A stretch of DNA of 64,000 nucleotides, taken from NCBI RefSeq assembly GCF_000378225.1, contig NZ_KB905143.1:248001-312000 (forward strand), given 5' to 3'. Both the position numbers and the translations under genes were made by a program. This stretch comes from Methylophilus methylotrophus DSM 46235 = ATCC 53528. Lineage in GTDB: Bacteria; Pseudomonadota; Gammaproteobacteria; Burkholderiales; Methylophilaceae. The notes below the pieces were generated by a model that was given only the letters and a program-made list of their open reading frames with translations, had not been told where the DNA came from and did not search any database. This document shows, in pieces, positions 1 through 64,000 of this stretch (the stretch's first letter is position 1; each line of letters starts with the position of its first letter).

Positions 1-2030
1 TGAGCACCAACCCATTACTCGTTTTTAGTGGCCTGCCCAAATTTAATGATATCCGTCCCGAGCATGTGTCTCCGGCCATAGACAGTTTGCTGGCAGAGGG
101 GCGCGCCCTGGTTGAACAACTGGCCACAGCAACAGAGACGCCTGACTGGCAACACTTCGTGCAGCCGATTGAGGACTTTTCGGAGAAACTGTCGCGTAGC
201 TGGGGCCCGGTGGGACATATGAATGCCGTGGTCAACACGCCGGAATTGCGCGAAGCCTATAACGACAACCTGGCAAAACTGACCGACTTTTATAGCGACC
301 TGTCGCAGGACGAACGCCTGTATAACAAATACAAGGCGATCCAGGCCAGTGCCGAATACGCCCAACTCAGCCGGGCACAAAAGAAAATCATCGATAACGA
401 AGTGCGTGGTTTTAAACTCGGCGGTGCCGAGCTGCCACCCGCAGAAAAAGTACGCTTTAAAGAAATTGCCGAGCAACTGTCCAAACTGGGCAGCAAGTTT
501 GAAGAGAATATTCTGGACAACACGAATGACTTCAAGCATGTGGTTGCAGACGCTGCTGAGTTGACCGGCCTGCCTGATGACGCGCTGCAAGCAGCTGCGG
601 AAGCTGCAAAAGCGGACGGCCAGAGCGGTTACCTGTTTACCCTGCATTTCCCATCTTATATGCCGGTGATGCAGTATTGCGACAATCGCGCATTGCGCGA
701 AACGCTGTACCGCGCCTATGCCACGCGTGCATCCGAGTTCAGCAAACCGGAATGGGACAACACCCATTTAATTGCCGACCTGCTCAAACTGAAGCAGGAA
801 GAGGCGCAACTGCTGGGCTTTAAAAACTACGCAGAGCTGTCACTGGCCACCAAAATGGCCGATACACCACAACAGGTGATTGAGTTTCTGGATACACTGG
901 CCAAGCGCGCCAAACCTTATGCCGAAAAAGATATGGCCGAGCTTAAAGCCTACGCCGAGAAACTGGGCTTTAACGATATGCAAGCCTGGGACGTGGCCTA
1001 TATCAGCGAAAAACTGCGTGAAGAAAAATACGCATTCTCTGATCAGGAAGTGAAACAATACTTCCCGGAAGACAAAGTGCTGGCCGGATTATTTAAAGTG
1101 GTCGAAACCATTTTTGGCGTGCAGGTACGCAAAACCGACGCGCCCTTATGGCATAAGGATGCAAGTTTCTACGAGATCAGCGACCAGCAACGCCAACCGA
1201 TTGCCTACTTCTACCTCGACTTATATGCGCGTCATGGCAAACGTGGCGGCGCCTGGATGGACGAATGTATCACACGCCGTAAAACGGCCAGCGGCATTGA
1301 GCTGCCCGTCGCTTACCTGACCTGCAACTTCTCGGCCCCGGTCGGTGACAAGCCAGCCCTGTTTACGCACGACGAAGTCATTACGCTGTTCCATGAGTTT
1401 GGCCATGGCCTGCACCATATGCTGACACAGGTCGATGAATACAGCGTCTCTGGTATCAAAGGCGTGGAATGGGATGCCGTCGAGCTGCCTAGCCAGTTTA
1501 TGGAAAACTTCTGCTGGGAGTGGGATGTGCTGCGTCATATGACGGCACATGTTGATAGTGGCGAACAACTGCCACGCCCCTTGTTCGACAAAATGGTGGC
1601 CGCCAAAAACTTCCAGGCTGGCATGCAGACTGTGCGCCAGATTGAGTTCTCACTGTTTGATATGCGCCTGCACAGCAACTTTGACCCGGCGGGCAAGCAA
1701 ACCGCCCTGGACGTGCTAGAGCAAGTACGTGAAGAAGTGGCCGTATTACGCCCACCGAAGTGGAACCGCTTCCCCAACAGCTTTAGCCATATTTTTGCTG
1801 GTGGTTATGCCGCAGGCTATTACAGCTACAAGTGGGCAGAAGTACTCTCTGCAGACGCCTATAGCCTGTTTGAAGAATTGGGCGTATTGTCTGAAGAAGC
1901 GGGAAGCCGCTTTAAGAATGAGGTGCTGGCACAAGGTGGTGCACGTCCGGCCATGGAATCGTTTGTGGCCTTCAGAGGCCGCGAACCGAGCATGGATGCT
2001 TTGCTCAGGCATAATGGTATGTCACAATAA
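1..2030 (+). CDS. prlC: Oligopeptidase A (M3 family zinc metallopeptidase)
   Basis: Cytosolic zinc endopeptidase that degrades short peptides, including cleaved signal peptides. The reading frame is open from base 3 (Ser-Thr-Asn-Pro-Leu-Leu), and bases 1-2 are TG, so the start codon is almost certainly an ATG whose A lies one base outside the window; the protein would be 676 residues, normal for PrlC. An internal GTG at 66 is not the start because the codons before it match the family N-terminus. The zinc motif HEFGH falls at residues 465-469, with the third-ligand Glu region downstream. A terminator follows the stop. Family assignment is firm. Confidence 0.95.
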   Translation, partial: STNPLLVFSGLPKFNDIRPEHVSPAIDSLLAEGRALVEQLATATETPDWQHFVQPIEDFSEKLSRSWGPVGHMNAVVNTPELREAYNDNLAKLTDFYSDLSQDERLYNKYKAIQASAEYAQLSRAQKKIIDNEVRGFKLGGAELPPAEKVRFKEIAEQLSKLGSKFEENILDNTNDFKHVVADAAELTGLPDDALQAAAEAAKADGQSGYLFTLHFPSYMPVMQYCDNRALRETLYRAYATRASEFSKPEWDNTHLIADLLKLKQEEAQLLGFKNYAELSLATKMADTPQQVIEFLDTLAKRAKPYAEKDMAELKAYAEKLGFNDMQAWDVAYISEKLREEKYAFSDQEVKQYFPEDKVLAGLFKVVETIFGVQVRKTDAPLWHKDASFYEISDQQRQPIAYFYLDLYARHGKRGGAWMDECITRRKTASGIELPVAYLTCNFSAPVGDKPALFTHDEVITLFHEFGHGLHHMLTQVDEYSVSGIKGVEWDAVELPSQFMENFCWEWDVLRHMTAHVDSGEQLPRPLFDKMVAAKNFQAGMQTVRQIEFSLFDMRLHSNFDPAGKQTALDVLEQVREEVAVLRPPKWNRFPNSFSHIFAGGYAAGYYSYKWAEVLSADAYSLFEELGVLSEEAGSRFKNEVLAQGGARPAMESFVAFRGREPSMDALLRHNGMSQ

Positions 2031-2033
2031 CCC

Positions 2034-2066
2034 AAGCTAGGTCGTGCAGACCTGGCTTTTATTTTT
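2034..2066 (+). terminator. Rho-independent terminator after prlC
   Basis: A 10-bp stem (2034-2043 with 2049-2058, one G:U pair) with a 5-nt loop runs directly into TTTTATTTTT. It starts four bases after the prlC stop codon. Confidence 0.8.
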
Positions 2067-2087
2067 CACATACTCAAGGACCGCCCT

Positions 2088-2399
2088 ATGTTACACACAG
2101 CTCGCTGGCTTCTGATTGCAGTATGCCTCAGTTGTTCATACAGTTTTGCCGCCCAGCCTGCAGATGATGACATACAAGCCAAAACTGTTGAAGGCGACGA
2201 AGTGATCCTGCACTCCAATGGTTATTGGGAATTCAAGGATGCCAAAAAAGCAGAAGTCGCGAAAACCAAAGTAGAACAGTTTGAGCGCAGCAATAGTTGC
2301 CCCTTGGGGATGCGGCCAAGTTTTCTGGGCATAGGCCGCTGCATTGCCTATGATGACCCTATCCTCAAACGTGGCTCACTCAGCGGTAAAGGCCGTTAA
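2088..2399 (+). CDS. Small secreted protein of unknown function
   Basis: A 103-residue protein that I do not recognise as a named family. The N-terminus has a signal peptide (about residues 1-21: basic start, hydrophobic core, cleavage near AFAA-like FAAQP), so it is probably periplasmic. The mature part begins with an acidic stretch and contains a short VEGDEVILHSNGYWEF-like beta segment resembling small SH3-like or DUF3157-type periplasmic proteins, then a Lys/Glu-rich helix and two cysteines (near residues 71 and 85) that could form a disulfide. It stands alone between two terminators, so it is probably transcribed by itself. Function is not inferred. Confidence 0.7.
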   Translation: MLHTARWLLIAVCLSCSYSFAAQPADDDIQAKTVEGDEVILHSNGYWEFKDAKKAEVAKTKVEQFERSNSCPLGMRPSFLGIGRCIAYDDPILKRGSLSGKGR

Positions 2400-2404
2400 A
2401 CTTT

Positions 2405-2448
2405 AAAAGCACTAAAACAGGGCAATCATGGTTGCCCTGTTGCTTTTC
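2405..2448 (+). terminator. Rho-independent terminator after the small secreted protein
   Basis: A perfect 9-bp stem, ACAGGGCAA at 2417-2425 with TTGCCCTGT at 2432-2440, is extended by AAAAGCA/TGCTTTT pairing (2406-2412 with 2441-2447). The A and T tracts on both sides make it potentially bidirectional. Confidence 0.8.
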
Positions 2449-2577
2449 AATGCAAGCTGTTGGCGATGTCTTTATACAAACCTGCTTGCAAAGCGCTAGT
2501 GGACTGGCTTTGGCGCTGATGGCGCAGCGGGAACGTACCTTGCTTAAACGTAGCATTACCTTTAATGCTGAAGCATC

Positions 2578-3825
2578 ATGATTAACTCTCTCGATTTTGC
2601 GCGCCACGGTGATAAACAGAACTCGGCTTTCTTTGAAGAGTATCTGCAAAAACTGCTAGAAGAACGCGACCAGATGGGCCTGACCGACATGATTCAGGAG
2701 ATTGATGCGCTGATGATCACGGTGGACCCGGATCATTCGATCCAGTATATCGCCGAACTGTCTTTAATGACCTCTTACCATTACCTGGTGACACTGGAGA
2801 GTGAAAAGCACTGGACGCATATCTTGCGCATAGACCTCAACTCGCCGGATTTACTGGTGCGCGAAGTCAAGGACCCCAACCTGCGCGGCATTTTCCGCTC
2901 ACTCAACGAGATTTACCCGGTGGGCGCGCGTAAGCCTAATAGCCGCTATATGGGTGAGATTATCCGTGTCACCAATATGCATGAAGTGGTCAGACTACAG
3001 GAAGAACGCGAGTTCCGCTTCTTTACGCAGGACGAAGTGCGTAAGCTGGAACTGCCAGGCAATGTCGCGATCAGCAAGCCTTCGCCCTATACGCATAATA
3101 TTGTTGGCTATATGAAGCGCGAGCCAGGTGAGTTACGCGTGTATTCACTAGGCATCAGTACCATACGCCCGGATGTGCAGGCGGCTTACGAACAAGCCAA
3201 AGACCAACAGGCCAAGCTGCGGATTGACGACCTGATTTTGCCTGTGGACCATCTGGCCACGCGCGTGTATAGCCAGAACCGCGAAGTGGCGATCCTGGAA
3301 TACCTGTCCTGGTCCAGCTATTTTTTCTGGGGTGCTTACAATATCTGGGACCAGAACTCATCCACCAACGTCACCAAAAGTGCACATGGGTTTGCCGAAA
3401 CCAAAAGCCCGGCCAAAGTTTTTACTGCCAACAACACACCTTACTTCGTCAATCACCTGGAAAAACTGCCTTCGCCTACCGAGACCTTTGTCCGTAATTA
3501 TGGCCCACGCCTGCATCATATTGCCTTATCGGTGAAAGACGGCACGCGCGATGGCAAGGAGAATATCGATTTTGTGGTGGATGCGATTGCCAGCCAGGGC
3601 AAAGGCTTTTTACTCGATGTGATTGGCTCCAAGGAAGAAGGCCTGAAACAGATATTCTCTAATGCCTCAGAACATTCGTCACTGATTATCGAATACGTAC
3701 AACGCTATGACGGTTTTGATGGCTTTTTCACACGCGACAATGTGGCCAAACTGACGGAAGCCGCCGGGGTTGAAGAAGGTGTACTGGAAGCGCAAGCCAA
3801 GCTGAGCCAACTGGCAAGTAAGTAA
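2578..3825 (+). CDS. VOC-superfamily protein related to 4-hydroxyphenylpyruvate dioxygenase
   Basis: A 415-residue protein whose second half carries the three metal-ligand contexts of HPPD-type dioxygenases in the right order: PVDHLATRV (H225), RLHHIALSV (H314) and IIEYVQRYDGF (E372). HPPD and hydroxymandelate synthase use His-His-Glu to bind Fe(II). The first 215 residues do not look like the usual HPPD N-terminal half and are rich in charged helices. There are no tyrosine-catabolism genes nearby. The sequence supports a two-module VOC metalloprotein; the substrate is unknown. ATG at 2578 is the first start in frame, but its ribosome-binding site is weak. Confidence 0.7.
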   Translation: MINSLDFARHGDKQNSAFFEEYLQKLLEERDQMGLTDMIQEIDALMITVDPDHSIQYIAELSLMTSYHYLVTLESEKHWTHILRIDLNSPDLLVREVKDPNLRGIFRSLNEIYPVGARKPNSRYMGEIIRVTNMHEVVRLQEEREFRFFTQDEVRKLELPGNVAISKPSPYTHNIVGYMKREPGELRVYSLGISTIRPDVQAAYEQAKDQQAKLRIDDLILPVDHLATRVYSQNREVAILEYLSWSSYFFWGAYNIWDQNSSTNVTKSAHGFAETKSPAKVFTANNTPYFVNHLEKLPSPTETFVRNYGPRLHHIALSVKDGTRDGKENIDFVVDAIASQGKGFLLDVIGSKEEGLKQIFSNASEHSSLIIEYVQRYDGFDGFFTRDNVAKLTEAAGVEEGVLEAQAKLSQLASK

Positions 3826-3892
3826 TCTTGCCAGCGCACTGCTGATCACTTGCTTTATACTTTGGTTTTCTCTTTAGTGAGCGAGTCTCTCC

Positions 3893-4531
3893 ATGCATCA
3901 TGACTTCTGGCACCAGCGCTGGCAGAACCAGCAGATAGGCTTTCACCAGGATGAAATCAACCGGTTTTTGCTGGCACATTTCCAGGCTCTGGGGTTGCAG
4001 GCGGGTCAGCGCGTCTTTGTTCCGCTGTGCGGTAAATCGCTGGATATGCATTGGTTGCTGGCGCAAGGGTATCAGGTGGTTGGCGCTGAACTGAGCCAGT
4101 TAGCGGTGGACGCTTTTTTTACAGAGCTCAAACTCGCCCCAGAGATCACCCAATCAGGCCCACTGAGACATTATCGTACCGAGCAGATAGAAATATTTCA
4201 GGGTGATTTTTTCGCGTTAACGCAAGGCCAGCTAGGCTCGGTGGATGCTGTGTATGACCGCGCAGCCCTGATTGCCTTGCCTGATGAGATGCGCAAGCAA
4301 TATGTGCAGCACCTCATGAGCATCACGCAAACGGCACCACAATTATTGATCAGCTTTGAATATAACCAATCCCTGGTGCCTGGCCCACCGTTTAGTGTAA
4401 GCAAACCAGAAGTTAGCGCCCACTACGAGCCACACTATGTGCTGACAGAACTGGCCAGTACTCACCAAGAGAAAGGCATGAAGGGCCAATACCCCGCTGA
4501 AGAAACGGCCTGGTTACTGCGTCCGCGATAA
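3893..4531 (+). CDS. tpm: Thiopurine S-methyltransferase
   Basis: A 212-residue SAM-dependent methyltransferase of the TPMT family. In bacteria this enzyme methylates thiopurines and is linked to selenium and tellurium oxyanion methylation. Family hallmarks are visible: FWHQRWQNQQIGFHQDEIN at the N-terminus, the motif VPLCGKSLDMHWL (SAM-binding loop, about residues 43-55), VGAELSQLAV, and VYDRAALIALP further on. Length matches the bacterial family (about 215). Its last 18 bases overlap the 3' end of the convergent HAD phosphatase gene, so the two probably terminate within each other. Confidence 0.93.
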   Translation: MHHDFWHQRWQNQQIGFHQDEINRFLLAHFQALGLQAGQRVFVPLCGKSLDMHWLLAQGYQVVGAELSQLAVDAFFTELKLAPEITQSGPLRHYRTEQIEIFQGDFFALTQGQLGSVDAVYDRAALIALPDEMRKQYVQHLMSITQTAPQLLISFEYNQSLVPGPPFSVSKPEVSAHYEPHYVLTELASTHQEKGMKGQYPAEETAWLLRPR

Positions 4532-5185
4532 ATCGCATCCAACCAGGCTGTCATGGTGCTCCAGCCAGTGTTGCAAGCTTTCTACCACCTGGTGTGCGTT
4601 TGCCCGCACCTGCTCGCTGGGTTGCCTTAGGTCAGGCACCACCACCACACGCAAACCAGCCGCAATCGCCGCCTGTGCACCCAGCTCGCTGTCTTCAAAT
4701 GCGATACATTCCTCTGCGGGCAGCCCCAGTTTCTCCAGTGCGAGTAAATAAATATCAGGGTGCGGTTTGCCGCGCTTAACCTCCTGGCCACTCGTCACAT
4801 GGCTGAAATAATCCAGTACGCCGGTGTGCGTCAGCCGGTGTGTAATATGAGGAATGGGCGATGAAGACGCCACGCTACAAATAATCCCGTGCGACTTATA
4901 ATACTGTAACAATGCTTGCACGCCATCTTTCAATGGAAAAGCATGGTCTCGCGTTTCCAGGAAGGCATTCAGCCCCTGCATGACGTGTTGAAAGTTAGCT
5001 TCACTGCCCAATTGCTGCGTCATGAGCCGGGTGGAGTCTGACCATACGCGCCCAACGAGTTCCACATACTCGGCCTGTGTGTAGGTAATCCCTATGGTAG
5101 CTGCGGCCTGTATGCAGCCTTGCATAATAATGCGCTCGGAATCGATCAGCAGACCGTCCATATCAAAAATAGCTGCTTTAATCAC
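4514..5185 (-). CDS. HAD-superfamily phosphatase (beta-phosphoglucomutase-like subgroup)
   Basis: A 223-residue cytosolic HAD hydrolase with the nucleophile motif FDMDGLLIDSE (D8, D10), motif II SVASSSP, motif III Lys in KRGKPHPD and motif IV FEDSELGAQAA. The helical cap between motifs I and II has the size seen in beta-phosphoglucomutase and hexitol/2-deoxyglucose-6-phosphate phosphatases (YniC/HxpB-like). A sugar phosphate is the likely substrate, but the exact one cannot be read from sequence. It is convergent with tpm, overlapping by 18 bp. Confidence 0.88.
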   Translation of the reverse strand: MIKAAIFDMDGLLIDSERIIMQGCIQAAATIGITYTQAEYVELVGRVWSDSTRLMTQQLGSEANFQHVMQGLNAFLETRDHAFPLKDGVQALLQYYKSHGIICSVASSSPIPHITHRLTHTGVLDYFSHVTSGQEVKRGKPHPDIYLLALEKLGLPAEECIAFEDSELGAQAAIAAGLRVVVVPDLRQPSEQVRANAHQVVESLQHWLEHHDSLVGCDLSRTQ

Positions 5186-5460
5186 TTAAATAACACCCGC
5201 TACCAGACAAAACAGCATTTTATCGCGACTGCGTTGCGGTGAAACAGACACTTTCACGAATCGATCATTTATTTAAAATTTGCCCGCTTGAAATTCCTAC
5301 ACAACTTAACAAAGGCTGGTTAATATAAAACCACATGACACCAAGGTATTCAGGTTATGCATCACGGAACGTCATGCCATGAAGCGACCCGCCACAGGAT
5401 GGGAGCAGCAGCATGTGGCGGCAGTCAACAATAGCGAAGCATATCGTTAAGGAGACACCG

Positions 5461-6354
5461 ATGGATAAAGCAAAACTGTATACCTTGCGCTGGTCTGCCA
5501 TGCAAATTGCCAGATTATCCGCCGACCCCAAAGTGGATGCGCTGGCGCTTAGCCAGATTGAAATCCTCTCGCAATTGCTCGAAGAGCCTATGCCTGAAGA
5601 ATTCAGGCCGCCTGAACCACCGCGCCCCAGCTTGCATGTTGAAGAGGCAGCCCCGGCAAAAAAGCGCTACCCGCTCGGCGAAAAAAAATTGTGGTACCCC
5701 GAAGCCCTGACACGCACTGATATCAAACGTGCAGCGCAAGGAGAATACCCTAGAGGGTATCCTTATGGTGCCATCATCCACTTTACGGCCGGCCAATATT
5801 CCAAGGGCGTTGAAAATGCGGTCACCGCCATCTCAAGCAGCTCCTATTTTTTCTGCTGCATAGGCACCGACGGCAAGTTGGTACAGGCCAACCCGCTCAA
5901 CCAATGGGGCTATCATGCCGGGGAAAGTGCCTGGACCATTGATGGCGCAAAACGCACTGGGGTATCCAGTTTTTTGGTGGGGATTGAAATCACTAATCCC
6001 GGTCGGCTCGAAGTACATGACGGCAAGTTTTACACCTATTGGGATACTGGCCGCAAATACCCTTTGGATGCCAAAAAAGTACGCGTGATCACGCAAAACC
6101 AGGACAATATTCTGGCCGGTGCTTACTTGCCTTATACCAAAGCGCAGGAAACCACATTGATAGAATTTTTGTTGTGGGCCAAGGCCAACAACCCGAGCGT
6201 ATTTAACTTTGATTATGTGCTGGGCCATGACGAAGTGGCAGGCCCCAAAGGCATAGGACGCTGGCGAAAGAATGATCCTGGCGGTGCCTTGTCGATGACC
6301 ATGACGGAGTTCAGGCAGTTGCTGAAAGACGAATATAAAAAGCGTTACGGATAA
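5461..6354 (+). CDS. N-acetylmuramoyl-L-alanine amidase domain protein (Amidase_2)
   Basis: Predicted 297 residues, starting at ATG 5461 behind a good AAGGAGA ribosome site; an in-frame ATG at 5413 is less likely. The C-terminal 220 residues are an Amidase_2/AmpD-T7 lysozyme-type domain: AIIHFTAG (first zinc His), GYHAGES, GHDEVAG (second His) and KNDPGG (Asp ligand). Such enzymes cleave the bond between MurNAc and L-Ala in peptidoglycan. Residues 1-75 form a helical, then Pro/Glu-rich linker and there is no signal peptide, so export would need another route or the substrate is intracellular. An 8-bp dyad (5389-5396 with 5414-5421) lies in its leader. Confidence 0.85.
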   Translation: MDKAKLYTLRWSAMQIARLSADPKVDALALSQIEILSQLLEEPMPEEFRPPEPPRPSLHVEEAAPAKKRYPLGEKKLWYPEALTRTDIKRAAQGEYPRGYPYGAIIHFTAGQYSKGVENAVTAISSSSYFFCCIGTDGKLVQANPLNQWGYHAGESAWTIDGAKRTGVSSFLVGIEITNPGRLEVHDGKFYTYWDTGRKYPLDAKKVRVITQNQDNILAGAYLPYTKAQETTLIEFLLWAKANNPSVFNFDYVLGHDEVAGPKGIGRWRKNDPGGALSMTMTEFRQLLKDEYKKRYG

Positions 6355-6363
6355 GCACCAGGC

Positions 6364-6389
6364 AAAAAAATGCCCCGATAGATCGGGGC
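6364..6389 (-). terminator. Terminator for the minus-strand transglutaminase/ATP-grasp cluster
   Basis: A perfect 8-bp stem GCCCCGAT/ATCGGGGC (6372-6379 and 6382-6389) is followed on the minus strand by seven T (6370-6364). It lies 118 bp past the stop of the cluster and 10 bp past the plus-strand amidase stop. Confidence 0.75.
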
Positions 6390-6506
6390 GAATTGTGGAC
6401 TTACCTATCTCTCAAGACATTAGATTAAACAGTGTGCCCGCATACAGGTTTGATCAATATCAAAGGTTGGCTGAAAACACAGGAAAAACCCCGTTTTTGA
6501 TCGCGC

Positions 6507-7394
6507 TTAAGCCACCGCATATTCCAGTGGCGTCACAGTCACACTCACCGTGAGCTGCTGCGCGCCGCCTCCAAGCACCACGCCGCGCATCGGTGACACA
6601 TCACCAAAGTCGCGTCCCCAGGCCACTGTAATATGTTCCTGCTGGACCAAACAATTATTCGTTGGATCAAAGTCTACCCAACCATAGACCGGGCAATACA
6701 CAGACACCCAGGCGTGCGATGCGTCAGCACCGACCAGGCGCGGCTGGCCAGGGGGCGGATGGGTGAGGATATATCCGCTGACATAACGGCAAGCCAGACC
6801 AATAGAGCGTAAGGCGCCTAGCATCAGATGGGCAAAGTCCTGGCAGACGCCGCGGCGGCCTTCCAGCACCGTATCCAGTGGGGTGGAGATATCCGTGGCT
6901 TGGGGATCAAACTCAAACTCGGTATAAATTTTTTGCGTCAGCACCATGGCGGCGTCCAGCAATGGCCGCTGCGGCGTAAAACAGCTCAGGGCAAAGCTGG
7001 CCAGCGCTTCACTAAGGGTGACACGCGTGGTGGCATACACGTAGGGAGCAGCATCCAGGTGTTGGGTATCCTGATCTTTTAACAGGTGCTGCACCTGCTC
7101 CCAGGGCGGGCTTTGCACAAAATCACCCATCTGTGGCCGTGGCTGGATATCGACCTGGAACCTGGAGGTGACCTCAAGCGACTGGTGCGGCGTCAGGATG
7201 GTGAAATAGTCATTATTATTGCCAAAAAAGTCTTGCCGCCGCGACTGCTCGGCGGGTAGTGGCTCACAGGCCAGCGTAAAAGAAACGCATTGCTGAAAAG
7301 GCGTTTGCCGCGGCATGAGATGCAGCAATTGCTGTGATTGAATCACCGGCAAATCGTAGCTGTAAACAGTTTGATGTTCGACCTGGTAACGCAT
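6507..7394 (-). CDS. Transglutaminase-like cysteine protease-fold protein
   Basis: A 295-residue protein with the N-terminal bacterial transglutaminase beta domain and a C-terminal transglutaminase-like core. The catalytic triad is visible: GVCQDFAH (C184), ASHAWVSV (H227) and WVDFDPTNN (D243). No signal peptide. It ends a three-gene minus-strand cluster with an ATP-grasp/alpha-E protein (8 bp upstream) and a transglutaminase/DUF2126 protein. Clusters of this kind have been proposed to make and process an amide-linked peptide modification; that role is inferred from published genome-context work on ATP-grasp amidoligases, not shown here. Confidence 0.9.
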   Translation of the reverse strand: MRYQVEHQTVYSYDLPVIQSQQLLHLMPRQTPFQQCVSFTLACEPLPAEQSRRQDFFGNNNDYFTILTPHQSLEVTSRFQVDIQPRPQMGDFVQSPPWEQVQHLLKDQDTQHLDAAPYVYATTRVTLSEALASFALSCFTPQRPLLDAAMVLTQKIYTEFEFDPQATDISTPLDTVLEGRRGVCQDFAHLMLGALRSIGLACRYVSGYILTHPPPGQPRLVGADASHAWVSVYCPVYGWVDFDPTNNCLVQQEHITVAWGRDFGDVSPMRGVVLGGGAQQLTVSVTVTPLEYAVA

Positions 7395-7402
7395 CGTTTG
7401 CC

Positions 7403-9943
7403 TTAATGCCCTGACATGACAACCGGGCTGGCATAGCTAAAAAAGCGTAGGCTGAGCCGGTCAGACAAGGTCATGGTGACATCGTAAGTGTGATTTAACC
7501 AGGCTGTCAGTGTCGCGTCGCCTGGCAGGAAGCATTGGTCAGGATCCAGTTGCAGCAAGGCTTGCCAGCAGTCCTTGAGTTCGGTGGCAATGCCGCCCGC
7601 ATTGTCATGCGCGTCCATCTCTTCAAGATATTTGACCAGGCCCTTCATTTGAAACACGATGGCATTGGGGTTGTTGCCATCCATGAGCAGTAAATCCAGC
7701 ACCGGCAACCACTCAGGCTGAGCCGCGTAGCGGGCTCGGTAAGTAACCAGGTTATTGGTCACTTGTAACAACCATTCCAGGTTGCTGTGCTGAGGCATTT
7801 GCAAGGCACGGCTCAACAGCACACACATGAATTGCAAGCGCTCAATCCGCCGCCCCAGCGACATAAAACGCCAGCCCAGGTCACGCGTCATCCAGTCCAT
7901 GGCAAAGCCGGTCAAGGTGACAAAATGATTCACCGCCTGCTCGATATATGACATCGCATCCTGCAAGGTAGCATGCGCATGCCGGGTAATAAACTGCCGT
8001 GACAACACGTTCACGGTGCGCCAATGGTCATTGGAAATGCGTTCACGCAGGTTAAATGCCTGTTGATACAACTGCTGCACGCTGGTGGCCAGGCTACCGG
8101 ACTGCTGCGAGAACACCGCCTGCACCAGCAAAGGCTCAATATCATCATCACTATACGGCTGCCATGTCGCCCACTCTTCTTCATCTTTGGGTGAAGGCAA
8201 CAGGTCAAACCACTGGCAGAGTCCCTGCATGGTCGGCCACTCGCCTTCGCGCGAATCTGGCGTGTATTCGAGCAAGGCGCGCAAGGTCACGCGCAGCATC
8301 ATGGCTTTTTGCAGGTTGCGTACCGAATAACGGCCATACCAGAACATGTTTTCTGCCATGCGGCTGGAGAGCGAGCGATTTTCACGCACCAGGTCCTGGC
8401 TGGAAGTGGTTTTGCGCAGCAGGCTAAAAGGCGATTGGGTAAATTCCGACAGTACCCAGGTATCTTTGCTGGTCCCGCCCCGTTGCATGGTGACCACTCG
8501 GCTATCTTTACCACTGGCGACCCGGGAAAGGCCACCCGGCATAATGGCATAGCCATTGGGTGTTGCAAAAGCATATACACGCAAACTCACGGCTAGCGAA
8601 CTCATTTGCGTTTGATGGTGATGATGGCTGAGCACAGGGGCCTGCGAAATATCCACTTGCTCCTGGGCGATATAGTGGCCTGGCTGCGCGCGCAGCTTGG
8701 CAATCAGGGCCTCTTTTTGCGCCGCATTGAGATCTTCGCCAAAAATCGGCGAATATTGCACTTGCGGATAGGCGGGTTTAATCACCAAGTCATCCAGATG
8801 CTCAATCACATACTCCAGCGCTGCCGGTTCGCCACACCACCAGGTCGCTACCGAAGGCATGCGCAACGATTCCCCCAGCAAGGACTGGCACAAATTGGGC
8901 AAAAAGCCTAACAAAGCCCCGGACTGCAACAGGTTCGCCCCCAGCGCATTGGCAATCAGCACATTGCCGAGGCGGGCAGCCTGCGTCAGTCCGGCGACCC
9001 CTAAAAGCGACTCGGCATTCAGTTCCAATGGATCACAGTAATCATCGTCTATGCGGCGCAAAATGGCATGCACAGGCTTAAGCCCGGCGATGGTTTTGAG
9101 CCAGACCACCCCGTTACGCACGGTCAGGTCACTGCCTTGCACCAGCGGATAGCCTAGATACCCAGCTAAAAATGATTGCTCATGATAGGTTTCGTTATAC
9201 GGTCCCGGGGTCAAGATCACCACCAGCGGTGGCTCCCCCTGGCTGAGCGGGGCAATGCCAGGGACAGTCTGTGTCTGGTTTTGTGCCACACGGTGTCCCC
9301 AATGGGCCAGGCTATCCCGCATGCTGGCAAAAAAGCCACTCAAGCGCTCAATATTGAGGTCACGGAACATCTCTGGGAACACACTGGAAATAATCGTGCG
9401 GTTTTCGAGCGCATAGCCTGCCCCGGTGGGCGACTGGGTACGGTCAGACACCACCCACCACTGCCCGTTGGGCGAACGCGCAATATCCACGGCATAGTTG
9501 TGCAAGGCAATGTTGTCGTAATGCGGAATACCGACACAAGACGGCAAAAAGCCATTATGGCCATAAATCAGCGCTGGCGGCAGTTGGCCGCTGGCAAATA
9601 ACTGCTGTTCACCATAGATATCCAGTAACACCCGGTTGAGCAAGGTAGTCCGTTGTGCCACCGCGGCGGCAATCTCCTGCCACTCCTCCGACGGAATGAT
9701 CAGAGGCAACACATCCAGATCCCATGGCCGCTGCACACCATGCGTATCCGCATAGACGTTATAGGTCACACCGTTATCGCGGATCTGCCGCTGCACGGCC
9801 TCCATGCGCTTACGCATGACGCCAGTCTCCTCACTTTCCAGCTGCGACACAAGAGCCTGCCAATGCGGACGTGGCTGGCCCTGGCTATCCAACAATTCAT
9901 TGTAGCGGTCAGAGAGGTAAAGCTGGTTAAGCTCCGGTTGCAT
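7403..9943 (-). CDS. Circularly permuted ATP-grasp protein fused to an alpha-E domain
   Basis: An 846-residue fusion. Residues about 60-480 are the circularly permuted ATP-grasp domain (DUF404/407 type), with the typical stretches RPWDLDVLPLI, GVAGLTQAARLGNVLIANALG and VIKPAYPQVQYSPIFGEDL. Residues about 510-840 are the helical alpha-E domain (DUF403), recognisable from SRMAENMFWYGRY and FRMSLGRRIERLQ-like text (MSLGRRIERLQ). Elsewhere these two domains are often encoded separately. The ATP-grasp part should form an amide or thioester bond using ATP. It is transcribed between the DUF2126 protein and the small transglutaminase, with 8 bp to the latter. Confidence 0.9.
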   Translation of the reverse strand: MQPELNQLYLSDRYNELLDSQGQPRPHWQALVSQLESEETGVMRKRMEAVQRQIRDNGVTYNVYADTHGVQRPWDLDVLPLIIPSEEWQEIAAAVAQRTTLLNRVLLDIYGEQQLFASGQLPPALIYGHNGFLPSCVGIPHYDNIALHNYAVDIARSPNGQWWVVSDRTQSPTGAGYALENRTIISSVFPEMFRDLNIERLSGFFASMRDSLAHWGHRVAQNQTQTVPGIAPLSQGEPPLVVILTPGPYNETYHEQSFLAGYLGYPLVQGSDLTVRNGVVWLKTIAGLKPVHAILRRIDDDYCDPLELNAESLLGVAGLTQAARLGNVLIANALGANLLQSGALLGFLPNLCQSLLGESLRMPSVATWWCGEPAALEYVIEHLDDLVIKPAYPQVQYSPIFGEDLNAAQKEALIAKLRAQPGHYIAQEQVDISQAPVLSHHHHQTQMSSLAVSLRVYAFATPNGYAIMPGGLSRVASGKDSRVVTMQRGGTSKDTWVLSEFTQSPFSLLRKTTSSQDLVRENRSLSSRMAENMFWYGRYSVRNLQKAMMLRVTLRALLEYTPDSREGEWPTMQGLCQWFDLLPSPKDEEEWATWQPYSDDDIEPLLVQAVFSQQSGSLATSVQQLYQQAFNLRERISNDHWRTVNVLSRQFITRHAHATLQDAMSYIEQAVNHFVTLTGFAMDWMTRDLGWRFMSLGRRIERLQFMCVLLSRALQMPQHSNLEWLLQVTNNLVTYRARYAAQPEWLPVLDLLLMDGNNPNAIVFQMKGLVKYLEEMDAHDNAGGIATELKDCWQALLQLDPDQCFLPGDATLTAWLNHTYDVTMTLSDRLSLRFFSYASPVVMSGH

Positions 9944-10001
9944 GCGTAGTTAAGTGATCGTTAAGGGATTATCTAACAAGACACTGAGTGTAACAGGATG
10001 T

Positions 10002-13000
10002 TCACACATTCGGCTGCCAACGCAGGTCGAGCGTAAACGGGAAACGCGGATTTGGTGGCTCTTTTACCACAGTCACCTTGCCGGGCGTATGGCCATGCGC
10101 CCAGAAACGGGCAAAGCGCCGCGCCTCGGCCTCGTTGGCATTGACCGGGAAGGTATTGTAATTACGGCCACCCGGATGCGAAACATGGTAAGTACATCCG
10201 CCCAGGGACTTGCCGCTCCAGGTATCCACCAGGTCAAATACCAGCGGCGCCTGCACCGGGATCGTCGGGTGCAAAGCCGACCAGGGACTCCAGGCACGGA
10301 AGCGCACCCCGGCCACATATTCCCCCGCATGGCCAGTGGCTTGCAGTGGCAAGGGGCGTCCGTTACAGGTCACCACATGGCGTCCATCGGTGAGGCCACG
10401 CACGCGCAACTGCATACGCTCCACCGAGGAATCCACATAGCGCGCCGTGCCGCCACCCGCCATCTCTTCGCCCAACACATTCCAGGGCTCAATGGCCTGA
10501 CGCAACTCCAGCTCGATGCCGTGATAGGCGACGGTACCATACCGCGGAAACCTGAACTCGACAAACGGCTCAAACCAGCGCTGCTCAAAGGCGTAACCAG
10601 CCTCCCGCAAGTCAGCCACCACATCGGCAATATCCTGTGCCACAAAGTGCGGCAGCATCCAGCGGTCATGCAGCTCGGTCCCCCAATGCACGAGTTTGCC
10701 GGTATAAGGTGTTTTCCAGAAGCGGGCCACCAGCGCACGTAATAACAGGCTTTGCAGCAAGCTCATGCGTGCGTGCGGCGGCATTTCAAAAGCGCGGAAT
10801 TCCACCAGGCCCAAGCGGCCGGTTGGGCCATCGGGTGAATACAGTTTGTCGATGGAAAACTCAGAGCGGTGCGTGTTGCCGGTTAAATCCACCAGCAAAT
10901 TACGCAATAAGCGGTCAACCAGCCAAGGCTGCTGGCTCTCCTCGCCAACCGGCAAGGCTTGCGCCATTTGCTGGAAGGCAATCGCCAACTCATACAAATT
11001 GTCATCGCGCGCTTCATCCACACGCGGTGCCTGGCTGGTTGGGCCAATAAAGGTGCCCGAGAACAAATAAGACAGTGCCGGATGGTTCTGCCAGTAAGTA
11101 ATCAGGCTACGCAGCACATCGGGACGCCGCAACATCGGGCTATCGGCAGCAGTCTCGCCTCCCAGCGTCACATGGTTGCCGCCACCGGTGCCGGTATGGC
11201 GGCCATCCAGCAGGAATTTTTCCGTCCCCAGCCGGCACAAACGCGCTTCTTCATACAGCACATGAATATTAGTGACCAGCTCCTTCCAGGTCTTGGCTGG
11301 ATGAATGTTGACTTCGATCACGCCTGGGTCCGGCGTCACACTAAGCAATTTGAGGCGGCTGTCACGCGGCGGCGCATAGCCCTCCAGCCACAATTTGAGT
11401 TTTAAGTCACAGGCGGTTTGCTCAATGGCACTCAACAAATCCAGGTAGTCTTCAAGACGGTTCACAGGCGGCATAAACACATGCAACCGGCCATTGCGCA
11501 CTTGCACACAGAGCGCGGTGTGCACCACCTCGCGCGCCAGCGGCTGGATGGTTTTGTGCTTGAGCCTGACTTTGGGCGTTTTCGATGCCCCCAGGCTTTC
11601 CTGGGCTGCAAATGGGTCCAGCGGAAACTCTGGCTCTATGTCCGTGGGCAGTTGCCAGGGCAATGAAGACAGCGGCAAGCGCAAGCCCATGGGGGAGTCC
11701 CCACCCAGTAGGTACAAATGCTCACGCCTTAACGGCCATTTGCTGGTCAACCACTCGCCGGCACTGCGGCTTTCATCTGGCTTGAGCGGCATGACGTAAC
11801 CCACGACCTGCCCCAAGCCTTGGTTAAGCAAGCTGGCCAACCGCTTACGTTCAGCCGCATCTTTGAGGTCAGCCTTAAGCGGGTCGACGTTGGCAGGCAA
11901 TTGTTGTTCCTGTTGCGCAAAGCTCATCACATCTTCATAGGCCGGAATGACACACGCCGTAGGGAAGCCCAGCATGTCCGCCAGATGCGTGGCAAACAGC
12001 TGCGCCTGCTTCACAGCATACCCATCACCGACACCCTCGGCAGAGAACAGGCTAGCGTCACGCCAGACCGGTTTGCCATCGGGCCGCCAGTACATATTAA
12101 TGGCCCAGCGAGGCAACGGTTCGCCGGGATACCATTTGCCCTGGCCATAATGCAAAAAGCCGTTGGGCGCAAAATGCGCTTTCAGACGCAAGGCCAGGTC
12201 ACCGGCCAATTGCCGTTTATGATCTCCCAACGCCTGGGTATTCCATTGGGCACCATCCATATCATCAATCGAGACAAAGGTCGGCTCCCCGCCTTGCGTC
12301 AGCCGCACATCTTGCTTTTTGAGCTGAGCATCCACCTTGTCTCCCAACTTGAGGATGGCTTGCCAATCTTCCTCACTATACGGCTTGGTCACGCGCGGAT
12401 CTTCATGGATACGCGTCACCGTCATCTCATGGCTAAACGTCACCTCTGCCACATCGGTATACCCCGTCACCGGTGCGGCCGAAGAAGGCAGCGCCGTGCA
12501 TGCCAGCGGGATATGCCCCTCGCCTGCCATCAAGCCGGACGTAGGGTCCAGCCCGACCCAGCCGGCCCCGGGGATAAACACCTCAGTCCAGGCATGCAGG
12601 TCGGTAAAATCCTTATCTGTCCCACTGGGGCCATCCAGTGCTGCGACATCGGCCATGAGCTGGATCAGGTAGCCGGAGACAAAGCGGGCAGCCAGCCCCA
12701 GATTGCGCATGATTTGCACCAGCAACCAGGCGGAATCCCGGCAAGAACCAGTCAATTTGCTCAGGGTTTCTTCTGGCGTCTGTATGCCCGGCTCCATGCG
12801 CACGGTATAGCCTATCGCCGCCTGTACATGCTGGTTGACCGCCACCAGAAAGTCGACAATGCCCATTTCCGGTTGAATCACCTTGTTCTGCAATTCTGCC
12901 ATGAGCTGCTTGAGCAGGGGCTCGACCGGATCAGGCTGCAAATAGGCAGTCAGCTCAAATGACTGCTGGTCGGTATATTGAAAAGGATAGTGCTCAGCAT

Positions 13001-13292
13001 ATTTCTCGACAAAGAAATCAAACGGATTAATCACCGTCATGTCTGCCACTAAATCGACCGTAAAATCGAGCTCGCGCACCATTTCGGGGAACACGTAACG
13101 GGCAATATAATTGCCGTAAGGGTCTTGCTGCCAGTTAATAAAGTGCTTTGCCGGGTTCACGGTCAACGAATACGACAAAATCGGTGTACGCGCATGCGCA
13201 GCGGGCTTGAGGCGGACTTCGTGTGGCGAAAGGTTAACCAGGCGGTCGAATTGATAGCGGGTGCGGTGATGTAAAGCGACGCGTATAGCCAC
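10002..13292 (-). CDS. Transglutaminase / DUF2126 fusion protein
   Basis: A 1096-residue protein. The N-terminal 290 residues are a transglutaminase domain with triad SCRDSAWLL (C184), LHAWTEVF (H233) and GLDPTSG (D249). The remaining about 800 residues are the DUF2126 region, containing LTQGGEPTF, the Gly-rich GRHTGTGGGNHVTLGG loop and a C-terminal LTLDLR-like end. The start is GTG at 13292, preceded by a TGAGGA ribosome site. It is the first gene of the cluster, 58 bp before the ATP-grasp gene. The pairing of transglutaminase and ATP-grasp amidoligase proteins suggests both making and breaking of isopeptide-type bonds; the substrate is not visible. Confidence 0.9.
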   Translation of the reverse strand: MAIRVALHHRTRYQFDRLVNLSPHEVRLKPAAHARTPILSYSLTVNPAKHFINWQQDPYGNYIARYVFPEMVRELDFTVDLVADMTVINPFDFFVEKYAEHYPFQYTDQQSFELTAYLQPDPVEPLLKQLMAELQNKVIQPEMGIVDFLVAVNQHVQAAIGYTVRMEPGIQTPEETLSKLTGSCRDSAWLLVQIMRNLGLAARFVSGYLIQLMADVAALDGPSGTDKDFTDLHAWTEVFIPGAGWVGLDPTSGLMAGEGHIPLACTALPSSAAPVTGYTDVAEVTFSHEMTVTRIHEDPRVTKPYSEEDWQAILKLGDKVDAQLKKQDVRLTQGGEPTFVSIDDMDGAQWNTQALGDHKRQLAGDLALRLKAHFAPNGFLHYGQGKWYPGEPLPRWAINMYWRPDGKPVWRDASLFSAEGVGDGYAVKQAQLFATHLADMLGFPTACVIPAYEDVMSFAQQEQQLPANVDPLKADLKDAAERKRLASLLNQGLGQVVGYVMPLKPDESRSAGEWLTSKWPLRREHLYLLGGDSPMGLRLPLSSLPWQLPTDIEPEFPLDPFAAQESLGASKTPKVRLKHKTIQPLAREVVHTALCVQVRNGRLHVFMPPVNRLEDYLDLLSAIEQTACDLKLKLWLEGYAPPRDSRLKLLSVTPDPGVIEVNIHPAKTWKELVTNIHVLYEEARLCRLGTEKFLLDGRHTGTGGGNHVTLGGETAADSPMLRRPDVLRSLITYWQNHPALSYLFSGTFIGPTSQAPRVDEARDDNLYELAIAFQQMAQALPVGEESQQPWLVDRLLRNLLVDLTGNTHRSEFSIDKLYSPDGPTGRLGLVEFRAFEMPPHARMSLLQSLLLRALVARFWKTPYTGKLVHWGTELHDRWMLPHFVAQDIADVVADLREAGYAFEQRWFEPFVEFRFPRYGTVAYHGIELELRQAIEPWNVLGEEMAGGGTARYVDSSVERMQLRVRGLTDGRHVVTCNGRPLPLQATGHAGEYVAGVRFRAWSPWSALHPTIPVQAPLVFDLVDTWSGKSLGGCTYHVSHPGGRNYNTFPVNANEAEARRFARFWAHGHTPGKVTVVKEPPNPRFPFTLDLRWQPNV

Positions 13293-13347
13293 TGCTGATC
13301 CTCAAGAATATTATGATTTTAAGCAGTGTGATGCAGGAAATATGCCA

Positions 13348-13372
13348 GCCACGCAAAACAGACTCGCGTGGC
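13348..13372 (-). terminator. Stem-loop between the SPFH gene and the DUF2126 cluster
   Basis: A 7-bp inverted repeat GCCACGC/GCGTGGC with an 11-nt loop follows the SPFH-protein gene on the minus strand. A T-rich tract (seven T, opposite 13388-13394) precedes rather than follows it, so termination is possible but not typical. Confidence 0.35.
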
Positions 13373-13403
13373 AGCAATCTAAACAGAAAAAAACGGGGCT
13401 GGA

Positions 13404-14249
13404 TTACTTGCCGCCACCGATCAGGTTTTTCACCGCACTCACCACATCGCCTGGCATCACGACAATTTTGCTATTGCTGGAGTCTGCCATTTTTTGCAGT
13501 GACTGAATGTAGCGATCACCCAGCAAAAATGTCGCTGAAGTATTATTTTCCTTGACCGCCTCTGCGATCATCTTGATCGCCTCGGCGGAGGCTTTAGCGC
13601 CCACCATTTGCGCTTCGGCATCTTTACGGGCGGCTTCCAGCCGGGCCTCTGCATTCAGGATCAAAGACTGCTTGGCGCCTTCAGCCTCGGTGACCACGGC
13701 CACACGCTCGCGTTCGGCCGCCGCCTGGCGCTCCATAGCATCCTGCATATTGGCTGAGGGCTTGATGTCCTGAATCTCCACACTCTTTACGGTGAGGCCC
13801 CAGTCCAGCGCTTCATCGGCAATCGCTTCTTTTAGCTCGGCCTTGATACGGTCACGCGAAGTCAGCGCATGGTTTAAATCCATGCCGCCAATAATCGAAC
13901 GCAAACTGGTTTGCACCATATTGCGCATGGCCTCACGGAAATTCTCAATACCGTATACCGCACGCTCAATATTAGTCACCTTGATAAAGGCAACGGCATT
14001 GGCCAGAATCACCGCATTATCCCGTGTAATCACCTCCTGCTCGGGCACATCCAAAATGATGTCCTTGGTGGTGACTTTGTAACTGACACTACTCAGGATA
14101 GGGTTGATCACATGCAAGCCCGGCGTCAGGATGCCAGCGAACTTGCCCAATCTTTCAACCACCCATTCTTCACCTTGCGGCACAATGCGCACGCCTTTAA
14201 CGATGGCAATCACCACCAGCACAATGACGATCAAACTGACTTCAGTCAT
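13404..14249 (-). CDS. qmcA: SPFH/band-7 membrane protease-associated protein (QmcA-like)
   Basis: A 281-residue stomatin-like protein: one N-terminal membrane segment (residues 4-20), then the SPFH domain (VPQGEEWVVERLGKF, LTPGLHVINP), then an Ala/Glu-rich coiled coil (AAAERERVAVVTEAEGAKQ) and a short C-terminal tail. Such proteins form oligomeric membrane scaffolds and are partnered with NfeD proteins; E. coli QmcA pairs with YbbK. ATG at 14249 has a strong AAGGAG site. It lies 28 bp behind the NfeD gene, so the two are almost certainly one operon. Confidence 0.9.
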   Translation of the reverse strand: MTEVSLIVIVLVVIAIVKGVRIVPQGEEWVVERLGKFAGILTPGLHVINPILSSVSYKVTTKDIILDVPEQEVITRDNAVILANAVAFIKVTNIERAVYGIENFREAMRNMVQTSLRSIIGGMDLNHALTSRDRIKAELKEAIADEALDWGLTVKSVEIQDIKPSANMQDAMERQAAAERERVAVVTEAEGAKQSLILNAEARLEAARKDAEAQMVGAKASAEAIKMIAEAVKENNTSATFLLGDRYIQSLQKMADSSNSKIVVMPGDVVSAVKNLIGGGK

Positions 14250-14277
14250 GATTACTCCTTTTTCATTCGTTTACGAC

Positions 14278-14718
14278 TCAGGACAACGGGGCAACGCGCA
14301 GACTATTCCCCTCCACCGCCACCACCCTGGCCAGTTGTTGCTCTGCAATCGCGGTATCGGCATATGCCACCCATTCGCGACTGCCCAATAGACCCTGGCT
14401 AAAACGGATTCTGCCAGGATTGGCTGGTGAAATAGCTACAATCACCACGCCTTGGCGGCCGATTTCTTCTCCCTGTGCCTGGCCCACCCGCAATGCCGGC
14501 TTACGCTTTTCCAGTTTTCGCATGACTGCCAGCGCAATCGCCGCCAGCACGGCATAATTCAGGGCTTGCAATGCCAGTGGCATTTCTGCAAACAAGGCGC
14601 ACAACACCGCCATTACCAACGCAGCAATGCCCAACCATAAAAAATACAGGGTTCCCACCAGCATTTCCACACATAGCAGCACCAGGCCAAGTCCACACCA
14701 CAACCATAAGGCGTTCAT
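14278..14718 (-). CDS. NfeD-family membrane protein (YbbK-like)
   Basis: A 146-residue protein with N-terminal hydrophobic segments (about residues 5-30 and 33-63) and a C-terminal OB-fold-like NfeD domain (GRQGVVIVAI, SREWVAYAD, VVAVEGNSLRVAPL). NfeD proteins of this short class lack the ClpP-like protease part and act with SPFH proteins in membrane organisation. The SPFH gene follows within 28 bp. The gene is divergent from the photolyase gene, with 64 bp between them. Confidence 0.88.
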   Translation of the reverse strand: MNALWLWCGLGLVLLCVEMLVGTLYFLWLGIAALVMAVLCALFAEMPLALQALNYAVLAAIALAVMRKLEKRKPALRVGQAQGEEIGRQGVVIVAISPANPGRIRFSQGLLGSREWVAYADTAIAEQQLARVVAVEGNSLRVAPLS

Positions 14719-14782
14719 CTAAGTATCCTTGCCAACAACATTGCAAGCCATGGTATCACTAGTTATGTCAAAATAGTGTGCC

Positions 14783-16030
14783 ATGAGTCATCCAGTCCGC
14801 CTCTCACTCGCAACAGACCGCCCCACCCGCATGCAACAAATTGCGGAATGCTTTCCGCATGCGCCAGGACCTGCACTGGATACAGCATGGCAAGGGGGGC
14901 GCACCATGGCGCTACAACGACTGCAGGCCGTGGACGCCGAATCATATGCCCGTAGCCGTAATCACCTGTCCGGAAGGGTCACCCGGCTTTCACCTTATTT
15001 GCGACACGGTTGCATCACCCTGCCGGAAGCGCTCGAGCATGTCCTGAAACACTCTGACAAGCGCACCAGCAAACTGGCTTCAGAGTTAAGTTACCGCGAT
15101 TATTTTCGCCAGGTCTGGTACCGCTTTGGCACCCAGATCATGCAGGAAATGGAGCCGCCTAAAGTCACCCTAGGCCACAACCCCTTGCCAGACTTTATTT
15201 CACAGGGATTTACCGGGCTCATTTGCATGGATGAGATCGTGCGTTCGCTGCAGCAGCAAGGTTATGTCCACAACCATGCCCGCATGTGGCTGGCTGCCTA
15301 TCTGTTACATTGGCTCGAAATTGACTGGCGCCAGGCAGCTGACTGGTTTGAGCAGCAGTTACTGGATGGTGATATCGCGTCCAATCACCTTTCATGGCAG
15401 TGGGTAGCCTCCAGCTTTAGCAACAAGCCCTATTACTTCAACAAGGAAAACATTATTCAGTTTGGTGGGGAAGCCTGGTGTCAGCAGTGCAAAATCAAAT
15501 GCCCTTTCGCCAGCAGTTACGAAGCCTTACAGCAACGCCTGTTTCCCGAAAATATCCGCGACAACGGCGAGACAGATTTACAACCTCTAGCGAACACTTC
15601 GCAATCACCCTTATCCACCAGTTCACATGCCTTATCAGAGTTGGTCTGGGTACATGATGAAATGCTTTCGCCCGAGCATCCTTTACATATGCTGGATATT
15701 CCAGCCATTTTTGTGTTTGACCCGGAAATCCATGGCCATTGGCCGCTCAAACGTCTGCAATTCATGGCCGATTGCCTGGCAGAAATGCCAGGGACACAAA
15801 TATGGGAAGGCAACACCAGGCAAGTCCTGACGCAGCTCTCCCAGGGACAGATATCAAGCATGGATACACCGCAACCAGTACTCAAGCAAGCGGTGGCAGG
15901 CTTGCAGGTGAGATGGCAACCAGAAAAACGCATCACTGACGTGACATTAACCGATCATCAACTGATGCGCTTCAGCCGATACTGGAAGGTGGTCGCGCCG
16001 ACTCTCAACGATAGATTTTACACGGCTTGA
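14783..16030 (+). CDS. Cryptochrome/photolyase-family flavoprotein with reversed domain order
   Basis: A 415-residue protein. Residues about 35-250 match the FAD-binding domain of DNA photolyases: [70 protein letters not shown]. Canonical photolyases put an alpha/beta antenna-binding domain before this. Here the residues before it are few, and a segment resembling that alpha/beta domain ([42 protein letters not shown]) follows it at residues 285-352. The likely role is light-driven repair or sensing; whether the active site is complete is not certain. Three cysteines (233, 236, 240) sit close together. Confidence 0.85.
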
Positions 16031-16079
16031 AACAGCGGCCAGCCCCTGCCCACTGGCCCGCTGTGTTAAAATCACGCGC

Positions 16080-18977
16080 ATGACTACTCCTACTCAAAAC
16101 TCCAATCCAGCGCGTGAACTCGCTAAATCGTTTGATCCTAAATCCATCGAAAGCCAATGGTATGCCTTTTGGGAAAACAAAGGCTTTTATGCCGCAGGCC
16201 TCAATCCTGAAGTTAAAGATAACTTCTGCATTCTGCTGCCTCCTCCCAACGTCACAGGCACCTTGCATATGGGCCATGGCTTTAACCAGACCATCATGGA
16301 TGCGTTGACCCGCTATCACCGCATGCGTGGCGACAACACTTTGTGGCAACCAGGCACTGATCATGCAGGGATCGCGACGCAGATTGTGGTTGAGCGTCAG
16401 CTCGATGCACAAGGCGTCAGCCGCCATGACCTTGGCCGCGAGAAATTCCTGGAAAAAGTATGGGAATGGAAAGAATATTCCGGCGGTACCATCACCAAGC
16501 AAATGCGCCGCCTGGGCACCTCGCCAGACTGGAGCCGCGAGCGCTTCACGATGGATGCTGGCCTCAACAAGGTTGTCACCGAGACTTTTGTACGCCTGTA
16601 CAACGAAGGCCTGATTTACCGAGGCAAACGCCTTGTGAACTGGGATGTGAAACTGGGTACCGCTGTTTCTGACCTCGAAGTGGTGCAAGAGGAAGAAGAC
16701 GGCTCCATGTGGCATATCAATTATCCGCTGGCGGATGGTTCCGGCCATCTGACTGTCGCAACAACGCGTCCGGAAACGATGCTGGGTGACGTGGCCGTCA
16801 TGGTGCATCCGGAAGACGAGCGCTATGCGCACTTGATTGGCAAAAATGTTTCTCTGCCACTTTGCAACCGTGAAATCCCGGTCATTGCAGATGAATACGT
16901 GGATAAAGAGTTCGGCACCGGCGTCGTGAAAGTGACGCCCGCGCACGACTTTAACGACAATATGGTGGGCCAGCGTCAGGGCTTGGATAAGATCGTGATC
17001 CTCAACTTGCAAGGTTTTGTTCCTGCTGCGGCTGAAGTGTATGCCGCTGATGGCAGCGCCAAACCAGCCATCAACCTACCAGCCAATCTGGTTGGCCTTG
17101 AGCGGTTTGCCGCCCGTAAACAGGTGGTGGCAGACCTCGAAGCAGGTGGCTTCCTGGTTAAAGTTGAAAAACACAAACTCAAGGTCCCTCGTGGTGATCG
17201 TACCAATGTAGTCATTGAGCCCATGCTGACCGACCAGTGGTTTGTTGCCATGAGCAAGCCTGGTGAAGACGGCAAGAGCATCACGGAAAAAGCACTGGAA
17301 GTGGTGGCCAATGGCGAGATCAAGTTTTACCCGGAAAACTGGGTGAATACTTACAACCAGTGGCTCAACAACATCCAGGACTGGTGTATTTCACGTCAGT
17401 TGTGGTGGGGTCACCAAATTCCGGCGTGGTATGGCGAAAACGGTGAAGTGTTTGTCGCGCATGATGAAGCTGAAGCCAAACAAAAGGCATCAGAAGCGGG
17501 TTATACCGGCAACCTGAAACGTGATGAAGATGTATTAGACACTTGGTACTCATCCGCATTGTGGCCCTTCTCCACACTGGACTGGACCGGCGATGAAGCC
17601 ATGGACGCACAGAACCAGGCTTTACAGCAATTCCTGCCCTCCTCTGTGCTGGTCACAGGCTTTGACATTATCTTTTTCTGGGTAGCGCGTATGGTGATGA
17701 TGACCAAGCACATCACGGGCAAGATTCCGTTCAAACATGTCTATGTGCACGGCCTGATCCGCGATGCCGAAGGCCAGAAGATGTCGAAATCAAAAGGCAA
17801 TGTGCTGGACCCTATCGACTTGATCGATGGCATTGACCTGGAATCACTGGTGAAGAAGCGCACGACCGGCTTGATGAACCCGAAAGATGCCGAAAAAATT
17901 GAGAAGCGCACACGCAAAGAATTCCCGGAAGGCATTGCTGCTTATGGCACCGATGCCCTCCGGTTTACCTTTGCCAGCCTGGCCTCACCTGGCCGTGATA
18001 TCAAATTTGACCTGCAACGCTGCGAGGGTTACCGCAACTTCTGCAACAAGTTATGGAACGCCACACGTTTCGTGTTAATGAATACCGAAGGTCAGGACAA
18101 TGGCTTTGGCGTAGAGAGCTGCGAAGATGGTGGCCGCAAATTCAGCCAGGCAGATCGCTGGATTGTTTCGCTGTTGCAACGGACAGAAGCTGAAGTAGAG
18201 CGCGCCTTTAACGATTACCGTTTTGACCTGGCAGCAAAAGCCATTTACGAGTTTGTCTGGGACCAATACTGCGACTGGTACCTGGAAATTGCCAAGGTAC
18301 AAATTCAGGGAGGTAGTGACTCTGAACAACGCGCTACCCGCCGCACTTTACTGCGCGTACTGGAAACCGTCTTACGCCTGGCGCATCCGATTATTCCGTT
18401 TGTGACAGAAGAAATCTGGCAGACAATTGCACCAATGACTGAGCTCAAAGATAAGTCACGCGGCACCGAAAGCATCATGTTGCAGGTGTATCCTAAAGCA
18501 GACCCGGAAAAAATTGACGAGCAAGCCGAAGCTTGGGTTGCCACACTGAAAACCGCAGTGGAAGCCTGCCGTAGCCTGCGTGGCGAAATGAGTATTTCAC
18601 CCGCCGCCAAAGTGCCATTAATCGCCGCAGGTGACGCCGCGCAATTAGCGGCTTACGCCCCTTATTTGAAGTCATTGGCAAAACTGGAAAACGTGGATAT
18701 CGTGGCTGAACTGCCAGAAGCCGACGCGCCAGTGATGTTGGCTGGTGATTTCAAATTAATGCTCAAGGTGGAAATTGATATTGCTGCTGAAAAAGAGCGC
18801 TTAGGTAAGGAAATTGCACGCTTGCAAGGTGAAATTGCCAAGGCTAACGGCAAGCTGGGTAACGAAAGCTTCGTTGCCCGCGCACCCGCTGCTGTGGTTG
18901 AGCAGGAAAAAGCCCGTCTGGCAGACTTTACTGCCAGCCTGGAAAAACTGCAGGCTCAATTGGCTAAACTGAAATAA
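16080..18977 (+). CDS. valS: Valine--tRNA ligase
   Basis: A 965-residue class I aminoacyl-tRNA synthetase that charges tRNA-Val. The HIGH-type motif is TLHMGHGFN, the KMSKS loop is [12 protein letters not shown], and the CP1 editing domain ([15 protein letters not shown]) and [16 protein letters not shown] are present. The C-terminus is the ValS coiled-coil arm ([16 protein letters not shown]). The size is normal for the bacterial enzyme. It starts at ATG 16080, 49 bp after the photolyase gene, with an imperfect dyad in between. Confidence 0.98.
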
Positions 18978-18996
18978 TTTTCTAATGAAGCTTCAG

Positions 18997-19020
18997 ACCG
19001 CCGCCCTCTCAGGCGGCGGT
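18997..19020. terminator. GC-only stem-loop at the convergent 3' ends of valS and the zinc-ribbon gene
   Basis: A perfect 9-bp stem ACCGCCGCC/GGCGGCGGT with a 6-nt loop begins 20 bp after the valS stop and overlaps the end of the opposite-strand gene. No T tract follows on either strand, so it may be an RNA 3'-end stabiliser rather than an intrinsic terminator. Confidence 0.4.
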
Positions 19021-20031
19021 GCCACACTTGTGGCAAAACTTGGCAAAGGCGCTTTTGCGCGACTGGCAGGCATTGCAATAGTTGTGCAAGCAAATGCCGC
19101 AATGCGTACAGAAATCACTTTGCTCGTTCTTCAAGTCTACATTCCGCTCACAGCCAGGGCATACATTTTTTGCTAATCTTGCCAGTGCAGTGTCATAACC
19201 AAGCTCCTCCCGTCTTTGAAACTCAGGCTGCGACTCCGCCAGCTTTTGCTGTTCCAGGTAGTTCTGCAAGGCGGTAATCGCATACTTTCCGCCCACGACA
19301 GTGAATACAATACCCACGGTATAGCGCACATAGCCGCCATAATCTGGCAAATAAGGCACCAGCTCAACAAAGAAGGCCATCAGTGCAAAAATAATAAAAC
19401 CCCATACAAACGGCCAATATTGGGATTGACGCTTTTTGGCAAATAACCAGGCAGCCAAAGCCAGCAAAGGTAAAGTCACTAATAAGCGATATAAAAATAC
19501 ACGTGTTTCCTGCGCCTCATAAGCATCGTCTAATTGTTGGCGAGCAGCGTCTTCCAATGTATCCACCTGCGCCAGCAGTTGCGTTTCATGCTGGGAAATA
19601 TCCGTTTGCTGCTGCTGGATATCCTCAATCGACCTTTCAGCATCCCGTTCCAGTTTCTTGAGCATATCCAGTGTGCGTGTGCGGCTGACCAAATCATCTA
19701 CTTCATCCGTCGTATCTCTGGTTTTGACCCAGTTATCGAACGTCGTGCGTGCCGCCTGGTAATCTTTTTGCCGGATAATGAGCTGTAAATTAGCTTGCTC
19801 GAGTTGATCAGCAAGCGTTTGGCGCTGCCTGGCAAGCCCTTTCAATTCTGTGCGTAATGGATCAACTTGGGTATGACTCACAAAATGCTCAGTCGTGTAA
19901 TCAGTCTCCACACGCGGCAAATCACCAATAATGCTTTTACCCAGCCCGGTTAAAAACCAGGCAAAGATGATTGCTACCATCCATAGTGCACGGTTAAACC
20001 ACTTTTCGGATAAACGAACGCCTTTATTCAT
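19009..20031 (-). CDS. Membrane protein with coiled coil and C-terminal zinc ribbons
   Basis: A 340-residue protein of unknown function. Order: membrane segment (residues 13-31), long periplasmic-type coiled coil (about 55-175), three hydrophobic segments (about 180-260), then a cytoplasmic C-terminus with paired zinc ribbons (VCPGCERN, FCTHCGICL, YCNACQ, FCHKCG). The cysteine pairs clearly mark metal binding. It stands alone, convergent with valS and divergent from the BFD-like gene. The ribbons may mediate protein or nucleic-acid contacts, but I cannot assign a job. Confidence 0.75.
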   Translation of the reverse strand: MNKGVRLSEKWFNRALWMVAIIFAWFLTGLGKSIIGDLPRVETDYTTEHFVSHTQVDPLRTELKGLARQRQTLADQLEQANLQLIIRQKDYQAARTTFDNWVKTRDTTDEVDDLVSRTRTLDMLKKLERDAERSIEDIQQQQTDISQHETQLLAQVDTLEDAARQQLDDAYEAQETRVFLYRLLVTLPLLALAAWLFAKKRQSQYWPFVWGFIIFALMAFFVELVPYLPDYGGYVRYTVGIVFTVVGGKYAITALQNYLEQQKLAESQPEFQRREELGYDTALARLAKNVCPGCERNVDLKNEQSDFCTHCGICLHNYCNACQSRKSAFAKFCHKCGTAA

Positions 20032-20172
20032 CAGCCTGCCCTTTCAACGGTATGCATGGATGCTAACGGGGTTTAGCCCTCACAGCAATAGTGCTTAATT
20101 TGCCAGGCTGGCATCCCCCATCTATCTGCCGTTAAAATGCCAGCTTAAACTCAATATTAAAATCGTGTCCGA

Positions 20173-20385
20173 ATGTGTGAAACCGACGAAGAAAACCCGA
20201 AAGAAGTGTTGTGCAGCTGTAGCGGCACGACGCGGGGATTGATTATCGAACTGGTCAAGCAGGGCAAGGACCTTGAGGGGATTTCCCGTTACTCGGGCGC
20301 CCTCAGCGGGTGTGGTGGTTGCGAATGGGAGATATCCGAATTGGTCAATAGACTCCAGGCCGAGAATTCAACGCCAAAAGCTTAA
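20173..20385 (+). CDS. BFD-like [2Fe-2S]-binding protein
   Basis: A 70-residue protein with the four-cysteine pattern of the bacterioferritin-associated ferredoxin (BFD) fold: C14 and C16 (VLCSCSG) and C47 and C50 (SGCGGCEWE). BFD proteins coordinate a [2Fe-2S] cluster and donate electrons, classically to release iron from bacterioferritin. No ferritin gene is adjacent, so the partner is unknown. The last four bases of its frame overlap the 3' end of the opposite MoeB-like gene. Confidence 0.8.
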   Translation: MCETDEENPKEVLCSCSGTTRGLIIELVKQGKDLEGISRYSGALSGCGGCEWEISELVNRLQAENSTPKA

Positions 20386-21128
20386 TGACCACACACCGCG
20401 CAGGAAGCATCTTTTTTCAGGCGTATGGTGCGCCACTCCGCATTGAGTGCATCCAGCAAGAGTAAGCGGCCCTGCATGGTGTGACCAATATCCAGCAAAA
20501 TCTTCAGCGCTTCGGCGGCCTGCGCCGTGCCTACCATGCCCACCAATGGCGCAAACACGCCGTTATCAGCACAACGCAATTCCTGGTCATCGCCCACATC
20601 CGGATACAAACAGTGGTAGCACGGGCTATCTTCATGACGGAAATCAAACACGCTTAACTGTCCCTCAAAACGGATCGCGGCCCCAGAGACCAAAGGGGTT
20701 TTGTGGTTGAAGCAAAGCTGGTTCAGCAAGTAGCGCGTGACAAAATTATCAGAGCAATCAATCACCACATCTGCGACTGAAACACGTCCGGCAAGCGCGT
20801 CCTCATTGAGCCGGATCGTTTCGGCATACACTTTGACTTCAGGATTCAGTTTGGCAATCGTTGCCTGGGCTGACAGGGCCTTGTTTTGCCCTACCGCTGC
20901 CGTGGTATGAATAATCTGGCGCTGCAAATTGGTGAGGTCCACCTGGTCAAAATCACAAATGGTCAAGGTGCCCACCCCTGCGGCCGCCAAGTACATGGCC
21001 ACGGGCGCACCCAACCCTCCTGCACCAATAATCAGTGCATGGCTTTGCGTCAACTCTTCCTGCCCCGCATATTCAATCTGCGGCAGCATAATGTGTCTGC
21101 TGTAACGTAGCAATAAATCGTCTTGCAT
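20382..21128 (-). CDS. moeB: ThiF/MoeB-family adenylyltransferase
   Basis: A 248-residue E1-like enzyme that adenylates the C-terminal Gly of a sulfur-carrier protein (MoaD or ThiS), supporting molybdopterin or thiamine synthesis. Visible features: RYSRHIMLPQI at the N-terminus, the nucleotide loop IIGAGGLGAPVA, the DLTNLQRQ arginine finger, VVIDCSDNF, and two CxxC zinc pairs (CYHC and CAVC). Length is typical of MoeB without a rhodanese domain. MoeB and ThiF are hard to separate by sequence alone, and no carrier-protein gene is in this window. Confidence 0.88.
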   Translation of the reverse strand: MQDDLLLRYSRHIMLPQIEYAGQEELTQSHALIIGAGGLGAPVAMYLAAAGVGTLTICDFDQVDLTNLQRQIIHTTAAVGQNKALSAQATIAKLNPEVKVYAETIRLNEDALAGRVSVADVVIDCSDNFVTRYLLNQLCFNHKTPLVSGAAIRFEGQLSVFDFRHEDSPCYHCLYPDVGDDQELRCADNGVFAPLVGMVGTAQAAEALKILLDIGHTMQGRLLLLDALNAEWRTIRLKKDASCAVCGH

Positions 21129-21143
21129 CTAAATTCCGTTTAT

Positions 21144-21869
21144 TCAAGGCAGTCTTTGCGCCTGCACCATCTGCTGTATTAGCAACTTGGGTGACAGCAT
21201 CACCAGGCGGTCATCAAACACAGCACCACCCGTCTGCTGTTGTGCTTTATCGACAAAAACGAGGTCGCCATCTGCGTTTTCCTGTTCGTCAGGATGTACA
21301 GGCGCCGACATGGCATAGGTTTGCCCACCAGACACCGATTGTATGCCACCCAGGCCATTTTCGCCATGCGAAAGGATGATTGCTCCAGGCCGACTAGGGA
21401 TGCTGGTGACCGCCCCAGCCTCGCCAGTCACTTGAATATTACTGGCACTCTCAGCGGCGGAGATGGCAAACCACTGGGCATGATGGGTAAACGTACTATC
21501 GGCCCGATAACGAAAAAAGCGCCCCCAGGCATCGGTTGCCGCCACACCTAATTGTAGCCATGGCAGAATCCCTTCATCAATGGTGCAAGTCTGGTTTGCC
21601 AAGACGTTCTCCCAGCCATCCGGCGGCTGATCAGCATCCGGGCATGGCAGATAATGATAAATAATGGCATGCCCCAGTAATGCCTGCTGCGCCTGCGTCA
21701 GGCGCTGGTCAGTCTGCTGATATTTATGTAAACCATTCTGTACGCGCAAGGGCGTCATTAACCACCCCATCATCATACTGAGAATCACGAGCGCCAAGGC
21801 CATCTCCAGTAAACTGAAGCCATGGATAAGTTTTTGCATCCGCTGGAACTCGGGAATACGCTGGCTCAT
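21144..21869 (-). CDS. Type IV pilin-like (pseudopilin) protein of the MSHA-like operon
   Basis: A 241-residue prepilin. The leader ends HGFSLLEMALALVIL, the prepilin-peptidase site (cleavage after Gly, then Phe, with Glu at +5) followed by a hydrophobic helix. An internal start at MQKLIHGF would give a shorter, more typical leader. The body holds a YLPCPDADQ...LPWLQLG module that is also found in the upstream gene. It is the last gene of the eight-gene operon and starts inside the preceding stop (ATGA). It is probably a minor pilin; no major pilin or prepilin peptidase gene is in the window. Confidence 0.8.
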   Translation of the reverse strand: MSQRIPEFQRMQKLIHGFSLLEMALALVILSMMMGWLMTPLRVQNGLHKYQQTDQRLTQAQQALLGHAIIYHYLPCPDADQPPDGWENVLANQTCTIDEGILPWLQLGVAATDAWGRFFRYRADSTFTHHAQWFAISAAESASNIQVTGEAGAVTSIPSRPGAIILSHGENGLGGIQSVSGGQTYAMSAPVHPDEQENADGDLVFVDKAQQQTGGAVFDDRLVMLSPKLLIQQMVQAQRLP

Positions 21870-23050
21870 TGCTTCATCACACGCTCAAAAATGTCGTTGC
21901 TTGGCAACGTCAGTGCGGAGGCATTTTGTGCCTGCAAGGCCTGTAACGTGGATGCCTCCAGGTAGGCATTCAGATTCCCCTTATCAGTTGTACTCTCCCG
22001 GGATTGCCCCGGTAGACGCTCTCCTGCCACGATAATAGTTGTTTGCGTTGAAGCGGACTGGTAAAACACTTGCTCCCGCCAGCTATTCTGCTGGAACCAG
22101 TGGTGCTTGGCATCGCCGTCCAGCATGTGCTGCGTGGTGCCAGGCCAATGTGCATCAGCATCCACAGGCAATCTCCCTATGTTCACCGAAGTGGGGAGGC
22201 ATTGTCCGGCTGTCACCGACTGGAAACCAAGGCAGCGGTCATCCTCTGCCGCAGCGGGGGATGGATAGGTGGGGCATGGAGATAGCGTGCAGCGCAGGCT
22301 GCGCTTGAGTTCGCTCAAGACGTGCTTTTGCATTTGCTGGTGCATGCTCCCCGCAGTGATGGGCCAAACCACATCATTGAAGTGAGGGCTAGATGCCGTC
22401 ATGACAAAACCGTTTACTGTATTTTCGACAGGACTAGCATTATCCAAAGCATGGATATCAAGATAGTGCTTGGCTATTTCGCTGGAGGATTCTTGCCTTT
22501 GCTGTACCCAACCATCTTTCCGCACCAGTGGGTGCATGGGCGCAATGAGCACAGCTACCACGCCATTGCCCTGGGTTGCATCCCAGTGTAAGCCTTCTGT
22601 TAGTAGCAGGCTCCAGGTGCCAGGCGTGTCGAGGTTTAATGGCAAGATGCGCGGGTTGTTTTTGTAACGCTCAGACACGGCATACCACAATCGCTCCCCA
22701 CTGCCATCACGCACGTCGCCAATGCCCAAGGTTTTCCATGGCAGTCGCCCCAGGCGGGCCGTATTGCTGCATGAGGTCTCAGCAATACCGTCGTTATTAC
22801 GGTCAGGACATGGCAGGTCTCCAGGACGTGGGCAATTTGACTCGCACTGGGTGAGCCCCAGCGGCTGCTGGGCATAAGCCAGTAACGCCTGTTTTGCCAG
22901 CGCAAGCGAAGTGATCGTTTTATGCATGGTCAATTGCTTGGCAGGATAGGTATTGGAAAGCTTATACAGCATCCATCCGCCCGCGCCAGACAGCAATAAC
23001 AGGACAACCCAGACGGCCACCCCTTTCTGCAAGATAGGCGTGGGCATCAT
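21866..23050 (-). CDS. Membrane-anchored pilus-operon protein with LPCPD module
   Basis: A 394-residue protein without a named family that I recognise. One hydrophobic segment near the N-terminus (about residues 11-28), with no classical prepilin cleavage motif, anchors a large extracytoplasmic part. Residues about 70-125 (GDLPCPDRNNDG, RLGRLPWKTLG, GERLWYAVS) match the same module in the pseudopilin encoded next (YLPCPDADQ, ILPWLQLG, GRFFRYRAD), suggesting common ancestry. Several cysteine pairs may form disulfides. It overlaps both neighbours by 4 bp, so it probably acts in the same pilus or secretion machine. Confidence 0.65.
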   Translation of the reverse strand: MMPTPILQKGVAVWVVLLLLSGAGGWMLYKLSNTYPAKQLTMHKTITSLALAKQALLAYAQQPLGLTQCESNCPRPGDLPCPDRNNDGIAETSCSNTARLGRLPWKTLGIGDVRDGSGERLWYAVSERYKNNPRILPLNLDTPGTWSLLLTEGLHWDATQGNGVVAVLIAPMHPLVRKDGWVQQRQESSSEIAKHYLDIHALDNASPVENTVNGFVMTASSPHFNDVVWPITAGSMHQQMQKHVLSELKRSLRCTLSPCPTYPSPAAAEDDRCLGFQSVTAGQCLPTSVNIGRLPVDADAHWPGTTQHMLDGDAKHHWFQQNSWREQVFYQSASTQTTIIVAGERLPGQSRESTTDKGNLNAYLEASTLQALQAQNASALTLPSNDIFERVMKQ

Positions 23051-23661
23051 GACGACCCCGCCATTGCTAAGACATTAGGGAAATTAAACATCGCCAGATC
23101 ACATTGGACGGCAATGGACGCCGCCTGTTCTGCCAACTGCCATTGGCAACGACGCACGAGCAACATACCGTGATATTGACGCTGCAACGCCCGTAACCAC
23201 TGACTCACGTCCAACTCATGATGCACCGACCAGCTGATTTGGATGGGAGTGACCGTGAAATTGAGCTCAGGAAATTGCTTAAGCGGCGATTGCTGACGAC
23301 ACTGGCCTCCTGGGCAAGCCATCGATGGCTGAATCTGATATGCCAAATGAGGGAGAGAAAACTGTTGCTGCAGGTTTGCCCAAACAGACCCCCACTGATC
23401 GAAATCTGGCAACTGCATCAACCCGGATGCCTGCCATTGCTCGCGATGTGCAAGGTAGTAACTCATCTCAGCCTGGTAGCTGGCATACTGCATGGCTTGT
23501 TGCTGTGAATGCTGCCATTGTTTCTCCGCTTCTGCCAGTGCCTCTTCAGCATTGCGCTGACGATACAAGACTAACGCCAGCAACATGCCCAACAAACTTA
23601 ACACGGTTAACCATGCAAACATGGTGATACGTAAATCTCGCCAATAGAAACCCGCCATCAC
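23047..23661 (-). CDS. Inner-membrane assembly protein (GspM/PilO/MshJ-like)
   Basis: A 204-residue bitopic protein: short cytoplasmic N-terminus, one membrane helix (about residues 13-32), a periplasmic coiled coil (AEEALAEAEKQWQ) and a small ferredoxin-like domain. This architecture and its place directly after the GspL/MshI-like gene identify it as the PilO/GspM-type partner of the inner-membrane platform. Sequence similarity to named members is low, so the call rests on architecture and context. Both ends overlap neighbours by 4 bp. Confidence 0.7.
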   Translation of the reverse strand: MMAGFYWRDLRITMFAWLTVLSLLGMLLALVLYRQRNAEEALAEAEKQWQHSQQQAMQYASYQAEMSYYLAHREQWQASGLMQLPDFDQWGSVWANLQQQFSLPHLAYQIQPSMACPGGQCRQQSPLKQFPELNFTVTPIQISWSVHHELDVSQWLRALQRQYHGMLLVRRCQWQLAEQAASIAVQCDLAMFNFPNVLAMAGSS

Positions 23662-25172
23662 GATTGCGCCATTTTCTGAATGCGTTTTAAATACAATTTA
23701 AGTACGGTCTTTTCTGCCGAAGGCATTTGACGAGTGTCGCCCTGCCGAGATGAAGCATAGGCATCAGACGGACGGACAACTTCCACCTTTTCAATCTCTG
23801 GGAGGCTCCGCAGGCTGTTGTATAGCTGTTGCCACTCTGCTTGTGCCTGATGATTGAACTCCCTGGTTATCCATGTCGTTAGTAGTGCTTGCTGGTCATC
23901 TTTGCCGTCGTCAGGTGAATCCGTTGACCAATTCGCCTCCCATTCCAGGACGGTCAGTTGCCAGTGAGAGATATCCGCCACGGCGTTGTGCAGTAAAAGC
24001 AATGCATCACCTGGCAAGTCCACTCTAGTCTCTAAGGTTTGAACGGCCTGCGTGAACGCTCGCAGACGTGGCAACTGCGCAGGGCTCGGCTCACTGACAG
24101 GCTGGGCTGACTTTAACCCTTGTAGACGATGGTTGAGTTGTTCTGCTTGCAGCAAATCGTGTTGCGTAGCCTGCACCCCCACCCAACCCGCCAAGAACAT
24201 TAAACCGGTCATGGCAGCACCTGCCCAATGTAACTGACGCTTCAAACGAGCGATGTGCCTGGGCCGCAAAGCTTCCTCAGGGGCTAAATTGGGCAATGCA
24301 TCTCTTTGCAAGATAGAGTGCATGGCGGCCCAATCCATCGCGTCTAGCGCTTCTGGCGCTGGGTTGCTAGCCAAGTGGCGCGATAATTCAAATGCAGGGA
24401 TATATACCCATGAATAGTGAGATGGCAAATACTTTTTTACCTCTCTCACATCAACTGGCACCTCACCCACCCAGACTATCTGTAACACATCCGATTCCTG
24501 TATCCATCGCTGCTGAGTGAGTGTCAAACGGGTTTGATTAGCCTCTTGGGCAATGCGCTCAAACCGGAGATCCAGATCAGAAAATCCCTCTCGCGGTAAA
24601 GAAATCAGACGGCTAAAGAACAAGCGCTCTTGCTGAGAATAGCTCATTCGCACCTGCTGTTGTCTACACTGGATGCATAAGCGATGCACCACGCCTTTTG
24701 GCAATGCCGGTAACCAACAGGCCAACGTCAGCGCCTGCGTATACACACCCTCGATACGAAGCGATTGCCTTTGTAACTCCGGTAGCCAAGCTGACAATGG
24801 TGGATAGAAGATTGCCGCGAACAGAAAGCGATCTTCTTTGCGCAGGGTTTGCACGCTATTCAGGCGGAATACCGTATGCAATCCTTGTGCAAAAGGCCAG
24901 GCAGCCAATTTGCGCAACAAGAACTGGCGTCCGGCGGCGCCACGTACATGGGGTAGAGTTTCGACGTGATATTGCTCATCCGCAAGATTGCTTAAAAATA
25001 TAATCCTTGCCTGCGGAAACTGTTGACACCAGCGCAGCAAAGCCAGGCGACTTCCCTCGTTAGCGAGATCACATGCCCGCAACGCCAGCATCTCCTGCCC
25101 GGAAAAAAGGGCGATATGCACACCTGTTTCTTGATCAATGAGGATCACAAACCGATGCTTAGCCATCATCAT
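23658..25172 (-). CDS. GspL/MshI-like platform protein (PilM-PilN type fusion)
   Basis: A 504-residue protein. Residues 1-300 look like the actin-like cytoplasmic domain of MshI/GspL/PilM; a membrane helix follows (about 318-335, GAAMTGLMFLAGWVGV), then a periplasmic PilN/GspL-like domain with a coiled coil and an alpha/beta end (LPEIEKVEVVRPSD). It should couple the cytoplasmic ATPase to the periplasmic pilus scaffold. The actin-like motifs are weak. It begins at the stop codon of the GspF/MshG-like gene (1-bp overlap). Confidence 0.7.
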   Translation of the reverse strand: MMMAKHRFVILIDQETGVHIALFSGQEMLALRACDLANEGSRLALLRWCQQFPQARIIFLSNLADEQYHVETLPHVRGAAGRQFLLRKLAAWPFAQGLHTVFRLNSVQTLRKEDRFLFAAIFYPPLSAWLPELQRQSLRIEGVYTQALTLACWLPALPKGVVHRLCIQCRQQQVRMSYSQQERLFFSRLISLPREGFSDLDLRFERIAQEANQTRLTLTQQRWIQESDVLQIVWVGEVPVDVREVKKYLPSHYSWVYIPAFELSRHLASNPAPEALDAMDWAAMHSILQRDALPNLAPEEALRPRHIARLKRQLHWAGAAMTGLMFLAGWVGVQATQHDLLQAEQLNHRLQGLKSAQPVSEPSPAQLPRLRAFTQAVQTLETRVDLPGDALLLLHNAVADISHWQLTVLEWEANWSTDSPDDGKDDQQALLTTWITREFNHQAQAEWQQLYNSLRSLPEIEKVEVVRPSDAYASSRQGDTRQMPSAEKTVLKLYLKRIQKMAQS

Positions 25173-26371
25173 TAATAGCGCAGACTTGAAAAACTGTCAT
25201 ACACCGGCAACATCACGGCTGCCATCAAAAACAATAACATCAGGCCTAGGCTGATAGTGAGCGCCGGCTCCAGTAACCGCAACAGTGTTTGCAGCTGTGA
25301 CTGTACCTCCCTGTCGTAAAAGGTAGCCAACTGCAACAGCATACGGTCAAGCGCACCTGTCGTTTCACCGACACTGAGCATACGTAACATTAATGGTGGA
25401 AATTGCAGCGTGGCTTTGAAGCTGGATGTCAGACTCTCACCTGCCTGTACGCGCTGATGCACTTCTGCCAATGCCCGTGCCATGACACGTTGCTGCAATA
25501 GGGGCTGACACCACTCCAGCGCCTGCAATAAAGGAATCCCGGTCTGGTACATCAAGCCCAGGAAACGGCACAACCGGGCTAATACCAACTGGTGCAGGAG
25601 CCGGCCAAAGACCGGGATTTTCAATAGCCATTGATCCAGCAACAATGCCGCTTTGGGAGAATGACGTACGATCAGGATCAGCGCGCCGACCAGCAAAACC
25701 ATGCCGAGTAGAAACCAGCCGCCATAGGCCATCACACCATCAGAGAGTGTTAGCAGCAACCGCGTGGACCATGGCAGCTCCTGACCGAGGCCTTGCAGAA
25801 AGCTGGCCATCTGCGGCACCAGGAATGTCAACATAACATAGGCCGCCACGGCCACCATGACACACAACACCGCAGGATAAGTCAGGCCACGACGGATTTG
25901 GGCCAGCAATTCAGCCTGCCAACTCAGCGTGCGAGTCAAATGCCCGAAGACCTCGGATAACTGACCCGTGCGTTCCCCCGCATCGACCAATTGACCGAAT
26001 AAAGGCGGAAATATATTGGCTTGCGCCTGAAATGCTTGTGACAACAACCTGCCCGCCTCCAGATCGCGATATAAAATACGCAAGGCTGCCCGCAGGCCTT
26101 TATGTTCACTTTGTTCCGCCAACTCGGCGATTGCCTGCAATAGGGGCACACCCGCTTGTAGCAACTGCTCCATTTGTATGCAAAACACGATCAACACGGC
26201 GCTATTTACACGTGGCTTACGCCTGAATAAAGGTTGCCCAAGCTTGTATGTCAGTAACTCCAACTCTTGCTGCTGCAAACACTGCACAAGCGACTGCTCC
26301 GAGGGCACGTCCATACAGCCACGTTGCTGGCGACCAAGCTGGTCAATCGCAGTATATCGATAATAAGTCAT
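25172..26371 (-). CDS. Type II secretion/type IV pilus inner-membrane core protein (MshG/GspF/PilC family)
   Basis: Predicted 399 residues, beginning MTYYRYTAID at ATG 26371, which overlaps the upstream ATPase stop as ATGA; a longer in-frame start (26515) lies inside the ATPase gene and is unlikely. The family's duplicated T2SSF domain is present: FCIQMEQLLQAGVPLLQAI with FGQLVDAGERTGQLSE, and LCRFLGLMYQTGIPLLQALEW with MLSVGETTGALDRML. Three membrane helices fall around residues 165-190, 210-240 and 370-395. It is the rotor-like membrane platform on which the ATPase acts. Confidence 0.92.
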   Translation of the reverse strand: MTYYRYTAIDQLGRQQRGCMDVPSEQSLVQCLQQQELELLTYKLGQPLFRRKPRVNSAVLIVFCIQMEQLLQAGVPLLQAIAELAEQSEHKGLRAALRILYRDLEAGRLLSQAFQAQANIFPPLFGQLVDAGERTGQLSEVFGHLTRTLSWQAELLAQIRRGLTYPAVLCVMVAVAAYVMLTFLVPQMASFLQGLGQELPWSTRLLLTLSDGVMAYGGWFLLGMVLLVGALILIVRHSPKAALLLDQWLLKIPVFGRLLHQLVLARLCRFLGLMYQTGIPLLQALEWCQPLLQQRVMARALAEVHQRVQAGESLTSSFKATLQFPPLMLRMLSVGETTGALDRMLLQLATFYDREVQSQLQTLLRLLEPALTISLGLMLLFLMAAVMLPVYDSFSSLRY

Positions 26372-28095
26372 ATCAACCCTGTACGATTGCTGAGGACGCT
26401 TAAGTCGACCACCCGGCGCAATTCCTGCAGACTGGTTTCTCCTGCCCTGACCAGCCTTAGCCCCTCTTCTGCCAGGGTAGTATATCCATGCTGCCGCGCC
26501 TGATTTTGCAGGCATTCCATCGTCAGTGATTGCGTCAGCATTGACTCCATGTCGCTATGTATGGCCAATACTTCCATAATCACCAACCTGCCTCGATAAC
26601 CACTCATACGGCAGTGCGTACATCCTACCGCCTCAAACAGGCGACTTGGTTCGGTTTGCCCAGCGGCTGTCGTTTGCTGCAACCATTCGATCAGGGCATG
26701 ATCAGTCTCGATTTCCCGCTTGCAAGATAAGCACAGCTGCCTGACTAATCGTTGGGCAATCACTCCCACCAGGCATCCCGCCATCATGTGAGGACTGACA
26801 CCCAGGTCTTTCAGGCGTGCGAAAGCAGAGGCAGCACTATTCGTATGCAAGGTCGTCATGACCAGATGGCCAGTCATCGCTGCACGTATGGCCATGGCAG
26901 CCGTCGACTCGTCGCGCACTTCACCGACCAGAATAATGTCTGGGTCTTGCCGCAGAATGGCGCGGATACCATTGATAAAATCCACCTTATTTGCAGCATT
27001 GACCGAGGTTTGCCGCATCAGTGGATGAGGATATTCCACGGGATCCTCAAGTGTCATGATATTGACATGCTCGTGGTTGAGATGCGCCAGCATGGAGTAC
27101 AGGGTCGTTGTTTTTCCGCTACCGGTAGGTCCTGTCAAAATCAGCAAGCCTTCCGGTTTGGTGAGCATTGCCTGGACCTGCTCGAGTTGTGTGGTACGCA
27201 AGCCCATCGCATCCAATGGAATAATGGCCTTATCACGATCCAGCACGCGTAATACTATATTTTCACCATGCAATGTGGGATGGCTGGATACCCTGAAATC
27301 AATCTGCCGTCCGCATAGAAACAGATCTACTCTGCCATCCTGGGGCATACGTTGCTCGGCAATATCCATCCCGGACAATATCTTGAGCCGCACACACATT
27401 GCAGGCCAATATCGCCCATGCAGGCATCGGATTTGCCATAGCACGCCATCAATACGGTACCGAATCCGCAAGAACGCCAGCTCAGGTTCAAAATGGATAT
27501 CAGAAGCTCCTTGCTTGACGGCATCAATGAGCACTGCATTGACCAGCCTGATGACAGGCCGTGATTCCTGCTGAATTGAGGGTAAGCCGGTGGCGTGCTC
27601 CTGCTCAATATCACGCAAAATGCTGTCTAGCGACAGGCTGTGTCCATAAAACTTGTCTAATGCTTGTTCCAGATGTGCCTCGGTAGCCAGGACTGGTTCA
27701 AGCGTGATGTTTCCTCCCAATAGGCGACGTAATTCCTCCAGCATCTGTGGCTGCTTTTGCCCAGAGAATGCAATGCGCATGACGCCTTTGTCTGCAGAAA
27801 AATGTAGCGGCAATACTTTATGGAGTTTGGCAAAGGCCTCTGGCACCATGGCCATCGCCTCGTGATCTGGAATGACCTGATGCAGGTCTATGCTCTCCTG
27901 CGCATGATGCTGCGCCAATGCATCCCGGATGATGGCATCTGTCACAAAATGCAACCGGACCAATTGCTGCCCTAACAGAAGATGACTTTTATGCTGTTCA
28001 ATGAGTGCGATCTCCAGCTGATCAGCCGTGATCATGCCTTTTGCCAGCATCCATTCTCCCAAGCGGGCCTGACCGGTAACCGCCTGCATATTCAA
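26368..28095 (-). CDS. Pilus assembly/secretion ATPase (MshE/GspE/PilB family)
   Basis: A 575-residue hexameric ATPase that powers pilin polymerisation. The N-terminal domain is of the MshEN/GspE type (residues 10-150), a domain that in MshE binds cyclic-di-GMP. The C-terminal motor has Walker A GPTGSGKT (322-329), the Asp box, Walker B ILVGEVRDEST and His box GHLVMTTLHTNSA. A zinc-binding CLSC...CTHC pair lies near the end. A diguanylate cyclase gene sits just beyond the operon, which fits c-di-GMP control but does not prove it. It overlaps both neighbours by 4 bp. Confidence 0.93.
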   Translation of the reverse strand: MNMQAVTGQARLGEWMLAKGMITADQLEIALIEQHKSHLLLGQQLVRLHFVTDAIIRDALAQHHAQESIDLHQVIPDHEAMAMVPEAFAKLHKVLPLHFSADKGVMRIAFSGQKQPQMLEELRRLLGGNITLEPVLATEAHLEQALDKFYGHSLSLDSILRDIEQEHATGLPSIQQESRPVIRLVNAVLIDAVKQGASDIHFEPELAFLRIRYRIDGVLWQIRCLHGRYWPAMCVRLKILSGMDIAEQRMPQDGRVDLFLCGRQIDFRVSSHPTLHGENIVLRVLDRDKAIIPLDAMGLRTTQLEQVQAMLTKPEGLLILTGPTGSGKTTTLYSMLAHLNHEHVNIMTLEDPVEYPHPLMRQTSVNAANKVDFINGIRAILRQDPDIILVGEVRDESTAAMAIRAAMTGHLVMTTLHTNSAASAFARLKDLGVSPHMMAGCLVGVIAQRLVRQLCLSCKREIETDHALIEWLQQTTAAGQTEPSRLFEAVGCTHCRMSGYRGRLVIMEVLAIHSDMESMLTQSLTMECLQNQARQHGYTTLAEEGLRLVRAGETSLQELRRVVDLSVLSNRTGLI

Positions 28096-28799
28096 TCCGC
28101 CACCTGTAGCAGAAGAGGATCATCATCCGGCACATAATCTGGAATCTCCTGACGTATTCTTCTGAGATAGTCTTCGCGCTGGGAGAGATCGCCTTGTTGA
28201 CCGATGACCACCAACATACCCGCCAAGGCAACGACATGATGCGGGTCTTGCTGCAGAATCTGTTCAAACGACTGGCGCGCAAGATCAAAATATCCTGACT
28301 GTAGTTGATACTTGGCATTGGCAAGTTGCTGCGTCATATTCGTTTCATGCAGGCGCGTTACCTCCAGCTGCCAAACCCGGGAATTGGCCTGTTGAGTGAC
28401 TTTCGTTGAAGCTGCTATCTCTGGTTGTCGGTTCACACTTGGTGGCGCTTTGGTTTCGGCCTGCTTGAAACGAAATAGACTTTGAACCAAGTCAGATTGT
28501 CTGTCTTGCACTACCGGCAAGACGTCGGCAGGCGGCATTAGGGCGATTGATGTGATTAATTTTTGCTGAGACTTCTGCTGCTGATTCGATTGAGGTGCTT
28601 GCCTGCTTTCCTCAAAAAAGTGGTAAGTCTGCTGACAGGCGAGAGAGACACATAACACAACGCCGGTCCACAAAAATACGTGCATCAGGCTTTCAAACTC
28701 CCGTGACTCTCGGTGTATCAATGCCCCACGATATGGTTGTGGCCTGTGAAATCGCTTGATAACACTGCGGACACTCATCATTTGCCGCCCAGGATTCAT
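28092..28799 (-). CDS. MshN-like TPR membrane protein
   Basis: A 235-residue protein with a basic N-terminus, one membrane helix (about residues 40-56), a Gln/Pro-rich linker and a C-terminal TPR-like helical repeat (AKYQLQSGYFDLARQSFEQIL). In MSHA loci MshN sits between the secretin and the ATPase and has this same layout, so the call comes from position plus architecture. Overlaps of 4 bp with the secretin and ATPase genes indicate coupled translation. Confidence 0.65.
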   Translation of the reverse strand: MNPGRQMMSVRSVIKRFHRPQPYRGALIHRESREFESLMHVFLWTGVVLCVSLACQQTYHFFEESRQAPQSNQQQKSQQKLITSIALMPPADVLPVVQDRQSDLVQSLFRFKQAETKAPPSVNRQPEIAASTKVTQQANSRVWQLEVTRLHETNMTQQLANAKYQLQSGYFDLARQSFEQILQQDPHHVVALAGMLVVIGQQGDLSQREDYLRRIRQEIPDYVPDDDPLLLQVAD

Positions 28800-30676
28800 G
28801 ATGGCTCCTCATTAATCTCGAAATCGGACGGTAATGCTTCCGGCAGTAAGGGCTGGAATGACTGCAAGTCACCTGATTTCACATCTGCCATGCCAATCAC
28901 GGTCGGCCGCAGAAAAACAATCAGCTCAGTTTTTTTCGCTGCTTGATTTTTACCGGTAAATGCCTGTCCAATCACAGGTAGCCTGGATAGGCCTGGCACT
29001 TTGTCGGTAAATTCTCGTTGATCCTCCTGCATCAAGCCACCCAGCACAGCGATATTGCCGCTAGCAATATTCAGAACGGATTCCATTTCGCGCACTTGTA
29101 TTTCAGGAATACTACTGACGATGCGCGCACTGCCACTGCCAAGCTGGGGATTAGGATCTTCGATATAGCGTAACACCTTGGAGACCGTGGGCCGGACGTT
29201 TAAATTGACGCGTTGACGGCTGTTTATTTGGGCGGTGACTGCCATGACCAACCCGACAGGCACCGTGTTTGCCGTCGTTGTCACTGCCTGCAAATTGTTG
29301 CCACTATTACTGCTGCTTTGTGAAATTTGCGACTGAATGGTGAAATACACCAGGTTATCGACCACTTTGAGTATGGCAGTCTGATTATTCAACACCATCA
29401 GTTTTGGGCTGGATAACACACGGGTCTTGCCAAACTGCTCAAGTAAAGTGACGCTGGCGCCGAGGTTACCCAAACGACTCAGTGGATTAAAATACCCCAA
29501 CATAAATGCGACGCTACCGTTATTTTGACCCAATGCATTTTTACTGTTATTGCTTTCCCAACTGCGATTGGCCCGATTAAATTGGGCAGCTTCGCTACCC
29601 AGCGATTGTGCAAACTGCCAGCCGCGTTGCTGGGCAGAGGCCGAGAGTCTGCTCCAGTCTATGCCCATCTGGAAGCTTTTACTGAGTTCGACTTCGACGA
29701 TTGTGGCTTCGATCAACACCTGCCTGGCAGCCACCTGCATCACCGATTCAAGGTAAGAGCGCACCTGAGCCTGCTGGCTTTGCGACGCCCTGATGGTCAA
29801 AATACCGGCTTCGGGATTAGTCATCAACCGTGAAGCACGCCAGCGCACACGTGCCCGTTCCGTTTTTTCGGGATTAATAGCCTTTTCAAGCACTGGCGAA
29901 CCTGGTATTGATTCTGATGGCGTACTTGCCTGATCGGCCAAATGCAGTAAGGAGGAGGTCCCTTCCATCACTTCATCACGTGCATTGCTAGCCTTATCCG
30001 TTTCATCCAGTAAGGTCTGTATATTCTCAACAATACTTTCCCACAAGTGATACCGAGATTGTGATGTCACTGCTGTTCTGGAACTATTGCTGGATCCACC
30101 CTGCACCCCAGCGACTTGTGTTGTGCTATTATTTCCGGTGCCTGTAGCTGCCCTGCCAGCACTGTTGATTTCGCTGGCGACGCCGATATAGCCAGTAGTA
30201 TCCCGGCTCATATTGACACAGTTCAGCTTATAGCTGCGTATGACGGGCATGTCCGGCGTCACAGACCACACGCCATTTGTCCATTCGTAATACATGTCCA
30301 ACTGTTTGGACATGCGTGACAGAATTGAGGGAACAGACTGCTGGATGGCATGGAGGGTGACCTTACCGCGCAAACTAGGATGGATATCAATATTCAACCC
30401 ACTCTCTCGTGCAAGCGCCAACAAAACCTCCTGCACCGGCGCATCGTGTACAACCAGGTTAATCAGTAAGGTCGGCGTTGCCGACTTCAATGGCGGCTTG
30501 ATCGAAAGCGTGGATTCAATCTCTGAAATATCCACTTCTGGATAAGTTGGCGCCAGGGGCATGCTGGCAGGGGTTGCCTCTGGCAAATGCAAGGCAGCAT
30601 TGGGGATAACATCTGCAGGCTGCCTAACGCAGGCTGAGTGTGATAAACCAACCAGCAGGATGATAACAAAACGCAT
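28796..30676 (-). CDS. MshL-like secretin (outer-membrane pore)
   Basis: A 626-residue secretin. A lipoprotein-like signal (GLSHSAC, Cys about residue 16) precedes a STN-type domain (LVVHDAPVQEVLLALARESGLNIDIHP, about 95-140), a Ser/Gly/Thr-rich stretch (185-200) and the secretin beta domain from about 300 (VLIEATIVEVELS, VLSSPKLMVLNNQTAILKV, ending ELIVFLRPTVIG). It forms the outer-membrane channel through which the pilus or substrate passes. It is the first gene of the operon; 119 bp separate it from the diguanylate cyclase gene. A second secretin, PilQ, is encoded at 36828-39077. Confidence 0.92.
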   Translation of the reverse strand: MRFVIILLVGLSHSACVRQPADVIPNAALHLPEATPASMPLAPTYPEVDISEIESTLSIKPPLKSATPTLLINLVVHDAPVQEVLLALARESGLNIDIHPSLRGKVTLHAIQQSVPSILSRMSKQLDMYYEWTNGVWSVTPDMPVIRSYKLNCVNMSRDTTGYIGVASEINSAGRAATGTGNNSTTQVAGVQGGSSNSSRTAVTSQSRYHLWESIVENIQTLLDETDKASNARDEVMEGTSSLLHLADQASTPSESIPGSPVLEKAINPEKTERARVRWRASRLMTNPEAGILTIRASQSQQAQVRSYLESVMQVAARQVLIEATIVEVELSKSFQMGIDWSRLSASAQQRGWQFAQSLGSEAAQFNRANRSWESNNSKNALGQNNGSVAFMLGYFNPLSRLGNLGASVTLLEQFGKTRVLSSPKLMVLNNQTAILKVVDNLVYFTIQSQISQSSSNSGNNLQAVTTTANTVPVGLVMAVTAQINSRQRVNLNVRPTVSKVLRYIEDPNPQLGSGSARIVSSIPEIQVREMESVLNIASGNIAVLGGLMQEDQREFTDKVPGLSRLPVIGQAFTGKNQAAKKTELIVFLRPTVIGMADVKSGDLQSFQPLLPEALPSDFEINEEPS

Positions 30677-30795
30677 CCACTCCCCTCTTCAGATGTTTGA
30701 TATTTTTAACATATATTAATTTTAATTGATGTAAAAAGTCAACTCATCGTGACGATGAAGAGAATAGGACTGGCAAGGATTGCCATCTTTAAAAT

Positions 30796-31842
30796 TTAGA
30801 ACAACTCGATTTCGCCTGTAATGACGCTGTCTTTCAGCAAACCCTGCTCAATCAGGGTTTCATAGTAGCAAATCTGATTTCTACCATGTTCCTTGGCGTA
30901 ATAAAGTGCTTCATCCGCACGTTCCAGCACGGTATTAGGCAACACATTAAGCGCCATTTGCGAGCAACCAATACTGATGGTGACATGGCCAACTTGCGGG
31001 AAGCTATATTCTGCCAGGGCTTCTCTAAACCTTTCGAGCAAGTTCACGATATCTTGCGGTTCAGCGCAAGAAAACACACCCACAAACTCTTCACCGCCAA
31101 AGCGGAATAGTAAGTCGCCATCGCGAAAGGTTTCCTGCATCAAACGGGATAATAGGATCAATACTTCATCGCCTATGAGGTGGCCGTAGTTATCATTAAT
31201 GCGTTTGAAAAAATCAATATCAAAAATCACCAGGTAGTGGTGTAGAGGAAAACGGTATTCCGGCTTGTAATCATTGAGCAGGATTTTGCTCACGCATTGG
31301 TCAAATGTTTTACGGTTGAGCAATCCGGTCAAGCCATCGCGCTCATTTTCGATAATCAGGCGGGCATAGTAATGGAACATCTGCAAACATTGCTCGATGA
31401 GCGCTATCGCTTCGTTAGCCAAGCCCTCATGCTGAATAAGCAAGATCGCATTTTTGTGGGCAATGCTTTGTTGAAGCGGAAAAATATGTAATTTACCCAC
31501 CGCTGTTTCCAGGCATTGATGCTGGCGATGTTCCTGATCCAGATAATTCAGCAACATTTCATAAACTTCGACTGGGAAGGCCTCAAAAGCAGGATCAGTA
31601 CTTGCATGTTGAGTATTCATGACCGAGACCAGCTGGCGCCTGGATAATACCTGCATCTTGATAGGCTGAGCTTGTGCAGCAAAAATGCCAAGCCAGTGCT
31701 GCATAAGCAACAGCAACGCGGGATCCAAAGCAAGACTTTCCCTGATTTTGGTCAGGTTTATCAGGCTTTGCATAAATTTGTTCAAATCCAGATGTGTAGT
31801 CATGTACGAGACAAATACGTTTTCGCACACTTTATCAAACAT
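30796..31842 (-). CDS. Diguanylate cyclase (GGDEF domain protein)
   Basis: A 348-residue protein. The C-terminal half is a GGDEF domain with the active-site sequence RFGGEEF (249-253) and DGLTGLLNRKTF at its start; it should make cyclic-di-GMP from two GTP. A product-inhibition I-site, RDGD at 240-243, lies five residues before the motif. The N-terminal about 160 residues are helical with no membrane segment and no sensor family that I recognise. The start is uncertain: ATG 31842 or ATG 31803, neither with a good ribosome site. Confidence 0.92.
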   Translation of the reverse strand: MFDKVCENVFVSYMTTHLDLNKFMQSLINLTKIRESLALDPALLLLMQHWLGIFAAQAQPIKMQVLSRRQLVSVMNTQHASTDPAFEAFPVEVYEMLLNYLDQEHRQHQCLETAVGKLHIFPLQQSIAHKNAILLIQHEGLANEAIALIEQCLQMFHYYARLIIENERDGLTGLLNRKTFDQCVSKILLNDYKPEYRFPLHHYLVIFDIDFFKRINDNYGHLIGDEVLILLSRLMQETFRDGDLLFRFGGEEFVGVFSCAEPQDIVNLLERFREALAEYSFPQVGHVTISIGCSQMALNVLPNTVLERADEALYYAKEHGRNQICYYETLIEQGLLKDSVITGEIELF

Positions 31843-31891
31843 AGAATTTGGACTTAGTGACGAAGAGAGCGCACTTTAGCGACCAATTTTG

Positions 31892-32079
31892 GATTTAAGC
31901 CAGACTTTCCATTAGGACTTGAAATGACAACGAAGGGCAGTTTGATGGATTTTTTGTGCAAATTTGAGGGTAATAGTCATTCTATTGGCCGAAAATTTGC
32001 ACAAACTAAAGACGCAAACTGAACGAGTTGGCATTCAAGTAGATTTAAAAATCGCCTAATGGAAAATCTGGATTTAAGC
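31892..32079. mobile_element. MITE-like hairpin element with 9-bp target duplication
   Basis: A 170-bp body (31901-32070) is bounded by inverted repeats CAGACTTTCCATTAGG and CCTAATGGAAAATCTG (15 of 16 positions pair). Directly outside, the 9-bp sequence GATTTAAGC occurs on both sides (31892-31900 and 32071-32079), as expected of a target-site duplication. The inversion continues through much of the body, ending in a perfect 13-bp stem (31953-31965 with 31993-32005) around a 27-nt loop. There is no coding capacity. It lies between the diguanylate cyclase gene and tRNA-His. The parent transposase is unknown. Confidence 0.75.
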
Positions 32080-32094
32080 AGGAGAATAGGTAAA

Positions 32095-32170
32095 TGGGGT
32101 GGCTAATCGGGCTCGAACCGACGACAACCGGAATCACAATCCGGGGCTCTACCAACTGAGCTATAGCCAC
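32095..32170 (-). tRNA. tRNA-His (GTG)
   Basis: The minus strand reads a full cloverleaf: acceptor GTGGCTA pairing with TAGCCAC, D-arm AGCTCAGTTGGTAGAGC, anticodon GTG in GATTGTGATTC, and the T-arm. CCA is encoded (32095-32097). It is the last gene of a three-tRNA cluster. Confidence 0.97.
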
Positions 32171-32185
32171 CACTGGGAAAATTTT

Positions 32186-32262
32186 TGGCCTGCCCGACAG
32201 GAATCGAACCTGTAACCCCCAGCTTAGAAGGCTGGTGCTCTATCCAGTTGAGCTACGAGCAG
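32186..32262 (-). tRNA. tRNA-Arg (TCT)
   Basis: The minus strand gives acceptor CTGCTCG with CGGGCAG (one G:U pair), D-arm AGCTCAACTGGATAGAGC, anticodon loop CTTCTAA (TCT) and T-loop TTCGATT, followed by encoded CCA (32186-32188). It reads AGA codons. Confidence 0.95.
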
Positions 32263-32301
32263 ATAGTAGTTACATGCCGATCAGGCAATCCAGAGAAAAA
32301 C

Positions 32302-32378
32302 TGGTCGGCGTGGAGAGATTCGAACTCCCGACATCCTGCTCCCAAAGCAGGCGCGCTACCAGACTACGCTACACGCCG
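32302..32378 (-). tRNA. tRNA-Pro (TGG)
   Basis: The minus strand gives acceptor CGGCGTG with CACGCCG, anticodon loop TTTGGGA (TGG), T-loop TTCGAAT, and encoded CCA (32302-32304). It is the promoter-proximal tRNA of the cluster. Confidence 0.97.
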
Positions 32379-32386
32379 AAAGCAGA

Positions 32387-32416
32387 AATATAACCGATTT
32401 TACGAATTTGTGTCAA
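32387..32416 (-). promoter_or_regulatory. Sigma-70 promoter of the tRNA-Pro-Arg-His operon
   Basis: On the minus strand a consensus -35 box TTGACA (32416-32411) is followed after 18 bp by TATATT (32392-32387). The tRNA-Pro 5' end is 8 bp further on. Confidence 0.75.
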
Positions 32417-32461
32417 TGTCGATGTGATAAAATTATCTTTTTTACGACAATTTTTTTGCTC

Positions 32462-33319
32462 ATGAGCGCTCAAATTATTGATGGCAAACAGATTGCCAAT
32501 CAACTGTTAGAAGAAATCAAAGTCAAGATTGACCAACGCCTGCAAGCAGGGAAACGTGCCCCTTGTCTTGCGGTTATTTTAGTTGGTGACGACGCCGCCT
32601 CAGCCATTTATGTACGCAACAAACGGCTAGCCTGCGAAAAGGTCGGGATTATCTCTGTCGCACACAATTTACCGAGCAGCACTTCACAAGAAGAATTGTT
32701 TGCCTTGATTAGACAATTGAATGCTGACGATGAAACCGATGGCATTCTGGTGCAATCGCCTTTGCCGCACCATATTGATGAAACAGAAATTCTTGCCCTG
32801 ATTGACCCAGCCAAGGATGTGGATGGCTTTCACCCATACAATATTGGTCGCCTGGCAGTGCGTCAGCCGCTGCTGCGTTCCTGCACACCTTATGGTGTGA
32901 TTAAAATGCTGCAAGCCAGCGGCATCTCCCTCAAAGGACTGGATGCGGTCGTTGTGGGCGTTTCGAACCACGTCGGGCGCCCTATGGGCCTGGAATTACT
33001 GCTGGCAGGCTGCACCGTCACCAGTTGCCATAGACATACCAAAGATCTCGCTGGACACATTGGCAGGGCAGACCTGGTTGTGGCTGCGGCAGGTAAAGCA
33101 GGCCTGATTAAAGGTGAATGGATCAAACCTGGCGCGATTGTCGTTGATATCGGCATCAATCGCTTGCCGGATGGAAAAATTACCGGTGACGTGGATTTTG
33201 CAGTGGCCAGCCAACGTGCGAGCCATATCACACCCGTCCCTGGCGGCGTAGGGCCGATGACTGTTGCCACGCTCATGGAAAACACTTTAAAAGCGCTAGA
33301 AGTTAGGGAGCAGGCTTAA
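32462..33319 (+). CDS. folD: Bifunctional methylenetetrahydrofolate dehydrogenase/cyclohydrolase
   Basis: A 285-residue enzyme (start ATG 32462, [12 protein letters not shown]) that interconverts 5,10-methylene-, methenyl- and 10-formyl-tetrahydrofolate using NADP. Family motifs: [14 protein letters not shown] (with catalytic Lys), [42 protein letters not shown] (nucleotide loop; most relatives have GRS where this has SNHVGRP) and [13 protein letters not shown]. In a methylotroph it links C1 units to biosynthesis. An in-frame upstream ATG at 32408 overlaps the promoter region and is unlikely to be used. Confidence 0.97.
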
Positions 33320-33332
33320 CTTATCGTTACAA

Positions 33333-33374
33333 ACAGGGTTGCCACAAAAGGCGAAAGACACTTTGCAACCCTGT
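33333..33374 (+). terminator. Stem-loop terminator after folD
   Basis: A perfect 10-bp stem ACAGGGTTGC (33333-33342) with GCAACCCTGT (33365-33374) and a 22-nt loop, 13 bp past the folD stop. The following tract is A-rich rather than T-rich. The right arm overlaps the -35 of the likely dksA promoter. Confidence 0.5.
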
Positions 33375-33391
33375 AAAAACTGGTGTAAACT
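33363..33391 (+). promoter_or_regulatory. Probable sigma-70 promoter of dksA
   Basis: TTGCAA (33363-33368), a 17-bp spacer and TAAACT (33386-33391) fit a sigma-70 promoter 84 bp before the dksA start. A GC-rich CGCGCG stretch just after the -10 resembles a stringent-type discriminator. Confidence 0.5.
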
Positions 33392-33474
33392 CGCGCGATT
33401 GTTGATTGACGTAATGCAGTACACAACCCCTCACGGGCAATAACTATTCAGTAGTTTCGTTCTTTGGAACCATC

Positions 33475-33897
33475 ATGGCAGACACCGTTAACAAATCTTT
33501 CACCCCTTACCAGCCAGCCGCCGGTGAGGAATACATGAATAAAAAACAGCAGGACCACTTCCGTAAAATCCTGAATGACTGGAAAGCAGAACTGAGTCAC
33601 GATATTGACCGCACCGTGCATACCATGCAGGATGAAGTCACCAGCTTTGCAGACCCGAATGACCGTGCCAGCCAGGAATCTGACATGGCCCTTGAGTTGC
33701 GCAACCGTGACCGTGAACGTAAGCTGATCAAGAAAATTGACGAAACCCTGCGCAATATCGATAGCGGCGATTATGGTTATTGCGAAGGTTGCGGCATTGA
33801 AATTGGCCTCAAGCGGCTGGAAGCGCGTCCAACCGCCACTTTGTGCATCGATTGCAAAACGCTGGACGAAATGCGCGAAAAACAAGTCGCCAAGTAA
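33475..33897 (+). CDS. dksA: RNA polymerase-binding transcription factor DksA
   Basis: A 140-residue factor that enters the RNA polymerase secondary channel and, with ppGpp, adjusts rRNA and amino-acid promoters. The coiled-coil tip signature DxxDxA is visible as DPNDRA (D60, D63, A65), and the zinc finger has C103, C106, C124 and C127 (CEGC, CIDC). Length and layout match classical four-Cys DksA. A strong terminator follows. Confidence 0.97.
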
Positions 33898-33932
33898 CCT
33901 GGCTCAACCGTAATCTGGCTCAAACGCGCAAA

Positions 33933-33966
33933 TAAAAAAGGCTGCATGTGATGCAGCCTTTTTTAT
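33933..33966. terminator. Bidirectional terminator between dksA and dgt
   Basis: A perfect 9-bp stem AGGCTGCAT/ATGCAGCCT with a GTG loop (33939-33959), T tract on the right for dksA and six A on the left that would serve as a T tract for the minus-strand dgt gene. Confidence 0.9.
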
Positions 33967-33994
33967 TACACCCACCAAGCAACTCCTCTTCTAG

Positions 33995-35119
33995 CTACCA
34001 GCTTTCTTCTACGGCAAACAAGCGTTTATGCTCACGAATCGCATAGCGGTCAGTCATGCCGGCAATATAATCAGCCACTGCGCGCGCCTGGTCCTGTTTA
34101 GCGGCTAACTGGAACTCATCGGGTAATAAGGCAGGGTTATCCATAAAAGCCGTGAACAGCTCTTCAATGATGCGGCGCGCTTTGGCGCTCATGCGATTGA
34201 CGCGATAATGCTGGTAAAGGTGCTTACGCAAAAACTGTTTGAGTTCAAGGTTTTTTTCAGCCAGTGCTTTACTAAATCCAACCAGGTAATCAGATGCCTT
34301 GCGCACATCCTCAATGCTGGAAGGATTTAAAGCCGAGATTGCTTGGTGGCTTTGCTGGCATAAGTCCACCACCAGCACATTAATCATGCGGCGTATGGTT
34401 TCATGCACCAGACGCTTTTCTTCTATCTCACCGTACAGTTTCCTGACCTCCGCCATATTTTCAGCAAACAACTGAATGCCAGCCAATTGTTGAATCGTAA
34501 TCAAGCCTGAACGCAAGCCATCATCTACATCATGGTTGTTATAGGCGATTTCATCGGCAAAATTGGTGACTTGCGCCTCAAGGCTAGGAGATTCGCCGCG
34601 CAGGAAACGTTCGCCGACATCGCCCAGCAGTTGTGCATTTTTGCGTGAGCAATGCTTGAGGATGCCTTCGCGTACTTCAAAAGTGAGATTTAAACCATCA
34701 AAACTGGCATACCGGTTTTCCAGCACGTCGACTACCCGCAACGATTGCAGGTTATGCTCAAAGCCGCCGTACTCACGCATGCAATGATTGAGCGCATCTT
34801 GGCCGGCATGACCAAAGGGGGTATGACCGAGGTCGTGCGCCAGCGCAATGGCTTCGGCCAGGTCTTCATGCAAACCCAAGGTACGCGCAATGCCTCGCGT
34901 AAGTTGCGCGACTTCAATGCTATGCGTCAAACGGGTGCGAAACAGGTCGCCTTCGTGATTCACAAAGACCTGGGTTTTGTATTCCAGTCGGCGAAAAGCG
35001 GTGGAATGGATAATACGGTCACGGTCGCGCTGGAACACATTGCGCAAAGGCGACTCTTGCTCGCTGACCTTGCGGCCACGCGTTTGTTCGGGATGTGCGG
35101 CAAAAGGGGCTAAGGTCAT
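33995..35119 (-). CDS. dgt: Deoxyguanosinetriphosphate triphosphohydrolase-like protein
   Basis: A 374-residue HD-domain phosphohydrolase that removes triphosphate from dNTPs. The HD metal-binding residues are visible: [13 protein letters not shown], the [13 protein letters not shown] core and [13 protein letters not shown]-like text ([13 protein letters not shown]). [11 protein letters not shown] near the N-terminus is typical of the family. Length matches the shorter type I dGTPase-like proteins of Betaproteobacteria. It follows aroB by 15 bp, so it is probably the last gene of an aroK-aroB-dgt unit. Confidence 0.93.
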
Positions 35120-35134
35120 ATTTGGCTTTCTGTG

Positions 35135-36214
35135 TTATGCCGCCAGTGACAGCGTCTGCTTTAACTTATCATCATCATAGTCTGCCGTGATCACTGCCTT
35201 GCCAATGTCCTGTTGCAGAATAAGGCGGATACGTCCATCAGCAACCTTCTTATCCAGTTGCATGAGCCGCAAATACTCCTCCACACCCAAATCTGGTGCT
35301 TTTATAGGTAATTTGGCTGCTTGCATAATGGTTTTAATACGTGCAATTTGCGCATCATTCAGCCAACCCATACGTTGCGACAAATCTGCGGCCATCACGG
35401 TACCGGTTGCCACAGCTTCGCCGTGCAACCAGACACCATAACCCATGGCATTTTCAATCGCATGACCAAAAGTGTGGCCTAAATTCAGCAAGGCACGCTC
35501 ACCCTGTTCGTGCTCATCAGCGGCTACTACCTCTGCCTTGTTCTGACACGAGCGGTAAATGGCATAACTGGCTACTGCGGCATCCAGCGCCATCAGTGCG
35601 GACATATTGATTTCCAGCCACTCAAAAAAATCAGCATCGCGAATCAGGCCATATTTGATGACTTCGGCGATACCTGCAGACAATTCCCGTTGTGGCAGAG
35701 TTTTCAAGGTATCGATATCTGCCAACACCAGTTTAGGCTGGTAAAAGGCACCTATCATGTTCTTGCCCAGCGGGTGATTGATACCTGTTTTACCGCCCAC
35801 GCTGGAATCCACCTGCGACAATAAAGTGGTGGGCACCTGAATAAACGGCACGCCGCGCAGATAAGTCGCCGCCGCATACCCAGTGAGGTCACCAATCACA
35901 CCGCCGCCTAGTGCAATCAGGGTCGTGTTACGTTCACAACGGTTTTGCAGCAAATGATCGTAAATGGTTTGCAGGGTTTCGTTGTTTTTGTAAGCCTCGC
36001 CATCCGGCAGAATAATCTCAATGACACTGACACCAGCGTCGCGTAAAGGCTTTGCAATGGCCTGCATATATAAAGGAGCGACAGTGGTGTTGCTGACAAT
36101 CGCCACTTGTTTACGCTTTAGATGTGGCAAAATCAGGTTGGCCTGTCCTAGCAGGTTATTGCCGATATGAATAGGATAGCTACGGTCAGCCAGGCTGACG
36201 GTCAAGGTTTGCAT
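35135..36214 (-). CDS. aroB: 3-dehydroquinate synthase
   Basis: A 359-residue NAD-dependent enzyme for the second step of the shikimate pathway (DAHP to 3-dehydroquinate). Motifs: [32 protein letters not shown] (NAD site), [21 protein letters not shown], and the zinc ligands in [25 protein letters not shown] and LHGEAVATG. Its start overlaps the end of aroK by 13 bp. Confidence 0.97.
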
Positions 36215-36744
36215 GATGACTCCAACGCTTTCAGGGCGTTTTCAATTTTCTGGATAATGACCGCTACCGGCTGATGCCCGGTATCCACAATGAGGTTTGC
36301 GGTTTCGGTATAAAGTGGATTGCGCGCATGGAACAATTGTTCCAGCCTGGCTTTGACATCTACATTCTGCAACAAGGGACGATTTTTATCATTGCGGGTA
36401 CGCAGATACAGCTCATTCACATTTGCCCGCAGGTAAATCACATAGCCATATTTCTTGAGTATTTCCCGGTTTTCAGGAGCGATGATGGCACCACCACCCG
36501 TGGCCAGGACAATATTATCCTGCTGTGCCAGCTCTTCCAGCGTAGACGTTTCACGCTTGCGAAACCCCGCTTCGCCTTCCAGCTCAAAAATGGTCGGGAT
36601 CTTGACGCCAGTCCGCTGCTCAATCACATGATCGGTATCGTAAAAGGTCTTGCCTAAATTCTTGGCGATCAATTTGCCAACGGTGGTCTTGCCCGCTCCC
36701 ATCAATCCGATCAAAAAAATGTTGTTTGGTATTTGCGCACCCAT
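36202..36744 (-). CDS. aroK: Shikimate kinase
   Basis: A 180-residue kinase that phosphorylates shikimate with ATP. Walker A is [11 protein letters not shown], the shikimate-binding Asp lies in [11 protein letters not shown], and FRKRE and LATGGGAI are present. The start is taken as ATG 36744. A TTG at 36756 would place coding inside the pilQ terminator stem. There is no clear ribosome site because the terminator's T tract runs straight into the ATG. aroB overlaps by 13 bp. Confidence 0.95.
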
Positions 36745-36771
36745 AAAAAAGCCCAACCGTTTCAGTTGGGC
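36745..36771 (-). terminator. Terminator of the pilMNOPQ operon, abutting the aroK start codon
   Basis: On the minus strand GCCCAAC (36771-36765) pairs with GTTGGGC (36757-36751), then TTTTTT (36750-36745) leads directly into the aroK ATG at 36744. The stem is 56 bp past the pilQ stop. Confidence 0.8.
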
Positions 36772-36827
36772 ATTTTAAGGCAAAGCCTGGCGGCTGTCAG
36801 TAACTGCACATGTTTGTCAGCGCTAAA

Positions 36828-39077
36828 TCAGTTGAGGGCAATCGTTTCATCCATCACTTTAGGCGTGATAAAAATCAACAGTTCGGTTTTATCTTCCTGC
36901 TTGGTGTTACGCTTGAAAGCGTATCCCACCACCGGCAGATCGCCAAAGAATGGCACTTTGTCGGTACCTTTACGTGATACCTGCTCATAAATCCCGCCAA
37001 GCACAACAGTTTCCCCATTGCCGACCAAGACTTGTGTTTGCACGTTTTGGGTATTGATGGCTACCCCTCCAGGCAAAGTCTCTCCCCTACTGTCTTTACG
37101 CACATCCAAATCCATAATAATTCTTTGATCAGGTGTAATTTGTGGCGTGACCTCCAGGCTCAATTCAGCCTTTTTAAAACTGACGGCTGTCGCACCGCTG
37201 CTTGTCGCGCTTTGATAAGGAATCTCAACACCCTGTGCAATCCTGGCTTTTTGCTGGTTGGCGGTGGTCACCCGAGGACTGGAAATCACTTTGCCGCGAG
37301 AGTCCGCCTCCAGGGCAGAGAGCTCCAAGTTTAACAACAGGTTTGCAGATAATTTCAGCAGACTCAAGGCAATGCCGCCATAGGCGTTTGTCACCGGCAG
37401 GTTGGACATCAAGTCAGGCTGACCATTAGAGCTGATAGTGTAGTTATTCAAGGTCGCACTTTGGATCGTGCCGCCCTGGTTACCCAGAGTGAATGTTCCG
37501 GTACCGCCTGCAGTGGTGGGTGCAGTGAAAGCCGTGGCCTTATTACCCAGCGTCCCGCCTATGGAAAGATTGCTGTTACTCCCTGGCGTGCCGGTTTGCG
37601 AGATACCGAAACGGGCACCTAAGGCTTTCGAGAAAGTATTGGAGGCAATGACCATGCGTGATTCAATCATCACCTGCTTGACTGGCACATCAACTTTATT
37701 AATGATCGCCTGAATTTCTTCCAGTTTTTTGGGCGTGTCCTGTACAAAAATCGTATTGGTGCGCGCATCAAAGGTCACACTACCACGTGGCGAAAGAATG
37801 CGGTTCATGCGCCCGGCCGCGCTACCAGTGGAGCCCCCCGTGGACATTCCAGACGTAGCGCCGCCAGCAGTACTGGTGCCCCCCAGCAACATGTTCCTGA
37901 AGTCCATGGCTTTCTGGTACTTCAAGGAAAAGACCTCTGTACGCAATGTTTCAAGGGTTTCACGCTCTGCCTCGGCAGTCAGCTGTGCTTTTTCCTTGGC
38001 GGCAAATTCTTCAGCAGGCGCAATCGAAATCACGCTACCATTGACGCGCATATCCAGACCCTTGCTTTTCATGATGACATCCAGCGCCTGGTCCCATGGC
38101 ACGTCCTTGAGGCCGATGGTCACAGTGCCGGAAACGGAGTCGCTGACTACAATATTTTTGCCAGTAAAGTCAGCAATCACTTTCAGGACATCCCGCACAT
38201 CCACACGCTGAAAATTAAGTGACAGCTTTTCTCCGGCGTATCCCTGCTTGGATCCCTGGATTAATTTATTCGGGTCTTTGACCAAGGGACGGATATCCAC
38301 CACCAGGCGGCGATCAGTCTGGTAAGCAGATTGCTCCCAATCCCCTTGAGGCTCAATCACAATCTGCGCCTGGTGATGATGGCGCAAGGCGTCCACATAG
38401 AGTACCGGCGTATTGAAATTCACCACGTTCAAGCGACGTTGAAACTCTTCCGGCAGCTCAGTATCGGCAAAATCCACCACCACGGTTTTACCCGCATTGC
38501 GCACATTCACGCCAACGCGGCTATCAGACAAATCCACCAAAATACGGCCTTCGCCATTTTTGCCACGGACAAAGTCTATTTTCTGGATTTTATGGGCGGC
38601 AGCGACCTCTGGTTCGGCAAAACGCTTGGCGGCTGTGGCAGCCGCAACAGGAACGTCAGCACCCTCTTGCGCCAAACCAACCAATAAAACCTGATCTTGC
38701 ACCTGCAATTGATGCTGCACGGGCTTGGATAGATTCAGCACGACGCGGCTACGGTCACTGGCCTGGGCCACTTGTACTGATTTCAACACGCCCTGGTTCA
38801 CAGGCAGCACATTCTTTCCAGTCGCATTCACCGCATTTGGCAGATCAAAGACGATTCTAGGTGGATTACTCAAGGTGAAACTGATCGGTGCAGTTGTTAA
38901 TGGCTGCGACAATTGCAGTTGCACATTCAACCGGCCCCCGGGCAAGGCAGTCACATCAACGGCTTGCAACCGGTTTGCAGAGGCTGGCAATTCCGCTGCG
39001 ATACCCCATGCTGGCGTCCCCAAGACTACCGACAAGAATGCCACGCGGGCTACAAGGTATGTTAATTTTTTCATCAT
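36828..39077 (-). CDS. pilQ: Type IV pilus secretin PilQ
   Basis: Predicted 749 residues, starting ATG 39077 (MMKKLTYLVARV), which overlaps the pilP stop as ATGA; an in-frame start at 39119 lies inside pilP. A signal peptide precedes two AMIN domains (about residues 30-250), a secretin N-terminal domain (LNFQRVDVRDVLKVIADFTGKNIVV) and the secretin pore (VMIESRMVIASNTF ending ELLIFITPKVM). A Gly/Ser/Thr-rich linker sits near residue 410. It is the outer-membrane channel for type IV pili and, in competent species, for DNA uptake. Confidence 0.96.
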   Translation of the reverse strand: MMKKLTYLVARVAFLSVVLGTPAWGIAAELPASANRLQAVDVTALPGGRLNVQLQLSQPLTTAPISFTLSNPPRIVFDLPNAVNATGKNVLPVNQGVLKSVQVAQASDRSRVVLNLSKPVQHQLQVQDQVLLVGLAQEGADVPVAAATAAKRFAEPEVAAAHKIQKIDFVRGKNGEGRILVDLSDSRVGVNVRNAGKTVVVDFADTELPEEFQRRLNVVNFNTPVLYVDALRHHHQAQIVIEPQGDWEQSAYQTDRRLVVDIRPLVKDPNKLIQGSKQGYAGEKLSLNFQRVDVRDVLKVIADFTGKNIVVSDSVSGTVTIGLKDVPWDQALDVIMKSKGLDMRVNGSVISIAPAEEFAAKEKAQLTAEAERETLETLRTEVFSLKYQKAMDFRNMLLGGTSTAGGATSGMSTGGSTGSAAGRMNRILSPRGSVTFDARTNTIFVQDTPKKLEEIQAIINKVDVPVKQVMIESRMVIASNTFSKALGARFGISQTGTPGSNSNLSIGGTLGNKATAFTAPTTAGGTGTFTLGNQGGTIQSATLNNYTISSNGQPDLMSNLPVTNAYGGIALSLLKLSANLLLNLELSALEADSRGKVISSPRVTTANQQKARIAQGVEIPYQSATSSGATAVSFKKAELSLEVTPQITPDQRIIMDLDVRKDSRGETLPGGVAINTQNVQTQVLVGNGETVVLGGIYEQVSRKGTDKVPFFGDLPVVGYAFKRNTKQEDKTELLIFITPKVMDETIALN

Positions 39078-39601
39078 TGATGTTCCTGCAATTCCAATGT
39101 TGTCATTTGCTGAGACCACTCACCGCTGACGGGGTCTTGAATCGTCTCTTTTACTTTTAATTCGTATTTCAATGTTTGACGGTTTTCTGTTAACGCCGTC
39201 ACCACGCCAAATTTTTCACCCAGATGCGACCCTGGCTTCACTTGGTACACCATGTTGTCCGGCGTTTGTATGGTGGCAAAGATACTATTTTTTTTGCTCA
39301 ACACACCCACAAACTTGAGGTTTTCCAGCGGATAGGCCTCTAAAGGCTCTTTGGGGCGATTCAAGTCAGGCTGGTTGGTGTTTTGCACCGTCGCTTTGCG
39401 AGGCACAAAAGGGTCATGTAATACACCATCCGCGTTGTATTGCTTAGGGGAGAATCCTTGCACTTCCGGTAAGGGTTCTACCGGGGCAACCGTGATCTGG
39501 TCTGCCTCATTCATAAACTGCGTCAAATCGCTATCCTGTGAGCCACCGCAGGCTGTCAGCAATAGCATTGGAATCAGGGGAAACAAGGACTGTTTACGCA
39601 T
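39074..39601 (-). CDS. pilP: Type IV pilus assembly lipoprotein PilP
   Basis: A 175-residue inner-membrane lipoprotein with lipobox LLTAC (Cys 18). The C-terminal PilP beta domain is recognisable (KFVGVLSKKNSIFATIQTP, VKPGSHLGEKFGVV). It bridges the PilNO complex and the PilQ secretin. It starts at the pilO stop (1-bp overlap) and its own stop overlaps the pilQ start. Confidence 0.95.
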   Translation of the reverse strand: MRKQSLFPLIPMLLLTACGGSQDSDLTQFMNEADQITVAPVEPLPEVQGFSPKQYNADGVLHDPFVPRKATVQNTNQPDLNRPKEPLEAYPLENLKFVGVLSKKNSIFATIQTPDNMVYQVKPGSHLGEKFGVVTALTENRQTLKYELKVKETIQDPVSGEWSQQMTTLELQEHQ

Positions 39602-40245
39602 TATTTTTTCCCTGCCTTGCTCTCTTGAGCCTTACGTGCAGCGACTTCGTCTGCATCCAGATAACGGTAGGTTTTTGCGACAGCTTCCATCACCAGCATA
39701 TCCTTATGCGGTTGCTTATCCTCTTTGCCGGCGGGCTGGATTTGCAGATTATGTAGCGTCACAATACGGGATAATTTGGCGACTTCAGTCACAAACGCCC
39801 CCAGTTCATGATAGTGACCGAGCACTTTAATATTGATGGGTTTCTCGGCGTAAAACTCGGCGAATATTTCGGGCATAGGCACAAAACCTTCAAACGAAAG
39901 ACCCTGGCTCAAGCCTGCCTGGTTAATATCTGTGAGCAAGCGATCCATCTCGGATTTATCCGGCAGCTGTTTTAGCAAAGTACCAAAGGTGCGCTGGATC
40001 TCCACAACCTGCTGCTCGTAAGACCTGATCCTCACCGCTTGTATTTTTTTAGCCATGTACTCATCGCGCAACCCTTGCTCTTTTTCCTTTTCGGCTTTCA
40101 GTTCCTTGAGATTAGGGCTGAGCAGAAATACATAGCCTAGCACCAGCAGCGCTGCGGCCAGAATCGAGAGCAATACCGCTTTCATTGGCATCGGCAGATT
40201 GCCGGCCGTTTTGAGATCAATATTATTAAAATCAGAAAGTTGCAT
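39601..40245 (-). CDS. pilO: Type IV pilus inner-membrane protein PilO
   Basis: A 214-residue bitopic protein: one membrane helix (about residues 24-43), a periplasmic coiled coil (ELKAEKEKEQGLRDEYMAKK) and the PilO ferredoxin-like domain (SFEGFVPMPEIFAEFYAEKPINIKVLG, split over two strands). It heterodimerises with PilN. There are six bases between pilN and pilO. Confidence 0.95.
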   Translation of the reverse strand: MQLSDFNNIDLKTAGNLPMPMKAVLLSILAAALLVLGYVFLLSPNLKELKAEKEKEQGLRDEYMAKKIQAVRIRSYEQQVVEIQRTFGTLLKQLPDKSEMDRLLTDINQAGLSQGLSFEGFVPMPEIFAEFYAEKPINIKVLGHYHELGAFVTEVAKLSRIVTLHNLQIQPAGKEDKQPHKDMLVMEAVAKTYRYLDADEVAARKAQESKAGKK

Positions 40246-40251
40246 ACTTGG

Positions 40252-40842
40252 TTATCCTTTGGCTGGCAAGGACTTCTTGGCAGGGTCTTCTTCAGCGACT
40301 TCACGCTTCAAGGACACGCGCAACACAAATTCATATTCCTTAACGCCCTGGGCATTGGTATTGGCCTTGATCTCCACCAGGTTAGGGCTATACATAATGG
40401 CCGAGTCACTGAGGTTATGTACCAATGTGGCAATACGGGTGTTGGTATCTGCCACACCCTTAAGCTCAATCTCATCTTCGAGTTGCTTGACGCTTTTAAG
40501 AAATATGCCTTCTGGCAACTGCCTGGCCAGTTCATCAAGAATCAATACCGCCTGGTTACGGTCACTCTGCAAACCTTCTACAATCTGCTTGCGCTCCAGC
40601 ACATGCTTGATTTGCTCTTTCAAGGTGCCAATCACTGCAATCTCTTTATCCAGACGAACCATTTCATCCTGCAAGCGCTGGTTACGTGCCTGTTGTGCCT
40701 GGATTTTGTTATGGATATAGCTCCAGCTCACAAACAGGATGGCCGCCGCCGCAATTGCTACCAATGAAGCCATTAGTCCAAATTCGCGCTGGCGCTCGGC
40801 ACGTCTGATTTGCCGATGCGGCAACAGGTTGACTTTAATCAT
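40252..40842 (-). CDS. pilN: Type IV pilus inner-membrane protein PilN
   Basis: A 196-residue protein starting MIKVNLLPHR, the conserved cytoplasmic motif through which PilN binds PilM. A membrane helix (residues 23-42) and a periplasmic coiled coil with a ferredoxin-like domain follow. It begins inside the pilM stop (4-bp overlap). Confidence 0.96.
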   Translation of the reverse strand: MIKVNLLPHRQIRRAERQREFGLMASLVAIAAAAILFVSWSYIHNKIQAQQARNQRLQDEMVRLDKEIAVIGTLKEQIKHVLERKQIVEGLQSDRNQAVLILDELARQLPEGIFLKSVKQLEDEIELKGVADTNTRIATLVHNLSDSAIMYSPNLVEIKANTNAQGVKEYEFVLRVSLKREVAEEDPAKKSLPAKG

Positions 40843-41954
40843 GCGTCCACCCCTCGCAGGGCCAAGCCACAGGCGATCATCAGTGCAGGTGCATCCGTTT
40901 CCAGCTGGGAGGGTTTGATTTTCTGGGCGAGTGTCATCCCCTGAAAGGTATTGGCCACCAGGGTATGTACACCAGCTTTTTGTTCGATGAGGGCGGCCAG
41001 GCCCTCGGTGGCTGCGACCCCGCCGGCCAGCAAGATATGGTCAACCTTGTTGTACTGTGTAGAGTTGGTAAAGAAAGAGACGGCACGTGATACTTCACCT
41101 GCGAGATTTTGCAAGAAAGGCTGCAGAACCTCTTGATCATAAGAATCTGGCAAGCCGCCCTGTCGTTTGGCAATTTCGCTTTCTTCATGCGAAAGCCCAA
41201 ACCGGCGCTGGATTTCCTGCGACAACATTGCGCCACCAAACGCTTGCTCGCGGGAATACACAGAATGCGTACCTACCATGACATTGACGTGCGTGACGTG
41301 CGCACCGATATCAAGAATCATGGTGATGGTTTTCTTGCTATGGTTGGGCAACTGTTTCAGAATCTGGCGATAGGCTGTCTCTGTTGCATACGCTTCCACG
41401 TCCATAATGCTGACTTTCAGGCCAGCTTCTTCTGCGACAGCCACGCGGTCCTCGATTTTCTCTTTCTTGGCCGCAACAATCAGTACCTCAACTTCATCGG
41501 TACTCTTGCCCATCGGGCCCAGCACCTGAAAGTCGAGATTCATTTCTTCGAGTGGGAACGGAATATACTGGTTAGCCTCGGACTCGACTTGCAACTCCAT
41601 GTCTTCTTCGCGCAAACCGGCAGGCATGATGACACGTTTGGAAATGACCGATGCCGTGGGCAAGGCCAACACGACTTGACGTGCGCGCGTTCCCAGCAAT
41701 CGCCAGGCTGAGCGTAGCGTATCCGCCACCTGCGCGAGGTCATTAATATTGCCATCACTGATCACCCCTTTGGGCAGGGTCACGTTGGCATAACCATCCA
41801 GCCGGAATTGCTGCTTGCCGACAGCACTCAACTCCACCATCTTGACGGCGGTTGCACTGACATCCACACCAATAAAACTGGTTTTTTTGCGTTGTAAAAA
41901 GCCCGGACTCAACGGTATTACCCTTTTGAAGTATTTAAATCCCCGTGGGGGCAT
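40839..41954 (-). CDS. pilM: Type IV pilus actin-like ATPase PilM
   Basis: Up to 371 residues; actin-like cytoplasmic protein that binds PilN. Nucleotide-binding motifs: FIGVDVSATAVKMVEL, ITMILDIGAHVTHV and ILLAGGVAATEGLAAL. The start is uncertain: ATG 41954 has no clear ribosome site, whereas a TTG at 41912 (MSPGFLQRKK) has AAAAGGG upstream and gives a length closer to other PilM proteins. It is the first gene of pilMNOPQ and is divergent from mrcA, with a 153-bp shared upstream region. Confidence 0.95.
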   Translation of the reverse strand: MPPRGFKYFKRVIPLSPGFLQRKKTSFIGVDVSATAVKMVELSAVGKQQFRLDGYANVTLPKGVISDGNINDLAQVADTLRSAWRLLGTRARQVVLALPTASVISKRVIMPAGLREEDMELQVESEANQYIPFPLEEMNLDFQVLGPMGKSTDEVEVLIVAAKKEKIEDRVAVAEEAGLKVSIMDVEAYATETAYRQILKQLPNHSKKTITMILDIGAHVTHVNVMVGTHSVYSREQAFGGAMLSQEIQRRFGLSHEESEIAKRQGGLPDSYDQEVLQPFLQNLAGEVSRAVSFFTNSTQYNKVDHILLAGGVAATEGLAALIEQKAGVHTLVANTFQGMTLAQKIKPSQLETDAPALMIACGLALRGVDA

Positions 41955-42107
41955 GCATCAACCATGCCAACTCACGTTTTTGAATGCTGAAACAGCAAAT
42001 TCTCTAGCCACGCGACGGTCGGAAGAATGCTGATTATTTGCATGATTCCATAATTAACTGCCAATGAATCAGCAAAAAAAGATTACAATTCATGGGTAAT
42101 TCTCACG

Positions 42108-44549
42108 ATGGCAGCAAGAAGCATGAATTCAAGAAACTGGTTGCAGTCCCTTCTTTTTCTCTCCATTACCGGCAGCCTGATTGCCGCCGCCCTGCTGGTG
42201 TTAGTGATCAGTATTCTTTATCCATCATTGCCGTCACTCGATGCGCTGACGGACTACCACCCCAAACTACCGTTGCGTATTTATGATGCCCAGGGCGGGC
42301 TGATTGCCGAGTTTGGCCAGGAACGCCGCGCCTTTGTACCCATTGAACAAACCCCCAAAGTCATGAAAGAAGCCATTCTGGCGATTGAAGACCGGCGCTT
42401 TTACCAACATAACGGCATTGATACCACTGGCATCCTGCGCGCCATCCGTAACAATCTGACCGGACGCGGCCATGAAGGCGCCAGTACGATCACCATGCAA
42501 GTGGCCAAGAACTTTTTCAGCGGACCGGATGCACCGCGTAACATCTGGACCAAGATCAAAGAGGCAATGCTGGCGATCAAGATTGAAAACACCATCAGCA
42601 AGGACAAAATCCTGGAGCTTTACCTGAACCAGATTTACCTGGGCGAACGCGCCTATGGCTTTGCCACTGCCTCCAAGACGTATTTCGATAAGGACCTCAA
42701 GCAGATTAATCTGGCTGAGGCTGCCCTGCTGGCCGGCCTGCCAAAAGCACCCAGCAAATACGATCCCTATATTCATCCAGACTACGCGATCAAGCGCCAG
42801 CATGAAGTCCTGCGTGATATGCACCGCTACGGCATGATTACGGACCGCGAGCTGGAGCAGGCGATGAACACCCCATTAAAATTCCAGTCATCGAGGCAGC
42901 AGATACAAGCTCTGGGCAGCGAATACGTTGCCGAAATCGTGAGGGCTACCTTGTATAAACGCTATGGTGAAAAAGCCTATACTAGTGGTTTGCGCGTCTA
43001 CACGACGATTAACAGCAAACATCAGGCGGCAGCTAATAACGCGGTGATCCAGGGCATTATCAATTTTGAATTGCGGCACGGATTTCGTGGGGCAGAGCAA
43101 GTCATTTCATTGCCAGCAGGCAAATTGAAGGCCAGTGAAGTCAGCGAATTACTGCGTGATTTTGTCACTTACAACCAGTTTGTGCCCGCCTTGGTCACCA
43201 AGGTTGAGCCCAACCTGCTCACTTTGGTCACCAAGCGTGGCACAGTCCTCAAATTGCAGGATAAAGCAATCCTGCTGGTGAAAAACCATATGCCTCCAGC
43301 CAAGCGCACACCGCTGTCATTGGTGCCGGGTGCGGTTATCCGCGTTTATCAGCAAGGTGACAACTGGATGGTGGTACAGCTACCTCAGGTCGAAAGTGGA
43401 TTTATGGCCCTCAACCCGGAAACCGGGCAAGTACAGGCCTTAATTGGTGGCTTCAGTTTCCAGCGCAACAAATACAACCACGTGACCCAGGGTCGTCGCC
43501 AGCCAGGATCAAGCTTCAAGCCATTTATTTACTCGGCTGCACTTGAAAAAGGATACAGTCCAGCCAGCGTGTTTGAAGATGCGCCCATCAGCTTTTCCTC
43601 GACTGAGACCGGCAGCAACAGTACTTGGGAGCCGCGTAATTATGACGAAAAATATGCAGGCCCCATGCGCTTGCGCGAGGCATTGGCACAGTCAAAAAAT
43701 ACCATTTCCATCCGCTTGATGAATGCCATCGGCGCCCGTTATGCCCAGAACTATCTCCGCAGGTTCGGCTTTGACCCTAAAGATCATCCGGCTTACCTTT
43801 CCACCGCATTAGGTGCTGGCTCAACCTCCGTCTGGCAAATGGCAGCGGGATATGCGACCTTTGCCAATAGTGGCTACAGGGTACATCCTTACCTGATTGA
43901 AAAGATTGTGGATAGCCGCGGCAAGGTGATTCAAGCGGTTCAAGCCGGTAAACATGTTTCGCAAGAGCGGGTCATCGACCAGCGCAATGCCTTTATCATC
44001 ACGACCATGTTGCAAGACGTGGTGCGGGACGGCACAGCCCGGGCAGCGCTTTCTTTGCGTCGGCCTGATATTGCCGGCAAGACCGGTACCACCAATGACC
44101 AGTTTGATGCGTGGTTTGCCGGGTATCACCCGAAAGAGGTCGCTGTCGCTTGGGTAGGTTATGACAATCCACGCAACCTGGGTCGCGGTGAAACTGGCGG
44201 CCGTGCTGCATTACCGATCTGGATCAGTTATATGCAGCAAACACTGCCTGGTTTGCCGGTTTACCAGTACAAGGTACCGGATGGCGTACTACAACTGAAA
44301 GTGGACGCCTATACGGGGGCACAAGTCGGCGAAGATGATACCGGCATTTATGAATATTTTTACGAAGAACACTTGCCACAATCAACCCCAGAGAATCTGC
44401 CTGGCCTGTTTGACCCAGAAGGTGAACAAGCCCCGGCGGATGATGAGCCTTCCTTCCTGGAACGGCTGATTGGTGAGCATAGTGGTGGTGGCAATGACGA
44501 CAAAAAGCTGCCCTCGAATCCGGCCGCTAAATTGCTGAGCCCTAACTAA
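42108..44549 (+). CDS. mrcA: Penicillin-binding protein 1A (peptidoglycan glycosyltransferase/transpeptidase)
   Basis: An 813-residue bifunctional cell-wall synthase. A membrane anchor (about residues 15-38) leads to the GT51 glycosyltransferase (AILAIEDRRFYQHNGID with catalytic Glu, GASTITMQVAKNFF), an OB-like insert and the transpeptidase with GSSFKP (nucleophile Ser), SKN and AGKTGTTND. The start could also be ATG 42123 (MNSRNW), which has an AAGAAG site. Divergence from pilM is the usual gammaproteobacterial and betaproteobacterial arrangement. Confidence 0.96.
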   Translation: MAARSMNSRNWLQSLLFLSITGSLIAAALLVLVISILYPSLPSLDALTDYHPKLPLRIYDAQGGLIAEFGQERRAFVPIEQTPKVMKEAILAIEDRRFYQHNGIDTTGILRAIRNNLTGRGHEGASTITMQVAKNFFSGPDAPRNIWTKIKEAMLAIKIENTISKDKILELYLNQIYLGERAYGFATASKTYFDKDLKQINLAEAALLAGLPKAPSKYDPYIHPDYAIKRQHEVLRDMHRYGMITDRELEQAMNTPLKFQSSRQQIQALGSEYVAEIVRATLYKRYGEKAYTSGLRVYTTINSKHQAAANNAVIQGIINFELRHGFRGAEQVISLPAGKLKASEVSELLRDFVTYNQFVPALVTKVEPNLLTLVTKRGTVLKLQDKAILLVKNHMPPAKRTPLSLVPGAVIRVYQQGDNWMVVQLPQVESGFMALNPETGQVQALIGGFSFQRNKYNHVTQGRRQPGSSFKPFIYSAALEKGYSPASVFEDAPISFSSTETGSNSTWEPRNYDEKYAGPMRLREALAQSKNTISIRLMNAIGARYAQNYLRRFGFDPKDHPAYLSTALGAGSTSVWQMAAGYATFANSGYRVHPYLIEKIVDSRGKVIQAVQAGKHVSQERVIDQRNAFIITTMLQDVVRDGTARAALSLRRPDIAGKTGTTNDQFDAWFAGYHPKEVAVAWVGYDNPRNLGRGETGGRAALPIWISYMQQTLPGLPVYQYKVPDGVLQLKVDAYTGAQVGEDDTGIYEYFYEEHLPQSTPENLPGLFDPEGEQAPADDEPSFLERLIGEHSGGGNDDKKLPSNPAAKLLSPN

Positions 44550-44576
44550 GACACTTTAAATTGCGAGTGCCACGGT

Positions 44577-45212
44577 ATGTTTGACGAATTTCCAAGTGAC
44601 CTGCGGCAAGAAATCGCGCAGTCCGCAGCCCGCCTGATGTTTGAAGAAGGCATCAGTGATTATGCCCGTGCCAAGCGCAAAGCCATCAAAGCAATGGGGA
44701 TCACGCAGGATGCGCCGTTGCCGACCAACGGCGAAATTGATGCGGCTTTACGTGAGTACCATGCACTTTATGCAGACGAAACCGACGCCGCCCACCTGCT
44801 GGAGTTACGTCAGGCCGCACTACACACGATGCGTTTGCTGCAGAAATTTCAGCCTTTCCTGACAGGTGCTGTCATGGAGGGCACCGCCGGGCCACACACC
44901 GATACCGAAATCCATGTGTTTGCCGAAAGCGCCAAAGAACTGGAAATCTACCTGCTTAACCAGAATATTCCCTACCGCCTTGACGAGCAGCAGTACCGTA
45001 TGTCCGACCGTCCGAGCAAACAAAAACACGAACTGCTACGCAAACGCGTACCCGTGGTGCTGGTAGAAACACGTTATGGCACGCAGCGCATCAGTATTTT
45101 CGAGACTGACGACCTGCGTACAGCACCACGCAAACATGGCGAAAAAGCGGGGATCCACCGCATGACGCTAGCGCAGGTGGAAACCCTGCTTAAACCTGGC
45201 ATCACGGAATAG
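44577..45212 (+). CDS. Conserved hypothetical protein downstream of mrcA
   Basis: A 211-residue soluble protein that I do not recognise. The N-terminus (about residues 1-75) is helical (DLRQEIAQSAARLMFEEGISDYARAKRKAI split across helices). The rest suggests an alpha/beta nucleotidyltransferase-like core: LTGAVMEGTAGPHTDTEIHVFAES has a Gly followed by an acidic pair spacing reminiscent of the GS...DxD motif, although the canonical Ser is Thr. It is 27 bp behind mrcA, so probably cotranscribed. The function is not known to me. Confidence 0.75.
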   Translation: MFDEFPSDLRQEIAQSAARLMFEEGISDYARAKRKAIKAMGITQDAPLPTNGEIDAALREYHALYADETDAAHLLELRQAALHTMRLLQKFQPFLTGAVMEGTAGPHTDTEIHVFAESAKELEIYLLNQNIPYRLDEQQYRMSDRPSKQKHELLRKRVPVVLVETRYGTQRISIFETDDLRTAPRKHGEKAGIHRMTLAQVETLLKPGITE

Positions 45213-45324
45213 CTTCAGGCAGCGGTAGTACTAGCCGCAGCCTCTAAGTCAAATGGTTACAGCGCCATATTCAGGCTGCAGACACTCAGGGAATATCACT
45301 TGAGTTATACCGGTTGAAAATGCC

Positions 45325-47070
45325 CTACTGCATACTAATCTGCGTATACCCTAACACTGTCCCGGTGGCAAAAGTTAAATCTATCAGCGCAACCTGATAG
45401 TCATTAATGGCGCGGATTTCCTTGATTTGCGCCTCGCCCAGCCGGGTCAGCGTTTCCAGCACTTCTGTCATGGTACGCAAGCCTTCATTAAACTGCTTGA
45501 GCTCTGCTTCGTAGTTATACCCCGCGATCATCACCTGCTGGCGTGCCGCCAGGATGCGTTGCCAGTTTTGCTCCATTTTATCCAGTGCATCGTGGATCTC
45601 GCGTTTGACGGTCAGGGTTTGCAACGTTTTATTGGTCAGTCGTTGCATGCGCTGGGCAATCGCTTTATCCAGCTTGGCTTTACGCGCCTCATTGCTAACC
45701 GGCATTTCAAACTTAAGCCCGATAGACCAGTCATTGTATTGTCCATTCAGCAAGTCCTGGCCGATATTGCCCAGCCGGTTGGCCGAACTGGAAAGTGCCC
45801 CATATTGGTAATCCAGCGTGAACATGGGCAGGGTCTGGTTTTGCAGATAATCAATCTGTAATTGATCTGCGCTCAGCCTGAGTTCCTGCTCCAGCAATTC
45901 GATCCGGCTTTCCAATGCATCTTTAAGCAGTTTTTCCCGGTCAAATTCAAATTTAACCAGGTTTGGCGTCGTTGAAGGCACCCACGGCGAGTTACTTGTG
46001 CCTTGTTCCGGAAGCTCATTGAGTAAAAACTGTAACTGCCGTTGTGCCAGTTTGAGGTTGGTTTCAGCAATAATCAGCGCTTCCATGCGGTCCGCCACGC
46101 CAATTTCTGCACGATTCACTTCAATCGCGGCCGTCAAGCCTTCCTGCACGCGGCGTTTGACCATGGCCAAATTCTGGCTGGCATATTCATACTGGTTGCG
46201 GCGGACATCCAGTGCTGCCCATGCCTCGTATAAATCCCAGTAGGCTTTATCCACCAGGGTAACAATACGAATGCTCTGCAAACGTGTTCTTAGTTGCGCG
46301 CTGTCCTGGTCAAGTGCTGCAATGCGGATACTGGCCTCGTTGACCTGACGCCCGGCATTACGCAACAAAGGCTGGCTGAACGAGAAGCGCAAAGCACTAC
46401 GATATTGATCGCTGGCCAGGCTACCCTTGCTCTCATAATTTTCCAGTGGCGCGCTCAGGGTGATGTTGCCACCGGTTCTCAATGGCACTTTAATCCCGGT
46501 TTCCAACTCCCAGAATTCTTTTTTTTGCTCGGCCGGATTGAGCTTGACCAGCTCACCATCGAGCGCGGTGTTGTCAGATTTGAATATCACCTTGTCACCT
46601 GACATGGCGGGTAAATCTTTCTGGCCATATTTGGCGTAAGCAAAAATCACCTGGTCAAACTTGGCTTGCTCCTCGCGCAATGATTGTGCAGCAATGGTCG
46701 GATCCATTTTGGCCACTTGCAGGTTAAGGTTGTTTTGCAAGGCTTTTTGCCTGACGTCTGCAATACTCAATTGCGCTCCCTGCTTGGGCGCATTGCTCAA
46801 CATATTGACAGTTTCTGGCGATTCGAAAGGTTGCAATGCACTTTTCAAGTCTATGGTGACAGCTTTGCTACGCTGGTGTTGCTGGTGCTTGACCGCATCA
46901 TGCAATGGCACACCAGCCCCTTTGGCATAAGGCTCCAGCGCTCGGCCTTCTGTATTCTGCAAGCGCTGACGGGCACGACTGTCATTGAGCGCGTCATCCG
47001 CCGAGGCAGATACCATGCCTAGGATGCCCACCAGACTACAGATGGCAAGCACGAATCTTTGGAAACTCAT
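45325..47070 (-). CDS. TolC-family outer-membrane efflux protein
   Basis: A 581-residue outer-membrane factor. A signal peptide (residues 1-24) precedes two OEP repeats rich in coiled coil (QKALQNNLNLQVAKMDP, RLSADQLQIDYLQNQTLP-like text and LNEGLRTMTEVLETLTRLGEAQ-like FNEGLRTMTEVLETLTRL). It should form the exit duct of a tripartite type I secretion or efflux system with the HlyD and ABC proteins encoded just upstream; the start overlaps the HlyD stop by 4 bp. No substrate gene is adjacent. Confidence 0.9.
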   Translation of the reverse strand: MSFQRFVLAICSLVGILGMVSASADDALNDSRARQRLQNTEGRALEPYAKGAGVPLHDAVKHQQHQRSKAVTIDLKSALQPFESPETVNMLSNAPKQGAQLSIADVRQKALQNNLNLQVAKMDPTIAAQSLREEQAKFDQVIFAYAKYGQKDLPAMSGDKVIFKSDNTALDGELVKLNPAEQKKEFWELETGIKVPLRTGGNITLSAPLENYESKGSLASDQYRSALRFSFSQPLLRNAGRQVNEASIRIAALDQDSAQLRTRLQSIRIVTLVDKAYWDLYEAWAALDVRRNQYEYASQNLAMVKRRVQEGLTAAIEVNRAEIGVADRMEALIIAETNLKLAQRQLQFLLNELPEQGTSNSPWVPSTTPNLVKFEFDREKLLKDALESRIELLEQELRLSADQLQIDYLQNQTLPMFTLDYQYGALSSSANRLGNIGQDLLNGQYNDWSIGLKFEMPVSNEARKAKLDKAIAQRMQRLTNKTLQTLTVKREIHDALDKMEQNWQRILAARQQVMIAGYNYEAELKQFNEGLRTMTEVLETLTRLGEAQIKEIRAINDYQVALIDLTFATGTVLGYTQISMQ

Positions 47071-48380
47071 TTTGTCACTCCGGAACCGCCGCTGATATTA
47101 AGCGGCGTCGGCTCGGGTGGAATTCTGGGTGGGAAGCCATTTAACAACCGCCACAACTCATAACCAATGGTCACTTTCTGCAACAATACCCAGCCTTTTG
47201 CGCTAATGCCCTGGCGCAAGAATCTGGCCTCAGGCCAGGCAGGGGTGCCTTCCTGATGCACCACCATGATTCTGAAATGGCCTGTGCCATTATCCGTCGG
47301 GTCGACAAAAGCGATCTTGCCCTCAAAGGTACCCACACCGACTTGCGCCCACCCTGGCACCTGAATGGCAGGCCAGCCTTCAAACTCAAGGCGCACGGTG
47401 CTATCCCGCGTAATCAGCGGTGCATCGCGACCATCAACCCATAACTCGACGGCGCGTTGTGAGGTATGCGGCACAATAATCAGGAGCGGATCGCCTTGCT
47501 TGATGATCTGCGATTGGGAATTGACTGGCAAACGGAAAATTGTACCGTCGCGCGGGGCGATGATTTTTTGCATGTTTTGCCGCGCCAGTGAAATCTCTGA
47601 GGTATGCAGGCTATTTTCGGCATCTGAGACTTCACCTTTAATTTTGTTGATATTGGCCGTCACCGAGTCCAGGTAAGCTTGTGTATCGGCACGCACCTGG
47701 CGAATTTCCGCCTGCGCCGACTGCGCTTCGGCCATCGCGGATTCCAATTGCGCCTGAGCACTGTTCAGGTTACGGCTGGCAATAGTATGGTCGCGCTCAG
47801 CCACTTCGGTATCTCGCTTGGAAACCAGCCCATCGCCCAGCAGGCGCTGCATGCGTTTGACCTGCAGGGTAGCCGCATCCAGGGTCGCCTGCGCCGAGTT
47901 CACTGCCTCCTGTGCACTACGGATTTTCTGGTTAGCGACATCCAGCTTGTATTGGGCTGCGGTGATTTTGGCATCGCGGCCCGCTGCCAGGTTGTCGCGC
48001 TGCACAGTGTAAGCCGATAATTCGCTTTGCTTGGAAGCAAGCTTGTCTTCCAGATTATCACGCTGTGCTTGCAGGCGTTGCCGGAAATTTGGGTCTGTAT
48101 CGCTGATTTCAAGCAATAAATCGCCTTGTTTGACTTGCGAACCCTCTTGTACATACCAGTGCTGAATCAGCCCGCTGACAGGTGCATCCACCGTTTGCAC
48201 CCGCTCGGAGGGCGAGTAGGCAGTCACCTTACCCAAGGCGGTCACGTTTTGTTGCCAGGGCAGGGGTAAAAATGCCAACGGCAACACGACCAGCAACCAA
48301 CCCATGCGCCTGATCCAGACCCTTAATCGCTCAGGCGTTTGCACATCTTCCATCAGCATGGTTTCAACTGCTTTATTCAT
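47067..48380 (-). CDS. HlyD-family periplasmic adaptor protein
   Basis: A 437-residue membrane-fusion protein: membrane helix (about residues 28-45), biotinyl-lipoyl half-motifs (VDAPVSGLIQHWYVQEGSQVKQGDLLLEI and IIAPRDGTIFRLPVNS), a long coiled-coil hairpin between them (about 100-265), and a beta-barrel end. It bridges the inner-membrane ABC protein and TolC-like factor. It overlaps the ABC gene by 8 bp and the TolC gene by 4 bp. Confidence 0.92.
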   Translation of the reverse strand: MNKAVETMLMEDVQTPERLRVWIRRMGWLLVVLPLAFLPLPWQQNVTALGKVTAYSPSERVQTVDAPVSGLIQHWYVQEGSQVKQGDLLLEISDTDPNFRQRLQAQRDNLEDKLASKQSELSAYTVQRDNLAAGRDAKITAAQYKLDVANQKIRSAQEAVNSAQATLDAATLQVKRMQRLLGDGLVSKRDTEVAERDHTIASRNLNSAQAQLESAMAEAQSAQAEIRQVRADTQAYLDSVTANINKIKGEVSDAENSLHTSEISLARQNMQKIIAPRDGTIFRLPVNSQSQIIKQGDPLLIIVPHTSQRAVELWVDGRDAPLITRDSTVRLEFEGWPAIQVPGWAQVGVGTFEGKIAFVDPTDNGTGHFRIMVVHQEGTPAWPEARFLRQGISAKGWVLLQKVTIGYELWRLLNGFPPRIPPEPTPLNISGGSGVTK

Positions 48381-50055
48381 GCTGGCCTCCCGTGTGATCG
48401 GTCAGCGTCTTGCTTTGCAGGTTCACCACCTGCTGGCAGTGCTGCGCAATGTGTTGATAACGTGTCGTGATGAGCAATATCCAATCTTGCTGTTGTCGTT
48501 TAAGCAGCATGAGCACCTGATCGAGCTCGTGCTGTGACAGCTGGTCCAGCAGGCTGTCAATGATTAATACATCCGGTTTTCCAAGCATGGCACGGGCCAG
48601 CATTAAACGTTGCAGTTGCGTATGCGTCATTGGTGCACCAAAGTCAGTCAATACCGTCTCTATGCCATTGGGCAACCTGCTGATTTCTTGCCATAACCCC
48701 AACACCTGCAGTACTTCGATCACGTCATCCAGCGCGATTCCTGGCCGTTGCAGCTTCAGGTTATCCAGAATGGAGCCATGCTGCCACTCGACTTTGTTGG
48801 CAACACCGATCCGATCACGCAAATGCGACAGGTCAAGCTGGCGCACGTCAATATCGTTGTAACTGACATGCCCCTGCACCGGCTGCCTCAAGCCTGTGAT
48901 CAACTCCAGCAAAGTGGTCTTGCCGCTGCCTAGCGCACCGATCACCGCCAAGCTTTGGCCTCGGTGCAAGGTAAAGCTTATATTACTCACCAAAGCCGGT
49001 TGATCTGCATGCCTGAAAGTCAGCTGATTGACCTTAAGCGTCTTGTAGCCCTCATCGCCTGATTGATGATCGCCAGAGCGCTCTACTGGCAGGGTTTCCA
49101 GCACGCCCACCTTGTCTACGGCGGCAAGCAGGTCATAAAAATACCCCAGCTTGGTCACGAATCTCACAAACGCTGACAGCACACCAAAAATGATCAACTC
49201 TGCTGCAACAAACTGGCCCAGATTGATCTGGCCTTTAATCACCAGTGTGCCCCCCAGAATCAGCATGCCGGTACCTATCAAGGCATACAAGCTCACCGCG
49301 CCTATCAGTTGCATCATCAATACTTTAAAGTGTTTGTTCCGAACCAGCAGGTAGCCTTCAGCAAGTTGCGCCGTGTTGGCCGAATTGCGCTGTCTGGCAC
49401 CATAGAATTTCGAGAGCCATTTATTCCGGGCGATGGTTTCCAGCCAAGCGGCCATTTCATACTTGGCCTTGGACTCTTTGATGGCAGTCTCTTCGGCAGG
49501 CTTACCCAAGCCAAAAACAATGCCCCACAACACGATCATCATGAGAATGACCAGAATCCCGAAATAAAGACTGTAAAAAAGCAGAACAATGCTACCAATC
49601 AAGCCTTGCAGCAAAGCGGTCAAACCTACTGTTAGCAAGGTCGCGACTGATTTCTGAACGGTTTGAATATCAAAATACCGGTTGACCAGTTCGACAGGAT
49701 TGAATTGATCGTAAACTGAAATGTGGATTTGCTCGGTATTTTTTGCAATCTGCAGGCTATGCCGCACAAAAATCCGGCGCTGGATCATCTCAACCAGAAA
49801 GCTCTCAATGACATAAATTGCGCCTGACAGTGCCAGCAAACAAAACAGGATGACGCCGACCACATAGAGTGGCTGCAAGACTCCTCCCATGGTGACGATA
49901 TTGACCATGGTCTGTACTGCCACGGGCGTTGCAATGCCAAGGACACCATATGCCGCTGTTAAATAAAACAGCAGAAAAATATCCTGTTTTTCAAACGAAA
50001 GTAACTTAACGACTCTTTGAAAAGGCGTGAGAGATGCTGGTTGAATGTTTGCCAT
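48373..50055 (-). CDS. ABC transporter permease/ATPase with degenerate nucleotide-binding domain
   Basis: A 560-residue half-transporter: six-helix membrane domain (residues 20-310) and a nucleotide-binding domain (335-545). Walker A is intact (GALGSGKT, 373-380), but other catalytic elements are altered: the signature LSGGQ is MTHTQ (476-480), the Walker B Glu is Ser (LIIDS, S501), the H-loop His is Thr (LITTRY, T531), and the Q-loop Gln appears to be Lys (VANKVEW). No C39 peptidase domain. It is the first gene of an ABC-HlyD-TolC set. ATP hydrolysis looks impaired, so it may need a partner subunit or work in a non-canonical way. Confidence 0.88.
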   Translation of the reverse strand: MANIQPASLTPFQRVVKLLSFEKQDIFLLFYLTAAYGVLGIATPVAVQTMVNIVTMGGVLQPLYVVGVILFCLLALSGAIYVIESFLVEMIQRRIFVRHSLQIAKNTEQIHISVYDQFNPVELVNRYFDIQTVQKSVATLLTVGLTALLQGLIGSIVLLFYSLYFGILVILMMIVLWGIVFGLGKPAEETAIKESKAKYEMAAWLETIARNKWLSKFYGARQRNSANTAQLAEGYLLVRNKHFKVLMMQLIGAVSLYALIGTGMLILGGTLVIKGQINLGQFVAAELIIFGVLSAFVRFVTKLGYFYDLLAAVDKVGVLETLPVERSGDHQSGDEGYKTLKVNQLTFRHADQPALVSNISFTLHRGQSLAVIGALGSGKTTLLELITGLRQPVQGHVSYNDIDVRQLDLSHLRDRIGVANKVEWQHGSILDNLKLQRPGIALDDVIEVLQVLGLWQEISRLPNGIETVLTDFGAPMTHTQLQRLMLARAMLGKPDVLIIDSLLDQLSQHELDQVLMLLKRQQQDWILLITTRYQHIAQHCQQVVNLQSKTLTDHTGGQHE

Positions 50056-50116
50056 GATAAGAATTGTTGTTAATTAGGCCCTGTGGATGGATAACTTGAG
50101 TTTATATTAGTTCCCC

Positions 50117-50146
50117 AAAAAAAAAAACGGCTCAATAAGAGCCGTT
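50117..50146 (-). terminator. Terminator of the porin-glnK-amtB operon
   Basis: The 8-bp stem AACGGCTC/GAGCCGTT (50126-50133 and 50139-50146) with a 5-nt loop is followed on the minus strand by eleven T. It lies 20 bp past the amtB stop. Confidence 0.9.
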
Positions 50147-50165
50147 TTCTTATATCACACAAGTG

Positions 50166-51572
50166 TTACAAGCTGTAAGCACGCTCACCATGTTCTGTCG
50201 TGTCCAGGCCTTCACGCTCGTATTCTTCACTCACTCGCAGACCAACCACAGCATCTACGACTTTATAAAGAATCACACTCACGATACCAGTCCAGATCAA
50301 TGTCACGACAACAGCGATGATTTGAGTGGTCACTTGTCCACCCATGGTCACGCCTTCGGCATAACCCACACCACCCAGGCCAGGTGCCATCAGTACACCC
50401 GTACCCACCGCACCCCAGATACCTGCCAGGCCGTGTACACCGAATACATCCAGCGAATCATCATAGCCCAAGGCTGATTTCAGTTTAGTCACACCCCACA
50501 GGCTGATAAAGCTTGCTGTAAAGCCCAGGATGATGGAACCCATAGGACCGATGAAACCACATGCAGGCGTAATCGCTACCAAACCGGCAACCGCACCGGA
50601 TGCAGCACCCAGCATGCTAGGCTTGCCACGGAACAACCATTCGGCAAAGATCCAGCCCAATACTGCAGCAGCCGTTGCCAATTGTGTATTGATCAGCACC
50701 ATGCCTGCTGTTGCATCTGCAGCCAATTCACTGCCCACGTTGAAACCGAACCAGCCCACCCACAGCAATGAGGCACCAATCATGGTCATCACCAGGTTGT
50801 GCGGAGGCATCGCTTCCTTACCGTAACCAATACGTTTGCCCAGCATGATGGCACCGACCAATGCTGCCACCCCTGCGTTGATATGCACGACAGTACCACC
50901 GGCAAAGTCTTTGGCACCCAACTCTGCCAGGTAACCACCGCCCCAAACCATGTGTGCGATTGGGATGTAGGCAAAAGTCACCCACAATGCCGCGAACAGC
51001 AATACGGCTGAAAATTTCATACGCTCAGCAAAACCACCCACAATCAGGCCTGGTGTAATTGCAGCAAAAGTCAACTGGAAAGTCAGGAAAACATATTCGG
51101 GAATACTGCCAGATAAACTATCTGGCGTAATGCCTGCCAGAAACGCCTTGCTCAAGCCGCCAACGATCATGTTGCCTTCGCTAAACGCCATACTGTAGCC
51201 GTAAGCCGCCCACAGAACAGAGATCATGGAAAATACGACAAAGACTTGCATCAGCACGGAAAGCATGTTTTTCTGGCGCACCAACCCACCGTAAAACAAA
51301 GCCAGGCCTGGGATGGTCATCAAAATCACCAACACGGTTGCCACAATCATAAATGCAGTATTGCCCACATCCAGTGTTGGCGCTGCTTCAGCTGCAGCCG
51401 GTGCCTCTTCAGCCGGGGCAGCAGCAGGTGCTTCAGCCGCAGGTGCCGCTTCTGGCGCGACAGTTTCTTCAACAGTGATGGTTTCTGTCACTGTTTCTTC
51501 AGCATAACTCACAGGGGTTGCCGCCAGGCCCATCAAAGCGACCAGCGATAACATGGAAAGAATTTTCTTCAT
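50166..51572 (-). CDS. amtB: Ammonium transporter AmtB
   Basis: A 468-residue ammonium channel. An N-terminal signal peptide (to about residue 24) and an Ala/Glu/Pro-rich low-complexity stretch (25-65) precede eleven membrane helices. Family sequences: GLALFYGGLVRQKN, FQLTFAAITPGLIVGGFAERM, VHINAGVAALVGAIMLG, GYDDSLDVFGVHGLAGIWGAVGTG (with pore His). The acidic linker before the channel is longer than in E. coli AmtB. It follows glnK by 15 bp, the classic pairing in which GlnK plugs the channel when nitrogen is sufficient. Confidence 0.97.
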   Translation of the reverse strand: MKKILSMLSLVALMGLAATPVSYAEETVTETITVEETVAPEAAPAAEAPAAAPAEEAPAAAEAAPTLDVGNTAFMIVATVLVILMTIPGLALFYGGLVRQKNMLSVLMQVFVVFSMISVLWAAYGYSMAFSEGNMIVGGLSKAFLAGITPDSLSGSIPEYVFLTFQLTFAAITPGLIVGGFAERMKFSAVLLFAALWVTFAYIPIAHMVWGGGYLAELGAKDFAGGTVVHINAGVAALVGAIMLGKRIGYGKEAMPPHNLVMTMIGASLLWVGWFGFNVGSELAADATAGMVLINTQLATAAAVLGWIFAEWLFRGKPSMLGAASGAVAGLVAITPACGFIGPMGSIILGFTASFISLWGVTKLKSALGYDDSLDVFGVHGLAGIWGAVGTGVLMAPGLGGVGYAEGVTMGGQVTTQIIAVVVTLIWTGIVSVILYKVVDAVVGLRVSEEYEREGLDTTEHGERAYSL

Positions 51573-51587
51573 AGCTGAAGCCCTTTC

Positions 51588-51941
<354 letters not shown>

Positions 51942-51946
51942 TTAAC

Positions 51947-51971
51947 TCTGGCAGGCAGAACGCCTGCCAGA
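51947..51971 (-). other. Intercistronic stem-loop between porin and glnK
   Basis: A perfect 10-bp stem TCTGGCAGGC/GCCTGCCAGA with a 5-nt loop lies 15 bp after the porin stop and 21 bp before the glnK start. No T tract follows, so it is more likely an RNA-stability or processing element that sets different levels for porin and glnK-amtB. Confidence 0.55.
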
Positions 51972-51985
51972 TCTAAACTTGTTAC

Positions 51986-52918
51986 TTAGAATGTACGTGA
52001 CAGTGTAAATACTGCGCGACCTTCGTTCAGGTCTTTAGTTTGTGTGCTACCGTTAAAGCTGGCGCCACCGTAACCATTCTCACCCCAGTACTCTCGGTTG
52101 CTGGCACCCACATAGTATAAACCTGCTGTCCAACCCTCCGATGCACCAATTTTAAATGGCTTGCTCAGACCAATCTTGTAGTCGATGTAATCTGGGCTAG
52201 AAGCACCAGTGATACTTGTACTAGGGCCTGCACCACCGCCAATCGCGCTGAAATCAGCTTGAGTATTGAGTTTACCGTTGACATTCAGCTGGCCAACGTG
52301 ACCAATCAATGTCAGCTCCCACCATGGCAAAGGATAGGCTACGTTGAATTCCAGATAGGTAGTCCCTTTGGTACTTCCATCCCAACCAGTGTCACGTTCC
52401 GCGCCAAACCAATCGGTTAAAGTGTAAGAAAGTCTTGCACTGAAGTAGCTGTAGGACAAACCGAAGTTAACCTCTGTGGTATCCCAGCGACCACCTTTAG
52501 GTGTTTGACGGAAGCCTGCTGCGTCACCTGCCAAGTTATATTTCTTCCATGAACCACCTGGGTACAGGTAGCTGATCAAACCAGCAGTCCAACCCAAGCC
52601 TTCAATAGCAGGAATAGTTCCGTTATACCCACCATAAATATCAATTTCGGCAGTTGCATCAGGGAAGGTATTTGGTGTCACGTTTGAACCCCATGCACCG
52701 ACATAAAAGCCGCTGTCATGAGTAATATCAATACCGCCTTGAACGGCAGGTTTGTGCCAGTTTTGTGAAATACCACGAGCATAGTAATCTGAAACAAATC
52801 CAACGTTTGCAGTAGCAGCCCAGGCTGATTTTTCTTCTTTAGCCTCTTCAGCTGCGTATGAAACTTGGGCAAAAGATAATGTGCTTAACACTGCTGTGAG
52901 CAATATAGATTGACGCAT
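51986..52918 (-). CDS. TorF-family/TIGR02001-type putative outer-membrane porin
   Basis: Predicted 310 residues, starting ATG 52918 (MRQSILLTAVLST) behind an AGAGGA site; an in-frame ATG at 53002 lies in the promoter and is not used. A signal peptide (cleavage near SYAAEE) leads to alternating beta strands typical of a small barrel: VGFVSDYYARGISQ is the family hallmark, and the chain ends in Phe (FTLSRTF), the outer-membrane sorting signal. Genes of this family often precede glnK-amtB in Betaproteobacteria, suggesting a role in passage of ammonium or another small nitrogen source. Confidence 0.88.
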   Translation of the reverse strand: MRQSILLTAVLSTLSFAQVSYAAEEAKEEKSAWAATANVGFVSDYYARGISQNWHKPAVQGGIDITHDSGFYVGAWGSNVTPNTFPDATAEIDIYGGYNGTIPAIEGLGWTAGLISYLYPGGSWKKYNLAGDAAGFRQTPKGGRWDTTEVNFGLSYSYFSARLSYTLTDWFGAERDTGWDGSTKGTTYLEFNVAYPLPWWELTLIGHVGQLNVNGKLNTQADFSAIGGGAGPSTSITGASSPDYIDYKIGLSKPFKIGASEGWTAGLYYVGASNREYWGENGYGGASFNGSTQTKDLNEGRAVFTLSRTF

Positions 52919-52986
52919 TATGAGTCCTCTCTCTGTGAAATCTTTGATTAAGTTGTTGTAAACGAGAATGAAACAACAACCACAAA

Positions 52987-53001
52987 GCAAAGCACGTGCC
53001 A
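52987..53001 (-). promoter_or_regulatory. Sigma-54 (RpoN) promoter of the porin-glnK-amtB operon
   Basis: The minus strand reads TGGCAC-GTGCT-TTGC, an exact match to the -24/-12 consensus with correct spacing, 69 bp before the porin ATG. This implies NtrC-type enhancer control by nitrogen status. Confidence 0.85.
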
Positions 53002-53170
53002 AACTATAAATAACATTATAATCAATTATTTAAAATATATTTATAATCTAAAATATTAAATTAATTATTTAATAAACTGTTTTTTATTGATTTAACTCTA
53101 AAACATATGGGTGCAACCACCCTTTTTACTCACTGATAATGCTAAAATAGCCAACAAAGGAGCCTTCACC

Positions 53171-53419
53171 ATGCTGATTTCAAATGAAAAAATTCAGGAA
53201 TTATCTTTAAAAATCAAACAACTAATCGAATCAAGCCCCATTTCAGAGCTAAATAACAACTTGCATGCACTAATTCAGGGCGCACTCACCAAAATGGAAC
53301 TTGTTTCGCGTGAAGAATTCGATATCCAATCTGCATTATTAGCGCGCACGCAAGAGCAATTAAAACGTCTTGAAGAAAAAATCAGCCAGCTTGAAGAAGG
53401 GCAGGCATCCAGAAAGTAA
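53171..53419 (+). CDS. ubiK: Ubiquinone biosynthesis accessory factor UbiK (BMFP-domain protein)
   Basis: An 82-residue coiled-coil protein starting at ATG 53171, which has AAAGGAG upstream; an in-frame ATG at 53111 is not supported. The C-terminal helix LVSREEFDIQSALLARTQEQLKRLEEKI (shown here in pieces: REEFDIQSALLARTQ and RLEEKISQLE) is the BMFP/YqiC signature. UbiK helps the aerobic ubiquinone-synthesis complex. It lies 45 bp before comM, an arrangement common in Betaproteobacteria. Confidence 0.9.
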   Translation: MLISNEKIQELSLKIKQLIESSPISELNNNLHALIQGALTKMELVSREEFDIQSALLARTQEQLKRLEEKISQLEEGQASRK

Positions 53420-53464
53420 AAATTAATTTACAATTGTTAGCATTCCATTATTGAGGAGTGCGCT

Positions 53465-53581
53465 ATGAGTCTGGCGGTGTTATACAGTCGCGCGTTAAGC
53501 GGCATGGAGGCGCCAGAAGTGGTGGTAGAAGTCCACTTGGCGAATGGACTACCCAGCTTTACCATTGTTGAAACATATTGA
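53465..53581 (+). pseudogene. comM: comM, 5' fragment, interrupted by the integrated element
   Basis: ATG 53465 opens the N-terminus of the Mg-chelatase-like ATPase ComM (YifB): MSLAVLYSRALSGMEAP and LPSFTIV match the family. After 35 codons plus one base the frame enters the element at 53571 and ends three codons later (Glu-Thr-Tyr-stop). Joining base 53570 to base 62120 restores a continuous 1500-bp frame of 499 codons. ComM is a hexameric helicase that aids branch migration during natural transformation. Confidence 0.93.
53564..53580. other. Left attachment junction (attL)
   Basis: The shared 7-bp ATTGTTG (53564-53570) ends comM sequence; element sequence AAACATATTG follows. The same 7 bp recurs at 62113-62119. 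Confidence 0.8.
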
Positions 53582-53986
53582 AACTTTAAGCCTTAGCATT
53601 TTTTCAAATATACAAATGCCCCAAGCTGGTGCATTAAGAAGAATGTAACAACTCCCTGCAGACTAGGAATAACTTCATGATTTAACGAACATCCCTGAGT
53701 TTCAAAGTCGAATCTTCTCGTGTTGCAAATTTCTACAGCTTCCTTTCTGACCCTCTTGCACCAAATTGCACTATGGCGCTAATAAATCTTCTGCTATCCA
53801 ATAATGTCCAACTAACCCTTTATGGACTCTTAAAAAAGATTTAATAAATGATTAAGATGAATTCAAGGAATTTGATGCCTGGAAATATGGCAAAAGCAAA
53901 AAGGCAGCCCAGTGCTGACTTTTTTGTTTTAACATTGGCCCATATATCCAATTTCAAATAATTTAAAAATTATCGGGAGCTAATCT
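53571..53986 (+). other. Non-coding left end of the element (mmeI leader)
   Basis: 416 bp without a convincing gene. It is A+T-rich and contains short frames only. A CAGC/GCTG dyad followed by six T (about 53905-53926) could be a weak terminator that isolates mmeI from readthrough. The mmeI promoter presumably lies in the last 60 bp, which are very A+T-rich; a GGGAG ribosome site (about 53975-53979) precedes the GTG start. Confidence 0.5.
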
Positions 53987-56746
53987 GTGGCTTTAAGCTG
54001 GAACGAGATAAGAAGAAAAGCTATTGAGTTTTCTAAAAGATGGGAAGACGCCTCAGATGAAAACAGTCAAGCCAAACCCTTTTTAATAGATTTTTTCGAA
54101 GTTTTTGGAATAACTAATAAGAGAGTTGCAACATTTGAGCATGCTGTGAAAAAGTTCGCCAAGGCCCATAAGGAACAATCTCGAGGATTCGTAGATTTGT
54201 TTTGGCCTGGCATTCTTCTTATTGAAATGAAAAGCAGAGGTAAAGACCTCGACAAAGCGTATGACCAGGCACTTGATTACTTTTCTGGCATTGCAGAAAG
54301 AGACTTACCCAGATACGTTTTAGTTTGCGACTTCCAGCGTTTCAGATTAACAGACCTAATAACAAAAGAGTCAGTTGAATTTCTTTTAAAGGACTTATAC
54401 CAAAATGTGAGGTCTTTTGGTTTTATAGCTGGTTATCAAACTCAAGTAATCAAGCCACAAGACCCTATTAATATTAAGGCGGCTGAACGGATGGGTAAGC
54501 TTCATGACACCCTGAAGTTGGTTGGATATGAGGGACACGCTTTAGAACTTTATCTAGTGCGTTTACTTTTTTGCTTATTCGCAGAAGACACAACTATTTT
54601 TGAGAAAAGTTTATTCCAAGAATATATCGAGACAAAGACGCTAGAGGACGGCAGTGACCTTGCACATCATATCAATACACTTTTTTATGTTCTCAATACC
54701 CCAGAACAAAAAAGATTAAAGAATCTAGACGAACACCTTGCTGCATTTCCATATATCAATGGAAAACTTTTCGAGGAGCCACTTCCGCCAGCTCAGTTTG
54801 ATAAAGCAATGAGAGAGGCATTGCTTGACTTGTGCTCATTAGATTGGAGCAGGATTTCACCAGCAATATTTGGAAGTTTATTCCAAAGCATTATGGATGC
54901 TAAAAAGAGAAGAAATCTTGGGGCACACTACACCAGCGAAGCAAATATTCTCAAGTTAATCAAGCCATTGTTTCTTGACGAGCTCTGGGTAGAGTTCGAG
55001 AAAGTTAAAAATAATAAAAATAAATTACTAGCGTTCCACAAAAAACTAAGAGGACTTACATTTTTCGACCCTGCATGCGGTTGCGGAAATTTTCTTGTAA
55101 TCACATACCGAGAACTAAGACTTTTAGAAATTGAAGTGTTAAGAGGATTGCATAGAGGTGGTCAACAAGTTTTGGATATTGAGCATCTTATTCAGATTAA
55201 CGTAGACCAGTTTTTTGGTATCGAAATAGAGGAGTTTCCCGCACAGATTGCTCAGGTTGCTCTCTGGCTTACAGACCACCAAATGAATATGAAAATTTCA
55301 GATGAGTTTGGAAACTACTTTGCCCGTATCCCACTAAAATCTACTCCTCACATTTTGAATGCTAATGCTTTACAGATTGATTGGAACGATGTTTTAGAGG
55401 CTAAAAAATGTTGCTTCATATTAGGAAATCCTCCATTTGTTGGTAAAAGTAAACAAACACCGGGACAAAAAGCGGATTTACTATCTGTTTTTGGAAATCT
55501 TAAATCCGCTTCAGACTTAGACCTAGTTGCTGCTTGGTATCCCAAAGCAGCACATTACATTCAAACAAATGCAAACATACGCTGTGCATTTGTCTCAACG
55601 AATAGTATTACTCAAGGTGAGCAAGTATCGTTGCTTTGGCCGCTTCTGCTCTCATTAGGCATAAAAATAAACTTTGCTCACAGAACTTTCAGCTGGACAA
55701 ATGAGGCGTCAGGAGTAGCGGCGGTTCACTGCGTAATTATCGGATTTGGGTTGAAGGATTCAGATGAAAAAATAATCTATGAGTATGAAAGTATTAATGG
55801 AGAACCATTAGCTATTAAGGCAAAAAATATTAATCCATATTTGAGAGACGGGGTGGATGTGATTGCCTGCAAGCGTCAGCAGCCAATCTCAAAATTACCA
55901 AGCATGCGTTATGGCAACAAACCAACAGATGATGGAAATTTCCTATTTACTGACGAAGAAAAAAACCAATTTATTACAAATGAGCCATCTTCCGAAAAAT
56001 ACTTCAGACGGTTTGTGGGCGGGGATGAGTTCATAAACAATACAAGTCGATGGTGTTTATGGCTTGACGGTGCTGACATTTCAGAAATACGAGCGATGCC
56101 TTTGGTCTTGGCTAGGATAAAAAAAGTCCAAGAATTCAGATTAAAAAGCTCGGCCAAACCAACTCGACAAAGTGCTTCGACACCAATGAAGTTCTTTTAT
56201 ATATCTCAGCCGGATACGGACTATCTGTTGATACCTGAAACATCATCTGAAAACAGACAATTTATTCCAATTGGTTTTGTTGATAGAAATGTCATTTCAA
56301 GTAACGCAACGTATCATATTCCTAGTGCTGAACCTTTGATATTTGGCCTGCTTTCATCGACCATGCACAACTGCTGGATGAGAAATGTAGGAGGAAGGTT
56401 AGAAAGTCGTTATAGATATTCTGCCAGCCTGGTTTACAACACGTTTCCATGGATTCAACCCAACGAAAAACAATCGAAAGCGATAGAAGAAGCTGCATTT
56501 GCGATTTTAAAAGCTAGAAGCAATTATCCAAACGAAAGTTTAGCTGGTTTATACGACCCAAAAACAATGCCTAGTGAGCTTCTTAAAGCACATCAAAAAC
56601 TTGATAAGGCTGTGGATTCTGTCTATGGATTTAAAGGACCAAACACAGAAATTGCTCGAATAGCTTTTTTGTTTGAAACATACCAAAAGATGACTTCACT
56701 CTTACCACCAGAAAAAGAAATTAAGAAATCTAAGGGCAAAAATTAA
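53987..56746 (+). CDS. mmeI: Type IIL restriction-modification enzyme MmeI
   Basis: A 919-residue single-chain enzyme with nuclease, adenine methyltransferase and target-recognition parts. Start is GTG 53987 behind GGGAG. The N-terminal nuclease has D70, E80 and K82 (FVDLFWPGILLIEMK). The methyltransferase has DPACGCGNF (from D361) and NPPF (N481). The target domain has A774, E806, R808 and R810. These positions and the length agree with what I recall of MmeI from M. methylotrophus, which recognises TCCRAC, cuts 20/18 bases away and methylates one strand. Identity comes from memory, not a search. Its stop is 3 bp before the next gene. Confidence 0.93.
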   Translation: MALSWNEIRRKAIEFSKRWEDASDENSQAKPFLIDFFEVFGITNKRVATFEHAVKKFAKAHKEQSRGFVDLFWPGILLIEMKSRGKDLDKAYDQALDYFSGIAERDLPRYVLVCDFQRFRLTDLITKESVEFLLKDLYQNVRSFGFIAGYQTQVIKPQDPINIKAAERMGKLHDTLKLVGYEGHALELYLVRLLFCLFAEDTTIFEKSLFQEYIETKTLEDGSDLAHHINTLFYVLNTPEQKRLKNLDEHLAAFPYINGKLFEEPLPPAQFDKAMREALLDLCSLDWSRISPAIFGSLFQSIMDAKKRRNLGAHYTSEANILKLIKPLFLDELWVEFEKVKNNKNKLLAFHKKLRGLTFFDPACGCGNFLVITYRELRLLEIEVLRGLHRGGQQVLDIEHLIQINVDQFFGIEIEEFPAQIAQVALWLTDHQMNMKISDEFGNYFARIPLKSTPHILNANALQIDWNDVLEAKKCCFILGNPPFVGKSKQTPGQKADLLSVFGNLKSASDLDLVAAWYPKAAHYIQTNANIRCAFVSTNSITQGEQVSLLWPLLLSLGIKINFAHRTFSWTNEASGVAAVHCVIIGFGLKDSDEKIIYEYESINGEPLAIKAKNINPYLRDGVDVIACKRQQPISKLPSMRYGNKPTDDGNFLFTDEEKNQFITNEPSSEKYFRRFVGGDEFINNTSRWCLWLDGADISEIRAMPLVLARIKKVQEFRLKSSAKPTRQSASTPMKFFYISQPDTDYLLIPETSSENRQFIPIGFVDRNVISSNATYHIPSAEPLIFGLLSSTMHNCWMRNVGGRLESRYRYSASLVYNTFPWIQPNEKQSKAIEEAAFAILKARSNYPNESLAGLYDPKTMPSELLKAHQKLDKAVDSVYGFKGPNTEIARIAFLFETYQKMTSLLPPEKEIKKSKGKN

Positions 56747-56749
56747 TTA

Positions 56750-58030
56750 ATGTATTTAACATTAAACCACCCTGATTTATTTCGAATAGTTCAAATGCTT
56801 CCATGTGGACTAATCGCCTTCAATCATATTAAAAAACCGACGCTAGTAATAAAAACTTCCAAAGAGGCCATATTAACCGCCAAAATTAATCGTGAATTTA
56901 AAATATATCTTTATCAAACCACATCGGCTTGTGTTCTAGTAAGTGCATTTTTTGACGATTCTGATAGTCCACTATTCATTACAACACCAATTGTTCGAGA
57001 TGACCAACACTCCTTAGACTTGTTAAGATTTTTAATCAACAATGATTTTACGATTTGCTTCTTTGATGAACTGAACCGAGAATTTCTTTCCGTTAACGCA
57101 ACTGGTAATTTAGTCTCTATCTTTGAGAGCATTCACTTGATGCCACTGCCGAGCCCAGAGGAAGCCCACAATGCATTGAATGAAGCGGAATTTTGGTTCA
57201 GTTTACGCTCAGCTGCTGATGATGAATCATCTATCCAGGTTTCTTTATTGGATAATCTATTTCCTGACGATTTTGTAATTTATGACCTATCCTCAAACAA
57301 AAACGATATGACATCATTGGTTAGAGAAACTAAACCAGGATACTATCAGGAAGCAGATATTGCAAAGTTACTAACAAGAGCTTTTAGTTTGGAAAGCATT
57401 TATCAGAATCCAGTGAAAACAAGCGATTCAAAAGAGTTGGCAGACGTTGTGGTATTCGGCCAAAAGGAAATTTTAATAATTCAAGCTAAAGATAGTGAAA
57501 ACAATCAGAAACAAGTTTTAGAGGTTTCGTTAGACAAGAAATGCGCAAAGTCTTCAAAGAAACTTTCTGAAGCTTTGGCACAACTCACCGACACTATCTT
57601 AACAATATCCAATACACCAATAGTTGATGTTCGGGTTGGTAAGAAAAAATGCACTCTGAACTTTGAGGGAAAGCAGCTTATTGGTATCGTCGTTGTTAAA
57701 GAGCTTTTTAATGATATTTACGATAAATACAGTCAAAAAGTTTTTGAGCATGTAGAGTTGTCTAAAGCACCCATTGTCTTCTTTGACTATCCAGAATTTG
57801 CAAGAATGACATTTCATTGTAATTCTGAGGAATTATTACTTTATGCTTTGCATAGGATATTTAGTTCTGCAATAGAAAATGGAATGTATAAACGATTGAG
57901 ATTTACTCAACCTATCATAACTGATGGTCATGACAGCTACTTCAGGATACAAAACAGGCCCCATTCTGATGAGGCCTATTTAATTTGCACAGAGGATGAA
58001 ATGAAGCTCTCAAATAAGTTTAAAGACTAA
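56750..58030 (+). CDS. Hypothetical protein with nuclease-like D..QxK motif, coupled to mmeI
   Basis: A 426-residue soluble protein that I cannot assign to a named family. Residues 200-250 read as a helix with E201, then ELADVVVFG (D232), then EILIIQAKD (Q245, K247). A D-x12-QxK arrangement in a beta-hairpin is the active-site pattern of Mrr-type PD-(D/E)xK nucleases. Residues 1-190 and 260-426 have no recognisable domain. ATG lies three bases after the mmeI stop with no ribosome site of its own, so translation is probably coupled. Composition is A+T-rich like mmeI. It may assist or back up MmeI, but that is inference. Confidence 0.75.
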   Translation: MYLTLNHPDLFRIVQMLPCGLIAFNHIKKPTLVIKTSKEAILTAKINREFKIYLYQTTSACVLVSAFFDDSDSPLFITTPIVRDDQHSLDLLRFLINNDFTICFFDELNREFLSVNATGNLVSIFESIHLMPLPSPEEAHNALNEAEFWFSLRSAADDESSIQVSLLDNLFPDDFVIYDLSSNKNDMTSLVRETKPGYYQEADIAKLLTRAFSLESIYQNPVKTSDSKELADVVVFGQKEILIIQAKDSENNQKQVLEVSLDKKCAKSSKKLSEALAQLTDTILTISNTPIVDVRVGKKKCTLNFEGKQLIGIVVVKELFNDIYDKYSQKVFEHVELSKAPIVFFDYPEFARMTFHCNSEELLLYALHRIFSSAIENGMYKRLRFTQPIITDGHDSYFRIQNRPHSDEAYLICTEDEMKLSNKFKD

Positions 58031-58079
58031 ATTTATATTTTCCTCAGTATCTTAAAAACAATATTCATTAAATTGGAAA

Positions 58080-58112
58080 GCCCGCAATGATTGTTGCAGT
58101 ATCAATGCGGGC
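58080..58112 (+). terminator. Dyad after the mmeI operon
   Basis: GCCCGCA (58080-58086) and TGCGGGC (58106-58112) form a perfect 7-bp stem with a 19-nt loop 50 bp past the stop. No T tract follows, so termination is unproven. Confidence 0.35.
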
Positions 58113-58609
58113 ATCAGTATCCAGCTCTTGCAATACACGGAAGTATCAAGAAGCGAATCAGGATTCTAACCATACCTTTTTAATTGCAACAATCTAATTT
58201 CCATAACATGTGTAGCTACATCGAAAAAAAGACCTCGAAGAGGTTGCAAGAGCGTCCAGCTCGCGGCATCAAAAGACCCTAGTCTTTTGACAAGGGGGAG
58301 CCAAAAAACTGAGGTGGAGGAGCTTGCCGACGAAGCCAGGAAGCCCCAGCGTCCGGCAGATTTTTGGGGGCGAAGCCCGCATGTCCCCGAAGAGGGGGGG
58401 GCCCCACGGTGTGGCGTGGGGCCCCCCCGTCGAAGACGGGCAAGCCCAGAGGGGAAAGCCCCTAGGCTTTGAGGCGACGAATGGCGTCCAGCCAAGCGGA
58501 GGAGTCGACCCGACAAACCAATGAAAACTCGTTATCTATACGTTTTGATGTCCCTACCGCATAAACGGTAATGGGGACAGCTAAAAAACGGATTGAGAAG
58601 GAGTTTTAA
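58113..58609. other. GC-rich block of nested hairpins (possible structured RNA or origin)
   Basis: The stretch 58230-58510 is strikingly G+C-rich inside an A+T-rich element. Hairpins include TCAAAAGAC/GTCTTTTGA (58268-58290), GGGC-GAA-GCCC near 58373, a perfect 13-bp GC-rich stem (58395-58407 with 58416-58428), CCCGTC-GAA-GACGGG (58426-58440), and AAGCC..GAGGGG/CCCCT..GGCTT (about 58443-58470). Several have GAA triloops. Short frames across it show no protein features. It could be a non-coding RNA, a single-strand origin or a mobilisation site. The last 100 bp lead into the next gene. Confidence 0.6.
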
Positions 58610-59227
58610 TTGGTTGAAACAAAAAAAACGGGCTTGAATCGTGAGATTGAAGCCCTCCGAAATATCAATGCTTTCGGTTTTCTGACAACGAAAAGCATTG
58701 CAAATTTGACAGTCGAAGTCGCAGGCGATTCGGCTCTGAAATCTGCAAAAAGAGTTGTCAGAAGACTAATAAAAAAAAAGGAAATTCTGAGACGTAAAAG
58801 CATCGAAGGAATTAATTGCTTTGTTTTGAGTGAAAAAGGAGCAAGAAGAGTTGCAGACCTTTGTTTCTTCAAAAAAGCAAAAAGGGGAGTTGAACTTGAA
58901 ACAAGATTTGCAAAGCGTCAAGAAATCATCGTCAGTGCTCTTGTCAGAATCAGAAACAAAATGCAGGGAGAAATTGAAGTTCTCGGCGAGATTTGGTTGA
59001 AAAGAAATCAAGATGGATGGTTTTCTGGGTTACATGGCATTGCGTGGAACAAGAAAACAAAAAAAGGAATTGCGGTTTTTTTCATTTCTTCAGTTAGAAC
59101 AGAAACAGCAGTGCATGTGCTGAACTTACGGACGAAGTGGAAAAGGCACATTGAAGAAATTCATCTAATTGCGTTTCAAGAAGAGACAACGCAAGCACTG
59201 TTGAAAAGTATCAAAAGACTTTTATGA
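58610..59227 (+). CDS. Winged-helix protein resembling the Replic_Relax family
   Basis: A 205-residue basic protein. The start is TTG 58610 with AAGGAG eight bases upstream. Residues 10-90 form a winged-helix DNA-binding domain (LRNINAFGFLTTKSIANL, AKRVVRRLIKKKEILRRK, NCFVLSEKGARRVADL). The rest is an alpha/beta region (GEIEVLGEIWL, WFSGLHGIAWNK, KKGIAVFFISSVR). Plasmid and integrative-element proteins of the replication-relaxation type have this layout, so a role in replication or mobilisation is plausible. That assignment is tentative. It is convergent with the rep-like gene across a terminator. Confidence 0.65.
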   Translation: MVETKKTGLNREIEALRNINAFGFLTTKSIANLTVEVAGDSALKSAKRVVRRLIKKKEILRRKSIEGINCFVLSEKGARRVADLCFFKKAKRGVELETRFAKRQEIIVSALVRIRNKMQGEIEVLGEIWLKRNQDGWFSGLHGIAWNKKTKKGIAVFFISSVRTETAVHVLNLRTKWKRHIEEIHLIAFQEETTQALLKSIKRLL

Positions 59228-59230
59228 AAG

Positions 59231-59252
59231 AAGCCCCGTGAGGGGCTTTTTT
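59231..59252 (+). terminator. Terminator between the winged-helix and rep-like genes
   Basis: AAGCCCC (59231-59237) pairs with GGGGCTT (59242-59248) around a GTGA loop, and six or more T follow. It starts three bases after the winged-helix gene stop. Confidence 0.9.
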
Positions 59253-59257
59253 GTTGG

Positions 59258-59929
59258 TTAAAATTCTTCGTCAAATTCGTCATCGTCAGATACTCCTACC
59301 CAGTTTCTCGAGTCGACAAACTCGTCAGGCAGCTCTTCAGAAGAAAAAGCATGTGAACCTGCTAGAGGTGCAGTGTCAGCTGCTTCAGGCCACATTTCAA
59401 GCACGGAAGGAAGGTCGTCAGCATCTTCAACGACATCGAAGTGAGGAGCGTTTTGAGCGGCTTTGTCCGCTGCTTTTTGAGCGTAATTTTCACGAACAGC
59501 TTGACGGGTTGCCTCAGCTCCGGCTAAATATTCGGGTGTTCCTCGGTCGGTGGTGGGACGGGACTTCAAGCCGGCGGGTAAAGTGAGTTGATATTTGTTG
59601 GTGCGATTGACACCTGACTTTTTCGAGACAATCAGCAATCCGTGGGCTTTCAATATCTTGACCGCGTCTTTGACAGCTTCAGTGTCAGGTGTGCCTTTGG
59701 CTCTGTTTGAGAACTTGCCACGCAGCTCGGCAATATTGGCGTAAGATGGTTCAAAGCCAGGATGAATGCGACCATCTCGCAGTGCTTTACTGCTGAGAAT
59801 CAGAAAGACTTCAAGTTGAACTTTCGTCAAACCGAGGGAAAGAATTTGAATAGGAAATCGTGCGAATGGCTCTTTGTTGCCGTTAGATTTGACCCAGTCT
59901 TCAAACTGGGAGGTTGTTTGATTCTTCAT
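59258..59929 (-). CDS. Plasmid replication-initiator-like protein (N-terminal winged helix)
   Basis: Predicted 223 residues from ATG 59929 (MKNQTTSQFEDW), which has GGAG upstream; ATG 59962 is an alternative. Residues 25-125 look like the winged-helix domain of plasmid Rep or phage replisome-organiser proteins (FARFPIQILSLGLTKVQLEVFLILSSKAL, here abbreviated by its ends FARFPIQIL and FLILSSKAL; VKDAVKILKAHGLLIVSKK). The C-terminal 80 residues are Ala-rich, then strongly acidic (ending SDDDEFDEEF). It is transcribed away from the 24-bp repeats 240 bp upstream, the usual rep-iteron geometry. The function is inferred from this. Confidence 0.6.
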   Translation of the reverse strand: MKNQTTSQFEDWVKSNGNKEPFARFPIQILSLGLTKVQLEVFLILSSKALRDGRIHPGFEPSYANIAELRGKFSNRAKGTPDTEAVKDAVKILKAHGLLIVSKKSGVNRTNKYQLTLPAGLKSRPTTDRGTPEYLAGAEATRQAVRENYAQKAADKAAQNAPHFDVVEDADDLPSVLEMWPEAADTAPLAGSHAFSSEELPDEFVDSRNWVGVSDDDEFDEEF

Positions 59930-59962
59930 TGAGGCTCCACATTTATTCTTGAATTTGTTCAT

Positions 59963-60174
59963 TTGAACTGAACGCTCAATGTGTAGTGATTAATTTTAAA
60001 CTTTTTGGAAATTTGCCCCTGCGGTTGAGTGTGCCCCTCCCTCGTTGGCAAACGCGAACGAAGTGAGCTGGAAAGAGACGCTGAGTAGGCGGCCTTTCCC
60101 ATGAGCAGCCCTGAGGGCTGCGAATATTTGATAAGTCTGAAGTTTGTTAATCTGTTTGTATGTTAAGGAGGGGG
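59963..60174. other. Intergenic region upstream of the rep-like gene
   Basis: No gene seen. It contains a perfect 7-bp hairpin GCAGCCC-TGA-GGGCTGC (60103-60119) and other G+C-rich stretches, then an A+T-rich segment (60120-60165) next to the repeats. This mix of dyad, A+T-rich DNA and repeats resembles a plasmid origin. Confidence 0.45.
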
Positions 60175-60270
60175 GATTTACCCCCCACCTTTGGAGGTGA
60201 TTTACCCCCTACCTTTGGAGGTGATTTACCCCCTACCTTTGGAGGTGATTTACCCCCTACCGTTTGAAAG
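60175..60270. repeat. Four 24-bp iteron-like tandem repeats
   Basis: Direct repeats start at 60175, 60199, 60223 and 60247 with exact 24-bp spacing. The unit is GATTTACCCCCTACC followed by TTTGGAGGT. The first copy has one change (C for T) and the fourth diverges after GATTTACCCCCTACC. Each junction contains GGAGGTGAT, a perfect complement of the 16S rRNA 3' end, though no start codon follows within range. They sit upstream of the rep-like gene, as iterons do. Confidence 0.8.
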
Positions 60271-60280
60271 AGAGTTGAAA

Positions 60281-60490
60281 ATGGGATGGCTTCAAAATCT
60301 GATGGACTGGTTCAACACTGACGGAACCCCGATGGTCGGAAATTCGGGAATTGATATTGAAGGAAAGGCGTTTGGAGAAGTGCATCATGAAATGCACTTT
60401 GAGAGCTATGACAACGGAATCGGCAGCGGTTTAAGTAGCTTTGACAGCTTCGGCAGTGGGAGCGGTGGAGGCTTTGGAGGCAATTTGTGA
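60281..60490 (+). CDS. Small Gly/Ser-rich protein
   Basis: A 69-residue protein starting at ATG 60281 (MGWLQNLMDWFNTDG) with a GAAAGAGAG stretch upstream. A longer frame upstream runs through the 24-bp repeats as EVIYPLPL octapeptides and is not believed. The N-terminus is amphipathic, the centre acidic with a His pair, and the C-terminus is SFDSFGSGSGGGFGG. No family recognised. Its stop lies 55 bp from the end of the opposite recombinase gene. Confidence 0.5.
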   Translation: MGWLQNLMDWFNTDGTPMVGNSGIDIEGKAFGEVHHEMHFESYDNGIGSGLSSFDSFGSGSGGGFGGNL

Positions 60491-60544
60491 AATAGGGTGA
60501 AGGGGTTGTTAAGGCAACTTTTTTTACTGCTTTTTGACGGGTAT

Positions 60545-62086
60545 CTAAAAGTCAAAATATTGGCGGATGACGGAAATTTCAAAGGTTTTGGAGTTCTTCA
60601 ATGTGACTTTCAAACTGGAAAGGTCTTCGCTCAAATCAAAGCGTGAAACAATTCGTGAAATCTGATAACGCAGCAAAGAAAGCTTTTCAGAGTCTGCTGA
60701 ACGAATTGCATTGACGAATGGTTCGTCAGCTTTGACCCCCCAATAAACCGCTGTGTCTTTGGTCTCGAGAAGCATTCTTTCGGCAATCTTTTGATGAACC
60801 GTTTTTTCACGTTCAAGGTCTGAAATTCGTTGCAGAATTGAAGCAGGCGTGTCTTCAGCCTTACCTGCTTGAACAAGGTTCAACAAAAGCGAAATCTGTG
60901 CGTCAATCTTCTTAATTGACTCGCGTGCACTATTCTCTGCGTCAAGAAGTTTATCTGAAAAATCATCAAGAGAAACGAGGCCAGGAGCTTCTTCTGACAT
61001 AAAAAACATGACGGTGTCTTCAATTCGTCGACAATCAACTGACGGACATTTTGTAGCGTTCAAGTTGCTACGGCTGCAATAATATCTTGAATAGTCGAGG
61101 TCAAGCCTGGACTTTAATTTGCGATGCAATGAAGCTCCGCACGAACAAAAAAGCAGGCCTTGCAAAAAGTTGCGATAGGCTGAATCTCGTTTTTTTGGAA
61201 ACTCTTTTGATTTGTTGTTGATTTGTTGAACTGCATTGAAGAGTGCTGTCGAGATAACAGAAGGGTAAAAATAAGGTATAGGGTCGCCATGTGGCACCCT
61301 ACGACCAGATTCATTGACTTTATAGGGCTGATATTGACCGATTAAGGCAGCGTTGTTAATCAAACGATTAACAAGGGATAGGTGCCAAATGTCGCCCTTA
61401 CCAGGAACGGACAACTTCAATTCATTGCACTTTCGTGCAATTGCGGTTGCTCCTAGGCCTGACTTTCTCAACTCAAATACAAATTGGATGCTACGGACTT
61501 TGTCCTGTAAAACTTCATATTTTTTACCATCTTCACTGACGCGAAGCCAGCGAGGGCATTCGCGTGTCAAAGGAGTTGCAAACTCTCTCGCATTAGTTTG
61601 TCGTCTGTCCCAATTCGCGGCACTGCGAAGTGCTTTTTTACTACTTTCGTCAAAAGCAACAAGAGTGCTGCTCATGATGCTGAGCATTGCAGCAAATTGC
61701 GTCAAAGATTTTTCGTTGTAAACCTGATTTTTTGCAGTTTCAACAATCAAAATTCCTTTTTGAAGAATAGAGCCGAACAAAGTGACCGCCGAATAAACAT
61801 CAGCACGAGTCAATCGGTCAACAGTTTCAATCAAAAGATAAGAACCGGAAGCGATTTCACCTGAGTCAACGAGGGCAAGAAAAGCAGAAAGTGCACTGCC
61901 TTTTTTAATATTTGAACGACGATAAGCTGATTTTGCAAAATCAGTAAATTCACGTTCGTCCAAAAAAATCTTATTTCGTTTGCAATAATCTCGTGCGGAC
62001 TCGAGCTGACGTCGGATACTGTCGCCGTCTTTTTGCTTTGAAGACGAAAATCGAACATAAGCATAAGCTCGTGGAGTCTGGTTCAT
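60545..62086 (-). CDS. Large serine recombinase (integrase)
   Basis: A 513-residue site-specific recombinase. The N-terminal resolvase domain has AYVRFSSSKQ (nucleophile S14) and SIRRQLESARDYC, with the ETVDRLTR segment (about 87-94). A recombinase domain (about 175-290), a zinc ribbon (C314, C316, C337, C347) and a coiled-coil segment (about 380-450) follow, the standard large serine integrase order. Its start codon is 27 bp from the right core sequence, so the attachment site lies next to its promoter. It should carry out both integration into comM and, with a directionality factor, excision. Confidence 0.93.
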   Translation of the reverse strand: MNQTPRAYAYVRFSSSKQKDGDSIRRQLESARDYCKRNKIFLDEREFTDFAKSAYRRSNIKKGSALSAFLALVDSGEIASGSYLLIETVDRLTRADVYSAVTLFGSILQKGILIVETAKNQVYNEKSLTQFAAMLSIMSSTLVAFDESSKKALRSAANWDRRQTNAREFATPLTRECPRWLRVSEDGKKYEVLQDKVRSIQFVFELRKSGLGATAIARKCNELKLSVPGKGDIWHLSLVNRLINNAALIGQYQPYKVNESGRRVPHGDPIPYFYPSVISTALFNAVQQINNKSKEFPKKRDSAYRNFLQGLLFCSCGASLHRKLKSRLDLDYSRYYCSRSNLNATKCPSVDCRRIEDTVMFFMSEEAPGLVSLDDFSDKLLDAENSARESIKKIDAQISLLLNLVQAGKAEDTPASILQRISDLEREKTVHQKIAERMLLETKDTAVYWGVKADEPFVNAIRSADSEKLSLLRYQISRIVSRFDLSEDLSSLKVTLKNSKTFEISVIRQYFDF

Positions 62087-62095
62087 TGTTTCATT

Positions 62096-62119
62096 ATATC
62101 ATGACGATGACGATTGTTG
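62096..62119. other. Right attachment junction (attR)
   Basis: Element sequence ATCATGACGATGACG is followed by the core ATTGTTG (62113-62119), then comM resumes with GCCTGCCAG. The element supplies in-frame ATG codons at 62101 and 62107. Confidence 0.8.
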
Positions 62120-63513
62120 GCCTGCCAGAAACCGAGGTCAAAGAAAGCAAGGATCGGGTGCGGGCGGCCATTCAGACTGCCCAATTCGAATTCCCTGCCC
62201 GCCGTATCACTGTTAACCTTGCCCCCGCTGATTTACCGAAAGAAGGGGGGCGTTATGACTTGCCGATTGCGCTCGGTATTTTAGCTGCCTCTGGTCAGCT
62301 TCCCAAAAAAGCCCTGGCGGGTTATGTCATCGCTGGTGAGTTGGCATTGACGGGGGCGTTGCGACCCATACGCGGGGCGCTCGCCATGACCTATCAATTG
62401 CTGCAAGATCAAACAAATAAAAGAGCCGCCATCCTGCCCCAAGAAAGTGCATATGAAGCCAGTTTGGTAGAGGGCTGCACCATTTTTGCTGCGGATAGTT
62501 TGCTGGCAGTCTGCGCGCATCTTTCTGACAAACAGGCGCTTTCTGTACACCCAAAGGTGACTCCGATTGAACACGCAGCCCTTGCAGATTACGAGGAAGT
62601 AAAGGGGCAGCTGCGTGCCAAGCGTGCCTTGGAAATTGCAGCCGCAGGGCAACACAGTCTATTAATGAGTGGTCCGCCAGGCACAGGCAAAAGTATGCTG
62701 GCACAGCGATTTGTCGGCATCTTGCCAGAGATGTCAACACAAGAGGCCCTTGAAAGCGCAGCCATCCTCTCCCTGAGCGGCCAGTTTCCTGCCGCACACT
62801 GGAAAAAACGGCCATTCAGAGCGCCACATCACACGGCTTCCGCGGTCGCCCTGGTAGGAGGAGGCAGTGTGCCGCGCCCCGGAGAAATCAGCCTGGCTCA
62901 TCACGGCGTGCTGTTTCTTGATGAGCTACCCGAATTTGACCGTAAGGTGTTGGAGGTACTACGCGAACCGTTAGAGAGTGGGCATATCACGATTTCCCGG
63001 GCGGCCAGGCAAGCGACTTTTCCGGCCCAATTCCAACTGATTGCTGCCATGAACCCTTGCCCTTGTGGCTATTACGGCCATTACAACCAGCGCTGCCGCT
63101 GCACACCGGAACAGATTCTTCGCTACAAAAACAAACTTTCCGGGCCGTTATTGGACCGCATTGACATGAATATAGAGGTCCCTGCGCTTAAGCCGGAAGA
63201 AATCAGCCATCCCCACCCCGGTGAAAGCAGCATGAACATGCGCTCCAGAGTAGAGCTTGCCAGGCAGCGACAGCTGCAGCGTCAGCAAAAAACGAATGCG
63301 GCACTGGGCCCATTGGAAATTTCCGCCTTTTGCCAATTGAGCGAACAGGCCAACCACCTGTTACAGACAGCCTTACAAAAGTTCTCGCTTTCGGCCCGCA
63401 GCTATCACCGCATCCTGAAAGTGGGCAGGACCATTGCCGACCTGGCTGACTCGCCGCATATTAGCGATGCACACATTGCGGAAGCGCTACAATATCGGCG
63501 TTATGACTATTGA
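62101..63513 (+). pseudogene. comM: comM, 3' fragment (Mg-chelatase-like ATPase)
   Basis: The remaining 464 codons of ComM from VGLPETEVKESKDRVRAAI onward. It has the Lon-S5-like N-terminal part (NLAPADLPKEGGRYDLPIA), AAA+ Walker A SGPPGTGKS, sensor and GVLFLDELPEFDRKVLEVLREPL Walker B (residues read in two pieces, LFLDELPEF and KVLEVLREPL), and the Mg-chelatase C-terminal domain with cysteines NPCPCGYYG and RCRC. ATG 62101, supplied by the element, is in frame (MTMTIVG), so a product missing about 33 residues could be made, but there is no ribosome site. An in-frame ORF further upstream (61993) lies in the recombinase gene. Confidence 0.9.
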
Positions 63514-63523
63514 GGAAAATACC

Positions 63524-64000
63524 ATGCATTTATACGATGTCAGCATCGCACCGTTGATACGCAATTTGGAAAATCTCAGGCACATTTTGCAACAGGGCGA
63601 GGAGTATGCAGCGCAGAAAAAAGTTGCGCCAGAAATTCTCTTGAATAGCCGGCTGTTTGTGGACATGTATCCCCTGACCAAACAGGTACAACTTGTCAGC
63701 GATATGAGCAAAGGAGCCGGTGCCAGGTTGGCAGGCCTTGAAATTCCGCAATATGCAGACGATGAAACCAGCTTTGAAATGCTGTATGCGCGTATAGATA
63801 AAACGATAGAATTTTTAAGGCAGATTCAGCCTGTACAGCTTGAAGGCGCTGCAACCAAAGAGGTGGTATTGACGATCCGCAAAGTGGATTTAACGTTTAG
63901 CGGCCTTGATTACCTGGAGAAATGGGCAATGCCCAATGTGTATTTTCACACGACAACCGCCTACAACATCCTGCGTCATCTAGGTGTGCCACTGGGGAAA
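63524..64000 (+). CDS. DUF1993 family protein (3' end beyond the window)
   Basis: An open frame of 159 codons from ATG 63524 to the window edge with no stop. The start MHLYDVSIAPLIRNLENL, FVDMYPLTKQVQLVSDMSKG and YFHTTTAYNILRHLGVPLG match the DUF1993 family, small helical proteins distantly related to DinB-type bundles, with a His near the end. The function is unknown. It lies 10 bp after the comM stop, so it probably belonged to the comM transcription unit, now separated from the native promoter by the element. Confidence 0.85.
   Translation, partial: MHLYDVSIAPLIRNLENLRHILQQGEEYAAQKKVAPEILLNSRLFVDMYPLTKQVQLVSDMSKGAGARLAGLEIPQYADDETSFEMLYARIDKTIEFLRQIQPVQLEGAATKEVVLTIRKVDLTFSGLDYLEKWAMPNVYFHTTTAYNILRHLGVPLGK

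Follow-up and report, generated by a model that had tools for sequence, protein, structure and literature searches.

The restriction-modification enzyme MmeI is much used and much studied, and the neighbor of its gene at the native locus seems to belong to an uncharacterized nuclease family that, judging by record titles, extends over several phyla. The question raised by this locus is whether the neighboring gene works together with mmeI in one system or is a separate gene that travels with it. In the 64,000-nucleotide stretch of Methylophilus methylotrophus DNA analyzed here (the window), mmeI lies on the forward strand at 53987-56746 and encodes a type IIL/IIG enzyme (PADLOC model REase_MTase_IIG, 1277.6 bits). 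Its product scores 2123.9 bits over residues 1-919 against the MmeI chain of PDB entry 5HR4, as high as its self-score of 2123.5, so the window represents the native mmeI locus or nearly so. The TAA stop codon of mmeI occupies 56744-56746, and the adjoining gene (56750-58030, forward strand) starts with ATG three bases further on and specifies 426 amino acids, the spacing and length given in the initial annotation of this DNA. The G+C content is 0.36 to 0.39 across 53-58 kb and mostly 0.48 to 0.56 in the intervals up to 52 kb and after 62 kb, in agreement with the further claim that the two genes share an A+T-rich composition. The ORF and its start codon, its relatives, and an AlphaFold2 model together define the gene product as a two-domain protein with a PD-(D/E)xK-like nuclease domain. 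mmeI and its neighbor are likely carried on one transcript, and the locus illustrates that a three-base gap is poor evidence for joint function.

PMC4833311 describes MmeI as carrying both activities in one chain and as methylating adenine in one strand. Against this background, the initial annotation had suggested that the adjoining gene might be a conserved second gene of the system. We searched for linkage between the two families from both sides, in flanks of up to 6-8 kb, some of which end at contig ends. When all ORFs around 81 related loci were searched, an MmeI-like gene was found at only one (L045, Phyllobacterium), where it is divergent and 1.7 kb away. From the other side, no relative of the 426-residue protein was encoded in any of 34 other strong MmeI-family regions (out of 48 matches outside the window in a sample of genomes from the same class). 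Among the MmeI regions from genomes that hold a relative, one of six (out of nine matches) carried the family gene, and this was the L045 locus again. Likewise, one of the six strong MmeI genes in 49 relative-holding genomes lies within 10 kb of a family gene. MmeI-type genes occurred in 7 of these 49 genomes, against 38 of the 369 in the class sample, which is a loose comparison since the two sets differ in taxonomy. Given how rarely the two genes co-occur from either side, linkage to MmeI is a property of neither family, and the idea of a conserved second gene is not borne out. The two proteins also lack homology over their full length, and each occurs in places where the other is missing.

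A simpler account of why the two genes lie together comes from the DNA that surrounds them. The 5' piece of comM (53465-53569, forward strand) matches comM of related bacteria up to a junction, where it ends in the core sequence ACCATTGTT (53561-53569), and the gene resumes 8549 bases further on, after ACGATTGTT at 62110-62118. The remainder of comM (62110-63513, forward strand), identified by this junction and by the Pfam families ChlI, Mg_chelatase, and Mg_chelatase_C, is thus separated from its start by an inserted element of 8549 bp (53570-62118). In all six relatives compared, the counterparts of the two flanks directly adjoin each other, or share a few bases, within an unbroken comM. A large serine recombinase gene (60545-62086, reverse strand; Pfam Resolvase, Recombinase, and Zn_ribbon_recom, all over cut-off) occupies the right end of the element. 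Searching 149 other genomes of the same family for this recombinase gave matches in seven, the best at about 30% identity, and no close relative. A single 8.55-kb serine-recombinase element thus carries both mmeI and the 426-codon gene as cargo, and this accounts for their common composition and close spacing without any shared function. Among 12 relatives of the same genus, the comM match is full-length in 10 and split in two (G093 and G139), in which the break lies at about codon 276 of the query, unlike the break described here; comM seems to be a repeated insertion target. Within the A+T-rich element there is a G+C-rich stretch at 58166-58516, and an Rfam search of 53400-62300, which includes it, gave no match. 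Two ORFs at 58610-59227 and 59258-59962 have no Pfam match over cut-off and are, we presume from their appearance by eye, plasmid-replication-like, and a short in-frame repeat, VIYPLPLE, is found from 60191 onward.

No curated family covers the 426-residue protein; Pfam gave only SduA_C at E 0.052, below cut-off, and NCBIfam and PADLOC gave no match at E 1 or less. Relatives were nevertheless present in four plasmid records, in 59 contigs from 84,980 GTDB species genomes, and in 17 IMG/VR contigs. The GTDB and IMG/VR scans used two short peptide patterns, one containing QAKDS, and catch only relatives with one of the two, so the family is larger than these counts. By record titles, the GTDB relatives are mostly Pseudomonadota, and others come from metagenome-assembled genomes of Desulfobacteraceae, Desulfobulbaceae, Acidobacteriales, Acidimicrobiia, and Pseudobacter. 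A relative was found in 1 of 368 other genomes of the class sample (a record already counted among the 59 GTDB contigs) and in none of 149 other genomes sampled from the family to which the window belongs. The distribution is patchy, as for a mobile gene. No relative was detected by tblastn in deposited phage records when the window protein and one prophage relative were used as queries, and a literature search by the relatives' accessions, the PHROG number, and titles and the beginnings of abstracts, with the original MmeI papers outside its scope, found no mention of the family. The sole library family matched by many members is PHROG 30399 (37 of 51 at E 0.01 or less, best 7.5e-10), which carries no function assignment and whose match to the window protein is limited to residues 141-320 (E 3.7e-5).

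The 81 related loci (L002 to L082) yielded 77 full-length sequences, after exclusion of one truncated by a contig end (L061) and three in which the gene is split into two ORFs (L041, L057, and L063). The split copies may reflect sequencing errors or the decay of a gene that is costly or dispensable. With the window protein, the full-length set comprises 78 sequences, which fall into 34 groups at 60% single linkage; L006 and L040 are apparently one record, and a genome locus may be counted again among the IMG/VR loci in some cases, such as L039 and L071, whose scores are equal. For alignment (A2), 50 of the 77 relatives were kept after an 85% identity filter and after exclusion of four loci from other tools; 50 relatives are only 28 to 42% identical to the window protein. 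The median dN/dS in 74 pairs of closer relatives, none of which includes the window protein, was 0.125 (range, 0.073 to 0.269), and the family is under purifying selection.

E201, D232, Q245, and K247, the residues singled out in the initial annotation, stand where it placed them, and each is identical in all 78 full-length sequences. The complete set of positions identical in 78 of 78 is G20, K35, D69, P74, G197, E201, P221, E229, D232, Q245, K247, D248, K264, Q278, E318, and F320. Because one scan pattern contains QAKDS, the conservation of Q245 and K247 (within QAKD) is partly ascertained; this pattern is missing in 18 of the 77 relatives, which keep the Q and the K all the same, and E201, E229, and D232 lie outside both patterns. 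With identity at these positions in 78 of 78 sequences, even though 50 relatives are only 28 to 42% identical to the window protein overall, the conservation of the four residues exceeds chance. An AlphaFold2 model based on 51 sequences (pLDDT 86.6, pTM 0.85) places them in a predicted nuclease core, delimited by model secondary structure and Foldseek, at residues 196-346 (57335-57787, forward strand). The modeled core consists of a helix (196-208), three strands (233-236, 240-247, and 309-316), a second helix (321-338), and a last strand (342-346), with a long helix (261-288) between the second and third strands. E201 (codon at 57350-57352, forward strand) lies in the first helix, D232 (57443-57445, forward strand) just before the first strand, and Q245-A246-K247 (57482-57490, forward strand; A246 in 76 of 78) at the end of the second strand. 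In this predicted structure the order helix-strand-strand-strand-helix-strand, with acidic residues and lysine in canonical places, is that of the PD-(D/E)xK superfamily. A core of this type in the C-terminal part, with the residues named, had been anticipated correctly, and its span is about 196-346 rather than the 195-310 first given.

Comparison of the model with known structures supports this assignment for the core. Foldseek returned eight PDB matches at E 0.001 or better (best 4.6e-5), and all eight are chains of the nicking endonuclease Nt.BspD6I, the best solved match. The small subunit R.BspD6I2 matched at E 4.9e-3, and further matches were to Lamassu LmuA (E 0.016) and to a protein of the R2 retrotransposon (E 4.4e-3, prob 0.60). 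Nt.BspD6I and R.BspD6I2 are about 10% identical to the 426-residue protein, and the TM-scores of the best matches, taken on the query, do not exceed 0.30; the likeness is thus confined to the core. Unlike Nt.BspD6I, the protein described here has no matching recognition domain and is not encoded in a restriction-modification operon with its own methylase. A sequence search of the PDB gave no credible match, and a viral structure library gave none at E 0.001 or better, with models labeled as restriction endonucleases at E 0.003 to 0.008. The N-terminal domain (residues 1-172; 56750-57265, forward strand), which contains the invariant G20, K35, D69, and P74, was predicted with pLDDT 93.7 when modeled alone; its best PDB match has E 0.23, with none reaching 0.001. 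Its invariant residues suggest a conserved target or partner. Strand-helix-strand units in this domain, seen by eye, resemble an internal duplication, and a comparison of the two halves gave only P 0.015, so a duplication is not claimed.

Among known defense proteins, the closest in design is Shedu (SduA), which is likewise a single-gene product of about 400 amino acids with an N-terminal domain and a C-terminal PD-(D/E)xK nuclease domain. E. coli SduA (8ps4) is a weak Foldseek match to the model (rank 13, E 0.018, prob 0.41). By sequence, however, membership in Shedu was rejected: SduA_C (PF14082) scores 14.2 bits on the window protein against a cut-off of 27 and matches 1 of 51 family members at E 1 or less, and hhalign against five Shedu proteins gave a score of 13.2 (probability 0.1%), which lies within the range of five shuffled controls (12.5 to 25.8). 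The two families also differ in the active site, which has the form ExK in Shedu (E278 and K280, invariant in alignment A7) and QxK here, and in the N-terminal region. The QxK form, or more fully D..QxK, is of the kind found in Mrr-type cores. Pfam gave no Mrr or NERD match to the window protein at E 1 or less. NERD (PF08378) was matched at this threshold by 10 of the 51 family members (best E 0.0054), the window protein not among them, and families that are plainly unrelated, Ssu72 (best 0.0026) among them, were matched equally well.

The neighborhoods of the relatives change from one group to the next. When 863 neighboring ORFs were clustered, no neighbor family occurred in more than 2 of the 34 groups of relatives. 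In one set of up to 12 closely related loci, the opposite strand carries P2-type tail genes, of which one representative matches Pfam Tail_P2_I; in another, of about 8 to 10 Pseudomonas-type loci, the common neighbors are three tyrosine recombinases, thymidylate synthase, and genes further downstream. Elsewhere, the family gene is preceded by type I restriction-modification genes and an SprT-like gene (L003), by a TIR-domain gene (L004), by a GajA/GajB pair (L066 and L069; convergent in L045), or by a UvrD-type helicase gene (L028 and L037). PADLOC also identified OLD (L049), type III restriction-modification (L055), and PDC-S28 (L052) as neighbors. One relative is carried on an 8.1-kb mobilizable plasmid (L005), and relaxase genes are neighbors in L005 and L026. 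Twenty neighboring proteins were chosen by hand for naming, 10 with Pfam and 10 with PADLOC; six of the latter matched defense models and four had no match, and among the former some are ordinary (alpha-amylase and Na+/H+ antiporter) and three had no match. PADLOC applied to 293 neighboring proteins gave many helicase and ATPase models, generic helicases included, and each model had at most three members among the 25 listed of 275 and 317.

Genome-wide gene searches, covering 49 of the 59 genomes that hold a relative (E 1e-8 or better, with pieces merged, so that 32 GajA rows became 30 genes), placed 5 of 30 GajA/OLD-type genes within 10 kb of the family gene, with 0.12 expected under uniform placement. 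We turned to this test once Gabija genes had come to light at some of these loci, which makes its P value unfair, and the uniform background ignores the clustering of mobile genes; the result thus supports residence in defense islands and not a functional pair. HsdR-type SWI2/SNF2 genes showed no enrichment within 10 kb in the same 49 genomes (0 of 53, with 0.26 expected), a result unchanged by a 54th gene (E 8.2e-9, on another contig) that the count omits.

Because the family travels on mobile DNA, usually without mmeI, the gene looks like a separate defense gene and not the second half of MmeI. Its settings include the 17 IMG/VR contigs, four plasmids, prophages, and transposon-like elements. 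The gene, its family, the invariant site, the predicted fold, the element, and the changing neighborhoods are direct computational observations, and with these in hand we favor, on balance, the reading that the protein is a stand-alone two-domain cargo nuclease that protects against phages or rival mobile elements and acts independently of MmeI. The family is unnamed; by analogy it may be Shedu-like in the way it works, and it is not Shedu by sequence. It would probably be directed against phages or mobile elements, as the single-gene Shedu nuclease is. In Shedu, the N-terminal region clamps DNA ends and the PD-(D/E)xK domain nicks near them, according to PMC12904381. In the protein described here, the N-terminal domain, of unmatched fold, would probably sense or grip the target, and the C-terminal domain with its E..D..QxK site would probably cut or nick DNA with a divalent metal, which E201 and D232 would bind while K247 helps hydrolysis, Q245 presumably replacing the acidic residue usual at this position. 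Phages, transposons, and plasmids may gain as much from the gene, in competition with rivals, as the cell does, and beside mmeI the gene would be a second, independent cargo gene of the 8.55-kb element, probably on the same transcript.

This preferred reading has to be weighed against three others. If the protein were instead a functional component of the MmeI system, cleaving, for instance, DNA that carries MmeI nicks or lacks MmeI methylation, or otherwise aiding MmeI in restriction, the three-base gap, the common A+T-rich composition, and the presence of an MmeI-like gene 1.7 kb away at L045 would be in keeping with this, yet 80 of the 81 related loci lack such a gene in the available flanks, all 34 other MmeI-family regions lack the family gene, none of the 149 other sampled genomes of the window's family has it, and a single MmeI chain already has both activities. 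We consider such a partnership very unlikely. Any shared function of the two genes, including a change in how MmeI works, is unsupported, as is the proposal that the protein cuts DNA left exposed by one-strand methylation, since most relatives have no MmeI nearby. The other idea put forward in the initial annotation, a separate modification-dependent defense, fared better in its first part: a separate defense fits the observations better than the one-strand methylation idea, and there is no sign of modification dependence. An Mrr-like type IV nuclease, dependent on DNA modification, could be argued for from the D..QxK site and from the invariant N-terminal residues, which suggest a specific ligand. 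The lack of any Mrr-family match to the window protein in Pfam at E 1 or less speaks against it, and so do the neighbors of the family gene, which include MmeI, type I (L003), and type III (L055) restriction-modification systems; residence beside adenine-methylating systems makes a general attack on adenine methylation improbable. We rate the type IV assignment as quite unlikely.

Somewhat less unlikely, though still not what we expect, is that the protein has no strict defense role and either serves mobile elements in DNA processing or counters rival plasmids and superinfecting phages. Such a role would suit a gene found on prophages, transposon-like elements, a small mobilizable plasmid, and the comM element, and the relaxase neighbors in L005 and L026 would fit it as well. 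The carriers, however, are unrelated in kind, genes for transfer or replication do not recur (no neighbor family is present in more than 2 of the 34 groups), and action against rival elements overlaps with the preferred reading of a stand-alone protective nuclease. That reading also has a bolder extension, in which the family would be a widespread new class of single-gene immune nucleases whose N-terminal domain, with a new fold, recognizes a feature of invading DNA or of its replication, and the mmeI locus would be a two-system defense element. This extension is possible, and we put it forward tentatively, as the less probable form; if it were true, one branch of an immune nuclease family would have ridden unnoticed beside mmeI. 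Should the protein prove to be anti-phage, phage defense would gain a single-gene nuclease whose N-terminal domain is unmatched, and the mmeI locus would be explained as a small mobile defense element and not as one restriction-modification gene.

In the context of genes that accompany MmeI homologs, the genome from which the window comes contains a second MmeI-family gene (L132; G000:C5:35267-47878) that is followed by two ORFs, which we take by eye to be helicase and nuclease genes. These two ORFs recur after MmeI-like genes in 14 of 40 and 8 of 40 MmeI regions, respectively, and the set may be a real multigene MmeI-like system.
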